Of a stretch of 40,249 nucleotides of DNA, positions 1-40,249 are shown in pieces. Source of the stretch: a virus; IMG/VR virus record IMGVR_UViG_3300046028_002417, positions 1 to 40,249 of that record. One strand, 5' to 3'. The translations under genes and the position numbers were made by a program. Each line of letters opens with the position of its first letter. The first letter of the stretch is position 1. Below the pieces are notes generated by a model. That model did not search any database. It was not told the DNA's origin and saw only the letters and a program-made list of their open reading frames with translations.

Positions 1-65
1 AGAGGAAACTCGATGTAAAGCTAGTGACACAACATTAAAATAGTTAATCGTTTCAGGGGAATCAA

Positions 66-1406
66 TTGTCTAAATCTATAACACAGCTGGCAAGCCGGAT
101 TGAACTCTGGCCCGTCGACCGGCTGCAGCCTTACGCCAAGAACGCACGAACCCACAGCGACGAACAGGTAGCCCAGATCGCGGCATCGATGCGCGAGTTT
201 GGTTTCACAAATCCGATCCTGGTTGACAGCGCCGATGGCATCATCGCCGGTCACGGTCGCCTGCAAGCAGCGCGAACGATTGGACTGGAGCAGGTTCCAG
301 TCATCGTTCTGGACCATCTGACCGACGCACAGCGCCGCGCCTATATCCTGGCCGACAACAAGCTGGCGCTGAACGCGGGCTGGGATGACGCGATGCTGGC
401 GGAAGAACTGCGGCGACTGGACGGCGAGGGTTTCAATGTTGCGCTGACAGGGTTTTCCGACGAGGAACTTGAGGGTCTGTTGGTTGAACCCGAAGAGGCC
501 AGCTCTGCTTTGACCGATCCTGACGAGGTTCCTGAGATCCAGCCAGACACAGTTACCAAGCTGGGCGACGTTTGGCTGCTGGGCAAGCATCGGGTCATGT
601 GCGGCAGTTCGACGAACCTGGACAACGTCGACCACTTGCTGTTGGGCAAGAAAGCCCACATGGTTTTCACCGATCCGCCGTACCTGATGAACTTCACCGG
701 CGCTATCAATCACGAAGGTAAGAAAAGTTCATCTGGCGCAAAGCACGCAGCAATCGCCAATGACAACCTGTCCGAAGAAGAAGGCCAGCAGTTTCTGCGA
801 GACGTTGCAACTGCGATCAAGATGTATTGCGACGGCGCATGGTACGTTTGCTTCTATCGTCTGGGAATTGACTGGGTGATGAACGCTATGACCGACGTCG
901 GACTTAAGTGGCGCAACCTTATTATCTGGAAAAAAAACAACCTGAACCTTTCGAACAGCGATTACAAATCAATCTACGAGCCTATTATTTACGGATGGTC
1001 TAGCGACTATGAGCCTGTGCTGTACGGATGGAATCACAAACATGAATTTCACGGAAGCAAGGGCGCAACCGACATTGTAGAAATTGTCGTTCCAAGCATC
1101 TGGGAGATTGAGAAGACAAAAAAGAATGACCTGCATCCGACAATGAAGCCTGTTGCTTTATGCGAGGCGGCAATCCTGAACAGCAGCAAGACCGGTCAGA
1201 CCGTGCTGGACTTGTTTGGCGGGTCGGGTTCGACGTTGATCGCTGCCGAGCGAAATCAGCGCGTGGCAAGGTTGATGGAACTTGAGCCGAAGTACGTGGA
1301 CGTCATCGTTCGCCGATGGCAGGAGTTCACCGGCAAGGCGGCAACACTTGAAAGCGACGGGCGCACATTTGCTGACGTTGAGTCAGGCATTGCAAAAGCG
1401 GCGTAA
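66..1406 (+). CDS. ParB-like domain fused to a DNA methyltransferase
   Basis: Predicted DNA modification enzyme of 446 aa. The N-terminal part (about residues 10-140) resembles the ParB/sulfiredoxin-like nuclease fold, with the GHGR stretch near residue 66. The rest is an amino-methyltransferase (N6-adenine or N4-cytosine) with DPPY at residues 203-206 and the SAM-binding FGGSGS at 384-389. This order, catalytic motif before SAM motif, is that of the beta class. The start is TTG at 66, preceded by an AGGGGA Shine-Dalgarno. Such fusions are common beside terminase genes in proteobacterial phages and probably protect phage DNA from host restriction. Residues 304-322 contain a near-duplicate YEPxxYGW segment. 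The target sequence cannot be read from the protein. Confidence 0.9.
   Translation: MSKSITQLASRIELWPVDRLQPYAKNARTHSDEQVAQIAASMREFGFTNPILVDSADGIIAGHGRLQAARTIGLEQVPVIVLDHLTDAQRRAYILADNKLALNAGWDDAMLAEELRRLDGEGFNVALTGFSDEELEGLLVEPEEASSALTDPDEVPEIQPDTVTKLGDVWLLGKHRVMCGSSTNLDNVDHLLLGKKAHMVFTDPPYLMNFTGAINHEGKKSSSGAKHAAIANDNLSEEEGQQFLRDVATAIKMYCDGAWYVCFYRLGIDWVMNAMTDVGLKWRNLIIWKKNNLNLSNSDYKSIYEPIIYGWSSDYEPVLYGWNHKHEFHGSKGATDIVEIVVPSIWEIEKTKKNDLHPTMKPVALCEAAILNSSKTGQTVLDLFGGSGSTLIAAERNQRVARLMELEPKYVDVIVRRWQEFTGKAATLESDGRTFADVESGIAKAA
975..1040 (+). repeat. 33-bp tandem duplication inside the methyltransferase gene
   Basis: Two adjacent in-frame 33-bp units (975-1007 and 1008-1040) encode YEPIIYGWSSD followed by YEPVLYGWNHK. 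The first eight codons match at the protein level with several synonymous or conservative differences, so the duplication is not fresh. Methyltransferases of this type, as I recall them, normally carry one such segment between the DPPY and FGGSG motifs. Confidence 0.7.
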
Positions 1407-1409
1407 GTG

Positions 1410-1922
1410 ATGGCTGAACTAATAAGCCTGTCCGCTTATGGCAGGCAGCGCGGCGTCAGCGCTGTTGCGGTAAAGCGTGCGATTGATAGTGGCAGGCTGC
1501 GTGCCAGTGTGTCGCGTGACGCAAAGGGTAATCCGAAGATCGACCCAGAAATTGCAGATAGCGAATGGGCTGCAAACACTGACACGAATCGGGGATGGCA
1601 CGCGCAGGAGCGCAGCAAACAAAATGCCGAAACTGAACTCAAGGTCAGCGGCACGCTTAACCAGTCACGGGCGGTCAAGGAAGCTTACTTGGCGCGGCTG
1701 GCAAAGCTGGACTTTGAGGAACGGTCTGGACTTCTGGTTCGCGCTGACGAGGTAAAAGACCAAGCATTCAAGACAGCGCGAATTGTAAGAGACGGCATGA
1801 TGAACATTCCTGATCGGATCGCAGCTGAAATTGCGGCGTGCAGCGACCAGTTCGAAGTGCATCGTCGGCTATCCGAAGAAATACGCAAGGCGCTAGACTC
1901 AGCGTTCACCAATGCAAACTAA
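1410..1922 (+). CDS. Terminase small subunit
   Basis: Predicted DNA-recognition subunit of the packaging motor. The N-terminus (about residues 3-35) looks like a helix-turn-helix, with SAYGRQRGVSAVAVKRAI followed by a short hairpin, as in Nu1-type and other small terminases. The middle is helical and charged and probably mediates oligomerisation. I chose ATG at 1410; a GTG at 1407 directly follows the upstream stop codon and is an alternative. The gene is followed by a small membrane protein and then the large terminase, the expected order. Recognition rests on size, HTH and position, so the family is likely rather than certain. Confidence 0.8.
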   Translation: MAELISLSAYGRQRGVSAVAVKRAIDSGRLRASVSRDAKGNPKIDPEIADSEWAANTDTNRGWHAQERSKQNAETELKVSGTLNQSRAVKEAYLARLAKLDFEERSGLLVRADEVKDQAFKTARIVRDGMMNIPDRIAAEIAACSDQFEVHRRLSEEIRKALDSAFTNAN

Positions 1923-2118
1923 ACGCTGGTCGCTAATCGAAGCGGCAACGAACGTCACGGTCGGTTATGGCGTGGCACTGGCGACGCAGCTAGCCGTGTT
2001 CCCGCTGTTCGGCATTTACATTCCGCTGTCCGCTGACCTGGCTATCGGCGGCATTTTCCTGGTCGTGTCGCTGGTGCGTTCGTACCTGCTGCGGCGTTTG
2101 TTCAACCGCATCAAATGA
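1912..2118 (+). CDS. Small membrane protein between the terminase genes (DUF7220-like)
   Basis: A 68-aa protein with two hydrophobic segments (about residues 17-35 and 40-58) separated by a short loop, and a basic tail ending LLRRLFNRIK. The pattern of a SLIEA start, FPLFG and VSLVRSY matches a small family, recalled as DUF7220, that is widespread in phages and often sits beside terminase genes. It overlaps the small terminase by 11 nt and the large terminase by 4 nt, so it is translationally coupled to packaging genes. Its function is unknown; inner-membrane localisation is inferred from the two hydrophobic helices. Confidence 0.8.
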   Translation: MQTKRWSLIEAATNVTVGYGVALATQLAVFPLFGIYIPLSADLAIGGIFLVVSLVRSYLLRRLFNRIK

Positions 2119-4022
2119 ACCTGATCTACCTTAACGCTTTCCGCGCTGGACTGACGCCAGACGCCGACCTGACCGTAAGCGAATGGGCCGACCAGCACCG
2201 GATGCTATCGCAGAAGGCGGCGTCCGAACCCGGCCCCTGGCGCACTGACCGCACACCGTACCTGCGGGACATCATGGACTGCCTGTCGCCATCGTCGCCG
2301 GTCGAGACTGTCGTGTTTATGGCGGGAGCGCAGGTCGGAAAAACCGAGTCCGGCAATAACTGGCTGGGGTTCGTGATCCATCACGCGCCGGGGCCGATGA
2401 TGATGGTCCAGCCGACAGTGGACACGGCGAAGCGGCTATCGAAGCAGCGCCTTGCGCCAATGATCGAAGAAACGCCAGTCCTGCGCGACCGGATCGCGGA
2501 CAACCGCGCACGGGACGGCGGCAACACGATGCTGGTCAAGGAATTCCAGGGCGGCGTCCTGGTCGTGACCGGCGCGAACAGCGCGGTCGGCCTGCGGTCT
2601 ATGCCGGTCCGGTATCTGTTTCTTGATGAGGTGGACGCATTCCCGCACGACGTTGACGGCGAGGGCGACCCGATCCAGCTGGCGATCCGCCGGACAACGA
2701 CGTTCAGCAGGCGAAAGGTTTATCTGTCATCGACGCCGACGATCAAAGACACCAGCCGGATCGAGCGCGAATACCTGAACAGCGATCAGCGCCGGTTCTA
2801 TGTCCCCTGCCCGCACTGCGACCATTTCCAGCACTTGCGCTGGGCGCAGATGAAATGGACGGACGCTGACCCGACAACGGCGGCTTACGCCTGCGAGGAC
2901 TGCGGCACGCTGATCGAAGAACGCTACAAGTCCGATATGTTGCGCCGGGGCGAATGGCGTGCGACGGCGGAAGGCACCGGCAAGGTCGCCGGGTTTCATC
3001 TGTCGAGCCTGTATTCGCCGCTGGGCTGGAAGTCCTGGTCATCGATTGTGGACGATTTTCTGCAGGCAAAGAACGACCCGCCTGCGCTGAAAACCTGGGT
3101 CAACACGGTTCTGGGCGAAACCTGGGAGGAAGAATATTCCACCAGAATAGGCGCGTCGGCAATCGCTGAACGGGCGGAAGTCTACGACCTGCTGACGATA
3201 CCGGATGGCGGCTTGCTGCTGACCGCTGGCGTCGACGTTCAGGACAATCGCCTGGCGATCAAGGTCAAGGCATGGGGACCAAACGAGGAAAGCTGGCTGG
3301 TCAACTGGACGGAAATCTATGGCGACCCGTCCAGGCCGGAACTGTGGAAGCAGCTGGACAGCGTCCTGTTCGAAACAGACTACACGCATGAGAACGGAAC
3401 GCCGATGCCGGTCAGGGCTGTCGCCATCGACTCCGGCGGTCACTTCACGCACGAAGTTTATGCCTACGTTCGGACCCGGCGCGACCGCCATGTGATTGCG
3501 GTCAAGGGTATGAGCCAGCCAGGCAAGGCGATCATCACAAAGCCGAGCCGCCAGGACATCAACTTCAAAAACCAGACGATCAAGAAAGGCGTCGAGTTAT
3601 GGGGCGTCGGCACTGACACGGCGAAGGCTGTAATCTATGGGCGGCTGAAGAACACCGACACGGCTGGCGCTGGCGTGCTGCATTTCCCGATGGGCTTGCC
3701 AAATGAATACTATGAGCAGCTGACCGCAGAGAAACAGATCACCAGGTATTCGAATGGTTTTCCCAGACGAATATGGATTAAGAAAGAAGGCGCGAGAAAC
3801 GAGGCGCTGGACTGCGAGGTCTATTCGCTTGCGGCTTTGCAGTATTTTTATACAAGGGTCAATCGTGCTACACTATGGCAAACCCTTGAACGCAAAATCG
3901 CGTCTGCAGATAAGCAGGCGACAGCACCGCAGCCGGTCGACAAGCCGGTCGAAACGATTGTGCCGCGCAAGACAGCTGTCCAACCGCGCCGCGTCGGCGG
4001 ATTTGTGAAAGCATTTAGATGA
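2115..4022 (+). CDS. Terminase large subunit, GpA family
   Basis: ATPase-nuclease that translocates phage DNA into the prohead and cuts it. At 635 aa it matches the lambda gpA (GpA) family. The Walker A AGAQVGKT lies at residues 70-77 and Walker B YLFLDEVD at 167-174 with the catalytic glutamate E172. A Cys4 zinc-binding element (C232/C235 and C260/C263) follows, as in many GpA-type terminases. The C-terminal half holds the RNase H-like nuclease domain, with acidic clusters near GVDVQD and AIDSGG. It starts at ATG within a 4-nt overlap with the previous gene. The GpA family suggests cohesive-end packaging, but no cos site was identified. Confidence 0.95.
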   Translation: MNLIYLNAFRAGLTPDADLTVSEWADQHRMLSQKAASEPGPWRTDRTPYLRDIMDCLSPSSPVETVVFMAGAQVGKTESGNNWLGFVIHHAPGPMMMVQPTVDTAKRLSKQRLAPMIEETPVLRDRIADNRARDGGNTMLVKEFQGGVLVVTGANSAVGLRSMPVRYLFLDEVDAFPHDVDGEGDPIQLAIRRTTTFSRRKVYLSSTPTIKDTSRIEREYLNSDQRRFYVPCPHCDHFQHLRWAQMKWTDADPTTAAYACEDCGTLIEERYKSDMLRRGEWRATAEGTGKVAGFHLSSLYSPLGWKSWSSIVDDFLQAKNDPPALKTWVNTVLGETWEEEYSTRIGASAIAERAEVYDLLTIPDGGLLLTAGVDVQDNRLAIKVKAWGPNEESWLVNWTEIYGDPSRPELWKQLDSVLFETDYTHENGTPMPVRAVAIDSGGHFTHEVYAYVRTRRDRHVIAVKGMSQPGKAIITKPSRQDINFKNQTIKKGVELWGVGTDTAKAVIYGRLKNTDTAGAGVLHFPMGLPNEYYEQLTAEKQITRYSNGFPRRIWIKKEGARNEALDCEVYSLAALQYFYTRVNRATLWQTLERKIASADKQATAPQPVDKPVETIVPRKTAVQPRRVGGFVKAFR

Positions 4023-4567
4023 CAGTTCCGAACAGAGAACCGCAAAGCTTCACCGCTGGCGACACCGTCAAATGGACGAAGTCCCTGCCCGACCATCCTG
4101 CGTCGGATGGCTGGACGCTGACCTATTACGCGATCCAGCAGAACCACAAGTTTTCAGTCGTGGCAACTGCCAGCGGCAGCGACTACGCGATTACGATCCC
4201 GGCAACCACTTCGGATGACTTCGTTGTCGGTCACTATTTCTGGGAAGCGCAAGTTACAAAGGCTGGCGAACGCTTCACCATCGAGCGCGGCACGTTTGAT
4301 GTCCTGACGAATATTGCAACGCAGAACAACTGGGACGGACGTTCGCACGCGCGTAAGACACTGGATGCCATCGAAGCCGTCATCGAAGGCAGGGCGTCGA
4401 CGGATCAGCAGGAATACAGCATTGGAAACCGCAGCCTGAAGAAAACGCCAATAGCCGACCTGATCGTGCTGGCGGACAAGTATCGGGCGATGGTGAATGC
4501 CGAAGAAAATGCCGAAGCGATAGCACAGGGCCGAGGCGCTAAGAACCGCATTTTAGTGAGATTTTAA
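4019..4567 (+). CDS. Head-tail joining protein with gpW-like C-terminus
   Basis: A 182-aa protein sitting exactly where lambda encodes gpW, between large terminase and portal. The N-terminal 100 residues look like an all-beta domain (alternating hydrophobic strands, GHYFWEAQV). The C-terminal part has the helical stretch ARKTLDAIEAVIEGRAS and the turn IGNRSLKKTPIADL, which resembles gpW-type joiners that stabilise packaged DNA under the portal. The start ATG overlaps the terminase stop codon. The combination of beta domain and gpW-like helix is, as I recall, common in phages of this layout. The assignment is inferred from motif and position. Confidence 0.65.
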   Translation: MTVPNREPQSFTAGDTVKWTKSLPDHPASDGWTLTYYAIQQNHKFSVVATASGSDYAITIPATTSDDFVVGHYFWEAQVTKAGERFTIERGTFDVLTNIATQNNWDGRSHARKTLDAIEAVIEGRASTDQQEYSIGNRSLKKTPIADLIVLADKYRAMVNAEENAEAIAQGRGAKNRILVRF

Positions 4568-6084
4568 TGGCGAAATGGATCGATAATCTTGCGGGGCGGC
4601 TAGGCTATCAGCGATCAAAACCGCAGCGCCGGAATTTCCAAGCGGCATCAATCGGTCGCCTGACGGCAAACTGGAACGCATCGCAGACCAGCGTCAATCA
4701 AGACCTGAAAATGCAGCTGAACCTGATGCGTGCGAGATCGCGCGACCTGGTTCTGAACAACGACTACGGCAAGAAATTCATTCAGATGGTCGGCACTCAT
4801 GTGGTCGGACCCAGCGGCTTTACGCTGCAGGTCCGCGTAACTGAGCCTGACGGCAGACCGGACAACTTGGCGAACGAAGCAATCGAAAGAGCGTTTGCGG
4901 TCTGGTCGCGTCGTGGCGTCTGCGATGTGACCGGCAAGATGTCATTTTTAGATATCCAGGCGCTGATCACAAAGATGGTCGCACGCGATGGCGAATGCCT
5001 GATCCGCAAGGTCTACGGCAGAGCCAGCGAGAACCCGCACGGGTTTGGCCTGCAAATGCTGTCGATTGACCGGCTGGATGTGAACCGCAACGAAGTCCTG
5101 AAGGACGGGCGTGAAATCCGTATGGGCGTCGAGATGACCCGGTTCGGGCGTCCACTGGCCTATCATGTCCTGGTCAAGAACCCGGCTGACGGCGTATATA
5201 CGTTGAACAATGGCCTGATGTATGAACGCATTCCGGCTGACGAAATCTATCATCTGTTCGTGCCGTATGAGACAGAACAGATTCGCGGCGTGCCGTGGAT
5301 GCACACGGCGATTTTGCGCCTGCAGAACCTGGGCGGATTCGAGGAAGCGGCAGTCATTGCTGCGCGGGTCGGCGCGTCGAAGATGGGTTTCTTTACCAGC
5401 GAAGACGGCGACGGCACTGCGCTGGCTGACGGGCAGGACGCAAACGGCAACCTGATCAAGGAAGCCGATCCCGGCATCTTCGACGTTCTGCCGCCTGGTT
5501 ACGACTTCAAGTCATTCAGTCCCGATTACCCGACGGCGAACTATGAGCCGTTCATCAAGTCCTGCCTGCGCGGTATCGCGTCCGGTCTGGGCGTGGCCTA
5601 CAATACACTGGCGAACGATCTGGAAGGCGTGAACTTTTCCAGCATCCGAACTGGCGTGCTGGAAGAACGCGACAACTGGATGGTCATTCAAAACTGGATG
5701 ATCGAGTCGTTTCTGCAGGATGTGTTTGAGCAATGGCTGCGTCAGGCAATGCTGAACAGCGCGATCACGATGCCGAACGGTTCGGCGCTGCCGATTACGA
5801 AACTGGAAAAATTCAATCGCGGTCACTGGCAAGGCCGGCGCTGGTCATGGGTCGATCCGCTGAAGGACGCCGAAGCGGCTGTCCTGCTGATCAACAACAG
5901 CCTGAAGTCACGCCGCGAAGTCATGTCGGAAGCTGGTCGAGAGCTTGACGATGTGTGGACGCAGCTGGCGGCTGAAAAGAAATTAGCGGAAGAAATGGAC
6001 ATCGATCTGCCAAGCGGTGACGAATCCGGCGCTTCCGGTAACGAGGATGATGACGCAGACAACTTGCCGGCTGCTGTACAATAA
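4567..6084 (+). CDS. Portal protein, lambda family
   Basis: Forms the dodecameric ring through which DNA enters and leaves the capsid. At 505 aa it fits the lambda-type portal family (phage_portal_2). Recognisable stretches include NDYGKKFIQM near residue 65, DGECLIRKVYGR near 140, the PYETEQIRGVPWMH clip region near 235, and GLGVAYNTLANDLEGVNFSS near 340, all typical of this family. The C-terminal 30 residues are acidic and low-complexity. The ATG overlaps the preceding stop by one base (TAATG). It is followed directly by the fused protease-capsid gene. Confidence 0.93.
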   Translation: MAKWIDNLAGRLGYQRSKPQRRNFQAASIGRLTANWNASQTSVNQDLKMQLNLMRARSRDLVLNNDYGKKFIQMVGTHVVGPSGFTLQVRVTEPDGRPDNLANEAIERAFAVWSRRGVCDVTGKMSFLDIQALITKMVARDGECLIRKVYGRASENPHGFGLQMLSIDRLDVNRNEVLKDGREIRMGVEMTRFGRPLAYHVLVKNPADGVYTLNNGLMYERIPADEIYHLFVPYETEQIRGVPWMHTAILRLQNLGGFEEAAVIAARVGASKMGFFTSEDGDGTALADGQDANGNLIKEADPGIFDVLPPGYDFKSFSPDYPTANYEPFIKSCLRGIASGLGVAYNTLANDLEGVNFSSIRTGVLEERDNWMVIQNWMIESFLQDVFEQWLRQAMLNSAITMPNGSALPITKLEKFNRGHWQGRRWSWVDPLKDAEAAVLLINNSLKSRREVMSEAGRELDDVWTQLAAEKKLAEEMDIDLPSGDESGASGNEDDDADNLPAAVQ

Positions 6085-6119
6085 AGCTATTATTACGCAA
6101 AGCGTTTTCAGGAACTTAT

Positions 6120-7946
6120 ATGACTGAAAAGATTAAGGCGGGTAAGCTATACCGCGAAATGAATTTTGACCGCGCGGCGGTCAACTCCGAAGCGCGAACC
6201 GTGGACCTGGCGTTCAGCAGTGAACAGCCAGTCGACCGCTGGTTCGGATCGGAGGTACTGGATCACAGCACATCGAGCATTCGCCTTGGCCGGCTGATGA
6301 ACGGTGGCCCGCTGTTGATGGACCATGACGGACGCGATCAGGTGGGCGTCGTGGAATCTGTTGAAATCGGCGCTGACCGGATAGGTCGAGCGAAGGTACG
6401 TTTCGGGAGAAGCGCACGGGCCGAGGAAGTTTATCAAGATGTGCTGGACGGTATTCGGTCGAAAATTTCGGTCGGTTACATGGTCCATAAAATGCAATTA
6501 GACGGCAAGTCTGGCGACGATGAAATTTATCGCGCGACCGACTGGGAGCCGTTGGAAGTCAGCATCGTTTCCGTACCTGCAGACGCATCGGTCGGTATTG
6601 GCCGTGCAGCAGATGGTGACGAATACGAAATCGAAATTATCCGACCAGTGGTCGAAGAAAGGCAAAAAATGGAAAACGTAGAAGCCGTGGTCGCAGCGCC
6701 TGCTGCGCCTGTGATCGATACCCGCGCCATCGAAACCGATGTGCGTTCGAAGGAAATGAAGCGCATCAACGACCTGGAAGCACTGGGCAACCAGTTCGCC
6801 AAGCAGGGCGGCACTGAACTGGCACGCGCTGCGATCCAGTCCGGCAAGTCTGTCGGCGATCTGCAGGCACAGATTCTTGAGCGCGTCGGCACGAAGCTGA
6901 CTGAAACCAGCGGCGACGTTGGCCTGTCGGAAAAGGAAGTGCGTCAGTTCTCATTTGTCCGCGCCATTCACGCGCTGTCGAATCCGACTGACAAGGCTGC
7001 ACAGACTGCAGCTGCTTTCGAGCGTGAAGTGTCCGAAGCCGCTGCACAGCGTGCCGGCAAAACCGCACAGGGTTTGATGGTTCCGTCCGAAGTGCTGCGC
7101 CGTGACCTGAACGTCACGACGGCAACTGCTGGCGGCAACCTGGTCGCAACTGACCTGCTGTCCGGTTCGTTCATCGAACTGCTGCGCAATCGCTCTGTGG
7201 CAATTCGCGCAGGCGCAACCAGCATGAACGGTCTGGTCGGCAACATCGCAATCCCCAAGCAGACTGGCGCAGCAACCGCATACTGGGTCGCTGAGTCCGG
7301 CGCACCGACTGAGTCACAGCAGACCATCGGCCAGGTGACAATGTCGCCCAAGACCGTCGGCGCTTATACCGACTTCAGCCGTCGCCTGATGCTTCAGTCG
7401 AGCATCGACGTTGAAAACATGGTCCGCAACGACTTGGCGCTGGTTATCGCTTTGGCGATTGACGCAGCTGCGTTCTACGGCACTGCTGCTGACAATCAGC
7501 CGCGCGGCCTGAAGAACCAGTCCGGCATCAACACTGTTGACCCTGCTGCTGCAACTCCGACATTCGCTGAAGTCGTGGCGATGGAATCGGCTGTTGCTGC
7601 TGACAACGCCGACATCGGTAACATGGCCTACGTCGTGAACGCTGCAATGCGCGGCGCTTTGAAGTCGGCTGTCAAGTTCGGCACTGGCACATCGGACACC
7701 ATCTGGGAGCCAGGCAACACCGTCAACGGTTATCGCACCGAAGTGTCGAACCAGATCGCCGCAAACGATCTGTTCTTTGGCAACTTCGCCGACCTGATGA
7801 TCGGTTTCTGGTCTGGTCTGGACTTGATGGTCGATCCGTACAGCAACAGCACCAGCGGCACGGTTCGCGTTGTGGCACTGCAGGATGTGGATATCGCGGT
7901 TCGTAACGCTGTATCGTTCTGCTACGCCAACACTGCACTGACCTAA
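6120..7946 (+). CDS. Prohead protease fused to HK97-fold major capsid protein
   Basis: One 608-aa polypeptide combines capsid maturation and shell building. Residues 1-162 form a family S78 prohead protease with the MDHD histidine (H69), the serine of ISVGYMV (S117) and the PLEVSIVSVPAD block near 144-155 that holds a conserved acidic residue. Residues 163-300 are helical and charged, suitable as an internal scaffold. From about 300 to the end is a typical HK97-family capsid protein (AYWVAESGAPTE, SPKTVGAYTDFSRRL, DNQPRGLKNQSGI). Most phages encode protease and capsid separately; fused versions are known. No separate scaffold gene is visible nearby. AGGA precedes the ATG at 6120. Confidence 0.92.
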   Translation: MTEKIKAGKLYREMNFDRAAVNSEARTVDLAFSSEQPVDRWFGSEVLDHSTSSIRLGRLMNGGPLLMDHDGRDQVGVVESVEIGADRIGRAKVRFGRSARAEEVYQDVLDGIRSKISVGYMVHKMQLDGKSGDDEIYRATDWEPLEVSIVSVPADASVGIGRAADGDEYEIEIIRPVVEERQKMENVEAVVAAPAAPVIDTRAIETDVRSKEMKRINDLEALGNQFAKQGGTELARAAIQSGKSVGDLQAQILERVGTKLTETSGDVGLSEKEVRQFSFVRAIHALSNPTDKAAQTAAAFEREVSEAAAQRAGKTAQGLMVPSEVLRRDLNVTTATAGGNLVATDLLSGSFIELLRNRSVAIRAGATSMNGLVGNIAIPKQTGAATAYWVAESGAPTESQQTIGQVTMSPKTVGAYTDFSRRLMLQSSIDVENMVRNDLALVIALAIDAAAFYGTAADNQPRGLKNQSGINTVDPAAATPTFAEVVAMESAVAADNADIGNMAYVVNAAMRGALKSAVKFGTGTSDTIWEPGNTVNGYRTEVSNQIAANDLFFGNFADLMIGFWSGLDLMVDPYSNSTSGTVRVVALQDVDIAVRNAVSFCYANTALT

Positions 7947-7954
7947 GTAAGGAA

Positions 7955-7978
7955 GGGGGCGGCTTAACAGCCGTCCCC
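7955..7978 (+). terminator. Hairpin after the capsid gene
   Basis: A 10-bp stem (GGGGGCGGCT with AGCCGTCCCC, one G-U wobble) with a TAAC loop lies 8 nt after the capsid stop codon. No T-run follows, so it is more likely an attenuator or mRNA-stabilising 3' structure than a full terminator, separating the highly expressed capsid gene from the connector genes. Confidence 0.5.
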
Positions 7979-7985
7979 AACTCAC

Positions 7986-8222
7986 ATGAAAATCAAGATT
8001 TTGAAGTCAACTGTCGCAGATGATCGGTTCGTGAAGGCTGGTTCCATTGAGGAAATCAGCGACCGCGATGCGATGCTGCTGATTCGTATGGGCAAGGCTA
8101 TCGCTGTGGACGCGCTGCCGCCTGCGCCGACGATCATGACAACTGAAAATGTCAGCGGCGCAATCGCCGAAGACAAGCCGCGACGCGGCAGACCGGCAAG
8201 GTTTGGTAATGCCGGTAAATGA
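7986..8222 (+). CDS. Small head-module protein of unknown function
   Basis: A 78-aa protein directly after the capsid gene. The first 45 residues (FVKAGSIEEISDRDAMLLIRMGKA) look like a small beta-rich fold seen in short proteins that many phages encode at this position, before the head-completion genes. The C-terminus is basic and ends with an AT-hook-like KPRRGRPARF. It overlaps the next gene by 14 nt. I do not recognise a defined function; a structural or assembly role in the head is inferred from position only. Confidence 0.75.
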   Translation: MKIKILKSTVADDRFVKAGSIEEISDRDAMLLIRMGKAIAVDALPPAPTIMTTENVSGAIAEDKPRRGRPARFGNAGK

Positions 8223-8487
8223 AGACCTTGACGAGTTCCTGGCTGACTTTGGCGTTTCAGTCACGTTCGGAGCCAGCACGGCAAAGGGAATACTGGATAT
8301 GCCGACGGAGATTATTGCCGGCGGCATGGTACTGAATACGGATTACCAGCTGACGTTCAAAACGTCCGCACTGGCCGGCCTGGGATACCAGTCGGCAATT
8401 ACGGTCGACGGCGGCAGCTACATTGTGCGCGAAGTCCGTGCATTGGATGACGGAAAGATGTCCGTCGCATTTATGAGCAAGGTCTGA
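8209..8487 (+). CDS. Head-tail attachment protein, gpFII-like
   Basis: A 92-aa protein starting at ATG 8209 (MPVNEDLDEFLADFGV), 14 nt inside the end of the previous gene. The sequence is mostly beta, with IIAGGMVLNTDYQLTFKT and YIVREVRALDDGKMSV. This resembles the small beta-barrel attachment proteins (lambda gpFII / Phage_attach) that seal the head connector and bind the tail. A longer in-frame reading exists upstream, but its extra residues lie inside the previous gene and look non-conserved. Size, fold pattern and position before a gpU-like protein support the call. Confidence 0.7.
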   Translation: MPVNEDLDEFLADFGVSVTFGASTAKGILDMPTEIIAGGMVLNTDYQLTFKTSALAGLGYQSAITVDGGSYIVREVRALDDGKMSVAFMSKV

Positions 8488-8912
8488 TGCCAACACGGCG
8501 CGAACAGATACTGTCACGCATCACGACGATACTAGCGGCAACCGCAGGCGTGTCTGGCCGGGTATATCGCAGCCGTGTCGAGCCGATCATTCGCGGCCAG
8601 TCGCCGGCAATTGTGGTCGAGCCTGTGAGTGACCAGGCTGAACAGACAACGCTGGCGACGCTGAACTGGTCGCTGGTCGTGCGTGTGACCGTGTTCACAC
8701 GCGGCGCTGTGCCTGACCAGCTGGCTGACCCTGTGGTCGCATCGGTCTATGATTTGATCATGCAGGACACGACGCTGAACGGATATGCCATTGATGTGCT
8801 GCCAATTGGCACGCAGTTTGAAATGATTGAAGCAGATCAGGCTGCAGGCGTTGTCGCCTGCGACTTCAGTGTTCGTTACAGAACCCCGTTAAACACTCTC
8901 ACAGTGGTGTAG
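8487..8912 (+). CDS. Tail terminator / minor tail protein U-like
   Basis: A 141-aa protein with the pattern of gpU-type tail terminators: an N-terminal helix (REQILSRITTILAAT), then a strand and core (SPAIVVEPVSDQ), WSLVVRVTVFTRG and a C-terminal DFSVRYRTP strand. This family caps the tail tube and fixes tail length at the head-proximal end. The ATG overlaps the preceding stop by one base. Position between the attachment protein and the tail tube matches the lambda order. The exact family was not verified. Confidence 0.75.
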   Translation: MPTRREQILSRITTILAATAGVSGRVYRSRVEPIIRGQSPAIVVEPVSDQAEQTTLATLNWSLVVRVTVFTRGAVPDQLADPVVASVYDLIMQDTTLNGYAIDVLPIGTQFEMIEADQAAGVVACDFSVRYRTPLNTLTVV

Positions 8913-8915
8913 AAT

Positions 8916-9071
8916 ATGGACAATCACGAAGGCGCTGGCGGCAGTTATGTAGTCGATCCAAAGACCGGCATTAGAACGCTGGTCGAGCGCACAAAGGACG
9001 CAGCGGATAAGGCGGTATCGGAGCCAAAGCCAAAGCCTGAACCTAAGAAACCCGTTAAATTCGAGGAATAA
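8916..9071 (+). CDS. 51-aa protein before the tail tube gene
   Basis: Short gene (ATG 8916, TAA 9069-9071) filling the 160-nt gap between the gpU-like and tail-tube genes. The protein starts MDNHEGAGGSYVVDPKTG and ends in a Pro-Lys-Glu rich tail (EPKPKPEPKKP). The ATG follows the previous stop codon by 3 nt and the next ATG is 2 nt after its own stop, a spacing typical of a real, coupled gene. Small proteins with a PKTG motif and charged tail are common here in related phages as I recall; function unknown. Confidence 0.7.
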   Translation: MDNHEGAGGSYVVDPKTGIRTLVERTKDAADKAVSEPKPKPEPKKPVKFEE

Positions 9072-9073
9072 TC

Positions 9074-10006
9074 ATGCCGCTACTTTATCGCCGCAGAACG
9101 ATCCTGGCTAAGATCGAAACCGTTTACGGTACTGACCCAACACCGACCGGATCGGCTAATGCGATCCTGGTTCGAAACATGAGCGTGACGCCGCTGGCTG
9201 CAGAGACTGCCAGCCGCGACCTGATCCGTCCCTATTACGGCAATTCGCCAGAACTGATCGCGTCCAAGAACGTCGCCATTGAGTTCGAGGTCGAGATGGC
9301 CGGTTCCGGCACAGCCGGTACAGCGCCGAAGTACGGTCCGCTGCTGCGTGCCTGCGGCCTGTCTGAAACTGTCAGTGCCGGCGTGTCGACAATTTATGAG
9401 CCGGTTTCGAGCGCATTCGAGTCTGTGACGCTGTATCACAACGTTGACGGCGTTCTGCACAAGATCACTGGCGCACGCGGCAATGTCGAGTTCACAGTCA
9501 ACGCACGCGCAATCCCGATCATGAAATTTAGCATGACCGGCATCTACAACGCGCCTGCCGACGCAGCACTGCCGACGGTTGATTACGCCGGATTCATTTC
9601 GCCGGAAGCCGCCAACAATTCAAACACGACTGGTTTTAGCCTGTTCAGTTATGCTGGCGTTTTGGAGTCGCTGTCGCTGTCTTTGGGCAACGCCGTGACA
9701 TTCCGCAGCCTGATCGGTTCTGAGTCTGTGCTGATCACCGACCGCAAGGTCGCCGGCACTGCCGTGTTTGAAGCGCCGACGATTACAGCGAAGGACTTTT
9801 TCGCCGCAGCCATTGGCAACACGCTGGGCGCACTGGCTATCACGCAGGGTACGGTAGCCGGCAACAGGTTCGCCATTTCGAGCAGTTCGATTGATCTTGG
9901 CACGCCGTCCTACTCTGACAGCGACGGCATCACGATGATCAACGTTCCATTCGTTGCGGTTCCATCTGGCAACGGTAACAACGAAATCACGTTCACCGTG
10001 ACATAG
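9074..10006 (+). CDS. Major tail tube protein
   Basis: A 310-aa beta-rich protein that forms the stacked hexamer rings of the non-contractile tail tube. Its start (LLYRRRTILAKIETVYGTDPTP) is characteristic of tail-tube proteins in siphoviruses of proteobacteria. It is followed by repeated strand-rich segments with many Ser/Thr/Gly residues. An AGGA Shine-Dalgarno lies just upstream. A stable hairpin follows the gene, and the tail chaperones come next, as in lambda (V, then G and T). Confidence 0.88.
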   Translation: MPLLYRRRTILAKIETVYGTDPTPTGSANAILVRNMSVTPLAAETASRDLIRPYYGNSPELIASKNVAIEFEVEMAGSGTAGTAPKYGPLLRACGLSETVSAGVSTIYEPVSSAFESVTLYHNVDGVLHKITGARGNVEFTVNARAIPIMKFSMTGIYNAPADAALPTVDYAGFISPEAANNSNTTGFSLFSYAGVLESLSLSLGNAVTFRSLIGSESVLITDRKVAGTAVFEAPTITAKDFFAAAIGNTLGALAITQGTVAGNRFAISSSSIDLGTPSYSDSDGITMINVPFVAVPSGNGNNEITFTVT

Positions 10007-10025
10007 TGCGCAGGTAATGCAGCAA

Positions 10026-10052
10026 ACAGCGCCGCACTTGATGCGGCGTTGT
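10026..10052 (+). terminator. Hairpin after the tail tube gene
   Basis: An 11-bp stem centred on CGCCGCA and TGCGGCG, with loop CTTGA and extension through ACAG/TTGT (one G-U). The bases after it are CACATTCT, not a T-run, so this looks like a partial terminator or a transcript-stabilising structure that reduces transcription of the low-abundance chaperone and tape measure genes relative to the tube protein. Confidence 0.55.
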
Positions 10053-10074
10053 CACATTCTAAAAAGGGGATTTA

Positions 10075-10413
10075 ATGTTTAAAATTGCACACTCAGCTGA
10101 ATACACCTGGCCGGTTACTGTTGAAATTCCTACCGATGGCGGTCGTTCCGAAAAGTCTACGTTCGACGCCAAGTTCAAGCGGCTGACGCAGACGCGGATT
10201 GACGAGATTCGCAAGGGCATTTCAAATGCCGAAATCAACGACGCCGACCTGGCGCGGGAAGTGCTGATCGGCTGGACTGGCGTGGTCGATGACAACGGCG
10301 ATGTGCCGTTCAGCGAAGCATCACGCGACCGACTGCTGGATATTCCAACGGTATCGGCTGCGATTGTCATGTCATTACTAGGAAGCCTGTCAGGCGCACG
10401 CAGAAAAAACTAA
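10075..10413 (+). CDS. Tail assembly chaperone, G-like
   Basis: A 112-aa protein corresponding to lambda gpG, which coats the tape measure protein during tail assembly. It starts at ATG after an AGGGGA Shine-Dalgarno. The N-terminal beta part (YTWPVTVEIPTDGG) and the helical LTQTRIDEIRKGI segment are typical. The stop codon TAA at 10411-10413 immediately follows a slippery heptamer, so a minority of ribosomes should continue in the -1 frame to give a G-T fusion. Confidence 0.88.
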   Translation: MFKIAHSAEYTWPVTVEIPTDGGRSEKSTFDAKFKRLTQTRIDEIRKGISNAEINDADLAREVLIGWTGVVDDNGDVPFSEASRDRLLDIPTVSAAIVMSLLGSLSGARRKN

Positions 10414-10745
10414 TCGACGCTGCCGCGCACTGGGCGCGTGGCGGCGTGAAGGATGATGCGGCGGAAGACCTAGAAGCGTTCGGAGTGCCTGCCGAAATGG
10501 TCAACGCCGTGCCAGTGCCTGCGGAGGACTTCGACGTTTGGGATGATAACGTCTTGGCATTGTCTTTGTTTATGCGGCTGCAAACCCAGTGGCGTATAAT
10601 AAATGGCGTATTCGCCGGCATAAATTACCAGTCCATTCAGTTCCTATTCGATGTCTACAACGTCGAAGACAAAGCGACAATGATGGACGATTTGCAGGCG
10701 ATGGAGTTTTCCGCACTGGCGACGCTGAATAAGGATCGGACCTGA
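10075..10745 (+). CDS. Tail assembly chaperone G-T fusion by -1 frameshift
   Basis: Read as 10075-10410 joined to 10410-10745, giving 223 aa. After the slip the next codon is CTA at 10410 and the extension runs LIDAAAHWARGGVKDD and on to the stop at 10743-10745. The T domain is helical and acidic (DDAAEDLEAFGVP, then WRIINGVFAGINYQ). In lambda the T part recruits the tube protein while G binds the tape measure. A free-standing T from the GTG at 10446 is formally possible but unlikely, because the -1 frame is open right up to the slippery site. The end overlaps the tape measure ATG by one base. Confidence 0.88.
10404..10410 (+). promoter_or_regulatory. Programmed -1 ribosomal frameshift site (A AAA AAC)
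   Basis: The heptamer AAAAAAC sits in phase as A AAA AAC (codons AGA, AAA, AAC) with the zero-frame stop TAA directly after it. The -1 frame is open from here to 10745. A GC-rich hairpin-capable stretch (about 10422-10443, with GCCGCGC and GCGCGTGGC) follows and could stimulate slipping. This is the classic arrangement of tail chaperone genes in long-tailed phages. Confidence 0.92.
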
Positions 10746-13579
10746 TGGCACTTGACATGAATGCAGCAGTCAAAATTTCTGCAACTGTCAGCGGGCAGTC
10801 GGCGGTCGACAATTTGCGCGACAGCATGGACAAGATGTCCGGTTCAGCCGTTGGTCTTGCGAAGACATTTGCAGCCGGATTCATAGGTTTGCAGGCAATT
10901 CAAGCCGTCGGAACGTTTGCAAAATCCGTGATGGATACTGCCGACACTATGGACGAAATGTCACAGCGGACTGGCCTGACCGTCGAACAATTATCAGAAC
11001 TTGACTATGCCGCCAAGATCAGCGGCACAAGCATTGACGCTGTTCAGACCGCTATGGCTAAACTGGCGGCAAAGGCGACCGATGCGGCAACCGGGAACAA
11101 GACGGCAGCAGTGGCATTCGATGCTTTGGGAATAAGCGTCAAGGATTCAAGCGGCGCATTAAAGAGCCAGCTGCAGCTGTTCGAGGAAGTCGGGCAGCGA
11201 ATTGCGGCAATCAATGATCCTACACTTCGCGCTGCTTTGGCCATTGAAGTATTCGGAAAATCCGGCGCACAATTGCTGCCGCTGCTGCAGGACATGGGCA
11301 AACTGCGTCAAGAGGCACGCGACCTGGGCGGCGTTATTGGAAGTGACTTTGCCGCGAGTGCTGCGCAGTTCAACGACAATCTGGACCGCATGACGCTGAT
11401 GTCTAAAGGTCTGGCAATGGCGATCATGAACGAAGTCCTGCCAAGCCTCAATCAGATGATGACCGAAATGATGGTCGGGATGAAGGTTTTCGGCAGTTTT
11501 AGCAGCGCAATGTGGAATGTCGGCACGACGAATCCGTTCAATTCGCTTGAGGAAAACGCCAAAAAATACAATGACCAGGTCGCCAATCTCGAAGCGCAAA
11601 TAAAGAAAACTGCCTCAGAAAATAAGCGATGGGCGACGCAAACGCTTTCCAGCCTGAATTCGCAATTGGAAACCGCAAAGAAACTTGCGGAGTATTTCAA
11701 CACAATGGTCGGGAAGAAAAACCCGCAAGCCACAGATCAGTCGGGAGGTAATGGGGCAGACATCGCAGGGCGTCGGGCGCTTGACGCACTGTCAAAAGCG
11801 AACGCAGCAACCGCCCAATTAACCGACGCACAAAGAGAAGCAAAGCGCCAAGAGGAAGAACGCAAGCGCATTATTGAACAACTAAGCGATTCGGTTTTTA
11901 AACTAAAAGAGGGCGAAGACCAGTTAACGCTTGCCAAGCTAAAAAGCCTCAATGCAACACCGAAGCAAATTGAGCAAGCCAAAGAACTAATGAATCAACG
12001 AAAAGGGTTGATTGATGCAGCTGAAGCGCAAAAGCAAAAAGAAAAAGACTTAGAACAGGTTCTGCAAGACGTCGCAAAGGCGGCTGAAAAGCTGGCCAGC
12101 GATAGTCAGCGCGTCTGGGATTCGACACGAACGCCGCTTGAGAAATACAACGAGGAAGTCGAACGCCTGCAAAAGCTATACGATGCGGGCAGCATTTCCG
12201 CCAATACATTCGAACGGGCGCAGAGTAATGCGTTCAAGGAAATTGCAGCAGCTGGCGAAAGCGTGTTCAATGAAACCAGAACGCCGCTTGAAAAATACAA
12301 TGCAGAAATGGAGCGTCTGGCTAAAGTTTATGACACCGGAACTATTTCCGCAAATACGTATGCAAGAGCGCAGCGGAACACTCTGGACGAATTTTTGTCA
12401 ATCAATGAAAGCGTATTCAGTCAGACCAGAACTCCGCTGGAAAAGTACAACGAAGAACTAGAGCGTCTTGAGCAGCTGTTCAAGGAAGGCAGCATTTCCG
12501 CGAGTACATTTGAACGGGCGCAAAAACAGGCACTTGATGGATTTAAGTCAGCCGGCGCAAGCGTGTTTAATGAGACAAGAACGCCGCTTGAACAGTACAA
12601 CGCAGAATTAGAACGCCTGCAGAAGTTATTTAACGAGGGAACAATTTCCGCCGACACACTGTCGCGGGCGCAAAAGAGGGCAATTGACGATTTCAAAGCA
12701 GCAGGCGCAAGTGCATTCAATGAAACAAAGAGTCCGCTGGACAAGTACAACGCGGAACTCGAAAGACTACAGATTCTGTTTGATGAGGGAACAATTTCGG
12801 CTGAAACATTTGCACGGGCGCAAACTCAAGCATTTGAAAACTTGCAATCAGTTGGGGCAAGCGTTTTTAATGCAACGCGAACGCCGCTGGAAAAATACAA
12901 TCTGGAACTTGAGCGACTTGATGAACTGTTGAAAAACGGGGCTATTTCTTACGAGACTTATCAAAGAGCCGTGAAGATGGCCTATGATGACATGGAAAAT
13001 TTTGGCACGAAAAGCGAAGACATTTTCAAGGCGATGGAATCCGCAATGCTTGGGTTCGCAAAGAGTTCAGCCGACGCAATCGTTGACTTCGTCACTGGCG
13101 CGGAAATGAACTTCGAGAACCTAATAACATCCATGTTAAAGGACTTGGCGCGGCTGGCTGTATATAAAACGATCACGGAACCATTATTCAACTGGGCCGG
13201 AAGTTTTCTGCCGACGCCAGCAGTAAAGAGCGCAAACGGCAACGCCTTCATGGACGGCAATCTTATGGCGTTTGCCAGCGGCGGCATTGTCAATAGACCG
13301 ACGCTTTTCCCGATGGCAAACGGCACTGGGCTGATGGGCGAAGCAGGACCGGAAGCCATCATGCCGCTGCAACGCACATCGTCTGGCAAGCTGGGCGTGA
13401 TCGCCCAGGGCGGCGGCGGCAACAATGTGACGGTCAACGTGAACGTCGAGTCTGGCCAGACAACATCAACATCAGACAACCAGCAAGTCGAAAAGCTGGG
13501 CGGCTACATTGCCAAGGCTGTGCAGTCCGAACTGCTAAAGCAAAAGCGGCCAGGCGGCATTTTATTTGCGGGGGCATAA
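10745..13579 (+). CDS. Tail tape measure protein
   Basis: A 944-aa protein that sets tail length and is later ejected with the DNA. The N-terminal 240 residues follow the lambda-type tape measure pattern (MSQRTGLTVEQLSELDYAAKI, VFGKSGAQLLPLLQDM). Residues 280-455 are long charged helices. Residues 456-755 are six 50-residue repeats. The C-terminus has the usual hydrophobic MLKDLARLAVYKTITEPLF and glycine-rich GLMGEAGPEAIMPL segments found in lambda gpH-like proteins. The ATG overlaps the chaperone stop codon. The repeats are an unusual addition and probably contribute directly to tail length. Confidence 0.93.
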   Translation: MALDMNAAVKISATVSGQSAVDNLRDSMDKMSGSAVGLAKTFAAGFIGLQAIQAVGTFAKSVMDTADTMDEMSQRTGLTVEQLSELDYAAKISGTSIDAVQTAMAKLAAKATDAATGNKTAAVAFDALGISVKDSSGALKSQLQLFEEVGQRIAAINDPTLRAALAIEVFGKSGAQLLPLLQDMGKLRQEARDLGGVIGSDFAASAAQFNDNLDRMTLMSKGLAMAIMNEVLPSLNQMMTEMMVGMKVFGSFSSAMWNVGTTNPFNSLEENAKKYNDQVANLEAQIKKTASENKRWATQTLSSLNSQLETAKKLAEYFNTMVGKKNPQATDQSGGNGADIAGRRALDALSKANAATAQLTDAQREAKRQEEERKRIIEQLSDSVFKLKEGEDQLTLAKLKSLNATPKQIEQAKELMNQRKGLIDAAEAQKQKEKDLEQVLQDVAKAAEKLASDSQRVWDSTRTPLEKYNEEVERLQKLYDAGSISANTFERAQSNAFKEIAAAGESVFNETRTPLEKYNAEMERLAKVYDTGTISANTYARAQRNTLDEFLSINESVFSQTRTPLEKYNEELERLEQLFKEGSISASTFERAQKQALDGFKSAGASVFNETRTPLEQYNAELERLQKLFNEGTISADTLSRAQKRAIDDFKAAGASAFNETKSPLDKYNAELERLQILFDEGTISAETFARAQTQAFENLQSVGASVFNATRTPLEKYNLELERLDELLKNGAISYETYQRAVKMAYDDMENFGTKSEDIFKAMESAMLGFAKSSADAIVDFVTGAEMNFENLITSMLKDLARLAVYKTITEPLFNWAGSFLPTPAVKSANGNAFMDGNLMAFASGGIVNRPTLFPMANGTGLMGEAGPEAIMPLQRTSSGKLGVIAQGGGGNNVTVNVNVESGQTTSTSDNQQVEKLGGYIAKAVQSELLKQKRPGGILFAGA
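12110..13009 (+). repeat. Six tandem 150-bp repeats in the tape measure gene
   Basis: Units start at 12110, 12260, 12410, 12560, 12710 and 12860 with an exact 150-bp (50-codon) period and no indels. The consensus protein unit includes SVFNETRTPLEKYNAELERL, then a linker of the type LFxEGTISAxTFxRAQ and a short amphipathic helix. The shared DNA core is the 10-mer ACGCCGCTTG or ACGCCGCTGG near base 22 of each unit. The units have diverged at many synonymous sites, so the array is old but length-constrained. Confidence 0.92.
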
Positions 13580-13918
13580 GTGGCAACATTCACATACACG
13601 CCGGACTTTGGCGCACAGAGAACGATCAGACCAACGGTTCGGGCGGTCAAGTTTGGCGACGGCTATGAGCAGCGTTTGTCCTATGGCCTGAACACACAGC
13701 CGCAGTCGTGGAACCTGACGTTTTCCGTTCGGGATGACGCAGAGGCTGGCGGCATTGATACATTCTTGGCGACCGAAGCAGGCGTCGGCTGGTTCTACTG
13801 GACGCCGCCAGGCGCAGCTGGGCCACTAAAATTTATCTGCAGAGAATGGCAACGAAGCATTGACCGCAACGACATGAACACGATCACGGCAAAGTTTGAT
13901 CAAGTGTTTGATCTATAA
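13580..13918 (+). CDS. Minor tail protein M-like
   Basis: A 112-aa protein of the gpM family, which joins the tail tip complex. Diagnostic features are the start FTYTPDFGAQ, KFGDGYEQRLSYGLN near residue 28, WNLTFSVRD, and WFYWTPPG near residue 70. It starts at GTG 13580, immediately after the tape measure TAA. In lambda the M product also follows the tape measure gene and precedes L, as here apart from one inserted gene. Confidence 0.88.
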   Translation: MATFTYTPDFGAQRTIRPTVRAVKFGDGYEQRLSYGLNTQPQSWNLTFSVRDDAEAGGIDTFLATEAGVGWFYWTPPGAAGPLKFICREWQRSIDRNDMNTITAKFDQVFDL

Positions 13919-13927
13919 GGGGACAGC

Positions 13928-14422
13928 ATGGCAGTCATTACAACGAGGTCCGGCAAAGGATCAACACTTAGCTACGCAGAGATGGATGCGAACTTTGTCA
14001 ACCTGAACAACAATGTTCTAGATGTGATTATGGTCGCCAACACTGTGACGCTGACGTCCCAAGCGGCAAGTGAGCAAGAACTGGCAAACTTGGTCGGCTA
14101 CTCGCAGATTTTAGTTTCGACGGCCAACCGATACAATCGCATCCGTCTGGCAGCGCGGGTTACGACATTAAGTGCAAGCGTTAATACGCCGCGTCTTTAT
14201 CCGCAATACAGCCTAGACGGTACGACCTACACCACAATCGGGACAGGTTCAGGAACGAATGTTCTGTCACTTGCTGCCACTGCATTTGTAGTCACAGACT
14301 GGATTACACTTCCCGGCGCTGCACAAGCAGCTGCAGTTTATTTCCGCATCGCACAAAACGGCGGCAACGCTTCAGCAAGTCCTGTTGTGCGTGGCGTCTG
14401 CTACCAGTTCGGCGCTGCATAA
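13928..14422 (+). CDS. Putative tail-associated protein between M and L
   Basis: A 164-aa protein inserted between the M-like and L-like genes. Its N-terminus ITTRSGKGSTLSYAEMDANF resembles N-terminal segments of phage tail fibre and appendage proteins. The rest is beta-rich with Ala/Ser/Thr-rich strands and no cysteine pattern or catalytic motif until one cysteine near the C-terminus. It has a GGGGACA Shine-Dalgarno. A role as a small tail-tip decoration or fibre-anchoring protein is an inference from position and composition; lambda has no counterpart at this place. Confidence 0.65.
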   Translation: MAVITTRSGKGSTLSYAEMDANFVNLNNNVLDVIMVANTVTLTSQAASEQELANLVGYSQILVSTANRYNRIRLAARVTTLSASVNTPRLYPQYSLDGTTYTTIGTGSGTNVLSLAATAFVVTDWITLPGAAQAAAVYFRIAQNGGNASASPVVRGVCYQFGAA

Positions 14423-15165
14423 TGATCGGATATATTGATCAGGGATATTTTTTGCCGGGTTACCTGGCGGAAGATTTGTCTTCCGAAGTCCAGAAACTTG
14501 CGCCGTCGGCAATTGTTGAACTGTTCGAAGTCGACACGACCAGCTTAGGCGGTGAATTGATCCGGTTTCACGCTGGCACAAATGGCCTTATGCAACGCAT
14601 TGTCTGGCAGGGCAATGAATACGAACCGTTTCCAGTCAAGGTTTCTGGCTTTGAATTGTCCGCAAACGGTCAGCTGCCGCGTCCGAAACTAATGGTAGCC
14701 AATGTGACCGGTATTATTACAACGCTGGTTCTGCAGTATCAGGACTTGATCGGGGCGAAGGTCACGCGCAAGCGGACGCTGGCAAAGTATCTGGATGCCG
14801 TAAATTTTCCAGGCAGCGTCAATCCGACCGCCGACCCAGACGCCGCCTTTCCAAATGACAGTTATTTCATCGACCGAAAGTCAACAGAGACGCGAGACGC
14901 GGTCGAGTTCGAACTGGCGGCATCGATTGACCTGCAAGGCGTTATGCTGCCGCGTCGGCAGATCATCCAGAACGTCTGTTCCTGGCGTTATCGCGGTACA
15001 GAGTGCGGATATGCCGGCACAAATTATTTCGACGCTGGCGATGTCGCTGTCGCTAATTTAAGCCAGGATGTCTGCGGCAAGCGGCTATCCAGCTGCAAGA
15101 TACGGTTCGGGCAAACGCAGCCTTTACCTTTCGGCGGGTTCCCTGCTGCTGGCCTGATCAGATGA
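14422..15165 (+). CDS. Minor tail protein L-like, predicted Fe-S protein
   Basis: A 247-aa tail-tip protein of the gpL family. Residues 20-170 contain the typical hub-domain pattern (ELFEVDTTSLGG, FHAGTN, YEPFPVKVSGFE). The C-terminus has four cysteines, C186, C195, C218 and C225, in the contexts CSWRYRGTEC and CGKRLSSC. Lambda gpL is known to bind an iron-sulphur cluster through four C-terminal cysteines, so the same is likely here. The gene overlaps the stop of the previous gene (TAATG) and the start of K (ATGA). Confidence 0.9.
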   Translation: MIGYIDQGYFLPGYLAEDLSSEVQKLAPSAIVELFEVDTTSLGGELIRFHAGTNGLMQRIVWQGNEYEPFPVKVSGFELSANGQLPRPKLMVANVTGIITTLVLQYQDLIGAKVTRKRTLAKYLDAVNFPGSVNPTADPDAAFPNDSYFIDRKSTETRDAVEFELAASIDLQGVMLPRRQIIQNVCSWRYRGTECGYAGTNYFDAGDVAVANLSQDVCGKRLSSCKIRFGQTQPLPFGGFPAAGLIR

Positions 15166-15884
15166 CCCTGTCCGACGCTGTACGGCAGGCGGCGGTTCAT
15201 CACGGCAAGTCTGAATATCCGCGTGAGGCGTGCGGTCTGGTCATCATTCAGCGGGGGCGGCAGGTTTATGTTCCGTGCCGCAACCTGGCGCTGGTACACG
15301 ACCAGTTCATCATTGACCCGAACGACTATGCTGCAGCCGATGAACGCGGCGAGATCGTCGCCGTCATCCATTCACATCCAGACCTGCCGCCAACGCCGTC
15401 CCAGGCTGATCTGGCCGGCTGCAGCGCGTCTGGCCTATCCTGGCACATCGTCAGCCTGCCAGCTGGTCAGTGGTCTGTCTTATACCCGTCTGGCTACACA
15501 GCGCCGCTGGTGGGCAGGGAATGGGCGTTTGGCACGCTGGACTGCTATTCAATAATCCGCGACTGGTACAAGCAGGAACGGTCGGTCGAGCTGCCGGATT
15601 TTCATCGACAAGATGACTTCTGGAAGCGCGGCGAAAACCTGTACATGGATAATTTTTCAAAAGCAGGATTCTATGAAATCCCGGTAAATGACTTATCCTC
15701 TGGCGATGTTATACTTATGACCAACGGATCAGCCATGCCAACGCATGGCGCTGTCTATTTAGGCGACGGTATGATTCTGCATCACGTTCAAAACAGGCTG
15801 TCCAGCCGTGAAATATACGGCGGGATATGGCAGCAAAATACAGTCGGGGCGCTGCGTTATGGTTCCAGTCATTCTGCTGGGTGA
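15162..15884 (+). CDS. Tail assembly protein K-like, JAB plus NlpC/P60 peptidase
   Basis: A 240-aa, two-domain protein of the gpK family. The N-terminal JAB/MPN metalloprotease has a conserved glutamate (EACGLV, residue about 22) and HSHPDLPPTPSQAD with H70 and H72. The C-terminal NlpC/P60 domain has the candidate catalytic cysteine C128 in LDCYS and histidine H195 in PTHGAVYLGDG. These enzymes act in tail-tip assembly or in local cell-wall cleavage during DNA entry. It overlaps L by 4 nt and the I-like gene by 26 nt. Confidence 0.9.
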   Translation: MTLSDAVRQAAVHHGKSEYPREACGLVIIQRGRQVYVPCRNLALVHDQFIIDPNDYAAADERGEIVAVIHSHPDLPPTPSQADLAGCSASGLSWHIVSLPAGQWSVLYPSGYTAPLVGREWAFGTLDCYSIIRDWYKQERSVELPDFHRQDDFWKRGENLYMDNFSKAGFYEIPVNDLSSGDVILMTNGSAMPTHGAVYLGDGMILHHVQNRLSSREIYGGIWQQNTVGALRYGSSHSAG

Positions 15885-16446
15885 ACTAGGCAAGAAATTT
15901 GGACGCCGGTTCATGCTGGACGTAAAGAACCCAGCCGAAGCGGTCAGGGCTTTGTGCGCCAATTTTCCAGGATTCGATAAGTTTGTCGCAACGTCGGAGG
16001 AACGAAACGTCGGTTATCGCGTGATCGTTGGGCGCGAGGATATCGGCATCGATGACCTGCACGATCCATCTGGCCGGCAGACGATCAAGATCGTGCCGGT
16101 CGTTGGCGGCGCTGGTAAAGTCGAAAAGATTATTATTGGCGCAATTTTGATTGCCGCAGCGATCTTTTTTCCGCCGCTGGCTGGCGTGACGCTGTACGGC
16201 ACGACAACACTTGCGGCTGTTACATTCTCAATCGGAGTAAGTCTAGCACTTGGCGGAGTGATTGAAATGCTTGCGCCGCAGCCAAAAACACCAGGGCAAG
16301 GCGCAGAGAACGTGCCGTCCTACACATTCAACGGACCAGTCAACACATCGGCGCAAGGTTATCCCGTCCCGGTCGGCTATGGCCGAATGATTGTTGGAAG
16401 TGCGGTAATATCCGCTGGCCAGACTATCGAAGAAATGGCCATCTGA
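15859..16446 (+). CDS. Tail assembly protein I-like
   Basis: A 195-aa protein of the gpI family. It starts at ATG 15859 (MVPVILLGELGKKFGRRF), inside the end of the K-like gene. Residues 1-80 look like a ubiquitin-like beta-grasp, followed by a hydrophobic Gly/Ala-rich hairpin (about 90-140, IIGAILIAAAIFFPPLAG) and a C-terminal NGPVNTSAQGYPVPVGYGR motif that is a hallmark of the family. It is needed for tail-tip formation in lambda but is not in the finished virion there. Upstream in-frame codons inside K are probably not used. Confidence 0.88.
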   Translation: MVPVILLGELGKKFGRRFMLDVKNPAEAVRALCANFPGFDKFVATSEERNVGYRVIVGREDIGIDDLHDPSGRQTIKIVPVVGGAGKVEKIIIGAILIAAAIFFPPLAGVTLYGTTTLAAVTFSIGVSLALGGVIEMLAPQPKTPGQGAENVPSYTFNGPVNTSAQGYPVPVGYGRMIVGSAVISAGQTIEEMAI

Positions 16447-16447
16447 T

Positions 16448-19400
16448 ATGTCTGAACAAGCCAACAATTTACGTTCAAAAGCATTTTATCGGATCGTTGA
16501 TCTGGTCGCGGAAGGACCAATTGAAGGATTGGTCGATGGTGAAAAGTCAATTTTTCTGGATGGCACTCCGCTTCGCAGTGAAGACAACACGCTGAACTTT
16601 AAGAACGTTGTCATTGACAGCCGCACTGGCACAAACAGCCAAACCTATATGGCTGGCTTCGGCGGCGTTGAGTCTGAAACATTGGTTTCTACTGAAGTCA
16701 CAAAAGTCACTCCAGTCGTTCGGACGATTAGCGGCGCTGATGTAAATGCGGTTCGAGTGACTTTATCCGTGCCATCGTTGTATCAACAAAGCACAAGCAC
16801 TGGTGATATTTTCGGAATATCCGTTAATTATGAAATTCAGGTTCAACCATCTGGCGGCAGTTATACGACGCAGGTCAATGGAACAATCAGCGGAAAAACG
16901 AACTCAAAATATCAAAAAGCGCATCGGGTCGAACTGACTGGCACTGGTCCGTGGAATGTGCGTGTCGTGCGAATTACTAATGACGCTGCAACTGCAAACA
17001 TTCAAAACAAAACATTTTGGGAATCTTATTCAACCATCATTGACAACAAATTCCGTTATCCGAATTCTGCTGTCGTTGGTGTAAAGATTGACGCGGAGCA
17101 GTTTTCGTCTGTGCCGTCGCGTGCGTATGATCTGAAGCTGCTGCAGGTTAAGATACCCAGCAACTACAACCCGACAACACGAGTTTACACTGGCGTTTGG
17201 GACGGTACATTCAATATTGCCTGGACTGACAATCCAGCCTGGGTTTTTTATGATCTGCTGACAAATACCCGTTACGGGCTGGGCAATTTTATTGAAGACA
17301 GCCAGGTCGACAAATGGGCGTTGTACCAAGTCTCGCGGTATTGCGACGATCTGGTTCCTGACGGGTTTGGTGGCACTGAACCGCGTTTTACCTGCAACAT
17401 CTACATGCAGACCAGAGCCGAAGCCTATAAGGTCATGCAGGATTTGGCATCAGTATTTCGTGGCATGTCCTACTGGGCCAGCGGCGCTGTCACAGTGTCC
17501 CAAGATGCTCCGCAGGATGCTGCGTATTTGTACACGCCGGCAAACGTCATTGATGGCGTGTTCAGCTACGCTGGCAGCAGTTCTAAGGCACGACACACGG
17601 TCGCGCTGGTCACATGGAACGACCCAGATGACTTCTACAAACAGAAAGTCGAGTATGTCGAAGATGCCGACGGGATCGTTCGTTACGGCGTCGTGCAGAC
17701 TGAAGTGGTCGCAACCGGATGCACAAGTCAAGGACAAGCAAACCGTGTCGGTCGCTGGCTGCTGTACACAGAACAAAGCGAATCTGAGGTCGTGACGTTC
17801 AAGGCTGGTCTGGAAGGCGCTATTGCGTCGCCTGGTCAGGTCATCAAGGTCGCCGACCCGACCAGGGCAGGAACTCGGCGCGGCGGCAGAATCGCAACAG
17901 CAACGGCGACGGCTGTCACGCTGGACACAGTCACGACGGTCACAGGCGTCAATCAGCAGCTGTCTGTCATTTTGCCAGACGGCAGTGTCGAGCAGCGAAC
18001 CATATCTTTGATTGCCGGCGCTGTCGTTACCGTATCGCCGTCATTCAGTACAGCGCCTGCAGCAGGCAGCATCTGGATGATCACAACCGACAGCCTGGAC
18101 GCGCAGTTGTTTCGTGTCGTGTCTGTGGTCGAGGGCGAAGAAGGGTTTGACATTTCGGCGCTGGCCTACAATCCCAGCAAATACGATGCGATTGAACTAG
18201 GTCTGGAATTGCAGACTAGAGACATTACACAACTGAACGTCACACCGGCTGCGCCAGTATCAGTCACACTGACTGAGTCGCTGTACACTTACCAAGCGGA
18301 GGTTCGCTGCAAAGTGTCTGTCAGCTGGCCGAACGTTGATGGCGCGACTAGCTACCTGGTGCAATGGTCGAAGGATGACGCAAACTTTGAGACTGCAGAG
18401 ACAAGCGCCAACGACTACGAAATACTGAACACAACGCCTGGCGTGTTTGTTGTCGATGTCTTCAGCGTTAATGCCATCGGAACGCAGTCAGTCAACCCTG
18501 TCAGCGGAACAATCACAGCCATCGGCAAGACTGCGCCGCCAGCCAATGTGACCGGCTTTGATGCTGTGATCGATCCAAACATCGGCGTTACGTTGATCTG
18601 GGATCGAATCGCCGATCTGGACTTAGACAGCTATGAAGTCCGCGAGGGCGCGATCTGGAACACTGCAACACCGCTGGGTCAGGTCAAAGGTACATCATTA
18701 AAACTTGGATTGATCCAGGAAGCGGCAACAACCTACCTGATCAAGGCGCTGGACACTTCCGGCAACTACAGCACCAACGAAGCCAGCCGGGTCGTGGACT
18801 TGGCGGTTGCTGCAGCGCCAACCGTGGCAGGATCGTTTGCCGGCGAGAATATCGTTCTGACATGGGGCGCGGTCACTGGCGATTTGGCAACAGACGCCTA
18901 TGCGATCCGCTACGGCGCATCATTTGCCGCCGGCACATCATTGGGAACTATTAAGGGAACAAGTTTTGCAACACGCGCACAGTGGTCTGGAAGCCGGACG
19001 TTCTGGATCGCTGCCGTCGATTTGGCTGGCAATTTTGGCGCAGCCGGCAGTTTTGTTGCAACCATTACAGCGCCAAGCGCCATCACAGTTACGCAGGAAG
19101 TAATTGACAACAACGTCCTTTTAAAATGGGGCGACGCAACGCAGACGCTGCCGATTGAATATTACGAACTGCGCAAGGGCGCGACCTATGCAAGCGCGTC
19201 AGTTATCGGTCGAATATCCAGCAGGTTTTCCGCGATCTTTGAGTCCAGCGGCGGCACGTTTACCTACTGGGTCAATGGCGTTGATGTCGCCGGCAACACA
19301 GGCACACCGTCATCTGTTACGGCGCTGGTCAATCAGCCGCCGGATTACCAGCTGCAGTTTGACCAGAACAGCACGTTTGCCGGCACGAAGTCGGGTTTTT

Positions 19401-20059
19401 TCCAAGATTCATCTGGGCAGTATGTAACACCAGTCGACACGACCGAAACCTGGGAGTCGCACTTTACCAGCCGCAGCTGGGCATCGCCGCAGGCACAAGT
19501 TACAGCAGGATTTGACCGCTACATCATGCCGGCGGCAGCGTCTGGGTCATACGAAGAAACCATCGACTATGGCACGGTCTTGGCTGCAACCAAGATCACG
19601 ACAACGCTGACTTATTCGACGGTCGCCGGCACAGTCACGGTCACGCCGCAGATCAGCGTTCGCAAATTGATAACCGACCCTTGGACGGATTACGCCGGTC
19701 TAAGTTCCGTATTTGTCACGGATTTTCGTTATGTGAAGGTCAGTTATACGTTTACACAGACAGGCGGCGCGAACATCGTATCCGTTACAGGATTAAACGT
19801 GCGTTTCGATGTAAAATTGAAGAATGACGCCGGCACTGTGGCGGCTGTGTCAACCGACAGCGGCGGCACGACGGTTCCGTTTACTGTGTCATTTGTTGAT
19901 GTGCAGAGCATCACACTGTCGCCGGCAGGCACTGCTGCGCGGATTGCGGTTTACGATTTTGTCGATGTTCCGAACCCGACGTCATTCAAGGTACTGCTGT
20001 TCGACACAAGCGGGACGCGGGTTTCTGGCAATGTCGGATGGTCGGTTAAGGGCATTTAA
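16448..20059 (+). CDS. Tail tip / host specificity protein J-like
   Basis: A 1203-aa central tail-tip protein. The N-terminus (NNLRSKAFYRIVDLVAEGPIE, then GEKSIFLDGTPL) and the region near 240-300 (WDGTFNIAWTDNPAWVFYDLL, NTRYGLG) are typical of lambda gpJ. From about residue 598 to 970 there are four fibronectin type III-like modules with the recurring pattern of LTW or LKWG strands and xYELRxG turns. The last 230 residues are beta-rich and are the likely receptor-contacting or fibre-attaching part. Fibre genes follow directly. Confidence 0.93.
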   Translation: MSEQANNLRSKAFYRIVDLVAEGPIEGLVDGEKSIFLDGTPLRSEDNTLNFKNVVIDSRTGTNSQTYMAGFGGVESETLVSTEVTKVTPVVRTISGADVNAVRVTLSVPSLYQQSTSTGDIFGISVNYEIQVQPSGGSYTTQVNGTISGKTNSKYQKAHRVELTGTGPWNVRVVRITNDAATANIQNKTFWESYSTIIDNKFRYPNSAVVGVKIDAEQFSSVPSRAYDLKLLQVKIPSNYNPTTRVYTGVWDGTFNIAWTDNPAWVFYDLLTNTRYGLGNFIEDSQVDKWALYQVSRYCDDLVPDGFGGTEPRFTCNIYMQTRAEAYKVMQDLASVFRGMSYWASGAVTVSQDAPQDAAYLYTPANVIDGVFSYAGSSSKARHTVALVTWNDPDDFYKQKVEYVEDADGIVRYGVVQTEVVATGCTSQGQANRVGRWLLYTEQSESEVVTFKAGLEGAIASPGQVIKVADPTRAGTRRGGRIATATATAVTLDTVTTVTGVNQQLSVILPDGSVEQRTISLIAGAVVTVSPSFSTAPAAGSIWMITTDSLDAQLFRVVSVVEGEEGFDISALAYNPSKYDAIELGLELQTRDITQLNVTPAAPVSVTLTESLYTYQAEVRCKVSVSWPNVDGATSYLVQWSKDDANFETAETSANDYEILNTTPGVFVVDVFSVNAIGTQSVNPVSGTITAIGKTAPPANVTGFDAVIDPNIGVTLIWDRIADLDLDSYEVREGAIWNTATPLGQVKGTSLKLGLIQEAATTYLIKALDTSGNYSTNEASRVVDLAVAAAPTVAGSFAGENIVLTWGAVTGDLATDAYAIRYGASFAAGTSLGTIKGTSFATRAQWSGSRTFWIAAVDLAGNFGAAGSFVATITAPSAITVTQEVIDNNVLLKWGDATQTLPIEYYELRKGATYASASVIGRISSRFSAIFESSGGTFTYWVNGVDVAGNTGTPSSVTALVNQPPDYQLQFDQNSTFAGTKSGFFQDSSGQYVTPVDTTETWESHFTSRSWASPQAQVTAGFDRYIMPAAASGSYEETIDYGTVLAATKITTTLTYSTVAGTVTVTPQISVRKLITDPWTDYAGLSSVFVTDFRYVKVSYTFTQTGGANIVSVTGLNVRFDVKLKNDAGTVAAVSTDSGGTTVPFTVSFVDVQSITLSPAGTAARIAVYDFVDVPNPTSFKVLLFDTSGTRVSGNVGWSVKGI

Positions 20060-20062
20060 AAC

Positions 20063-21109
20063 ATGGCAAACTGGTCACTACCCACACTCACATCGACATA
20101 CACGAATTTCCTGTCTGAACTGCAGGCAAGGGACACCGATGTCGCATTGCAATTCAGCGGAACAACGTCGACCAATATTCCGACCGGCGCGATCCAATGG
20201 GACAGCACCGCGAATCGGTGGAAGAAATGGAACGGCACAGCGTGGGCTGAACTGGCAGCGACCTACGCGCTGACGAATGTATCCACGACCGGCACGCTGG
20301 CAGTCGGCACGACTTCGACGTTTACCGGCAACGCAACGTTCAACGGCGCATCGCCGGTCATCAGCGCCAAAGCAGGACCGACTTCAGGACAGCAGCATAC
20401 GATTCCAGCTGTCACATCTGACACGTTCACGCTGAATGGCGCGACGCAGACGCTGACCGGCAAGACACTAACTTCGCCTACGATCAATGGCGGCGCACGC
20501 AGCGGCACGTTTTCTGGCAATCATACCAATTCAGGTCAGGTTACATTCAGCGAAGGCACTGCGCCGATCATCACGGCGCGACTGGGTCCGTCATCGACGC
20601 AGCAGCACGTTCTGCCGGTCGTGGCATCTGATACCGTGGCACTGCTGGCTGCAACTCAGACTCTGTCCGGCAAGACACTGACTTCGCCGGCCATCAACAC
20701 GGCGACCATTGCAGGCGGCACGATCAACAACGCAGCCATCGGCGGCACGACTGCAGCAGCTGGCGCGTTCACGACGCTGTCGGCATCTGGTCAGCTGACG
20801 CTATCCAGCACTGGCGCGGCGATAATGAACGTCGGCACAACGGCGCAACGTCCGACACCATCGACCGGAATGTTCCGCTTCAATTCAACACTGAGCAAGT
20901 TCGAAGGCTACACCGGCGCAGCCTGGGGCAGTGTCGGCGGCGGCGCGACTGGCGGCGGGGCGGACGAAGTATTTGTCGAGAACAGCCAGACCGTGACAAC
21001 GAACTACACGATCACATCCGGTAAGTCGGCAATGTCAGCGGGGCCGGTCACAATCAATAGCGGTATCAGCGTGACGCTGCCGTCCGGCAGTCGCTGGGTT
21101 ATCGTTTAA
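20063..21109 (+). CDS. Tail fibre protein
   Basis: A 348-aa, Thr/Ser/Gly-rich protein next to J. Residues 45-65 (GAIQWDSTANRWKKWNGTAW) form a small Trp-rich module often seen at the head of fibres, and residues 270-290 repeat the same motif type (MFRFNSTLSKFEGYTGAAW). Two copies of a TQTLxGKTLTSPxIN motif (about 135-150 and 195-210) mark repeated fibre shaft units. The C-terminus ends in a short strand-rich domain (TSGKSAMSAGPVTINSGISV). Trimeric fibre structure is inferred from these repeats. Confidence 0.8.
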   Translation: MANWSLPTLTSTYTNFLSELQARDTDVALQFSGTTSTNIPTGAIQWDSTANRWKKWNGTAWAELAATYALTNVSTTGTLAVGTTSTFTGNATFNGASPVISAKAGPTSGQQHTIPAVTSDTFTLNGATQTLTGKTLTSPTINGGARSGTFSGNHTNSGQVTFSEGTAPIITARLGPSSTQQHVLPVVASDTVALLAATQTLSGKTLTSPAINTATIAGGTINNAAIGGTTAAAGAFTTLSASGQLTLSSTGAAIMNVGTTAQRPTPSTGMFRFNSTLSKFEGYTGAAWGSVGGGATGGGADEVFVENSQTVTTNYTITSGKSAMSAGPVTINSGISVTLPSGSRWVIV

Positions 21110-21118
21110 GGGGAAAGT

Positions 21119-21688
21119 ATGAGCCTGGTATTAAATAGCAGCGGCGGCGGGTCGGTTACGATTGAAGAACCGACAACCGCTTCGAATTTCACGCAGACGC
21201 TGGCGAACGCTAATGGCACGCTTGCGCCGATTGTGAGTGGCACAGCAATTACGCTGACTAATCAAACTGCTCCTGGCTTTACTGGGCTACCTTCGTGGGC
21301 CAAGCGGATTACGGTGATGCTTAGTGGGGTGAGTACAAGTAGTACCGGAAACCCTCTGATTCAGTTAGGTGACGCTGGCGGGTATGAAACTACAGGGTAT
21401 GCAGCAACGTCAACAAATCAAAGCGGAACTGTTGTGTCTTACACTACTGCGTTTGGCATAAATAACGCAAGTGCTTCAGCAGTTATGCACGGAGTCATAA
21501 CTATGGTTTTGTTAGCTGCAAGTTCTAATACTTGGGCTGTTCAGGGAGCTGTTAGCTTAGGCGCTGGCGGCGGGTCGTATTATATTGCGGGATCAAAATC
21601 GCTTTCTGACACGCTCACAAGCGTCCGTTTGTTTATTGACGGGACTCAGTTTTTCGACGCCGGCACAATAAATATTATGTGGGAATAA
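21119..21688 (+). CDS. Putative tail fibre tip / receptor-binding protein
   Basis: A 189-aa protein with the N-terminal module LVLNSSGGGSVTIEEPTTA, common as the first segment of phage fibre proteins, followed by a beta-rich C-terminal domain (FTGLPSWAKRITVMLSGVST, QLGDAGGYETTGY). Base composition is richer in A and T than the upstream structural genes and leucine/proline codons differ (CTA, CCT), suggesting recent exchange of the adhesin. It has a GGGGAAAG Shine-Dalgarno. Two more short fibre-like genes follow. Confidence 0.7.
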   Translation: MSLVLNSSGGGSVTIEEPTTASNFTQTLANANGTLAPIVSGTAITLTNQTAPGFTGLPSWAKRITVMLSGVSTSSTGNPLIQLGDAGGYETTGYAATSTNQSGTVVSYTTAFGINNASASAVMHGVITMVLLAASSNTWAVQGAVSLGAGGGSYYIAGSKSLSDTLTSVRLFIDGTQFFDAGTINIMWE

Positions 21689-21689
21689 A

Positions 21690-22091
21690 ATGTCTACTCT
21701 TACAGTCGGAACCATACAGTCGAACACGACAGCGCCGCCAGCGGTTACTAACTCTGCCGGCACTGAGATCGGCACGTTCTGTCGGGCGTGGGTGAACTTT
21801 AATGGTACGGGCGTGGTCGCTATTCGTGCGGCGTTTAATGTATCGAGTATCACGGATAACGGTACGGGCGATTACACTGTAAATTTTACGACTGCGATGC
21901 CGGATGCGAATTATGCAGCGGTGACAACGTCGCGGTACACAGATACAAATAACAACCAAGCGTTAATACAAAATGTAAAGTCTGGGGGTACGTACTCAAC
22001 TTCAGCGGTTCAGGTGTTATCCACAAGTGCTATTGGATCATCGTCTGGAACGCTGGACGTAATAATGTTTAACGTCGCCATCTTCCGCTAG
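21690..22091 (+). CDS. Short fibre-like protein, paralogue 1
   Basis: A 133-aa protein in two parts: an N-terminal anchoring-type segment (MSTLTVGTIQSNTTAPPAV) and an adhesin-like domain containing AWVNFNGTGVVAIRAAFNV and TTAMPDANYAAV. The second part is closely similar, in protein and DNA, to residues about 27-80 of the gene at 22149. The module is common at C-termini of phage fibre proteins. It directly follows the previous gene by one base. Receptor binding is inferred. Confidence 0.72.
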   Translation: MSTLTVGTIQSNTTAPPAVTNSAGTEIGTFCRAWVNFNGTGVVAIRAAFNVSSITDNGTGDYTVNFTTAMPDANYAAVTTSRYTDTNNNQALIQNVKSGGTYSTSAVQVLSTSAIGSSSGTLDVIMFNVAIFR

Positions 22092-22098
22092 ACCCCAC

Positions 22099-22152
22099 AT
22101 GAACCCTAAAGACAAACCTAACACGAAAGGCAGGGCCGATGTGTGGCGATGA
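22099..22152 (+). CDS. Possible 17-codon coupling ORF
   Basis: A minimal reading frame, MNPKDKPNTKGRADVWR, begins 7 nt after the previous stop and ends with TGA overlapping the ATG at 22149 (ATGA). It could be a short translated spacer that couples expression of the next gene. Nothing else supports it as a functional protein. Confidence 0.25.
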   Translation: MNPKDKPNTKGRADVWR

Positions 22153-22523
22153 CATTCGACGGAACCGCCGGGATTACATACCCAGATGCCACTGTTCAGG
22201 CGACTGGTGAGGGGCGGGCGAAAGCGTGGGTGAATTTTAATGGCACTGGGACTGTGGCGATACGGGCGAGTTTTAATGTGTCCAGCATCACAGACAACGG
22301 GACTGGCGCGTACACAGCAAATTTCACGACAGCAATGCCAGACGCAAACTACGCGATAGTGGCTACCAGTGGCGACGGAGCGTCAACGAACTACAGAGTC
22401 GTGCAAGTAAGCGATGTAACAACACCAACAACGTCGGCAGTTCGGCTGCAGACACTAACGCAGAACAGTGGCAATCCGCAGGCAACAGACCACAGCAGAG
22501 TATCGGTCGTTATCTTTGAATAA
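22149..22523 (+). CDS. Short fibre-like protein, paralogue 2
   Basis: A 124-aa protein starting MTFDGTAGITYPDATVQATG, a typical fibre N-terminal module, then KAWVNFNGTGTVAIRASFNV and TTAMPDANYAIV. It shares the adhesin-like core with the gene at 21690 but has a different N-terminus and a different last 45 residues. I prefer the ATG at 22149; a GTG two codons upstream (22143) is an alternative. The arrangement suggests duplication of one module followed by recombination of its flanks. Confidence 0.72.
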   Translation: MTFDGTAGITYPDATVQATGEGRAKAWVNFNGTGTVAIRASFNVSSITDNGTGAYTANFTTAMPDANYAIVATSGDGASTNYRVVQVSDVTTPTTSAVRLQTLTQNSGNPQATDHSRVSVVIFE

Positions 22524-22535
22524 TGAGGGGAATAA

Positions 22536-22724
22536 ATGGACAAGCGAATAATCTACAAAACACCCGAAGGCGGCGTCGCCGTGATCATTCCATCGCCGAA
22601 CTGCGGCATGACGATTGAGCAGATCGCGGCGAAGGATGTGCCAGCCGGCATTCCGTATCACATTATTGACGCTGCAGACATTCCGTCCGACCGCACGTTT
22701 CGCAACGCATGGGAGATCGAATAA
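22536..22724 (+). CDS. Small conserved-type protein after tail fibres
   Basis: A 62-aa protein (IYKTPEGGVAVIIPSPN, then IEQIAAKDVPAGIPYHIID) with an AGGGGA Shine-Dalgarno. Short proteins of this pattern regularly sit after fibre genes in proteobacterial phages and sometimes form part of fibre-assembly genes. Its stop codon overlaps the next ATG (TAATG). Function not known; a chaperone or tail-associated role is inferred from position. Confidence 0.7.
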   Translation: MDKRIIYKTPEGGVAVIIPSPNCGMTIEQIAAKDVPAGIPYHIIDAADIPSDRTFRNAWEIE

Positions 22725-22951
22725 TGATCAAGATCAATATCACAAAAGCGCAAGACATCACCAAAGACCGCCTGCGGGCAGAGCGTGCGCCGCTGCTGTC
22801 GGCGCTTGATGTAGAATATATGCGGGCGACTGAGACAGCCAACGGCGTCAAGCTGGCCGAAATCGCAGCTGAGAAACAGCGCCTGCGCGATGTGACAAAG
22901 CAGGTCAATGGCGTCACCGATCTGCAGGAACTTAAATCCATCAAGGTCTAA
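22724..22951 (+). CDS. Tail fibre assembly / XkdW-like small protein
   Basis: A 75-aa helical protein starting MIKINITKAQDITKDRLR. The pattern of LRAERAPLLSALDVEYMRA, then a KQRLRDVT helix and an EL-K-I end, resembles small phage proteins annotated as XkdW-like or tail assembly chaperones found next to fibre genes. I chose the ATG at 22724, coupled to the previous stop; an upstream start at 22709 would extend into that gene. The family match is from memory. Confidence 0.68.
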   Translation: MIKINITKAQDITKDRLRAERAPLLSALDVEYMRATETANGVKLAEIAAEKQRLRDVTKQVNGVTDLQELKSIKV

Positions 22952-22952
22952 C

Positions 22953-23159
22953 ATGACAGAAATCGACCCGCAGGACTTTGGCGAACTACGCGCCAACGTC
23001 AAGACGCTGACAGCTGAGATTCATTTGCTGCGCAAGGATATGCAGCAGGTCAATGCAATGCTGAACCAGGGCAAGGGCGGACTGTACGTCATGCTGCTGG
23101 CTGCTGGCGCAATCGGGTCGGTCTTTACGGTTATGATCAGAAAGATGTTTGGGGGCTAA
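22953..23159 (+). CDS. Small membrane protein of the lysis cassette, XhlA-like or holin-related
   Basis: A 68-aa protein with a soluble helical N-terminus (about residues 8-40, heptad-like LRANVKTLTAEIHLLRKDMQ) and a single transmembrane segment (about 44-62, LYVMLLAAGAIGSVFTVMI). This build, coiled coil plus C-terminal membrane anchor, is like haemolysin XhlA-type lysis proteins. It directly precedes the endolysin gene. It may act as a holin or as an accessory or antiholin to the two-helix protein at 23585. Confidence 0.7.
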   Translation: MTEIDPQDFGELRANVKTLTAEIHLLRKDMQQVNAMLNQGKGGLYVMLLAAGAIGSVFTVMIRKMFGG

Positions 23160-23160
23160 G

Positions 23161-23592
23161 ATGAAGAACAGCCGATCACTGGATGACCTTGTGCCGCCAG
23201 CTGCAGTCAGGGCGCGAAAGTTCCTGCAGGCTGCGAACGACAACGGCATCGACCTGCTGGTCACATCAACGCTGCGCGACAGTGAGGCACAGGCGGCACT
23301 GTATGCGCAGGGTCGCACAAAGCCTGGCAAGATCGTCACAAATGCCAAGCCTGGCCAGTCGTGGCACAACTGGGGCTGCGCGATGGATATCGTTCCGCTG
23401 CGCAATGGAAAGCCGGTCTGGGGTACAACGACCGACGTTGATAAGGCGCTGTGGGACAAGGTCGGGCAGCTGGGCGAACAGGCGGGGCTGGAATGGGCTG
23501 GACGCTGGCGCACGTTCCGCGAGTATGCGCATTTCCAGTATACCGGCGGGCTGAAATTGGCAGACCTGCAGGCCGGGAAGAAAATTGCGTAA
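23161..23592 (+). CDS. Endolysin, M15 family peptidase
   Basis: A 143-aa zinc peptidase of the VanY/L-alanyl-D-glutamate endopeptidase group, predicted to cut peptidoglycan stem peptides at lysis. Zinc ligands are H69 and D76 in SWHNWGCAMD and H124 in EYAHFQY, with E121 as likely catalytic base. There is no signal peptide, so release should need a holin. I chose ATG 23161 (MKNSRSLDD), which follows the previous stop and a G-rich Shine-Dalgarno; a longer form from 23149 is less likely. Confidence 0.93.
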   Translation: MKNSRSLDDLVPPAAVRARKFLQAANDNGIDLLVTSTLRDSEAQAALYAQGRTKPGKIVTNAKPGQSWHNWGCAMDIVPLRNGKPVWGTTTDVDKALWDKVGQLGEQAGLEWAGRWRTFREYAHFQYTGGLKLADLQAGKKIA

Positions 23593-23776
23593 GGTCGCCA
23601 AGTCGCGCACGCTCTGGTTCGCGTTTGCGCTGGCGATGTTTAGCGTTGTCGAAACTCAGGTCGGCGTCTTTCAGAAATACATCGGCGAAGAACATTTCGG
23701 ACTGTTCACGCTGGCCGTGTCAATGACCGTCGCCTGGCTGCGGTTCATTACAACAACGCCGGTCGATGAAAAATGA
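23585..23776 (+). CDS. Holin candidate with two transmembrane segments
   Basis: A 63-aa protein with two hydrophobic helices (about 10-28 and 38-56), a basic N-terminus (MRKVAKSR) and a short polar loop. Size and position between endolysin and spanins fit a small (class II-like) holin. The reading frame begins at TTG 23585, overlapping the endolysin stop by 8 nt; no ATG is available upstream without leaving the frame. The stop overlaps the next gene's ATG (ATGA). Confidence 0.75.
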   Translation: MRKVAKSRTLWFAFALAMFSVVETQVGVFQKYIGEEHFGLFTLAVSMTVAWLRFITTTPVDEK

Positions 23777-24195
23777 TCACAGCATTCCTGCCTGCACTGC
23801 GACCCTATCTGATGCTGATCGCTGCGGCTGCGGCATTTGCAGCCGGTGTCTGGATCGGTCACGGCATGACGGCGGCGAGTTACCGGAAGGACATTATCGC
23901 GGAACAAGCCGCGAAGATCGAAGCAGTCAAACAGGCTGCGGACGCTGTGCAGGCTGCAGCTGTGGAAGCAAACCTGCACGCCGAAGAACTGGAAAAAGCG
24001 AGGGCGCAGCGTGAAATCGTTTATCGAACCATTACCAAGAGCGTCGACAAGATCGTCGACCGTCCTGTTTATCGCACTGACTGCATTGATTCTGACGGGC
24101 TGCGGCACATCAACGAAGCATTACGAGGCGAAGCCGCATCCGATACCGGCCAGTCTGATGCAGCCGTGCCAGGCGCTGACGCCGCTGGAAGGTAA
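23773..24195 (+). CDS. Rz-like inner-membrane spanin
   Basis: A 140-aa protein with an N-terminal transmembrane anchor (about 10-33, LMLIAAAAAFAAGVWIGHGM) and a long periplasmic helical, coiled-coil domain (EQAAKIEAVKQAADAVQ, then EELEKARAQREIVYR). This is the i-spanin architecture; with the outer-membrane lipoprotein encoded inside it, it fuses the two membranes at the last step of lysis of Gram-negative cells. The RPVYRTDCIDSDGL segment near residue 97 is typical of Rz proteins. Confidence 0.9.
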   Translation: MITAFLPALRPYLMLIAAAAAFAAGVWIGHGMTAASYRKDIIAEQAAKIEAVKQAADAVQAAAVEANLHAEELEKARAQREIVYRTITKSVDKIVDRPVYRTDCIDSDGLRHINEALRGEAASDTGQSDAAVPGADAAGR

Positions 24196-24292
24196 GACCG
24201 GCGCAGACGTAGTGCGCAAGTTTGTTGAGGTCGGCAAGATGTATCGGGAGTGCGCAGACGGCAAGCAGAAGCTGATCGACGCCGTCAAGTAG
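24011..24292 (+). CDS. Rz1-like outer-membrane spanin lipoprotein
   Basis: A 93-aa lipoprotein in the +1 frame of the Rz-like gene; its first 185 nt lie within it and it extends beyond its end. The signal sequence ends in the lipobox LTGC (cysteine at about residue 31). After cleavage about 63 residues remain, with prolines (PHPIPASL) near the start as in other o-spanins. Overlapping, out-of-frame o-spanins are the known lambda Rz/Rz1 arrangement. ATG 24011 follows a GCGCAGCG stretch, with only a weak Shine-Dalgarno. Confidence 0.85.
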   Translation: MKSFIEPLPRASTRSSTVLFIALTALILTGCGTSTKHYEAKPHPIPASLMQPCQALTPLEGKTGADVVRKFVEVGKMYRECADGKQKLIDAVK

Positions 24293-24302
24293 AGTTCCCC
24301 TG

Positions 24303-24349
24303 CCGGCCTACGGGCCGGTTTTACCGCCGCAGTCACGGGCGGTTTTTTT
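24303..24349 (+). terminator. Double rho-independent terminator after the lysis genes
   Basis: Two hairpins in tandem. The first has stem CCGGCC/GGCCGG (24303-24308 and 24313-24318), loop TACG and TTTT. The second has stem ACCGCC/GGCGGT (24323-24328 and 24338-24343) and seven Ts at 24343-24349. It closes the late transcript 11 nt after the Rz1 stop codon and overlaps the 3' end of the convergent gene. Confidence 0.92.
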
Positions 24350-24521
24350 CCCTGCGTTCATAGTCGTGTCGGCAATCAACATCGCAGAACTTGGCGTCGG
24401 CTAGAACCGCTTCGTCGCAATTATGGCAGCTGCCGGTCGGCTGCAACTCAGGCCGGCGCACACGCAAGCGCAGCGCCATTTCCTTTTCCATGCGTTCCTG
24501 TGTTAAATCTGCATCGTCCAT
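24333..24521 (-). CDS. Small zinc-ribbon protein
   Basis: A 62-aa protein on the minus strand. The N-terminal half is a charged helix (LTQERMEKEMALRLRVRR); the C-terminal half has CHNC and CDVDC separated by about 14 residues, a Cys4 zinc ribbon, followed by RHDYERREKNRP. Small phage proteins with this CxNC...FCDxDC pattern are widespread and of unknown function; some relatives are compared to DksA/TraR fingers. It converges on the late operon and its end overlaps the late terminator. Confidence 0.8.
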   Translation of the reverse strand: MDDADLTQERMEKEMALRLRVRRPELQPTGSCHNCDEAVLADAKFCDVDCRHDYERREKNRP

Positions 24522-24626
24522 GATATGCCGTGACGTAGGGTAATTGTGGGCGCAATACTGCCAGCAATTATATCTTGCGAACAGGTTAAGGCATTGGAAT
24601 ACTTAGACAATCAACGCCAACACCGG

Positions 24627-24645
24627 AAGCCGGATCCCGGCTTTT
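24627..24645 (+). terminator. Hairpin upstream of the integrase
   Basis: A 7-bp perfect stem AAGCCGG/CCGGCTT with loop ATC, then TT and TATAG. It resembles host-type intrinsic terminators. It lies in the 239-nt gap between the zinc-ribbon gene and the integrase, a plausible position for attP; it may insulate the integrase or be part of an attachment core copied from a host gene end. Confidence 0.5.
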
Positions 24646-24650
24646 ATAGC

Positions 24651-24689
24651 ATCATTGGAAGTCATCAAGCATCATTCGAGATCATTGAA
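24651..24689. repeat. Three ATCATTSGA-type repeats before the integrase
   Basis: ATCATTGGA at 24651, ATCATTCGA at 24671 and ATCATTGAA at 24681, spaced 20 and 10 bp, so on the same helical face. The first two are preceded by AGC. This spacing suits arm-type binding sites for integrase or an excisionase. No promoter could be placed firmly between here and 24761, though a CATAAT box occurs at 24730-24735. Confidence 0.45.
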
Positions 24690-24760
24690 AAAACAGGACT
24701 TTCTGACATTTCGCTGGTAAACCTTTGGGCATAATACACGCCTGACAACTGGGAGCAAAA

Positions 24761-25960
24761 ATGCCAGCACTTCAAGACGCAGAAATCCGTGGCGCAATCC
24801 GTAAAGTGCAGTCTGGCCAGGCACGGCGCGTCACACTCAAAGACGGTTACGGTCGCGGCGGCGGAAGGCTGTCACTCATGCTGCGACCGGCAAAGCATGG
24901 CGTCACTGCCGAATGGTACGCGACCCAGCACACGAACGGCAAGCGCACACTGGCAAAGATCGGCGTCTACCCGCAGCTGTCTTTGGCAGACGCCAGAAAC
25001 AAGTTCGCCGGCTACAGCCTGCGCATTCGGGACGGCATCAGCGTCAAGCGCCAACCGCCTGCCGGCGACACGTTCGAAGCCATGCTGAAGGGCTACTGCG
25101 CCAGCGTCGAGCATGAGCGCACCAGGCGACCGCGTGAATTGACCCTGCTGGAATCTTCCGGCTGCGCGGCTGACTTCATTGGCCGGCACAGGAAAGCCAG
25201 CGAGGTCACGACGGGCGAAATTGTGGAATGGCTGCGCACGTTCTACGCACGCGGCGCTGTCGTGCAGGCAACGAAAGTCCGGTCGTTCCTGTCAGCGGCG
25301 TTTGGCTGGGCAATGGCAAGCGAAAACGATTACCGCCAAGCGGTCAGCGCACACTGGCGCATCGCGGTCAACCCGGTCGCAGCCATTCCGCCGGACACCG
25401 CAGCCAACAAGGCCGGCACGCGCTATTTGTCGCAAGATGAATTCGGCCATTTCATTTGCTGGCTGGACAGTCAGACATCACTGGCGGCGAAGTGCGTGCA
25501 GGTCATCGCCATGACCGGCCAGCGCATCGAGGAAATCTCACTGCTGCAGGCGTCACAGTATGACGGCACGATGCTGGACTGGTCGAAAACGAAAAACGGC
25601 AAGCCGCATTGCATCCCAATTCCACAGCAGTGCATTCCGATATTATCGGGACTTCATTCCGAAATGTTCGGCAGTCCGTCATACGATCAGCTGCTGGAAG
25701 TAATTGCGGAATTCACAACTGCAACCGGCGTGCCGAAGTTCACGACACAGAACCTGCGGCGCACATGGAAGACGCTTGCCGGCGAAGCTGGTATCTCAAA
25801 GGCTGACCGCGACCTGATCCAGAACCATTCGAAAAGCGACGTCAGCAGCAAGCACTACGACCGCTATCAATACCTGCGAGAAAAGACCGCAGCGATGGCG
25901 GTCTGGTCTGGCTGGGTCGATCAGCTACTCAGAACCACGCGGAAAACATCAACCGGATAA
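24761..25960 (+). CDS. int: Tyrosine recombinase (integrase)
   Basis: A 399-aa P4-like integrase. Residues 10-100 form an arm-type DNA-binding domain (LKDGYGRGGGRLSLML, LAKIGVYPQLSLADAR), 105-205 the core-binding domain, and 230-385 the catalytic domain: R255 in TGQRIEEI, lysine 276/278 in SKTKNGKPH, R333 in TTQNLRRTW, H356 in QNHSKSD and the nucleophile Y366 in KHYDRY. Box II reads QNLRR rather than HxLRR, as in a subgroup I recall with RDIRRTW. GGGAG precedes the ATG. It makes this a temperate or formerly temperate phage. Its end overlaps the convergent gene by 40 nt. Confidence 0.93.
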   Translation: MPALQDAEIRGAIRKVQSGQARRVTLKDGYGRGGGRLSLMLRPAKHGVTAEWYATQHTNGKRTLAKIGVYPQLSLADARNKFAGYSLRIRDGISVKRQPPAGDTFEAMLKGYCASVEHERTRRPRELTLLESSGCAADFIGRHRKASEVTTGEIVEWLRTFYARGAVVQATKVRSFLSAAFGWAMASENDYRQAVSAHWRIAVNPVAAIPPDTAANKAGTRYLSQDEFGHFICWLDSQTSLAAKCVQVIAMTGQRIEEISLLQASQYDGTMLDWSKTKNGKPHCIPIPQQCIPILSGLHSEMFGSPSYDQLLEVIAEFTTATGVPKFTTQNLRRTWKTLAGEAGISKADRDLIQNHSKSDVSSKHYDRYQYLREKTAAMAVWSGWVDQLLRTTRKTSTG

Positions 25961-26199
25961 GACAGTGCGCGGTTCAGCGAGTGCCAGAAAATAAGAACCT
26001 TGTTATCGCGGATGATGTAGCAGCCGTATTCTTTGCCAATTCCGTTTTCTTCCGAAGTAATGGCGACCCTTGCCGTGCCGTCACAGGGCTGATCCGTCAA
26101 GTCAATTGAACCGCCAAGATCATTGACCGCCGTCGCCAGAACTGCAGCGTCAACGGTCGAGAAAACCAGCACAAGAACTGCAAACAATAGCGTTTTCAT
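25921..26199 (-). CDS. Small secreted protein of unknown function
   Basis: A 92-aa protein starting MKTLLFAVLVLVFSTVDAAV, a clear signal peptide (positive end, about 13 hydrophobic residues, small residues before the likely cut after residue 19). The mature part (about 73 residues) contains two cysteines (QPCDGTAR and YGCYII) that could form a disulphide, and a strand-rich C-terminus. I chose ATG 26199; in-frame upstream starts lie within the terminator region. Downstream of an excisionase-like gene, it may be a periplasmic protein active during infection or lysogeny. No family recognised. Confidence 0.7.
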   Translation of the reverse strand: MKTLLFAVLVLVFSTVDAAVLATAVNDLGGSIDLTDQPCDGTARVAITSEENGIGKEYGCYIIRDNKVLIFWHSLNRALSYPVDVFRVVLSS

Positions 26200-26211
26200 A
26201 GCGTCACCCAT

Positions 26212-26238
26212 AAAAAAAGACCGGCAATTACGCCGGCC
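26212..26238 (-). terminator. Rho-independent terminator of the leftward operon
   Basis: Read on the minus strand: stem GGCCGGC with GCCGGTC (one G-U), loop GTAATT, then seven Ts (complement of 26212-26218). It ends 5 nt after the excisionase-like gene's stop and 13 nt before the ATG of the secreted protein, which would then be transcribed only by read-through or antitermination. Confidence 0.85.
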
Positions 26239-26243
26239 TGCAA

Positions 26244-26441
26244 TCACACCGTCAACGACCGGCGTCTGGAATCTTCCCATATTTTCAGCGCGTCTTCAGG
26301 ATACACTACCTTACCGCCGATCTTGATGTAATCCGGACCCTGTCCGATGCTGCGCCAGTTTGCCAGCGTCCGAACCGTGATCGCGCCTTTGTATCGATCC
26401 GCGACCTGCTGTGGCGTAAAAAACCCGTTGTCTATAATCAA
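26244..26441 (-). CDS. Excisionase / AlpA-like HTH protein
   Basis: A 65-aa protein with a winged-helix, MerR-like DNA-binding pattern: FFTPQQVADRYKGAITVRTL, then NWRSIGQGPDYIKIGGKVVYP, where GxGPxYxKxGxxVxYxxxDL is the usual wing of AlpA/excisionase-type factors. It is probably the recombination directionality factor for the nearby integrase, bending attachment-site DNA to favour excision. It is the last gene before the leftward terminator. Confidence 0.85.
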   Translation of the reverse strand: MIIDNGFFTPQQVADRYKGAITVRTLANWRSIGQGPDYIKIGGKVVYPEDALKIWEDSRRRSLTV

Positions 26442-26452
26442 GATATTCCCCC

Positions 26453-27388
26453 TTAAAAACCGCCAGTGTCTGCGGTTTCATCGTTTATTTTTGAAACAAA
26501 TTCAGGCGCAACGGGTTTCCCTGCACTGCGCTGTTGATCGTATGAAATCGCCGATGCTTTGAGAGTATCTAGGAACGGCTGTCCTAGTGCCTTGCGAACT
26601 TTTGCAGGCACGGCCATCCATGCCTTGCCAAGCGCGTCCAGTCCGGATTCGGTAACAGTCTGAAGGCTGTTACGATGCCGTTCAATATCTGGATCAATGG
26701 CCGTTGCGCCGTCAACCCATTGGCGCAGGGCTTTGCCATCGTCTGCGGTTATGTATCCAGCACCGCGACCCAGTATGCCGGTCAATTCCGACGGACATTT
26801 CAGCACCGTCTGCCGATGACCGGCGTCGTGCATCAATACCGATGCAGTCATTTCGAACATGAAGTTTTTTTCTTGTATCGGCTGAACGCCAAGCGGGCGC
26901 GGGTTTTTCGGATCAGAGAAATCAACCTTTTCCCTAGCGCGTATGCAAGCAACAATGTGCATATTCGACTGCAGCATCACGTTCATAAACCGTTTGTGTT
27001 CTGCCTTCGCACGTTTCCAGTCTGGAAATCTGGTTGCACTGGCTATTTCTTCACAACCGCCGACGCCTTCCCATTCATGCGTCACGCTGTCGATGACCAA
27101 GACTTCGACGCCGGCCTGCTGGAATTCCAGAATCGCATCGATGTACCGCTGCGGCGCAAATGGCGCATACAAGTCGCCGATCAGGAACGGCTGCGGAAGT
27201 GAATCCGCGTATAAACTGCCACGACGGTTTTCGGTATCAAGAAACCCGACTTTCTTGCCGTTGCCGTTCGCCAGTCCGTAGGCCAGCTGTAATGCTGTGT
27301 AAGTTTTGCCGCTGCCAGACACGCCGGCGATGCCGATTACAAGGCGTGCGCCTTCCCGTTTTGCTTCCCGAATTTGTAGGACACTCAT
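26453..27388 (-). CDS. RecA-like ATPase, Sak4-type single-strand annealing protein
   Basis: A 311-aa AAA/RecA-fold ATPase. Walker A GVSGSGKT is at residues 22-29 and Walker B VEVLVIDS at about 94-101, followed by THEWEG with E105. There is no N-terminal or C-terminal extension typical of RecA. Together with the adjacent RecE-like exonuclease and an SSB-like protein elsewhere in the window, this fits the Sak4 group, which anneals single strands in concert with SSB. The C-terminal 40 residues are of low complexity. An AGGGGAA stretch precedes the ATG. A DNA-packaging or other AAA role is less likely. Confidence 0.8.
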   Translation of the reverse strand: MSVLQIREAKREGARLVIGIAGVSGSGKTYTALQLAYGLANGNGKKVGFLDTENRRGSLYADSLPQPFLIGDLYAPFAPQRYIDAILEFQQAGVEVLVIDSVTHEWEGVGGCEEIASATRFPDWKRAKAEHKRFMNVMLQSNMHIVACIRAREKVDFSDPKNPRPLGVQPIQEKNFMFEMTASVLMHDAGHRQTVLKCPSELTGILGRGAGYITADDGKALRQWVDGATAIDPDIERHRNSLQTVTESGLDALGKAWMAVPAKVRKALGQPFLDTLKASAISYDQQRSAGKPVAPEFVSKINDETADTGGF

Positions 27389-28270
27389 TTATTCCCCTTT
27401 TACATTGTCGTTTGCTGCGTTGAGAACCCAAACAGGCAAGCTGATGGGCAGAATTTCTTGCGCGTATCCTGGCCATTTGTCGGCGGATAAGCAGTCGGCA
27501 TACACACGCAGCGCCTGCCGGTATTCGCGGCGACCCAGTTCAATCATGTCGTCGTCGGCGTAGTAAAACGCTGCTGCGAATGGCGCTTTCTTTTCAAAGC
27601 AGCAGAACACGAACGCCTGTGGCGCTTCGCCGGTCGCATAAGCAATTCCGTCGAGATACCAAGCCGCTTGCACATGGTATCGGTAAGTCGCAACCGACCG
27701 CTGGAATGCCGCCAGGCTGGCGTTTTCCGTCGACTTCACATCGATGATCGCGCCAGGCATAAGCCAGTCGGGTCGTGCCTTGCACAGAACGCCGGTTTCA
27801 GCGTCCTGCCAGAACGCCGACTGCTCTGCCTTGCCTGCCTTGAACAATGCGCGTGCCGACGGATGCGCCATGATCTGAGCCTGAATCGCACGGCAGACGG
27901 CAAAGTCCTGCGCATCTATGATCGTGCAGCCGGCGTGCTGGTCATTGAACCGCTGCCACCAGTCAATCGCCGCCAGCGTGTCATCACTGGGTTTTTTCGC
28001 GTTCAGCTGCACCGACGAAGGCCGGCGCGGCGCGTCAGCCGGCACGACGATGTATTCCGCTTCGAAGCGTTCGGGTTCAAGTACCGCTGTGTGAATGGCC
28101 GTGCCGATCTTCATGGCAACCGTTTCTTCTCGCGGCAAACGGTTCGGGTCCAAGTAATCAGACCAGTAATGCAATGGCGACTGAGCGATCCGATCTAGTC
28201 CTGACTTCGAAATCCCTGCGCCGCCGTGATAGTCGGCATTGTTTATGCCGTCATACAGTCCTGTTTTCAT
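27389..28270 (-). CDS. RecE-like (exodeoxyribonuclease VIII-type) PD-(D/E)XK nuclease
   Basis: A 293-aa nuclease resembling the C-terminal catalytic part of RecE. Motifs: YHGGAGISKSGLDRIAQSP near residue 14, GTAIHTAVLEP with H60, E149 in AEQSAFW, D168 in CKARPDWL, IIDVKST with D177 and K179, and YHVQAAWYLDG with Q201. It would chew one strand of linear DNA to provide single strands for the Sak4-like partner, encoded immediately downstream without a gap. It is the first gene of the leftward operon. AGGGGAAAT precedes the start. Confidence 0.92.
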   Translation of the reverse strand: MKTGLYDGINNADYHGGAGISKSGLDRIAQSPLHYWSDYLDPNRLPREETVAMKIGTAIHTAVLEPERFEAEYIVVPADAPRRPSSVQLNAKKPSDDTLAAIDWWQRFNDQHAGCTIIDAQDFAVCRAIQAQIMAHPSARALFKAGKAEQSAFWQDAETGVLCKARPDWLMPGAIIDVKSTENASLAAFQRSVATYRYHVQAAWYLDGIAYATGEAPQAFVFCCFEKKAPFAAAFYYADDDMIELGRREYRQALRVYADCLSADKWPGYAQEILPISLPVWVLNAANDNVKGE

Positions 28271-28306
28271 TATTTCCCCTTTTTTTTACTTAAATAACTA
28301 ACCGCA

Positions 28307-28320
28307 GTGCAATTATGCAC
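28307..28320. promoter_or_regulatory. Operator candidate palindrome
   Basis: Perfect 14-bp inverted repeat GTGCAATTATGCAC, reading GTGCATAATTGCAC on the other strand. It covers the predicted -10 box of the leftward promoter, with partial further symmetry (ACC on the left, GGT on the right). This is the position expected for a repressor site controlling the recombination operon, for instance by the XRE protein encoded at 28386. Confidence 0.6.
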
Positions 28321-28341
28321 GGTAAAATTCTTGTGTGTCGA
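28312..28341 (-). promoter_or_regulatory. Leftward promoter for exonuclease, Sak4-like and excisionase genes
   Basis: On the minus strand a -35 box TCGACA (28341-28336; five of six consensus bases), an 18-bp spacer and a -10 box CATAAT (28317-28312; five of six). Predicted transcription starts near 28305, about 35 nt before the exonuclease ATG. Confidence 0.65.
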
Positions 28342-28359
28342 GCGTTTTTTCAACATAAT
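28331..28359 (+). promoter_or_regulatory. Rightward early promoter
   Basis: A -35-like TTGTGT (28331-28336), a 17-bp spacer and a -10 box CATAAT (28354-28359). The start would be near 28366, 20 nt before the ATG of the XRE gene. The -35 boxes of the two divergent promoters meet at base 28336, so RNA polymerase cannot easily sit on both. Confidence 0.6.
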
Positions 28360-28385
28360 CAGAGTAATTCAAAGTAAATACCAAT

Positions 28386-28574
28386 ATGAATACTGACAAT
28401 TACAGTCGTTTAGTGACATTGGCAGAGGGCGCGGGGCTTTCCGTGACCGCACTATGCCGACTTGCCGGCGTCGCACCGTCAACCGTCACCCGCTGGCGGT
28501 CTGGAAAGACGCAGCCAACGTTCCGCATTTGGGAAAAGATCGAAAGGGCGGCGCATGGCGACCAGAAAAAATAA
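28386..28574 (+). CDS. Small XRE-type HTH regulator
   Basis: A 62-aa protein that is essentially one helix-turn-helix domain: RLVTLAEGAGLSVTALCRLA then GVAPSTVTRWRSGKTQPTF, with the recognition helix in the second part. It is the first gene of the rightward operon, next to a divergent promoter pair, so it resembles a Cro-like switch protein. It has no peptidase or oligomerisation domain of a CI-type repressor. The upstream Shine-Dalgarno is weak, which could mean low expression or a leader-poor mRNA. Confidence 0.8.
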   Translation: MNTDNYSRLVTLAEGAGLSVTALCRLAGVAPSTVTRWRSGKTQPTFRIWEKIERAAHGDQKK

Positions 28575-28782
28575 GCCGGCAGAGCAAGAGCCGGCAACCT
28601 GCGGCCTGTGCTGCTACTGGATCAGGCTACCCAGCGAAACGAAGATCGAAAGCGAAGACGGCGAGTGCCGCCGGATGCCGCCGCAGCTGCTGCACGATCC
28701 AGAGCAAGGCCCGTATGCCGTCTGGCCGTTGACAGAGAACACCGACTATTGCGGCGAGTGGCGGGCAAGGATGAACGCATGA
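28555..28782 (+). CDS. Small cysteine-rich protein
   Basis: A 75-aa protein starting at ATG 28555, 20 nt inside the XRE gene. It has CGLCCYWI near residue 16 and further cysteines near 38 and 66, so it could bind zinc. Other features are the ESEDGECRRMPPQLL stretch and NTDYCGEWRAR near the end. This pattern (CxxCxxW, then CRRxPP, then CGEW) is common in small phage early proteins of unknown function. The stop overlaps the next start (ATGA). Confidence 0.75.
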   Translation: MATRKNKPAEQEPATCGLCCYWIRLPSETKIESEDGECRRMPPQLLHDPEQGPYAVWPLTENTDYCGEWRARMNA

Positions 28783-28913
28783 ACAACTTTATCGAATGGC
28801 TGGGCGCGAAGATCATCGCAATGACTATGCTGGCGCTTGCCGCCGCTTACATGGGGTTTCTGGCTGCGCTGTTCTGGCGCTGCTTTATGCTGGGCTGGGA
28901 CATCCTGAAGTGA
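28779..28913 (+). CDS. Small membrane protein
   Basis: A 44-aa protein, start ATG 28779, overlapping its neighbours on both sides (ATGA, GTGA). It starts MNNFIEWLGAKIIAMTMLAL and is mostly one or two hydrophobic helices with a short Trp/Arg interruption near residue 33. Probably inner-membrane. Function unknown. Confidence 0.65.
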   Translation: MNNFIEWLGAKIIAMTMLALAAAYMGFLAALFWRCFMLGWDILK

Positions 28914-30310
28914 ACCTGCGACCGTACCAGCAGGCGGCTGTCACGCAGCTGCGCGAGTCCTACCTGGCCGGCCACAAAGCGCCGCTGTTCGTCCTGCCGA
29001 CCGGCGGCGGCAAGACCTTCGTGTTCTCATTTGTCGCCATGAACGCCGTCGAGCGCGGCAAGCGCGTCTGCATTCTGGTGCATCGCCGTGAATTGCTGCT
29101 GCAGGCAAGCGCATCACTGCGGTCGATGGGCGTCAAGCATGGGCTGATCGCGCCAGGGTTCAATCAAACGACTGACGCTGTACAGGTCGCGTCCGTTCAG
29201 TCGCTGGCCAGCCGCATGAAACGCGCATCGATTTATGGGCGCCAGAAATACCATTTCGACCTGATGATCGTTGACGAAGCGCATCACGCGGTCGCTGGCA
29301 CATGGGCGGCGCTGCGCGAATGGTTCCCGCACAGCAAGCTGCTGGGCGTCACAGCAACGCCGATCCGGTCTGATGGTCAAGGGCTGGACGCCGCCTTCGA
29401 TGATCTGATCTTGGGGCCGTCAATGGCCGAACTGATCGAAGCCGGATACCTGGTCAAGCCGGTCGTGTATGCGCCGCCGTCCGTGATCGACCTGTCCGGC
29501 ATCCGCAAGCGTGGCGGCGACTTCGATCAGCGCCAGGTCGCCGAACGTGTCGACAAGCCGACCATCACTGGCGATGTGATTGGACACTACCGCAGGCTGG
29601 CCGGCGGCAAACCTGCCATCGCGTTCTGCGCATCGGTCGCACACGCCGAACACGTTGCCGCTGAGTTTCGCGCACATGGATTCAAAGCCATATCAGTCGA
29701 CGGCAACACCGCACCGGCTGAACGTGCCGAAGCCATTGCCAGGCTGGGTCGCGGCGACCTGCACGTTCTGACCAGCTGCGACATTATCAGCGAAGGCACA
29801 GACGTTCCGGTCGTGTCGGCGGCTATCCTGCTGCGTCCGACGCAATCGCTGGGCCTGTACATTCAGCAGGTCGGTCGCGCACTCAGGCCAGCGCCAGAAA
29901 AATCCCGTTCGGTAATTATCGACCACGTTGGCAACTGTTTGCGTCACGGATTACCCGATCAGGAATATGAATGGTCACTGGAAGGCGGCGCAAAGTCTAA
30001 CAAGGCGGCGAACAATAACGTGCCGTCTGTTAAGCAGTGCGAGAAATGTTACTTTGTTTTCAAGCCTGCGCCAGTCTGTCCGTCCTGCGGTCACCGGCAC
30101 ATTATCAAAGCGCGGGAAGTGCAGCAGGCTGACGGCGAACTAGTCGAGATCGACGCCGCAGCAGCTGCCGCCATGAAGCGAGAACGCCAGCGCGAGATCG
30201 GCAGCGCCAGGACAATTGAAGCACTTGAGGAAGTCGCACGCAGGCGCGGATACAAGCCTGGCTGGGCGCGGTTTATCATGCGATCACGCGAGGGGCGGCA
30301 CTTTGGCTGA
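28910..30310 (+). CDS. DEAH-box superfamily 2 helicase
   Basis: A 466-aa helicase starting at GTG 28910 (NLRPYQQAAVTQL, a Q-motif-like start). Motif I PTGGGKT is at residues 30-36, motif II DEAH at 122-125, motif III VTATPIR near 147, and motif VI QQVGRALRP near 319. After the second RecA-like domain there is a zinc ribbon with C377, C380, C390 and C393. It resembles SSL2/UvsW-like phage helicases that unwind branched DNA in replication and recombination. An in-frame start at 28796 exists but would cover the preceding membrane-protein gene; GTG overlapping that stop is preferred. Confidence 0.92.
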   Translation: MNLRPYQQAAVTQLRESYLAGHKAPLFVLPTGGGKTFVFSFVAMNAVERGKRVCILVHRRELLLQASASLRSMGVKHGLIAPGFNQTTDAVQVASVQSLASRMKRASIYGRQKYHFDLMIVDEAHHAVAGTWAALREWFPHSKLLGVTATPIRSDGQGLDAAFDDLILGPSMAELIEAGYLVKPVVYAPPSVIDLSGIRKRGGDFDQRQVAERVDKPTITGDVIGHYRRLAGGKPAIAFCASVAHAEHVAAEFRAHGFKAISVDGNTAPAERAEAIARLGRGDLHVLTSCDIISEGTDVPVVSAAILLRPTQSLGLYIQQVGRALRPAPEKSRSVIIDHVGNCLRHGLPDQEYEWSLEGGAKSNKAANNNVPSVKQCEKCYFVFKPAPVCPSCGHRHIIKAREVQQADGELVEIDAAAAAAMKRERQREIGSARTIEALEEVARRRGYKPGWARFIMRSREGRHFG

Positions 30311-30551
30311 TCACTCACAGCGCGACGAACTGCGTGCAGCAGCGCCTGAACTGGCTGCGTTCGTTGACGAATGCCGGCGCGTATTTGGCGAGGTAAAAAT
30401 AACATATTTGTTATTGCCGGACGGTCGGGAGTTCGGTCGCAAGACAACGAACCAGCTGGTCAAACCGACCGATGCGCGTCCAGTTCACCAAGTCATGGAG
30501 GAATGGAATAAAATCGTAAAGCAACAGGCGCGCAGCCGGGGGTCGCGCTAA
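30303..30551 (+). CDS. Hypothetical early protein
   Basis: An 82-aa protein starting at TTG 30303 within the end of the helicase gene, the only start close to the junction. It has an amphipathic helix (RDELRAAAPELAAFVDECRR) then a strand-rich VKITYLLLPDGREFG and a Lys/Arg-rich end. Function not recognised. It is the last gene before the structured leader region. A later start such as GTG 30333 is possible. Confidence 0.6.
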   Translation: MADHSQRDELRAAAPELAAFVDECRRVFGEVKITYLLLPDGREFGRKTTNQLVKPTDARPVHQVMEEWNKIVKQQARSRGSR

Positions 30552-30625
30552 AGTGCGGTTAACATTGGCCGCCGTAACACCGGCAGCGTAGGGGTCGGTC
30601 CTCCGCTGACAAGACTGCGCCGACT

Positions 30626-30652
30626 GACCGCCGTAAGCGGTCGCCTATTTTT
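30626..30652 (+). terminator. Possible terminator or attenuator in the SSB leader
   Basis: A 6-bp perfect stem GACCGC/GCGGTC with a CGTAA loop is followed by GCCTA and five Ts (30648-30652). It is weak as a terminator because of the 5-nt gap but could act as an attenuator between the helicase and SSB parts of the operon. Confidence 0.4.
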
Positions 30653-30726
30653 CGAAAGCGCATGCTGTGCCAACTGACTGTGATAGCCGCCATTATCGGC
30701 GGCGCAGCGCACAGACGCAGCGAGTA

Positions 30727-30836
30727 GTGACAGCCGGGAAAGACCGGCTAGAAGCCGATAGTCGAAACTCGAACAAAACGAAAGGGACAGTAATAACCCT
30801 TGGTCGGAAAAACTGTGACAGCCGGGAAAGACCGGC
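30727..30836 (+). repeat. Two identical 22-nt hairpin repeats
   Basis: A 22-nt sequence (GTGACAGCCGG, then GAAAGA, then CCGGC) occurs at 30727-30748 and again, without mismatch, at 30815-30836. Each forms a GCCGG/CCGGC stem with a GAAAGA loop. The second copy ends 26 nt before the SSB-like ATG. Between them is another weak stem, AAGGG/CCCTT. The two copies fall in different reading frames, which argues for function as nucleic acid rather than protein. Confidence 0.85.
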
Positions 30837-30862
30837 ACTTTTAAACTAAACAGGGGCAGCAA

Positions 30863-31162
30863 ATGGCATCGAAAAAACTCTATGACCTTTCGGTCAAAAC
30901 CCGCGAGTACACCGACCGGGACGGTAAGAAAAAAGGCAACTGGCAGAACGTTGGCAGCGTCATGCAGGCCGATGACGGCAGCAAGTTCATCATGCTGAAC
31001 CGCTGGTTCAATCCTGCTGGCATTCCTGATCTGTCCGGCAAAGGCGGCGACAGTATCCTGCTGTCGATGTTTACGCCGAAGGATGGCCAGCCGCAGCAGC
31101 AGGCTGCACCGGCACAGCAACAACAAGCGCCGGCCTATGATGACCAGGACATCCCGTTCTGA
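30863..31162 (+). CDS. Single-stranded DNA-binding protein, non-canonical, with SSB-type C-terminal tip
   Basis: A 99-aa protein that is not a classic OB-fold SSB by sequence, but carries the features of phage SSB-like proteins: a compact beta domain (LYDLSVKTREYTDRDGKKKG, then WQNVGSVMQADDG), a Gln/Ala-rich linker and the acidic tip DDQDIPF. That tip matches the SSB C-terminal peptide that recruits replication and repair proteins. It is expected to bind single strands and work with the Sak4-like annealing protein. An AGGGGC Shine-Dalgarno precedes the ATG, and the leader carries twin hairpins. Confidence 0.8.
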   Translation: MASKKLYDLSVKTREYTDRDGKKKGNWQNVGSVMQADDGSKFIMLNRWFNPAGIPDLSGKGGDSILLSMFTPKDGQPQQQAAPAQQQQAPAYDDQDIPF

Positions 31163-31716
31163 TGGCTGCGGATAATCTACCGCGCGTTGTCGCACTGACC
31201 GGCGCCGCCGGTTCAGGTAAGTCGACAGTGGCGAACTACCTGATCGAACACTACGGCTATTTCCGCATCAAGTTCGCCGACCCGCTGAAGGATATGCTTC
31301 GCATCATTGGCCTGTGCGAAATGCACATCGAAGGCCAGCTGAAGGAAACGCCTATCGAATGGCTGGACGGTCGGACGCCGCGTTACCTGATGCAGACGCT
31401 GGGAACCGAATGGGGTCGGCACATGGTCAGCCGGGATATCTGGGTCGCCATCTGGCAGAACAAAGTCGAAAGCTGGCTACACGCGAACCCTGAAGACCGG
31501 ATCGTCGTGGATGACTGCCGGTTTGGCAATGAAGCCGAAACCGTCCGCGAGATGGGCGGTCGCATCGTGGCGCTGCACCGGCCTGGCGCTGGTCTGGCCG
31601 GCAAGCATCCATCGGAGTCGGGCATTACCGTCAAAGACCTGCGCATCGTTGTCAATGACGGCGACATCGACCAGCTGCGCCTGCGCGTGCTGCACGAATT
31701 GCTGCGCAGTAAGTGA
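31162..31716 (+). CDS. Deoxynucleoside monophosphate kinase
   Basis: A 184-aa P-loop kinase with GAAGSGKS at residues 14-21. The middle resembles phage dNMP kinases (T4 gp1-like): FRIKFADPLKDMLRIIGL, LMQTLGTEWGRHMVSRDIWV, IVVDDCRFGNEAETVREMGG, and LHRPGAG. It would convert deoxynucleoside monophosphates, including those from degraded host DNA, to diphosphates for phage replication. The ATG overlaps the SSB-like stop; the stop overlaps the next GTG. Confidence 0.88.
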   Translation: MAADNLPRVVALTGAAGSGKSTVANYLIEHYGYFRIKFADPLKDMLRIIGLCEMHIEGQLKETPIEWLDGRTPRYLMQTLGTEWGRHMVSRDIWVAIWQNKVESWLHANPEDRIVVDDCRFGNEAETVREMGGRIVALHRPGAGLAGKHPSESGITVKDLRIVVNDGDIDQLRLRVLHELLRSK

Positions 31717-32060
31717 GCGAAGCACGGACACAGCAGGAAATTCGCCTGGCTGCTGGGCAAGGCGGTTCCGTGCTGTTCCGCAACAACGTCGGCAGCTACA
31801 AAGACCCGACCGGTCGCTGGATTCAATACGGCGTCTGTAATCCTGGCGGTTCCGACCTAATCGGCTGGACGCCAGTGACGGTCACGCCGGACATGGTCGG
31901 CAGGCAGCTGGCCGTCTTCACTGCCGTCGAAGTCAAGTCCCAGCGTGGGACTGCCAGCAAGCCGCAGGTCAATTTTATTGATGCTGTGACTGGGGCTGGC
32001 GGGTTCGCCGGAATTGCCCGGTCCGTCGCGGATTATTTGGCAATAGTTCGGGGCTATTGA
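31713..32060 (+). CDS. VRR-NUC domain nuclease
   Basis: A 115-aa protein that is a stand-alone VRR-NUC (PD-(D/E)XK) domain: GGSDLIGW with D48, FTAVEVKS with E73 and K75, and Q85 in KPQVNFI. Such proteins are thought to process branched or nicked DNA in replication and recombination, and pair with SNF2- or DEAH-type helicases. It starts at GTG 31713, overlapping the kinase stop. The helicase upstream in the same operon is a likely partner. Confidence 0.9.
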   Translation: MSEARTQQEIRLAAGQGGSVLFRNNVGSYKDPTGRWIQYGVCNPGGSDLIGWTPVTVTPDMVGRQLAVFTAVEVKSQRGTASKPQVNFIDAVTGAGGFAGIARSVADYLAIVRGY

Positions 32061-32092
32061 TGCTGGCTGGTCAATAGAAACAATCAAATGGA

Positions 32093-32109
32093 GCTAAAAT
32101 CATTTTAGC
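32093..32109. promoter_or_regulatory. Palindrome between the nuclease and a small membrane gene
   Basis: Perfect inverted repeat GCTAAAAT-C-ATTTTAGC, extended by near-matching TGG/CCA. It lies in the 103-nt gap 32061-32163. It has no T-run after it, so it could be an operator, a weak hairpin terminator or an RNA-processing site. No promoter could be placed with confidence. Confidence 0.45.
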
Positions 32110-32163
32110 CAGACAATCCATTTCATGGACGCGGCATTCGCGGCGTCATTAACCGGAGCCAAC

Positions 32164-32340
32164 ATGAAAAATTCCTACTTCAACACACCGCGCCGCAGCG
32201 AAGACTGCACGTTTCACAGCTGGGCTGACCCGATCCATTACGACGAACCGTCCTGGCGCAAAGACCCTGACACGCTGATCATGGCGTTCTGCGTCGCCGG
32301 ATTTATCTTCATGGTCGTTTATCTGCTCATGGGGAACTGA
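32164..32340 (+). CDS. Small membrane-anchored protein
   Basis: A 58-aa protein beginning MKNSYFNTPRRSEDCTFHSW with a C-terminal transmembrane segment (about 36-56, LIMAFCVAGFIFMVVYLLMG). ATG 32164 is preceded by CGGAGCC, a good Shine-Dalgarno; a start at 32125 in the same frame lacks one. No family recognised. Its N-terminus is probably cytoplasmic, with the tail in the membrane. Confidence 0.68.
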   Translation: MKNSYFNTPRRSEDCTFHSWADPIHYDEPSWRKDPDTLIMAFCVAGFIFMVVYLLMGN

Positions 32341-32341
32341 C

Positions 32342-32542
32342 ATGAGATCATGGACAAAGATCGTCGCCGATGATCGCGCAAAACTCAATTACATCATTCA
32401 CAACCTGCGTCGCGGTTTAGTCAACGCACATGAAGTCGATTTTCTGCATCTGTTCGTCGACGAAGCATTGAACGCCAAGCATCGCACTGGCTACGCCGAC
32501 TGGAACGGCGACCCGATCTATGAACCAATGGAGGAATTATGA
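32342..32542 (+). CDS. Hypothetical early protein
   Basis: A 66-aa soluble-looking protein, IVADDRAKLNYIIHNLRRGL then NAHEVDFLHLFVDEALNAK, helical and charged. It begins one base after the previous stop, and its stop overlaps the next ATG. No motif recognised. Confidence 0.65.
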   Translation: MRSWTKIVADDRAKLNYIIHNLRRGLVNAHEVDFLHLFVDEALNAKHRTGYADWNGDPIYEPMEEL

Positions 32543-32691
32543 GCCTATGGCGAAAGCGCGAGATCAAGCAGCACGACAATGACAATGACGAACTGGAAAT
32601 CTGGCACGTTTGCATGACGATCATGGCGTTCATTGGCGGCGGGTTTCTGTTTTTACTTTTGATATCTCTAATCGCATTATGGATAAACTGA
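32539..32691 (+). CDS. Small membrane protein
   Basis: A 50-aa protein (ATG 32539, TGA 32689-32691) beginning MSLWRKREIKQHDNDNDELE and ending in a strongly hydrophobic helix (about 27-48, TIMAFIGGGFLFLLLISLIA). ATGA overlap with the previous gene and a 13-nt overlap with the next indicate real translation. Possibly a membrane-active early protein. Function unknown. Confidence 0.65.
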   Translation: MSLWRKREIKQHDNDNDELEIWHVCMTIMAFIGGGFLFLLLISLIALWIN

Positions 32692-33086
32692 ATTTCAACA
32701 GCGAAAAGTCCGTCGCACGCATTGAGCGCATACAGGAATTATTGCGCAGCCAGGCAATGTCGCAGCAGGAACTTGCCGACGCGATCTTTGTGAGCAACCG
32801 ATATGCGCGGGATTACATCGTTTATTTGCAAGAGATCGGCTGCATTCACATTGCGGACTTTCGCAGAGGTACACTGCCAGGCAACCGTCGGCATCATATC
32901 GCGTTGTATCGCTGGGGCATGGGCGCTGACGCTGTTGCGCCGCCAATGGAACGCAAGCCGCGAACTATTGCGACTGATCCAGACGAACGACGCGACCGCG
33001 CAGTCGCACTAAAGAAAGCCGCGGCAATCCAGCCGTTTCGGGACTGGTCGGCGGCGTGGATACCGACACGGACGCAGCATGACTGA
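32679..33086 (+). CDS. Winged-helix DNA-binding protein
   Basis: A 135-aa protein. Residues 10-65 form a winged helix: RIERIQELLRSQAMSQQELA, then DAIFVSNRYARDYIVYLQEI and GCIHIADFRRG as wing. The remaining 70 residues are basic and Pro/Arg-rich (APPMERKPRTIATDPDERRD). I chose ATG 32679, within the end of the previous gene. It may regulate early genes or bind DNA in replication. It is one of four small HTH proteins in the window. Confidence 0.75.
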   Translation: MDKLNFNSEKSVARIERIQELLRSQAMSQQELADAIFVSNRYARDYIVYLQEIGCIHIADFRRGTLPGNRRHHIALYRWGMGADAVAPPMERKPRTIATDPDERRDRAVALKKAAAIQPFRDWSAAWIPTRTQHD

Positions 33087-33285
33087 ATTTCCACAGTCAA
33101 CAACCAACCAGCTGTACTTCCGCGACCCGGCAATCGAGCCGCCGCCAAGGGCGACAAGTATGCTGCTGTTGAACCCTGGCGGCGTCTGCATCATTGGCGT
33201 TTGGGATGACAGCTGCATCGGCTGGTGTCCGAAACCTAAAATCCCGAAGTCACTTAAATCCAGACATGCCAAGGGCCAGTTATGA
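33079..33285 (+). CDS. Small DUF551-like protein
   Basis: A 68-aa protein with the pattern AIEPPPRATSMLLLNPGGVC, then IIGVWDDSCIGWCPKPKIP. A PPP segment, a strand, a GVWD turn and a WxPxPxxP ending are shared by short phage proteins grouped as DUF551-like, from memory. Function unknown. It overlaps both neighbours (by 8 and 4 nt). Confidence 0.62.
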   Translation: MTEFPQSTTNQLYFRDPAIEPPPRATSMLLLNPGGVCIIGVWDDSCIGWCPKPKIPKSLKSRHAKGQL

Positions 33286-33980
33286 TTTTATCCAAAGGAA
33301 AACACTGGATTGCGATTGACCCAGCCGCTGCAAAGTTTCAGGAACTGACTGTTCAGCTGAACTTGGCGGAACGTTACCTGCACTTGATGCAACCTGACAC
33401 GGTCGGCTGCGATTACTGGGGGCTGTGCCGCGACAATCCAGAGGAAAACACCGTCGTGCGGCTGGCTGACGGGATGTGCGGCAACCAGATGGAAGTCACG
33501 TACAACGACGTCATGCGCGTGCTGCCGCGTCTAAAGCAGCTGATGGCCGAACTGGACCTGCATCCGTACATCGGGAAGAACTACATCGGCAACTGGGGCA
33601 TCCATCGCCATGCGTACAGCCGTGACAGCAAATGGAACCTGTGCGTCATGGGGCCAGGCAACGACCCTGCGACAGTAGCGTTCCACGAAGTCGTGAAGGG
33701 GCCTGTTTATGAGGCACTGACTGACACGCATATATTCGACCTGCTGGATCGGCAAGCCAGGACGCGGGTTATCGAGTCGCTGCCAGTCAACGTCAGCGAT
33801 ATGTATTCATTCAATACATGGGTCTGGCACTCGCACAAGGTCAAGCGACGGGACAATCATGTCGAATGTTTTTTGTTGCATTTTAAAAATGCTGACACGC
33901 AGACGAAGGCCATCGAAGTCATTAAAAACGGGCGGCGTGGTATCTGGCGGCGCACTGCCGACAAACTGGGAATTTTATGA
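33282..33980 (+). CDS. Hypothetical protein, 232 aa
   Basis: The largest unrecognised gene of the early block. Hydrophilic, with no signal peptide or membrane segment. Notable parts are DYWGLCRDNPEENTVVRLAD near residue 44, IGNWGIHRHAYSRDSKWNL near 107, WVWHSHKVKRRDNHVECFLL near 182 and a basic helical end (IKNGRRGIWRRTADKLG). The histidine-rich WHSHK cluster could bind a metal, but no catalytic pattern was identified. Its start overlaps the previous gene by 4 nt, and its stop overlaps the next start. Confidence 0.7.
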   Translation: MILSKGKHWIAIDPAAAKFQELTVQLNLAERYLHLMQPDTVGCDYWGLCRDNPEENTVVRLADGMCGNQMEVTYNDVMRVLPRLKQLMAELDLHPYIGKNYIGNWGIHRHAYSRDSKWNLCVMGPGNDPATVAFHEVVKGPVYEALTDTHIFDLLDRQARTRVIESLPVNVSDMYSFNTWVWHSHKVKRRDNHVECFLLHFKNADTQTKAIEVIKNGRRGIWRRTADKLGIL

Positions 33981-34123
33981 AAACAGTAATCCTGATTTAC
34001 ACAATAGCCGTTGCCATCGCGTGCGTCTGCGCTGCTGCGGTCGCACTGCAGGCACACGTTCCAGCGCCGACTTATCCGTGCGCTGTTCACAAACATAATT
34101 ACACTTGCCACAAACTGCCATGA
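33977..34123 (+). CDS. Small exported or membrane protein with cysteines
   Basis: A 48-aa protein starting MKTVILIYTIAVAIACVCAA, which reads as a signal anchor or signal peptide. The short remainder has two cysteines and several histidines (YPCAVHKHNYTCHKLP), so it may form a disulphide or bind metal outside the cytoplasm. It overlaps its neighbours with ATGA on both sides. Function unknown. Confidence 0.62.
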   Translation: MKTVILIYTIAVAIACVCAAAVALQAHVPAPTYPCAVHKHNYTCHKLP

Positions 34124-34368
34124 CAACACGAAACCCTATAACCGGCGATCCGATCCAGACGAAGCCGGCGACTGATAATTATCGCGAGAACTTCGACCGG
34201 GTATTCCGCAAAGCCTGTCCGCGTTGCGGCAAGGTCAACGCCGCCGATATTCATACCTGCACGCCGCCAGAAGTCATGCAGGCGCAACAGCAGCTGACAG
34301 ACCTGGCGCAAGGCGAAGGGTATGGCCTGTGCGACAAGTGCGATCCTGATACGTGCTGCCGGCTATGA
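34120..34368 (+). CDS. Small zinc-binding-type protein
   Basis: An 82-aa protein with CPRCGK near residue 33, a later single cysteine (HTC near 47) and CDKCDPDTCC near the C-terminus, so one or two zinc sites are plausible. It begins MTTRNPITGDPIQTKPATDN at ATG 34120, overlapping the previous stop. Function unknown. Confidence 0.65.
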   Translation: MTTRNPITGDPIQTKPATDNYRENFDRVFRKACPRCGKVNAADIHTCTPPEVMQAQQQLTDLAQGEGYGLCDKCDPDTCCRL

Positions 34369-34589
34369 ACCGCGAAGACATTATCCGCATGGCGCGAGAG
34401 GCTTATATGCAGCCCTATCCACTTGATACATACGCAGGGCATATCGTTAATTTGGAAACTTTCGCCGCCCTAGTCGCAGCAGCAGAGCGCGAGGCGTGTG
34501 CGAAGGTGTGTGACTCACTTAACGAGGATTTTGACAGCCTGCACGTTGAGTCATGCGCCGAAGCCATCCGCGCCAGGGGCGAGTCATGA
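34365..34589 (+). CDS. Conserved-type small early protein
   Basis: A 74-aa protein: MNREDIIRMAREAYM, then ETFAALVAAAEREACAKVCD and EAIRARGES. The block FAALVAAAEREACA is very common in small early proteins of proteobacterial phages, whose role is not known. Coupled by ATGA to both neighbours. Confidence 0.72.
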   Translation: MNREDIIRMAREAYMQPYPLDTYAGHIVNLETFAALVAAAEREACAKVCDSLNEDFDSLHVESCAEAIRARGES

Positions 34590-34792
34590 GAGGCGCAGAG
34601 GTCCGAAAAATACAGCGCACGCTGCAACTCAAAAACCTGCAGCTGTGTGAGAAACTGGGCGTCACTGAAGCGACCCTGTGCAATTACAAAGCGAACCGGC
34701 AGAAAGTGCCGAACAGCATCCAGCTGGCGCTGCTGTACCTGCTGACGGGGCGTGACCAGCAGGTAACAACAGTGAACTGTATTAACGAGTAA
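34586..34792 (+). CDS. Small XRE-like HTH protein
   Basis: A 68-aa helix-turn-helix protein: VRKIQRTLQLKNLQLCEKLG, then VTEATLCNYKANRQKVPNSI, and a further helix (LALLYLLTG). It lies just before the cytosine methyltransferase gene, so it could regulate that gene or the end of the early operon. ATG 34586 overlaps the previous stop. Confidence 0.75.
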   Translation: MRGAEVRKIQRTLQLKNLQLCEKLGVTEATLCNYKANRQKVPNSIQLALLYLLTGRDQQVTTVNCINE

Positions 34793-34835
34793 GAATCACG
34801 CAGCATTGACTGCGGACTACATAACAGGGGAAAAA

Positions 34836-36158
34836 ATGAAATATCTGTCGGTCTGTTCCGGCATTGAAGCCGCGACTGTTGCATGGCATTCGCTAAGATG
34901 GAAACCAGCTGCGTTCTCAGAGATCGAAGCATTCCCGTCTGCTGTGCTGCAGCACCATTATCCCGACGTTCCGAACGTCGGCGACATGACTAAATTTAAC
35001 GAATGGAATTTCAATGAGCCAATTAAACTTTTGGTCGGTGGAACACCTTGCCAGTCATTTTCCGTTGCCGGACTCCGCAAAGGACTCGCAGACCCAAGAG
35101 GAAACCTTGCGCTTACGTATGTCGGAATTCTTGACAAGTTTAGACCCCAGTGGTGCTTATGGGAAAACGTGCCAGGTGTCCTCAGTTCAAACGGTGGACG
35201 GGACTTTGGTTCCTTCCTTGGGGCGCTGGTCGAAATCGGGTATGGGTTCGCATATCGAGTCCTTGACGCTCAATATTTCGGAGTGGCACAGCGACGCCGT
35301 CGTGTGTTCGTTGTCGGATATCTTGGAGACTGGCGACCTGCCGCAGAGGTTCTTTTTGAGCCAGAAAGCCTGCGCGGGAATCCTGCGCCGCGCAGAGAAA
35401 CGGGGAAAGAAATTGCCGGAACCTTTACGGCACGCGCTAGAAGCGGTGGTTGGGGATCAGACGTAGATTTGGCTGCTAGTAATTATATGCAGCCGGTAAT
35501 CAGCATGGCGCACGGCCAAGCTGGCGCAGAAATCCGCGTTGATGGCGGTGCGCCGACGCTAACCTGCAATCATGAAGCGCCGATAGTGGCCGGGACACTA
35601 TTAAAAGGCGGTAATTCTAATAACCCGATTGATGAAACCTTAATTCCTGCTTACGGCATCGCAGGAAACATTATAGAGCGCCAGCCGCAAAACGGCGGGA
35701 ATGGTCTGGGTTTCAGTGAAGAAGTTTCCTACACGTTGACCAAAACTGATCGGCATGGTGTGGCGCAGCCTGTCGGCGTAACGATCCACGGCACTGACGG
35801 AACCGTAAACGTCGCTTCATACACCGAACTGTCCAGCGCGTTGCGGTCACGCATCCCTAGTGGCGTGGAGAACAGCACAACTACTGCCGTGCAGCACGCT
35901 ATGGCCGTCCGCCGCCTAACCCCAGTCGAATGCGAACGCTTGCAGGGGTTCCCCGACAATTACACCAACATTCCGTGGCGCAAGCAGCCGACCGCACCGG
36001 ACAAGCCGCGGTACAAGGCGCTGGGCAATTCAATGGCCGTTCCGGTCATGGCGTGGATCGGCAAGCGCATCGCAATGGTTGATGCGATGCAGAATGCCAA
36101 TGACAACAACGCAGCCGCAAACAATAACCGTCCAGCCGCCGATGAGGCCGTTGCATGA
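34836..36158 (+). CDS. C5-cytosine DNA methyltransferase
   Basis: A 440-aa Dcm-type enzyme with motif I SVCSGIEAATVAW at residues 5-17, the catalytic PCQS (C72), ENVPG at 110-114, QRRRRVF at 152-158, a variable target-recognition part (about 185-360) and the C-terminal motifs LTPVECERLQGFPDNY and ALGNSMAVPVM. An AGGGGA Shine-Dalgarno precedes ATG 34836. It probably protects phage DNA from restriction. Between residues 60 and 210 codon use shifts to CTT/CTC and GGA, where another gene is overprinted (35014-35466). The C-terminus is Asn/Ala-rich. Confidence 0.93.
   Translation: MKYLSVCSGIEAATVAWHSLRWKPAAFSEIEAFPSAVLQHHYPDVPNVGDMTKFNEWNFNEPIKLLVGGTPCQSFSVAGLRKGLADPRGNLALTYVGILDKFRPQWCLWENVPGVLSSNGGRDFGSFLGALVEIGYGFAYRVLDAQYFGVAQRRRRVFVVGYLGDWRPAAEVLFEPESLRGNPAPRRETGKEIAGTFTARARSGGWGSDVDLAASNYMQPVISMAHGQAGAEIRVDGGAPTLTCNHEAPIVAGTLLKGGNSNNPIDETLIPAYGIAGNIIERQPQNGGNGLGFSEEVSYTLTKTDRHGVAQPVGVTIHGTDGTVNVASYTELSSALRSRIPSGVENSTTTAVQHAMAVRRLTPVECERLQGFPDNYTNIPWRKQPTAPDKPRYKALGNSMAVPVMAWIGKRIAMVDAMQNANDNNAAANNNRPAADEAVA
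35014..35466 (+). CDS. Overprinted gene within the cytosine methyltransferase gene
   Basis: A 150-aa frame, +1 relative to the methyltransferase, fully inside it and covering its PCQS, ENV and QRRRR motifs. The protein starts MSQLNFWSVEHLAS and ends with CSLSDILETGDLPQRFFLSQ, then KACAGILRRAEKRGKKLPEP. I recall the same ending in annotated hypothetical proteins near methyltransferases in other phages, which supports real coding, but this was not checked. Leucine is mostly TTG here. The upstream GGAAT may serve as a weak Shine-Dalgarno. Function unknown. Confidence 0.68.
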   Translation: MSQLNFWSVEHLASHFPLPDSAKDSQTQEETLRLRMSEFLTSLDPSGAYGKTCQVSSVQTVDGTLVPSLGRWSKSGMGSHIESLTLNISEWHSDAVVCSLSDILETGDLPQRFFLSQKACAGILRRAEKRGKKLPEPLRHALEAVVGDQT

Positions 36159-38224
36159 CCGCCGCCGACTTCAGAGCCGCCATGCAAGACGCTGGATATG
36201 AGCCGCCAGCCGATATCATTCCCGGCAAGTTCCATCGGTTCAGCGCCAACGGCAAGCGCCGTGACACTGCCGCATTTTGCAAGCTGTTCGATGACCTGCG
36301 CGGCGGAATATACGGCAACTGGCGCGAAGGCATCACGCATGAGTGGCAGGCCGCAAAGCCAGCCGCGATGTCGCCGGCAGAGCGCCAGGCGTACCGGGAC
36401 GCTGTCGCCAGAGCCAAAGCAGAGCGCGACGCTGAACAGGTACAGCTGGCAGCGGAAGCAGCCGCCAAAGCCGAAGCGATCTGGCAAGCCAGTGAGCCTG
36501 CAAACGACAATCACCCTTACCTGCAGCGCAAGCAGGTTCGTGCATACGCTATCCGGCAGAGCCGCGACGCGCTGGTTCTGCCGATCAAGGACAACGCTGG
36601 TCGGCTGCACAGCCTGCAGTTCATCCAGCCAGACGGCGAAAAGCGGTTCCTGACCGGCGGCGCGATCAAGGGACATTACACAGGCATCGGCAAGCCGCAG
36701 GGGCGCATCTATATCGCCGAAGGATATGCGACCGCAGCCAGCATCCACCAGGCAACCGGCGACGCTGTCGCCGTGGCGTTCAATGCCGGTAATCTTGAGC
36801 CTGTGGCGGTCAACCTGCGCGAACGCTTCCCAGACGCTGAGATCGTGATCGCCGCCGACAACGACAACCAGACGCCGGGAAATCCTGGCCTTACCAAAGC
36901 CGCCAAAGCCGCTACAGCGGCGCAGGCGACGGTCGTTGCGCCTGATGCTGGCGACTTCAATGACCTGGCCGTCAGCGATGGCGCAGAGGCCGTCAGCAGG
37001 GCATTGAAGCAGGTCACTGCGCCTGTTCCGGTCGCGGTCGACTACGTGTCGCCGCTGCCGGACTGCAACAGCAAAGGGTCGCCGCTGTCGACAATCGAGA
37101 ACCTGTCAGAGATCGTTCGCCGACTGAATGTGACCGTGCGTTACAACGTGATCAGCAAAGAGGAAGAACTGCTGATCCCGAACGCTGCGTTCAGCGTGGA
37201 CAACCGGCAGAACGCCAGTCTGGCCTGGCTGGCCAGCTGGTGCAGCCGCTTTCGGATGCGCACTGATAAGCTGGGCGACTATGTGACCTATCTGGCCGAC
37301 CAGAACCAATTCAACCCGGTCGCGCAGTGGATCACATCGAAACCATGGGACGGAGTGTCACGGCTGGCAGACCTATGCGCGACCATTACCAGCACCGACA
37401 ACGATCTGCGTGATGTCCTGATGAAACGCTGGCTGCTGTCGGCAGTCGCCGCAGCATTTAATCACGACGGCGTGTCTGCGCATGGCGTGCTGGTTTTGCA
37501 GGGCAGTCAGTACCTGGGAAAGACGAAATGGTTCAAACAGCTGGTTCCGGCGCATCTGGGCGTCGTGCAGGACGGAATGATGCTGCGACCAGATGACCGC
37601 GACAGCGTCAAGCAAGTCTGTTCGTTCTGGCTGGTCGAACTGGGCGAGATTGATGCGACGTTCAGGAAGTCTGACATCGCCGCTTTGAAATCGTTCATCA
37701 CGAAAAAGAACGACGTTTTGCGTCGGGCGTATGCGCGGAAAGAATCGACCTATGCACGGCGCACCGTCTTTTTTGGGTCGGTCAACCCGAAGCAGTTCCT
37801 GCATGACCCGACGGGAAACCGCCGGTACTGGACTATTGAAGCAACCAACATCGACCATTCGCACGACATCGATATGCAACAACTGTGGGCTGAAGTTCTT
37901 TCCATGTACCACGCTGGCGAAGGGTATTACCTGCTGCCGGAAGAAATGGACAGGCTGAACCATCACAATCAGGACTACAGCGTCAGCGATCCTGTGGTCG
38001 AGCGAATACAGACCAGACTGGACTGGGAAGCGCCAGAAACGCAATGGATATGGAAATCGGCGACCGAAGTCCTGATCGATGTCGGCGTTGACCGACCAAC
38101 GCAAGCCGACCTGACAAAGGCAAGCCAGGCAATTCGAGAGATGAACAAGGATCAAAGCCGGCGCACCAAAGTGTCACGACAACTGAAAGTGCCGCCATTG
38201 ATGCGTCAAGCAGCGCAGTGGTGA
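36155..38224 (+). CDS. Primase-helicase with Toprim and VapE-like domains
   Basis: A 689-aa replication protein. The N-terminal region (1-80) has a DNA-binding-like part, and 80-120 is a charged Ala-rich helix. Residues 180-260 form a Toprim domain with E189 in IYIAEGYATA and D235/D237 in IVIAADNDN. The C-terminal superfamily 3-like (VapE) helicase has Walker A GSQYLGKT at 450-457 and the Walker B-like WLVELGEID near 491. It probably primes and unwinds at the phage origin; repeats just after it (38222-38367) are a candidate binding region. GCATGACC overlap with the methyltransferase stop. Confidence 0.92.
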   Translation: MTAADFRAAMQDAGYEPPADIIPGKFHRFSANGKRRDTAAFCKLFDDLRGGIYGNWREGITHEWQAAKPAAMSPAERQAYRDAVARAKAERDAEQVQLAAEAAAKAEAIWQASEPANDNHPYLQRKQVRAYAIRQSRDALVLPIKDNAGRLHSLQFIQPDGEKRFLTGGAIKGHYTGIGKPQGRIYIAEGYATAASIHQATGDAVAVAFNAGNLEPVAVNLRERFPDAEIVIAADNDNQTPGNPGLTKAAKAATAAQATVVAPDAGDFNDLAVSDGAEAVSRALKQVTAPVPVAVDYVSPLPDCNSKGSPLSTIENLSEIVRRLNVTVRYNVISKEEELLIPNAAFSVDNRQNASLAWLASWCSRFRMRTDKLGDYVTYLADQNQFNPVAQWITSKPWDGVSRLADLCATITSTDNDLRDVLMKRWLLSAVAAAFNHDGVSAHGVLVLQGSQYLGKTKWFKQLVPAHLGVVQDGMMLRPDDRDSVKQVCSFWLVELGEIDATFRKSDIAALKSFITKKNDVLRRAYARKESTYARRTVFFGSVNPKQFLHDPTGNRRYWTIEATNIDHSHDIDMQQLWAEVLSMYHAGEGYYLLPEEMDRLNHHNQDYSVSDPVVERIQTRLDWEAPETQWIWKSATEVLIDVGVDRPTQADLTKASQAIREMNKDQSRRTKVSRQLKVPPLMRQAAQW

Positions 38225-38300
38225 CAGTATACTGTCATCGACCGTCACCCGCTAAGTTGTTGATTTTACTTAATAATGACAGTATGACAGTATGAATGTA
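38222..38300. repeat. TGACAGTA palindrome and tandem 8-bp repeats
   Basis: The half-site TGACAGTA occurs as an inverted pair at 38222-38237, overlapping the primase stop codon, then as TGACAGTA, TGACAGTA and TGAATGTA at 38277, 38285 and 38293. Inverted and direct copies of one word suggest a site-specific binding protein. Confidence 0.9.
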
Positions 38301-38304
38301 TATA
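38276..38304 (+). promoter_or_regulatory. Promoter candidate embedded in the repeats
   Basis: A -35-like ATGACA (38276-38281; five of six consensus bases), a 17-bp spacer and a -10-like TATATA (38299-38304). Two of the three tandem repeats fall between or on these boxes, so a repeat-binding protein would block transcription. It would read into the gpZ-like and metallophosphoesterase genes and possibly the late block. Confidence 0.45.
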
Positions 38305-38431
38305 TATATGGAAAATAGAAAAGGGGGAATAAGGGGCGCGCGTAGAAAAGGGCGCTATATGGAAAATGCTGTCAACCGTGTCACCCTGTCACCCGATGGC
38401 GGCGCACTCACATCTGAGGCATAATCAACCA

Positions 38432-39175
38432 ATGTTCACCGTATCCGTCGACAGCAATATCAAACAAGCACTGCGCAAGCTGGACAATTTCGACCGGCGG
38501 CAGATGCCGTTTGTTATCGCAAAGGCACTGACCGCAACGGCGAAGGACAGCCAGGCGGCAATCATTGGCGCACTGCCGCGTGTCTTTGAGAACCCGACGC
38601 CGTACACGCTGAACGGCACTTACGTGAAAACGGCGACCAAGCAGCGACTGGAAGCGACCGTCAAGCTGAAGGACGAATCGTTCAAAGGCACGCCGGCCAA
38701 CAAATATTTGGGGCCATCAATCTTTGGCGGACAGCGTAACGTCAAGCGTGTCGAGCGCCTGCTGACAGCAAGGGGCATATTGCCGGCAGGAATGTCGGTC
38801 GTGCCTGGTGACGCTGCGCAGCTGGACGCCTACGGCAACATGACCCGTGGCCAGTTCTCGAAAATCCTGTCGCAGCTGAAGGCGAACACGGATCGCTATC
38901 AGAACGAAACCACAGCCAGCCGCAAGCGCAAGTCAAAGACCAGTCGCGGAAGGTATTTTGCTGGCGCACCAGCTGGCGGCAAACTGCCTCAAGGCGTCTG
39001 GGAGCGCACATCGTTTGCCAAGGGCAGCGCGATCAGGCCGATACTGATCTTCGTCAACGTGCCGTCCTATCGCAAGCAGTTCGATTTTTTTGGTCTGGTC
39101 AATCAGACGATTCGCAATAAGTTTGAACAGCGACTGGTCGAAGCCATGCAGTATGCAATGGCAACATCAAGATGA
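38432..39175 (+). CDS. Tail completion protein Z-like
   Basis: A 247-aa basic protein. The N-terminus (FTVSVDSNIKQALRKLDNFD, then ALTATAKDSQAAI) and the C-terminus (VNQTIRNKFEQRLVEAMQYA) follow the pattern of gpZ-type minor tail proteins, which act in tail completion before head joining. The middle is rich in Lys/Arg (RKRKSKTSRGRYF) and contains GTPANKYLGPSIFGG. ATG 38432 is chosen because the upstream in-frame codons lie in the repeat region. It is unusual for this gene to lie away from the connectors; it may be part of the late block that continues through the terminase. Confidence 0.7.
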   Translation: MFTVSVDSNIKQALRKLDNFDRRQMPFVIAKALTATAKDSQAAIIGALPRVFENPTPYTLNGTYVKTATKQRLEATVKLKDESFKGTPANKYLGPSIFGGQRNVKRVERLLTARGILPAGMSVVPGDAAQLDAYGNMTRGQFSKILSQLKANTDRYQNETTASRKRKSKTSRGRYFAGAPAGGKLPQGVWERTSFAKGSAIRPILIFVNVPSYRKQFDFFGLVNQTIRNKFEQRLVEAMQYAMATSR

Positions 39176-39220
39176 TGAAACGTGATATAAAGCGCGAATT
39201 GATAATTATCATTCCGCTAT

Positions 39221-40174
39221 ATGTCTACCAGAATCACAACTGAGCAATTCATTGAATGTTTTCTACGGTTACGAAGTCCTGAAGAAGTAGCAAAGGAATT
39301 GGGATTGCCGGTCCGGTCTGTGTACGCACGGCGGGACAGATTGCAGGAACGATTAGACGTTGACCTGCGAACAATAGATAAGCGCAAGCCGTCACTGCTT
39401 TTACCAGAAAACCAATTGCGTGCAGAACTCACAGTGTCAGACTGCAGCATCGTTGTATTCAGCGATGCGCATTACTGGCCTGACCTGATCAGCACTGCAC
39501 ACATGGCGTTGATCGAAGTCATCCAGACCCTGCCGAACGTCGAAGCCATCGTTGCCAATGGCGATCTGTTTGATGGGGCAACAACAGGACGCCATGCCAG
39601 GATCGGCTGGGCGACAACGCCAACGACCAAGCAGGAACTGGAAGCGGTACAGGATAGGTTGGGAGAAATTGAAGCAGTAGCACCGAAGGGCGCAAAGCTA
39701 ATCAGAACGTGGGGCAATCATGACATCCGCTTCGATAGCCGTCTGTCTAATGCTGCACCAGAGTATGAGGGAATACATGGCCTGGCGCTATCGGATCACC
39801 TGCCTATGTGGAAGGCGTGCTGGTCGCTGATGGTAAATGAAACCGTTATGATCAAGCACAGATATCACAATGGCATTCATGCAACTTACAACAATATTTT
39901 AAAATCAGGGGCCAGGGCTATTGTGACAGGTCACCTACATCGGCTGTGCATCACCCCGTGGGGAGACTATACGGGTCGGAAATGGGGCGTCGACACAGGG
40001 ACACTGGCAGACCCAAATGGTCCGCAGTTCAGCTATGCAGAGGATAACCCGAAGCCACATTGCTCCGGCTTTGCAGTGCTAACCTTCGATGACAAGGGCG
40101 AGATGCTACCGCCTGAACTGTGCGAAGTAATCAACGGTCGAGCATACTTCAGAGGGCGGCGCGTTGATGTTTAA
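39221..40174 (+). CDS. Metallophosphoesterase with N-terminal HTH
   Basis: A 317-aa calcineurin-like phosphoesterase. Metal-ligand motifs are D82 and H84 in FSDAHYW, GDLFD (114-118), GNHD (165-168), a histidine in KHRYHNG near 213, and GHLH (237-240). Residues 15-45 (SPEEVAKELGLPVRSVYARR) look like a helix-turn-helix. The substrate could be nucleotides or nucleic acid. Phages of this type carry such genes before the terminase. There is no obvious Shine-Dalgarno before ATG 39221; a palindrome GATAATTATC (39201-39210) lies just upstream. Confidence 0.88.
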   Translation: MSTRITTEQFIECFLRLRSPEEVAKELGLPVRSVYARRDRLQERLDVDLRTIDKRKPSLLLPENQLRAELTVSDCSIVVFSDAHYWPDLISTAHMALIEVIQTLPNVEAIVANGDLFDGATTGRHARIGWATTPTTKQELEAVQDRLGEIEAVAPKGAKLIRTWGNHDIRFDSRLSNAAPEYEGIHGLALSDHLPMWKACWSLMVNETVMIKHRYHNGIHATYNNILKSGARAIVTGHLHRLCITPWGDYTGRKWGVDTGTLADPNGPQFSYAEDNPKPHCSGFAVLTFDDKGEMLPPELCEVINGRAYFRGRRVDV

Positions 40175-40192
40175 TCAACATCAAGGGTCATC

Positions 40193-40249
40193 ATGGGCAA
40201 GAACCGTGCCAGAAAGGTACTCCCAGGGCTTTCTGGCCGAGTCTCCCCT
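40193..40249 (+). CDS. Short reading frame running off the window end
   Basis: ATG 40193, preceded by AAGGGTC, opens a frame of 19 codons (MGKNRARKVLPGLSGRVSP) that continues past the end. If the molecule is circular it would read on from base 1 and stop at TAA 16-18, giving a 24-residue peptide; this cannot be checked here. Function unknown, and it may not be a gene. Confidence 0.35.
   Translation, partial: MGKNRARKVLPGLSGRVSP

What the first reader, a model, noticed from the sequence alone, without database searches (positions are those of the whole stretch)
30552..30862. Structured leader with twin identical hairpins before the SSB-like gene
This 311-nt non-coding stretch interrupts an operon whose other genes overlap by a few bases. 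It holds several GC stems and two perfect 22-nt copies of a GAAAGA-loop hairpin, the second 26 nt before the SSB-like ATG, plus a possible attenuator at 30626-30652 and a 12-codon leader frame. Some phage SSB proteins (T4 gp32) repress their own translation by binding upstream RNA, so a two-site translational operator is a reasonable idea. A small regulatory RNA or a processing site is also possible. No known family was recognised.
Basis: partly seen in the sequence, partly recalled or inferred. Interest (0 to 1): 0.68.

Follow-up and report, generated by a model that had tools for sequence, protein, structure and literature searches.

The report
Widespread undescribed phage RNA hairpin
The two identical hairpins upstream of this phage gene are not a private control site of that gene but two copies of a small RNA hairpin, absent from the public RNA-family library, that recurs with matching base changes in hundreds of unrelated phages, and whose job is still unproven.

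Summary
The twin 22-nt hairpins are real (30727-30748 and 30815-30836). The exact 22-mer is also in 107 viral contigs and 26 bacterial genome contigs of several phyla. An unbiased pattern scan that leaves the stem free shows UGACA-[4 nt + G]-GAAAGA-[C + 4 nt]-A, with 88 of 122 hits fully paired (about 2% by chance), strong compensatory change, and G.U but hardly any A.C mismatches, so the plus-strand RNA is what is conserved. A GAGAGA-loop form is also common (98 of 118 paired). Nothing in Rfam 15 matches.

In the window, copy 1 ends a larger element (30654-30749) that has relatives in other phages: some begin a few bases after a promoter, others sit between a stop codon and the next gene. Relatives of the SSB-like gene lack the hairpins in front of it, so an SSB operator is unlikely.

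Hairpins point with transcription. They lie just 5' of tRNAs (26 of 26 sense) and downstream of, and co-directional with, CI-like repressor genes (12 of 13). Best guess: an RNA antiterminator that works like HK022 put or lambda nut without being either (about 0.4). A processed small RNA or a processing/stability signal is the main rival.

The parts
30727..30748 (+). hairpin copy 1: UGACA 30728-30732, stem 30733-30737 with 30744-30748, loop GAAAGA 30738-30743
   Evidence: covariance model R1, 29.8 bits; T instead of A after the stem
30815..30837 (+). hairpin copy 2: UGACA 30816-30820, stem 30821-30825 with 30832-30836, loop GAAAGA 30826-30831, conserved A 30837
   Evidence: covariance model R1, 39.1 bits
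30654..30749 (+). larger structured element ('class A') that ends in hairpin copy 1: GAAAGCG-CAUGCUG ... CAG-AC-GCAGCGAGUAGUGACA + hairpin
   Evidence: shared with L206, L209, L236, L269-L274; fold z -3.1
30749..30840 (+). second unit: predicted closed domain (about 30755-30807) followed by hairpin copy 2
   Evidence: fold z -1.9; no relatives of the domain found, so weak
30625..30652 (+). terminator-like hairpin with T-run directly before the class A element
   Evidence: not above what shuffles give for the region as a whole
30863..31162 (+). downstream gene, 99 aa, small protein with SSB-type acidic tip (QDIPF); identity as SSB not confirmed

Best explanation
Shown: the leader carries two copies of a widespread RNA hairpin, UGACA-[5-bp stem closed by G-C]-GARAGA-A, of phages and prophages, and copy 1 is the 3' part of a larger element of about 96 nt that recurs in other phages. 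Inferred: it acts in cis on the transcription machinery. The RNA folds as it leaves the polymerase, and the invariant UGACA and GARAGA loop are held by RNA polymerase or by a factor common to most bacteria; the elongation complex then resists termination over the rest of the operon, here the replication genes from the SSB-like gene onward. That would make it work like HK022 put or lambda nut. The identity of the motif is close to certain (about 0.95); the confidence given is for the mechanism.
For: Motif: with a control pattern of the same size at 3 of 94 fully paired. RNA and strand: 16 G.U against 2 A.C where the other pairs are Watson-Crick, and sense orientation at every adjacent tRNA (26 of 26 downstream, 9 of 9 upstream). 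Place: CI-like repressor genes lie upstream and co-directional in 12 of 13 loci and never downstream within 3 kb, which is where lambda and HK022 keep nutL/putL; mEp390 shows the same in an annotated genome and P7641 by the search. Class A elements in L269-L272 and L274 start a few bases after a sigma-70 -10 box. Others sit at or near the head of operons or of untranslated runs: before terS in CS01 and ESP2949-1, before tRNAs, before DNA polymerase. The element is about as long as putRNA (~70 nt, two stem-loops; PMC9378689). The breadth of hosts argues for a universal host partner.
Against: No transcription data for any member. No sequence likeness to HK022 putL, found in L268. No boxA upstream (1 of 220). 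In the window the element lies after, not before, the one terminator-like hairpin, and no sigma-70 promoter was found in front of it. Terminators follow within 130 nt in only 15 of 193 loci, against 11 of 193 upstream and 25 of 965 random stretches. Some copies stand alone a few bases after a stop codon, and a closing stem before UGACA is not a general feature. The CI association was noticed after an all-against-all search, not predicted beforehand.
Confidence: 0.4

Rival explanations
1. The hairpin is the 3' end of a compact small RNA that is released from the long transcript (by RNase P where a tRNA follows) and acts in trans.
For: The hairpin abuts the next gene: 25 of 26 tRNA-linked hairpins end 3-12 nt before the tRNA. 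In Pseudomonas phages a conserved block ends at the hairpin while the sequence after it differs. Phage PAK_P3 makes abundant ~100-nt RNAs, one of them between its tRNAs, though those lack this hairpin.
Against: Some copies have no room for an upstream RNA, lying 7-9 nt after a stop codon (L016, L129, L144). The parts before the hairpin differ widely. Only 15 of 193 are followed by a terminator.
Confidence: 0.28
2. The hairpin is a punctuation mark in polycistronic phage RNA: a recognition or protection site for a ribonuclease that separates tRNAs, small RNAs and mRNAs and stabilises the new end.
For: It sits between adjacent functional units of every kind (stop codon to tRNA, tRNA to tRNA, tRNA to start codon) and in tandem arrays, with loop and flank fixed and stem free.
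Against: tRNA arrays of 30 or more genes carry only one copy (L021, L057), so tRNA processing does not need it. No cleavage data.
Confidence: 0.22
3. A two-site translational operator bound by the SSB-like protein.
For: Copy 2 lies 26 nt before the ATG and the protein may bind single strands.
Against: Same hairpin in front of unrelated genes; missing before the same gene in relatives.
Confidence: 0.04

Closest known systems
HK022 putL/putR antiterminator RNA
   Same: Phage leader RNA of about 70 nt with two stem-loops, at the start of the left early operon, no boxA; a universal host partner (RNA polymerase) would fit the breadth of hosts.
   Different: putL (L268) has no UGACA-GARAGA hairpin; polymerase binding untested here.
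lambda-type nut site (boxA + boxB)
   Same: 5-bp hairpin with a purine-rich loop beginning with G and ending with A (from general knowledge of boxB), in the leader of the left early operon.
   Different: No boxA; loop is a hexamer; no N-like protein sought or known; occurs in tRNA arrays and far beyond lambdoid phages.
Phage small RNAs near tRNA genes (PAK_P3 sRNA1/2; T4 band C and D RNAs as named in PMC4933390)
   Same: Short untranslated RNA beside or between phage tRNAs.
   Different: PAK_P3 RNAs lack the hairpin; T4 RNAs not tested here.

Membership tests
any Rfam 15 family | match at the gathering score | tested here: not met
   Only tRNAs and one RNase P RNA in the window and 56 hairpin-bearing loci; best match in the leader E 0.21, chance level
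HK022 put | put sequence and structure | tested here: not met
   putL located by its promoter and primer sequence in L268; no UGACA-GARAGA hairpin there
HK022 put | located in the leader of an early operon | tested here: met
   CI-linked, co-directional in 12 of 13 loci; for the window itself the operon start lies about 2 kb upstream
HK022 put | binds RNA polymerase and suppresses termination | not testable with these tools
   needs transcription assay
lambda nut site | boxA upstream of boxB | tested here: not met
   boxA-like string in 1 of 220 upstream stretches
lambda nut site | boxB-like hairpin bound by an N protein | not tested
   a similar small hairpin exists; no N-like protein was sought
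SSB translational operator | site conserved upstream of the regulated gene in relatives | tested here: not met
   absent in L002-L008 and L010; after the gene in L011
the UGACA-GARAGA hairpin family described here | UGACA, 5-bp covarying stem closed by G-C, GARAGA loop, A after the stem | tested here: met
   copy 2 meets all; copy 1 has T instead of A after the stem

The most novel reading that the evidence does not exclude
A new class of phage-borne RNA module, used by phages of many bacterial phyla, that acts through a universally conserved host factor (RNA polymerase, ribosome or a nuclease) in a way not yet described.
Probability: 0.4. Interest if true: 0.82.

Novelty: new variant of a known kind. 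Interest (0 to 1): 0.62.

Why it matters
A short RNA motif kept almost unchanged in loop and flank but freely covarying in its stem, across phages of Proteobacteria, Bacteroidota, cyanobacteria, Clostridia and others, points to a shared host target that phages exploit. If it is an antiterminator, RNA-only antitermination, known to me mainly from HK022 and its kin, would be a common phage strategy. If it is a small RNA, it is one of the broadest phage small-RNA families. Either way it can be tested with one reporter plasmid.

Tried and rejected
Rfam at gathering score and at E 10: only chance matches. HK022 put: no likeness. boxA: absent. PAK_P3 RNA-seq small RNAs: no hairpin. Literature search for the sequence itself and for phage RNA motifs: nothing found (open-access papers only, no preprints). 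Hairpin as 3' end of a terminated transcript: terminators follow in only 8%. A closing stem before UGACA as a general feature: not above control in the GAGAGA group (43 vs 43.4) and only slightly in the GAAAGA group (75 vs 60), so it is claimed only for particular subclasses. Chromosomal repeat such as REP: rejected, at most 5 copies in whole bacterial genomes and mostly none. DNA-level hairpin: disfavoured by G.U versus A.C. Likeness of GGAAAGAC to 23S rRNA (from memory): not pursued, since an 8-mer match comes up often enough by chance. SSB fold: model too weak to confirm. The control pattern was meant as the exact mirror of the search pattern but was typed with a different order; it still has 14 fixed bases and serves as a control of equal size.

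Full report
Observation. Two perfect 22-nt copies of GTGACAGCCGGGAAAGACCGGC lie at 30727-30748 and 30815-30836 in the 311-nt gap before the ATG at 30863. The gap interrupts genes that otherwise overlap or abut. Each copy folds as a 5-bp stem with a GAAAGA loop. The fold excess of the leader is confined to its second two thirds. Identity to the other held copy of this virus is 100% over 3.9 kb, so it gives no comparative information.

The hairpin is not private to this phage. The exact 22-mer is in 107 IMG/VR contigs and 26 contigs of GTDB genomes titled Pseudomonas, Serratia, Paracoccus, Spirosoma, Clostridia, Planctomyces, Omnitrophota and others. Named phages carry it or a close form: Medea1, Pokken, ESP2949-1, Alexa, P7641, BUCT709 and mEp390. 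P1 has a variant with a longer loop between trnI and ban. Flanks differ. By chance a 22-mer is expected far less than once in such collections.

It is a covarying RNA hairpin. To avoid selecting for the stem, I scanned for TGACANNNNGGAAAGACNNNNA, which fixes only flank and loop. Of 122 distinct hits 88 pair at all four free positions (chance about 2%). On the unfiltered alignment 139 cells carry changes on both sides against 44 in shuffles, with a covariation score of 0.61 against 0.18, and every slid control falls to 0.15 or less. Where the other pairs are Watson-Crick there are 16 G.U but only 2 A.C mismatches (p about 0.001), which fits RNA of this strand. A GAGAGA loop form gives 98 of 118 fully paired, and a pattern of the same size with other letters gives 3 of 94. 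Other loops are rare among the loci at hand. The family is thus UGACA-[NNNNG]-GARAGA-[CNNNN]-A. From the share of known exact hits seen before the scan stopped (7 of about 92) I estimate about a thousand GAAAGA-loop contigs in IMG/VR; this is a rough extrapolation.

It is not in Rfam 15: the window and 56 hairpin-bearing loci gave only tRNAs and one RNase P RNA.

Larger element in the window. Copy 1 is the end of a larger element shared with L206, L209, L236 and L269-L274: GAAAGCGGAUGCUG, a variable stem-loop, then CAG-NN-GCAGCGAGUAGUGACA and the hairpin. The inner helix UGC/GCA reads UAC/GUA in L236, with wobbles in L269 and L270 and one mismatch in L271, so its support is modest. In L269-L272 and L274 the element begins about 6-7 nt after a -10 box, that is, at the presumed transcript start. 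In L206 and three contigs like it, it fills the gap between the stop codon of an SSB-type gene (..DDDIPF) and the next start codon. No relatives of the domain between the two window hairpins were found.

Not an SSB operator. Relatives of the SSB-like gene in L002-L008 and L010 have no hairpin nearby. Phage zth2-2 has one about 430 nt after the gene, behind another gene. Presence is sporadic, as for an exchangeable module.

Where it sits. Of 336 distinct hairpins, 26 lie within 30 nt upstream of a tRNA, 25 of these at 3-12 nt, and all are in the sense direction; 9 lie within 60 nt after a tRNA, all sense. The commonest neighbour family is a CI/LexA-type repressor, upstream and co-directional in 12 of 13 loci and never downstream within 3 kb, as for the left early operon of lambdoid phages. 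Annotated examples: mEp390 after the repressor; ESP2949-1 and CS01 before terS; Pokken and MD18 in tRNA clusters; an uncultured siphovirus before DNA polymerase. Bacterial genomes rarely hold it: 2 of 98 further Pseudomonas genomes, 1 of 147 further genomes of the phylum of Spirosoma and 0 of 148 further genomes of the phylum of the Clostridia locus.

Mechanism. Sense-strand RNA conservation, operon-head and leader positions, compactness and host breadth are what an RNA antiterminator would show, and HK022 put is the known precedent (PMC9378689). But putL itself lacks the hairpin, boxA is absent, and the window element follows rather than precedes the terminator-like site. I put antitermination at about 0.4, a processed small RNA at 0.28, a processing or stability signal at 0.22 and an SSB operator at 0.04. 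The steps shown are the existence, structure, strand and distribution of the motif; the function is inferred.

Noticed in passing
L057 2904-3244 (-), IMG/VR contig of 46.7 kb: A contig classed as viral with a class A RNase P RNA (204 bits) among more than 30 tRNA genes; could be a phage-borne RNase P RNA or misbinned DNA.
   Followed up: no
L026, L037, L041, L095, L135 and other Pseudomonas loci, about 60-70 nt after the hairpin: A ribosome-binding site followed by a minimal start-stop frame (ATG-TAA, ATG-AAG-TAG, ATG-GAC-TAG), recalling minigenes that stall or sequester ribosomes.
   Followed up: no
L296, L300, L351, L353, L396, L397, L401, L402: GAGAGA-loop hairpins and related short elements, often in tandem, directly after one recurring gene whose product ends ..VVGNPLGLGKF...
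   Followed up: no
L269-L272 and L275, after the class A element: A second promoter-like site and a second structured RNA with its own T-run follow the first, suggesting a cassette of small RNA genes.
   Followed up: partly
L204, L235, L195, L193: Hits TGACAGC(A/G)CGGAAAGACGGCAA, counted as unpaired, would form a 4-bp stem with one bulged base, a possible bulged form of the hairpin.
   Followed up: no
window 34806-38224: C5-cytosine DNA methylase followed by a Toprim primase / VapE-like helicase fusion, overlapping by a few bases.
   Followed up: no

Follow-up and report, generated by a model that had tools for sequence, protein, structure and literature searches.

Does the long open reading frame that lies in the +1 frame inside a phage cytosine DNA methyltransferase (MTase) gene encode a protein of its own, and what might that protein do? 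The gene is part of a phage record of IMG/VR (IMGVR_UViG_3300046028_002417), whose positions 1 to 40,249 are referred to as the window. The initial annotation of this stretch had proposed that a second protein is overprinted on the catalytic core of the enzyme, and a 150-codon frame starting with ATG is indeed found on the same strand wholly inside the MTase gene, spanning MTase residues 60-210 including the PCQS, ENV and QRRRR motifs (Table 1). The change of codon style noticed in this interval was borne out by counts: leucine is encoded in the overlap by CTT (8), CTC (3) and CTG (2) and glycine by GGA (11) and not once by GGC, compared with a phage-wide usage of CTG for 277 of 429 leucines and of GGC for 245 of 413 glycines. 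Judged by the sequence evidence set out below, the nested frame is almost certainly a real protein-coding gene, and the best explanation overall, to which we assign a probability of about 0.75, is that of a genuine nested gene that arose by an ancient overprint and encodes an accessory protein linked to the MTase.

Table 1. Positions of the MTase gene and of the features of the nested frame in the window.
Feature	Position	Strand	Basis
C5-cytosine DNA methyltransferase gene, host frame, 440 aa	34836..36158	+	Pfam PF00145 E=4e-53, TIGR00675, phrog_116
Nested ORF, probably overprinted, 150 aa, ATG start, +1 frame relative to the MTase	35014..35466	+	ORF list; conserved frame, synonymous-site suppression, stop avoidance
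GGAA, a weak Shine-Dalgarno-like sequence 5 nt upstream of the ATG	35005..35008	+	sequence directly; relatives have AAGGAG before TTG/ATG
QLNFW codons near the hidden N-terminus, resembling the sliding-clamp-binding motif QL(S/D)LF	35020..35034	+	motif enrichment; consensus from PMC9690074
Hidden protein, conserved C-terminal domain (CSLSDILETGDLPQRFFLSQKACAGILRRAEKRGKKLPEPLRHALEAV), two helices predicted	35308..35454	+	hidden frame better conserved than MTase frame here; AlphaFold2

When the synonymous codons of the MTase were shuffled, the frame stayed open in 0.4% of the shuffles with the gene's own codons and in 1.3% with phage-wide codon usage. When a profile was built from relatives alone, the hidden protein of the window matched it with 256 bits, compared with 86 ± 13 bits (maximum 132) for shuffled versions encoding the identical MTase protein. 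Since the shuffles rarely remain open and score so much lower, the nested frame is not explained by chance. The same data bear on the idea that similarity in the hidden frame merely reflects conservation of the MTase protein. This idea draws on the fact that the N-terminal half of the hidden protein overlies conserved MTase motifs, where ordinary bacterial MTases also match weakly (E about 1e-4 to 1e-8), but it does not account for the gap between 256 bits and the shuffles of the same protein, and conservation of the hidden frame is strongest where the MTase is variable. In addition, among 29 ordinary bacterial PF00145 genes used as a control, the corresponding 450 nt contain 1-16 stops (mean 7), and none scores above 17 bits. 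We regard a mirror of MTase conservation as refuted by the shuffles, by the conservation of codons 176-200 described below and by the stops in ordinary MTases, and hardly credible as an explanation.

Stop codons were then counted in loci chosen without the hidden frame, i.e. MTases fetched only by C-terminal or N-terminal regions outside the overlap, of which 148 had full coverage. All 148 contain the hidden C-terminal motif (19 were missed by a strict pattern and seen on inspection). The frame is stop-free in 137 loci, and in 10 of the other 11 the stops precede a start located further downstream (MQLTMF..., P1-like clade). The initial annotation had named stops scattered through the frame in relatives as the pattern that would tell against a gene; a stop within the expected ORF occurs in only one of the 148 loci (L246). 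The remaining frame contains 1-12 stops in every one of them. Taken together with the small fraction of open shuffles (0.4-1.3%), the nested frame is open beyond what the host frame forces.

Conservation was measured on 122 non-redundant MTases of this unbiased set. At fourfold degenerate codons, the probability that two genes share the third base is 0.63 in the overlap versus 0.31 outside (Mann-Whitney p=6e-35), reaching 0.83 in codons 161-200; the synonymous suppression in the host frame, for which the initial annotation had called for a test, is strong and confined to the overlap. In MTase codons 176-200, amino-acid sharing is 0.68 for the hidden protein versus 0.35 for the MTase. Here the first, second and third MTase codon positions are conserved at 0.44, 0.68 and 0.77 in place of the usual high/high/low, which identifies the free position as MTase position 1, the wobble position of the hidden frame. 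A larger, biased set gave the same phase pattern, with columns such as these (CTT 93/93, GGA 111/111, CCG 80/80). Constraint at the nucleotide level of any kind, be it RNA structure, a DNA element or codon-choice control of MTase translation, would likewise cut synonymous variation and leave the open frame as a by-product. However, the variation follows the periodicity and phase of +1 coding, with codons 176-200 free at the hidden third base while the MTase residue varies freely, stops are avoided in the +1 frame only, and starts with Shine-Dalgarno sequences are conserved. An untranslated nucleotide element would not produce the wobble phase of the hidden frame, and we consider nucleotide-level conservation highly improbable overall. 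Stop avoidance and synonymous suppression in relatives thus both support the view that the catalytic core of the enzyme carries an overprinted protein.

Initiation signals of its own accompany the nested frame in relatives. Genes of the main clade encode the MTase residues KEW as AAGGAG TGG in 66 of 71 cases versus about 13 expected from the use of AAG and GAG (each about 43%) elsewhere, and AAGGAG is a perfect Shine-Dalgarno sequence located 7-10 nt before a TTG or ATG. The P1-like and Bacillota clades have other conserved ATGs as starts, with purine-rich leaders, and the leader of the window copy is weak (GGAA, spacing 5). We infer that translation of the hidden frame would begin internally on the MTase mRNA, at a start with a ribosome-binding site of its own that is conserved in relatives. 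A programmed frameshift in place of an internal start is less likely, because start codons and leaders are conserved.

How widespread the nested frame is was assessed by tblastn with the hidden protein, which returned 133 phage records, 531 plasmids (mostly P1-like) and at least 240 IMG/VR stretches. The MTase lies in the same relative frame at 178 of 180 loci, and the other two are mycobacteriophages in which the MTase is interrupted by an intron or HNH gene. The nested frame is present in phages of Pseudomonadota, Mycobacterium, Bacillota and Akkermansia, in a methanogen virus, in dmt of P1 and in Bifidobacterium plasmids. Diverse copies, including those of Mycobacterium phage Dove, P1 Dmt, Ruminococcus, Terrisporobacter, Streptococcus, Vibrio and Pseudomonas phages, Akkermansia phage Chantilly, Methanobacterium virus Drs3 and Bifidobacterium and Pantoea plasmids, have in common the C-terminus L(S)xxLE...KYYLSxKACxGILRRAEKRGKxLPxxLxxAL. 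In a plasmid copy from Acinetobacter soli (L098), the hidden frame is interrupted by an early stop. HNH-containing insertions split the MTase in the mycobacteriophages Schatzie (L087:1324-2847) and Thibault (L102:820-2621), and in the latter the hidden frame is already annotated as gp104. The statement in the initial annotation that similar hypothetical proteins occur near MTases in other phages holds only insofar as a few copies, such as gp104, have been annotated. The 139-residue family phrog_16143 ('DNA methyltransferase') was matched by 18 of 24 hidden proteins (best E=5e-29) and is, by sequence, the family of the hidden protein of the window. Its label and that of phrog_1008 (see below) appear to be borrowed from the overlapping gene, since the members examined are hidden-frame proteins outside the MTase frame.

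A tree of the catalytic halves placed 28 of 29 MTases of the window's family (family A) in one clade (99/95) with ordinary MTases outside, and gave the MTase of the archaeal virus Drs3 a separate long branch; this tree used columns of the overlap and is not independent of the hidden-frame trait. Because the MTase is widespread and the second frame is restricted to certain clades, the hidden gene is taken to be the overprinted one. It would have originated on a pre-existing phage C5-MTase, and early, as one archaeal virus shares it with phages whose hosts belong to several phyla. A gene nested completely and on the same strand in the best-conserved region of an enzyme, and maintained over this range of viruses, would rank among the most widespread overprinted genes of DNA phages. 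Textbook phage P1 carries the hidden gene (in dmt), and so do hundreds of P1-like plasmids, nearly always without annotation. The hidden frame is under strong protein-coding selection in viruses with very different hosts; a widely sequenced phage MTase gene thus appears, from these comparisons, to carry a second gene that is almost wholly missing from annotation. A gene is lost when phage MTases are annotated in a single frame or their codons are recoded, and the role of phage orphan methyltransferases becomes directly testable, as the second protein can be stopped with the enzyme unchanged.

The hidden protein of the window had no Pfam or NCBIfam match in profile searches and no match in a sequence search of the PDB. 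AlphaFold2 was confident only for the C-terminal 40 residues, predicted as two helices (block means 76-92 for residues 111-150; overall mean 57, pTM 0.28), and the product is accordingly pictured as a small protein that would combine a flexible N-terminal half with a conserved two-helix C-terminal domain. Foldseek against the PDB and viral models gave no significant match; the best viral one (E=0.008) was Thibault gp104, which belongs to this family and was called at the point where the MTase is interrupted by an intron. The independent, non-overlapping homologues that the initial annotation had suggested looking for did not turn up: a query with the C-terminal domain against 50,697 phage records matched 144 records, and the 60 of these matches that were listed all lie in MTases, in hypothetical proteins (those opened were MTases) or in unannotated stretches, with no stand-alone homologue among them. 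Every copy examined is embedded in an MTase gene or, as with one bacterial copy (L186), in an MTase remnant. The absence of stand-alone homologues leaves coding unrefuted and points to a function tied to the enzyme. We found no description of this overlap in the literature, although coverage was incomplete and this counts as weak evidence.

Since no copy of the hidden gene turned up outside an MTase gene or remnant, a functional link to the MTase is favoured and, on this pattern of occurrence, probable, although the linkage could be forced by the overlap itself and not by function. The hidden protein would most likely work with the MTase, as an accessory or regulatory subunit made at the same place and time, which favours the methyltransferase partner suggested in the initial annotation. 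Alternatively, the protein could be coding but independent of the MTase, serving anti-restriction, anti-defence or host takeover, e.g. as a blocker of the sliding clamp. A small phage protein fits such a role and its clamp-like motif (see below) would suit a replication inhibitor equally, but copies were never found outside the MTase gene or its remnant and no defence protein was matched beyond a marginal Type II MTase (PADLOC, MTase_II only, E=0.0035, in a library of defence and not counter-defence proteins). Such a role is unlikely, and the early guess of an anti-restriction or anti-defence protein gained no positive support from Pfam, NCBIfam or fold matches.

For the favoured role as an MTase subunit there is a precedent. 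In EcoHK31I, too, the ORF for the beta subunit overlaps that of the alpha subunit in a different frame. M.EcoHK31I is the nearest precedent for a C5-MTase requiring a second small polypeptide and, like M.AquI, it is a two-subunit C5-MTase that needs a second, smaller polypeptide (PMC3404938). The small subunit of these enzymes provides missing MTase motifs (IX, or IX-X), whereas the hidden protein of the window has no MTase motif and the window MTase, unlike an EcoHK31I-type large subunit, retains its own C-terminal motifs (RRLTPVECERLQGFP, GNSMAVP). A displaced MTase motif, as in the EcoHK31I-type beta subunit, was therefore rejected.

The N-terminus of the hidden protein carries a motif, Q[LMI]x[LMF][FLWYM], in 66 of 120 members of family A versus 3.3 expected from synonymous shuffles. 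It recurs at a second, independent site, the displaced start of the P1-like clade (9 versus 0.6 expected), and at MTase codon 62 the enzyme residue varies between S, T, P and A while the hidden residue is Q in 77 of 122. The bacterial sliding-clamp consensus is QL(S/D)LF, and DNMT1 is recruited by PCNA (PMC9690074). The strict QL(S/D)LF form is rare in family A (2/120), the window has QLNFW, the motif is missing in nearly half of the family, and W or L as fifth residue is atypical. Based on the enrichment, the consensus and the DNMT1 case, we put forward tentatively that an N-terminal Q-[L/M]-x-[L/M/F]-[F/L/W] docks on the bacterial sliding clamp and would couple methylation to the replication fork; a tether of the MTase to the clamp by this motif is a speculative reading of the motif counts. 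If the motif works here, the logic would resemble that of the DNMT1-PCNA pair (PIP box), in which a clamp-binding peptide brings a cytosine MTase to the fork, but in the phages the peptide would reside on a separate overprinted protein, and the likeness is one of analogy without homology. Doubtful, too, is the broader proposal that the overprinted protein is a clamp adaptor tying viral methylation to the fork, a counterpart of DNMT1-PCNA acquired at least two times (families A and B).

Family B corresponds to phrog_1008 and occupies the same +1 frame and position on another C5-MTase clade (100/98), with the layout QLTLF...LANLSVLPGSEKARKMTVTSGRK...LWPTP repeats...LNPxWVExLMGFPxGWTD (loci L376:1315-2019, L378-L437 and L356-L366). 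Its N-terminal motif, mostly QLTLF, was found in 34 of 58 members versus 1.4 expected. The frame is purely nested at 53 of 61 loci, with a G+C content of 0.33-0.60; the selection signal of this family comes from loci chosen by the hidden protein and is only supportive. Like the window family it is widespread and nested in a C5-MTase, but it differs in its C-terminal half, in its MTase clade and in being annotated already in some phages, such as gp50 of Paenibacillus phage Diva, a phrog_1008 member in the same position and +1 frame that is called 'g49 internal gene' in GenBank. By sequence, the two families look unrelated.

At several loci, frame changes fuse the MTase and hidden frames into one ORF (L099:1599-2216; L126:2202-3179; L390, L410, L419, L423 and L425), joining either the MTase N-terminus to the hidden C-terminus or a hidden ORF running into the MTase C-terminus, as a result of sequencing error or real fusion. 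Finally, in two chromosomal bacterial MTases, L182 (match at 1501-1932, - strand) and L185 (match at 1501-1926, - strand), the +1 frame is open over a long stretch and contains remote forms of the C-terminal motif (KRYWLKPQQALRVLESASRNGKKL; EKYFLSQNAATGILRRVDRMGRNL), a hint that the hidden gene may be distributed more broadly.
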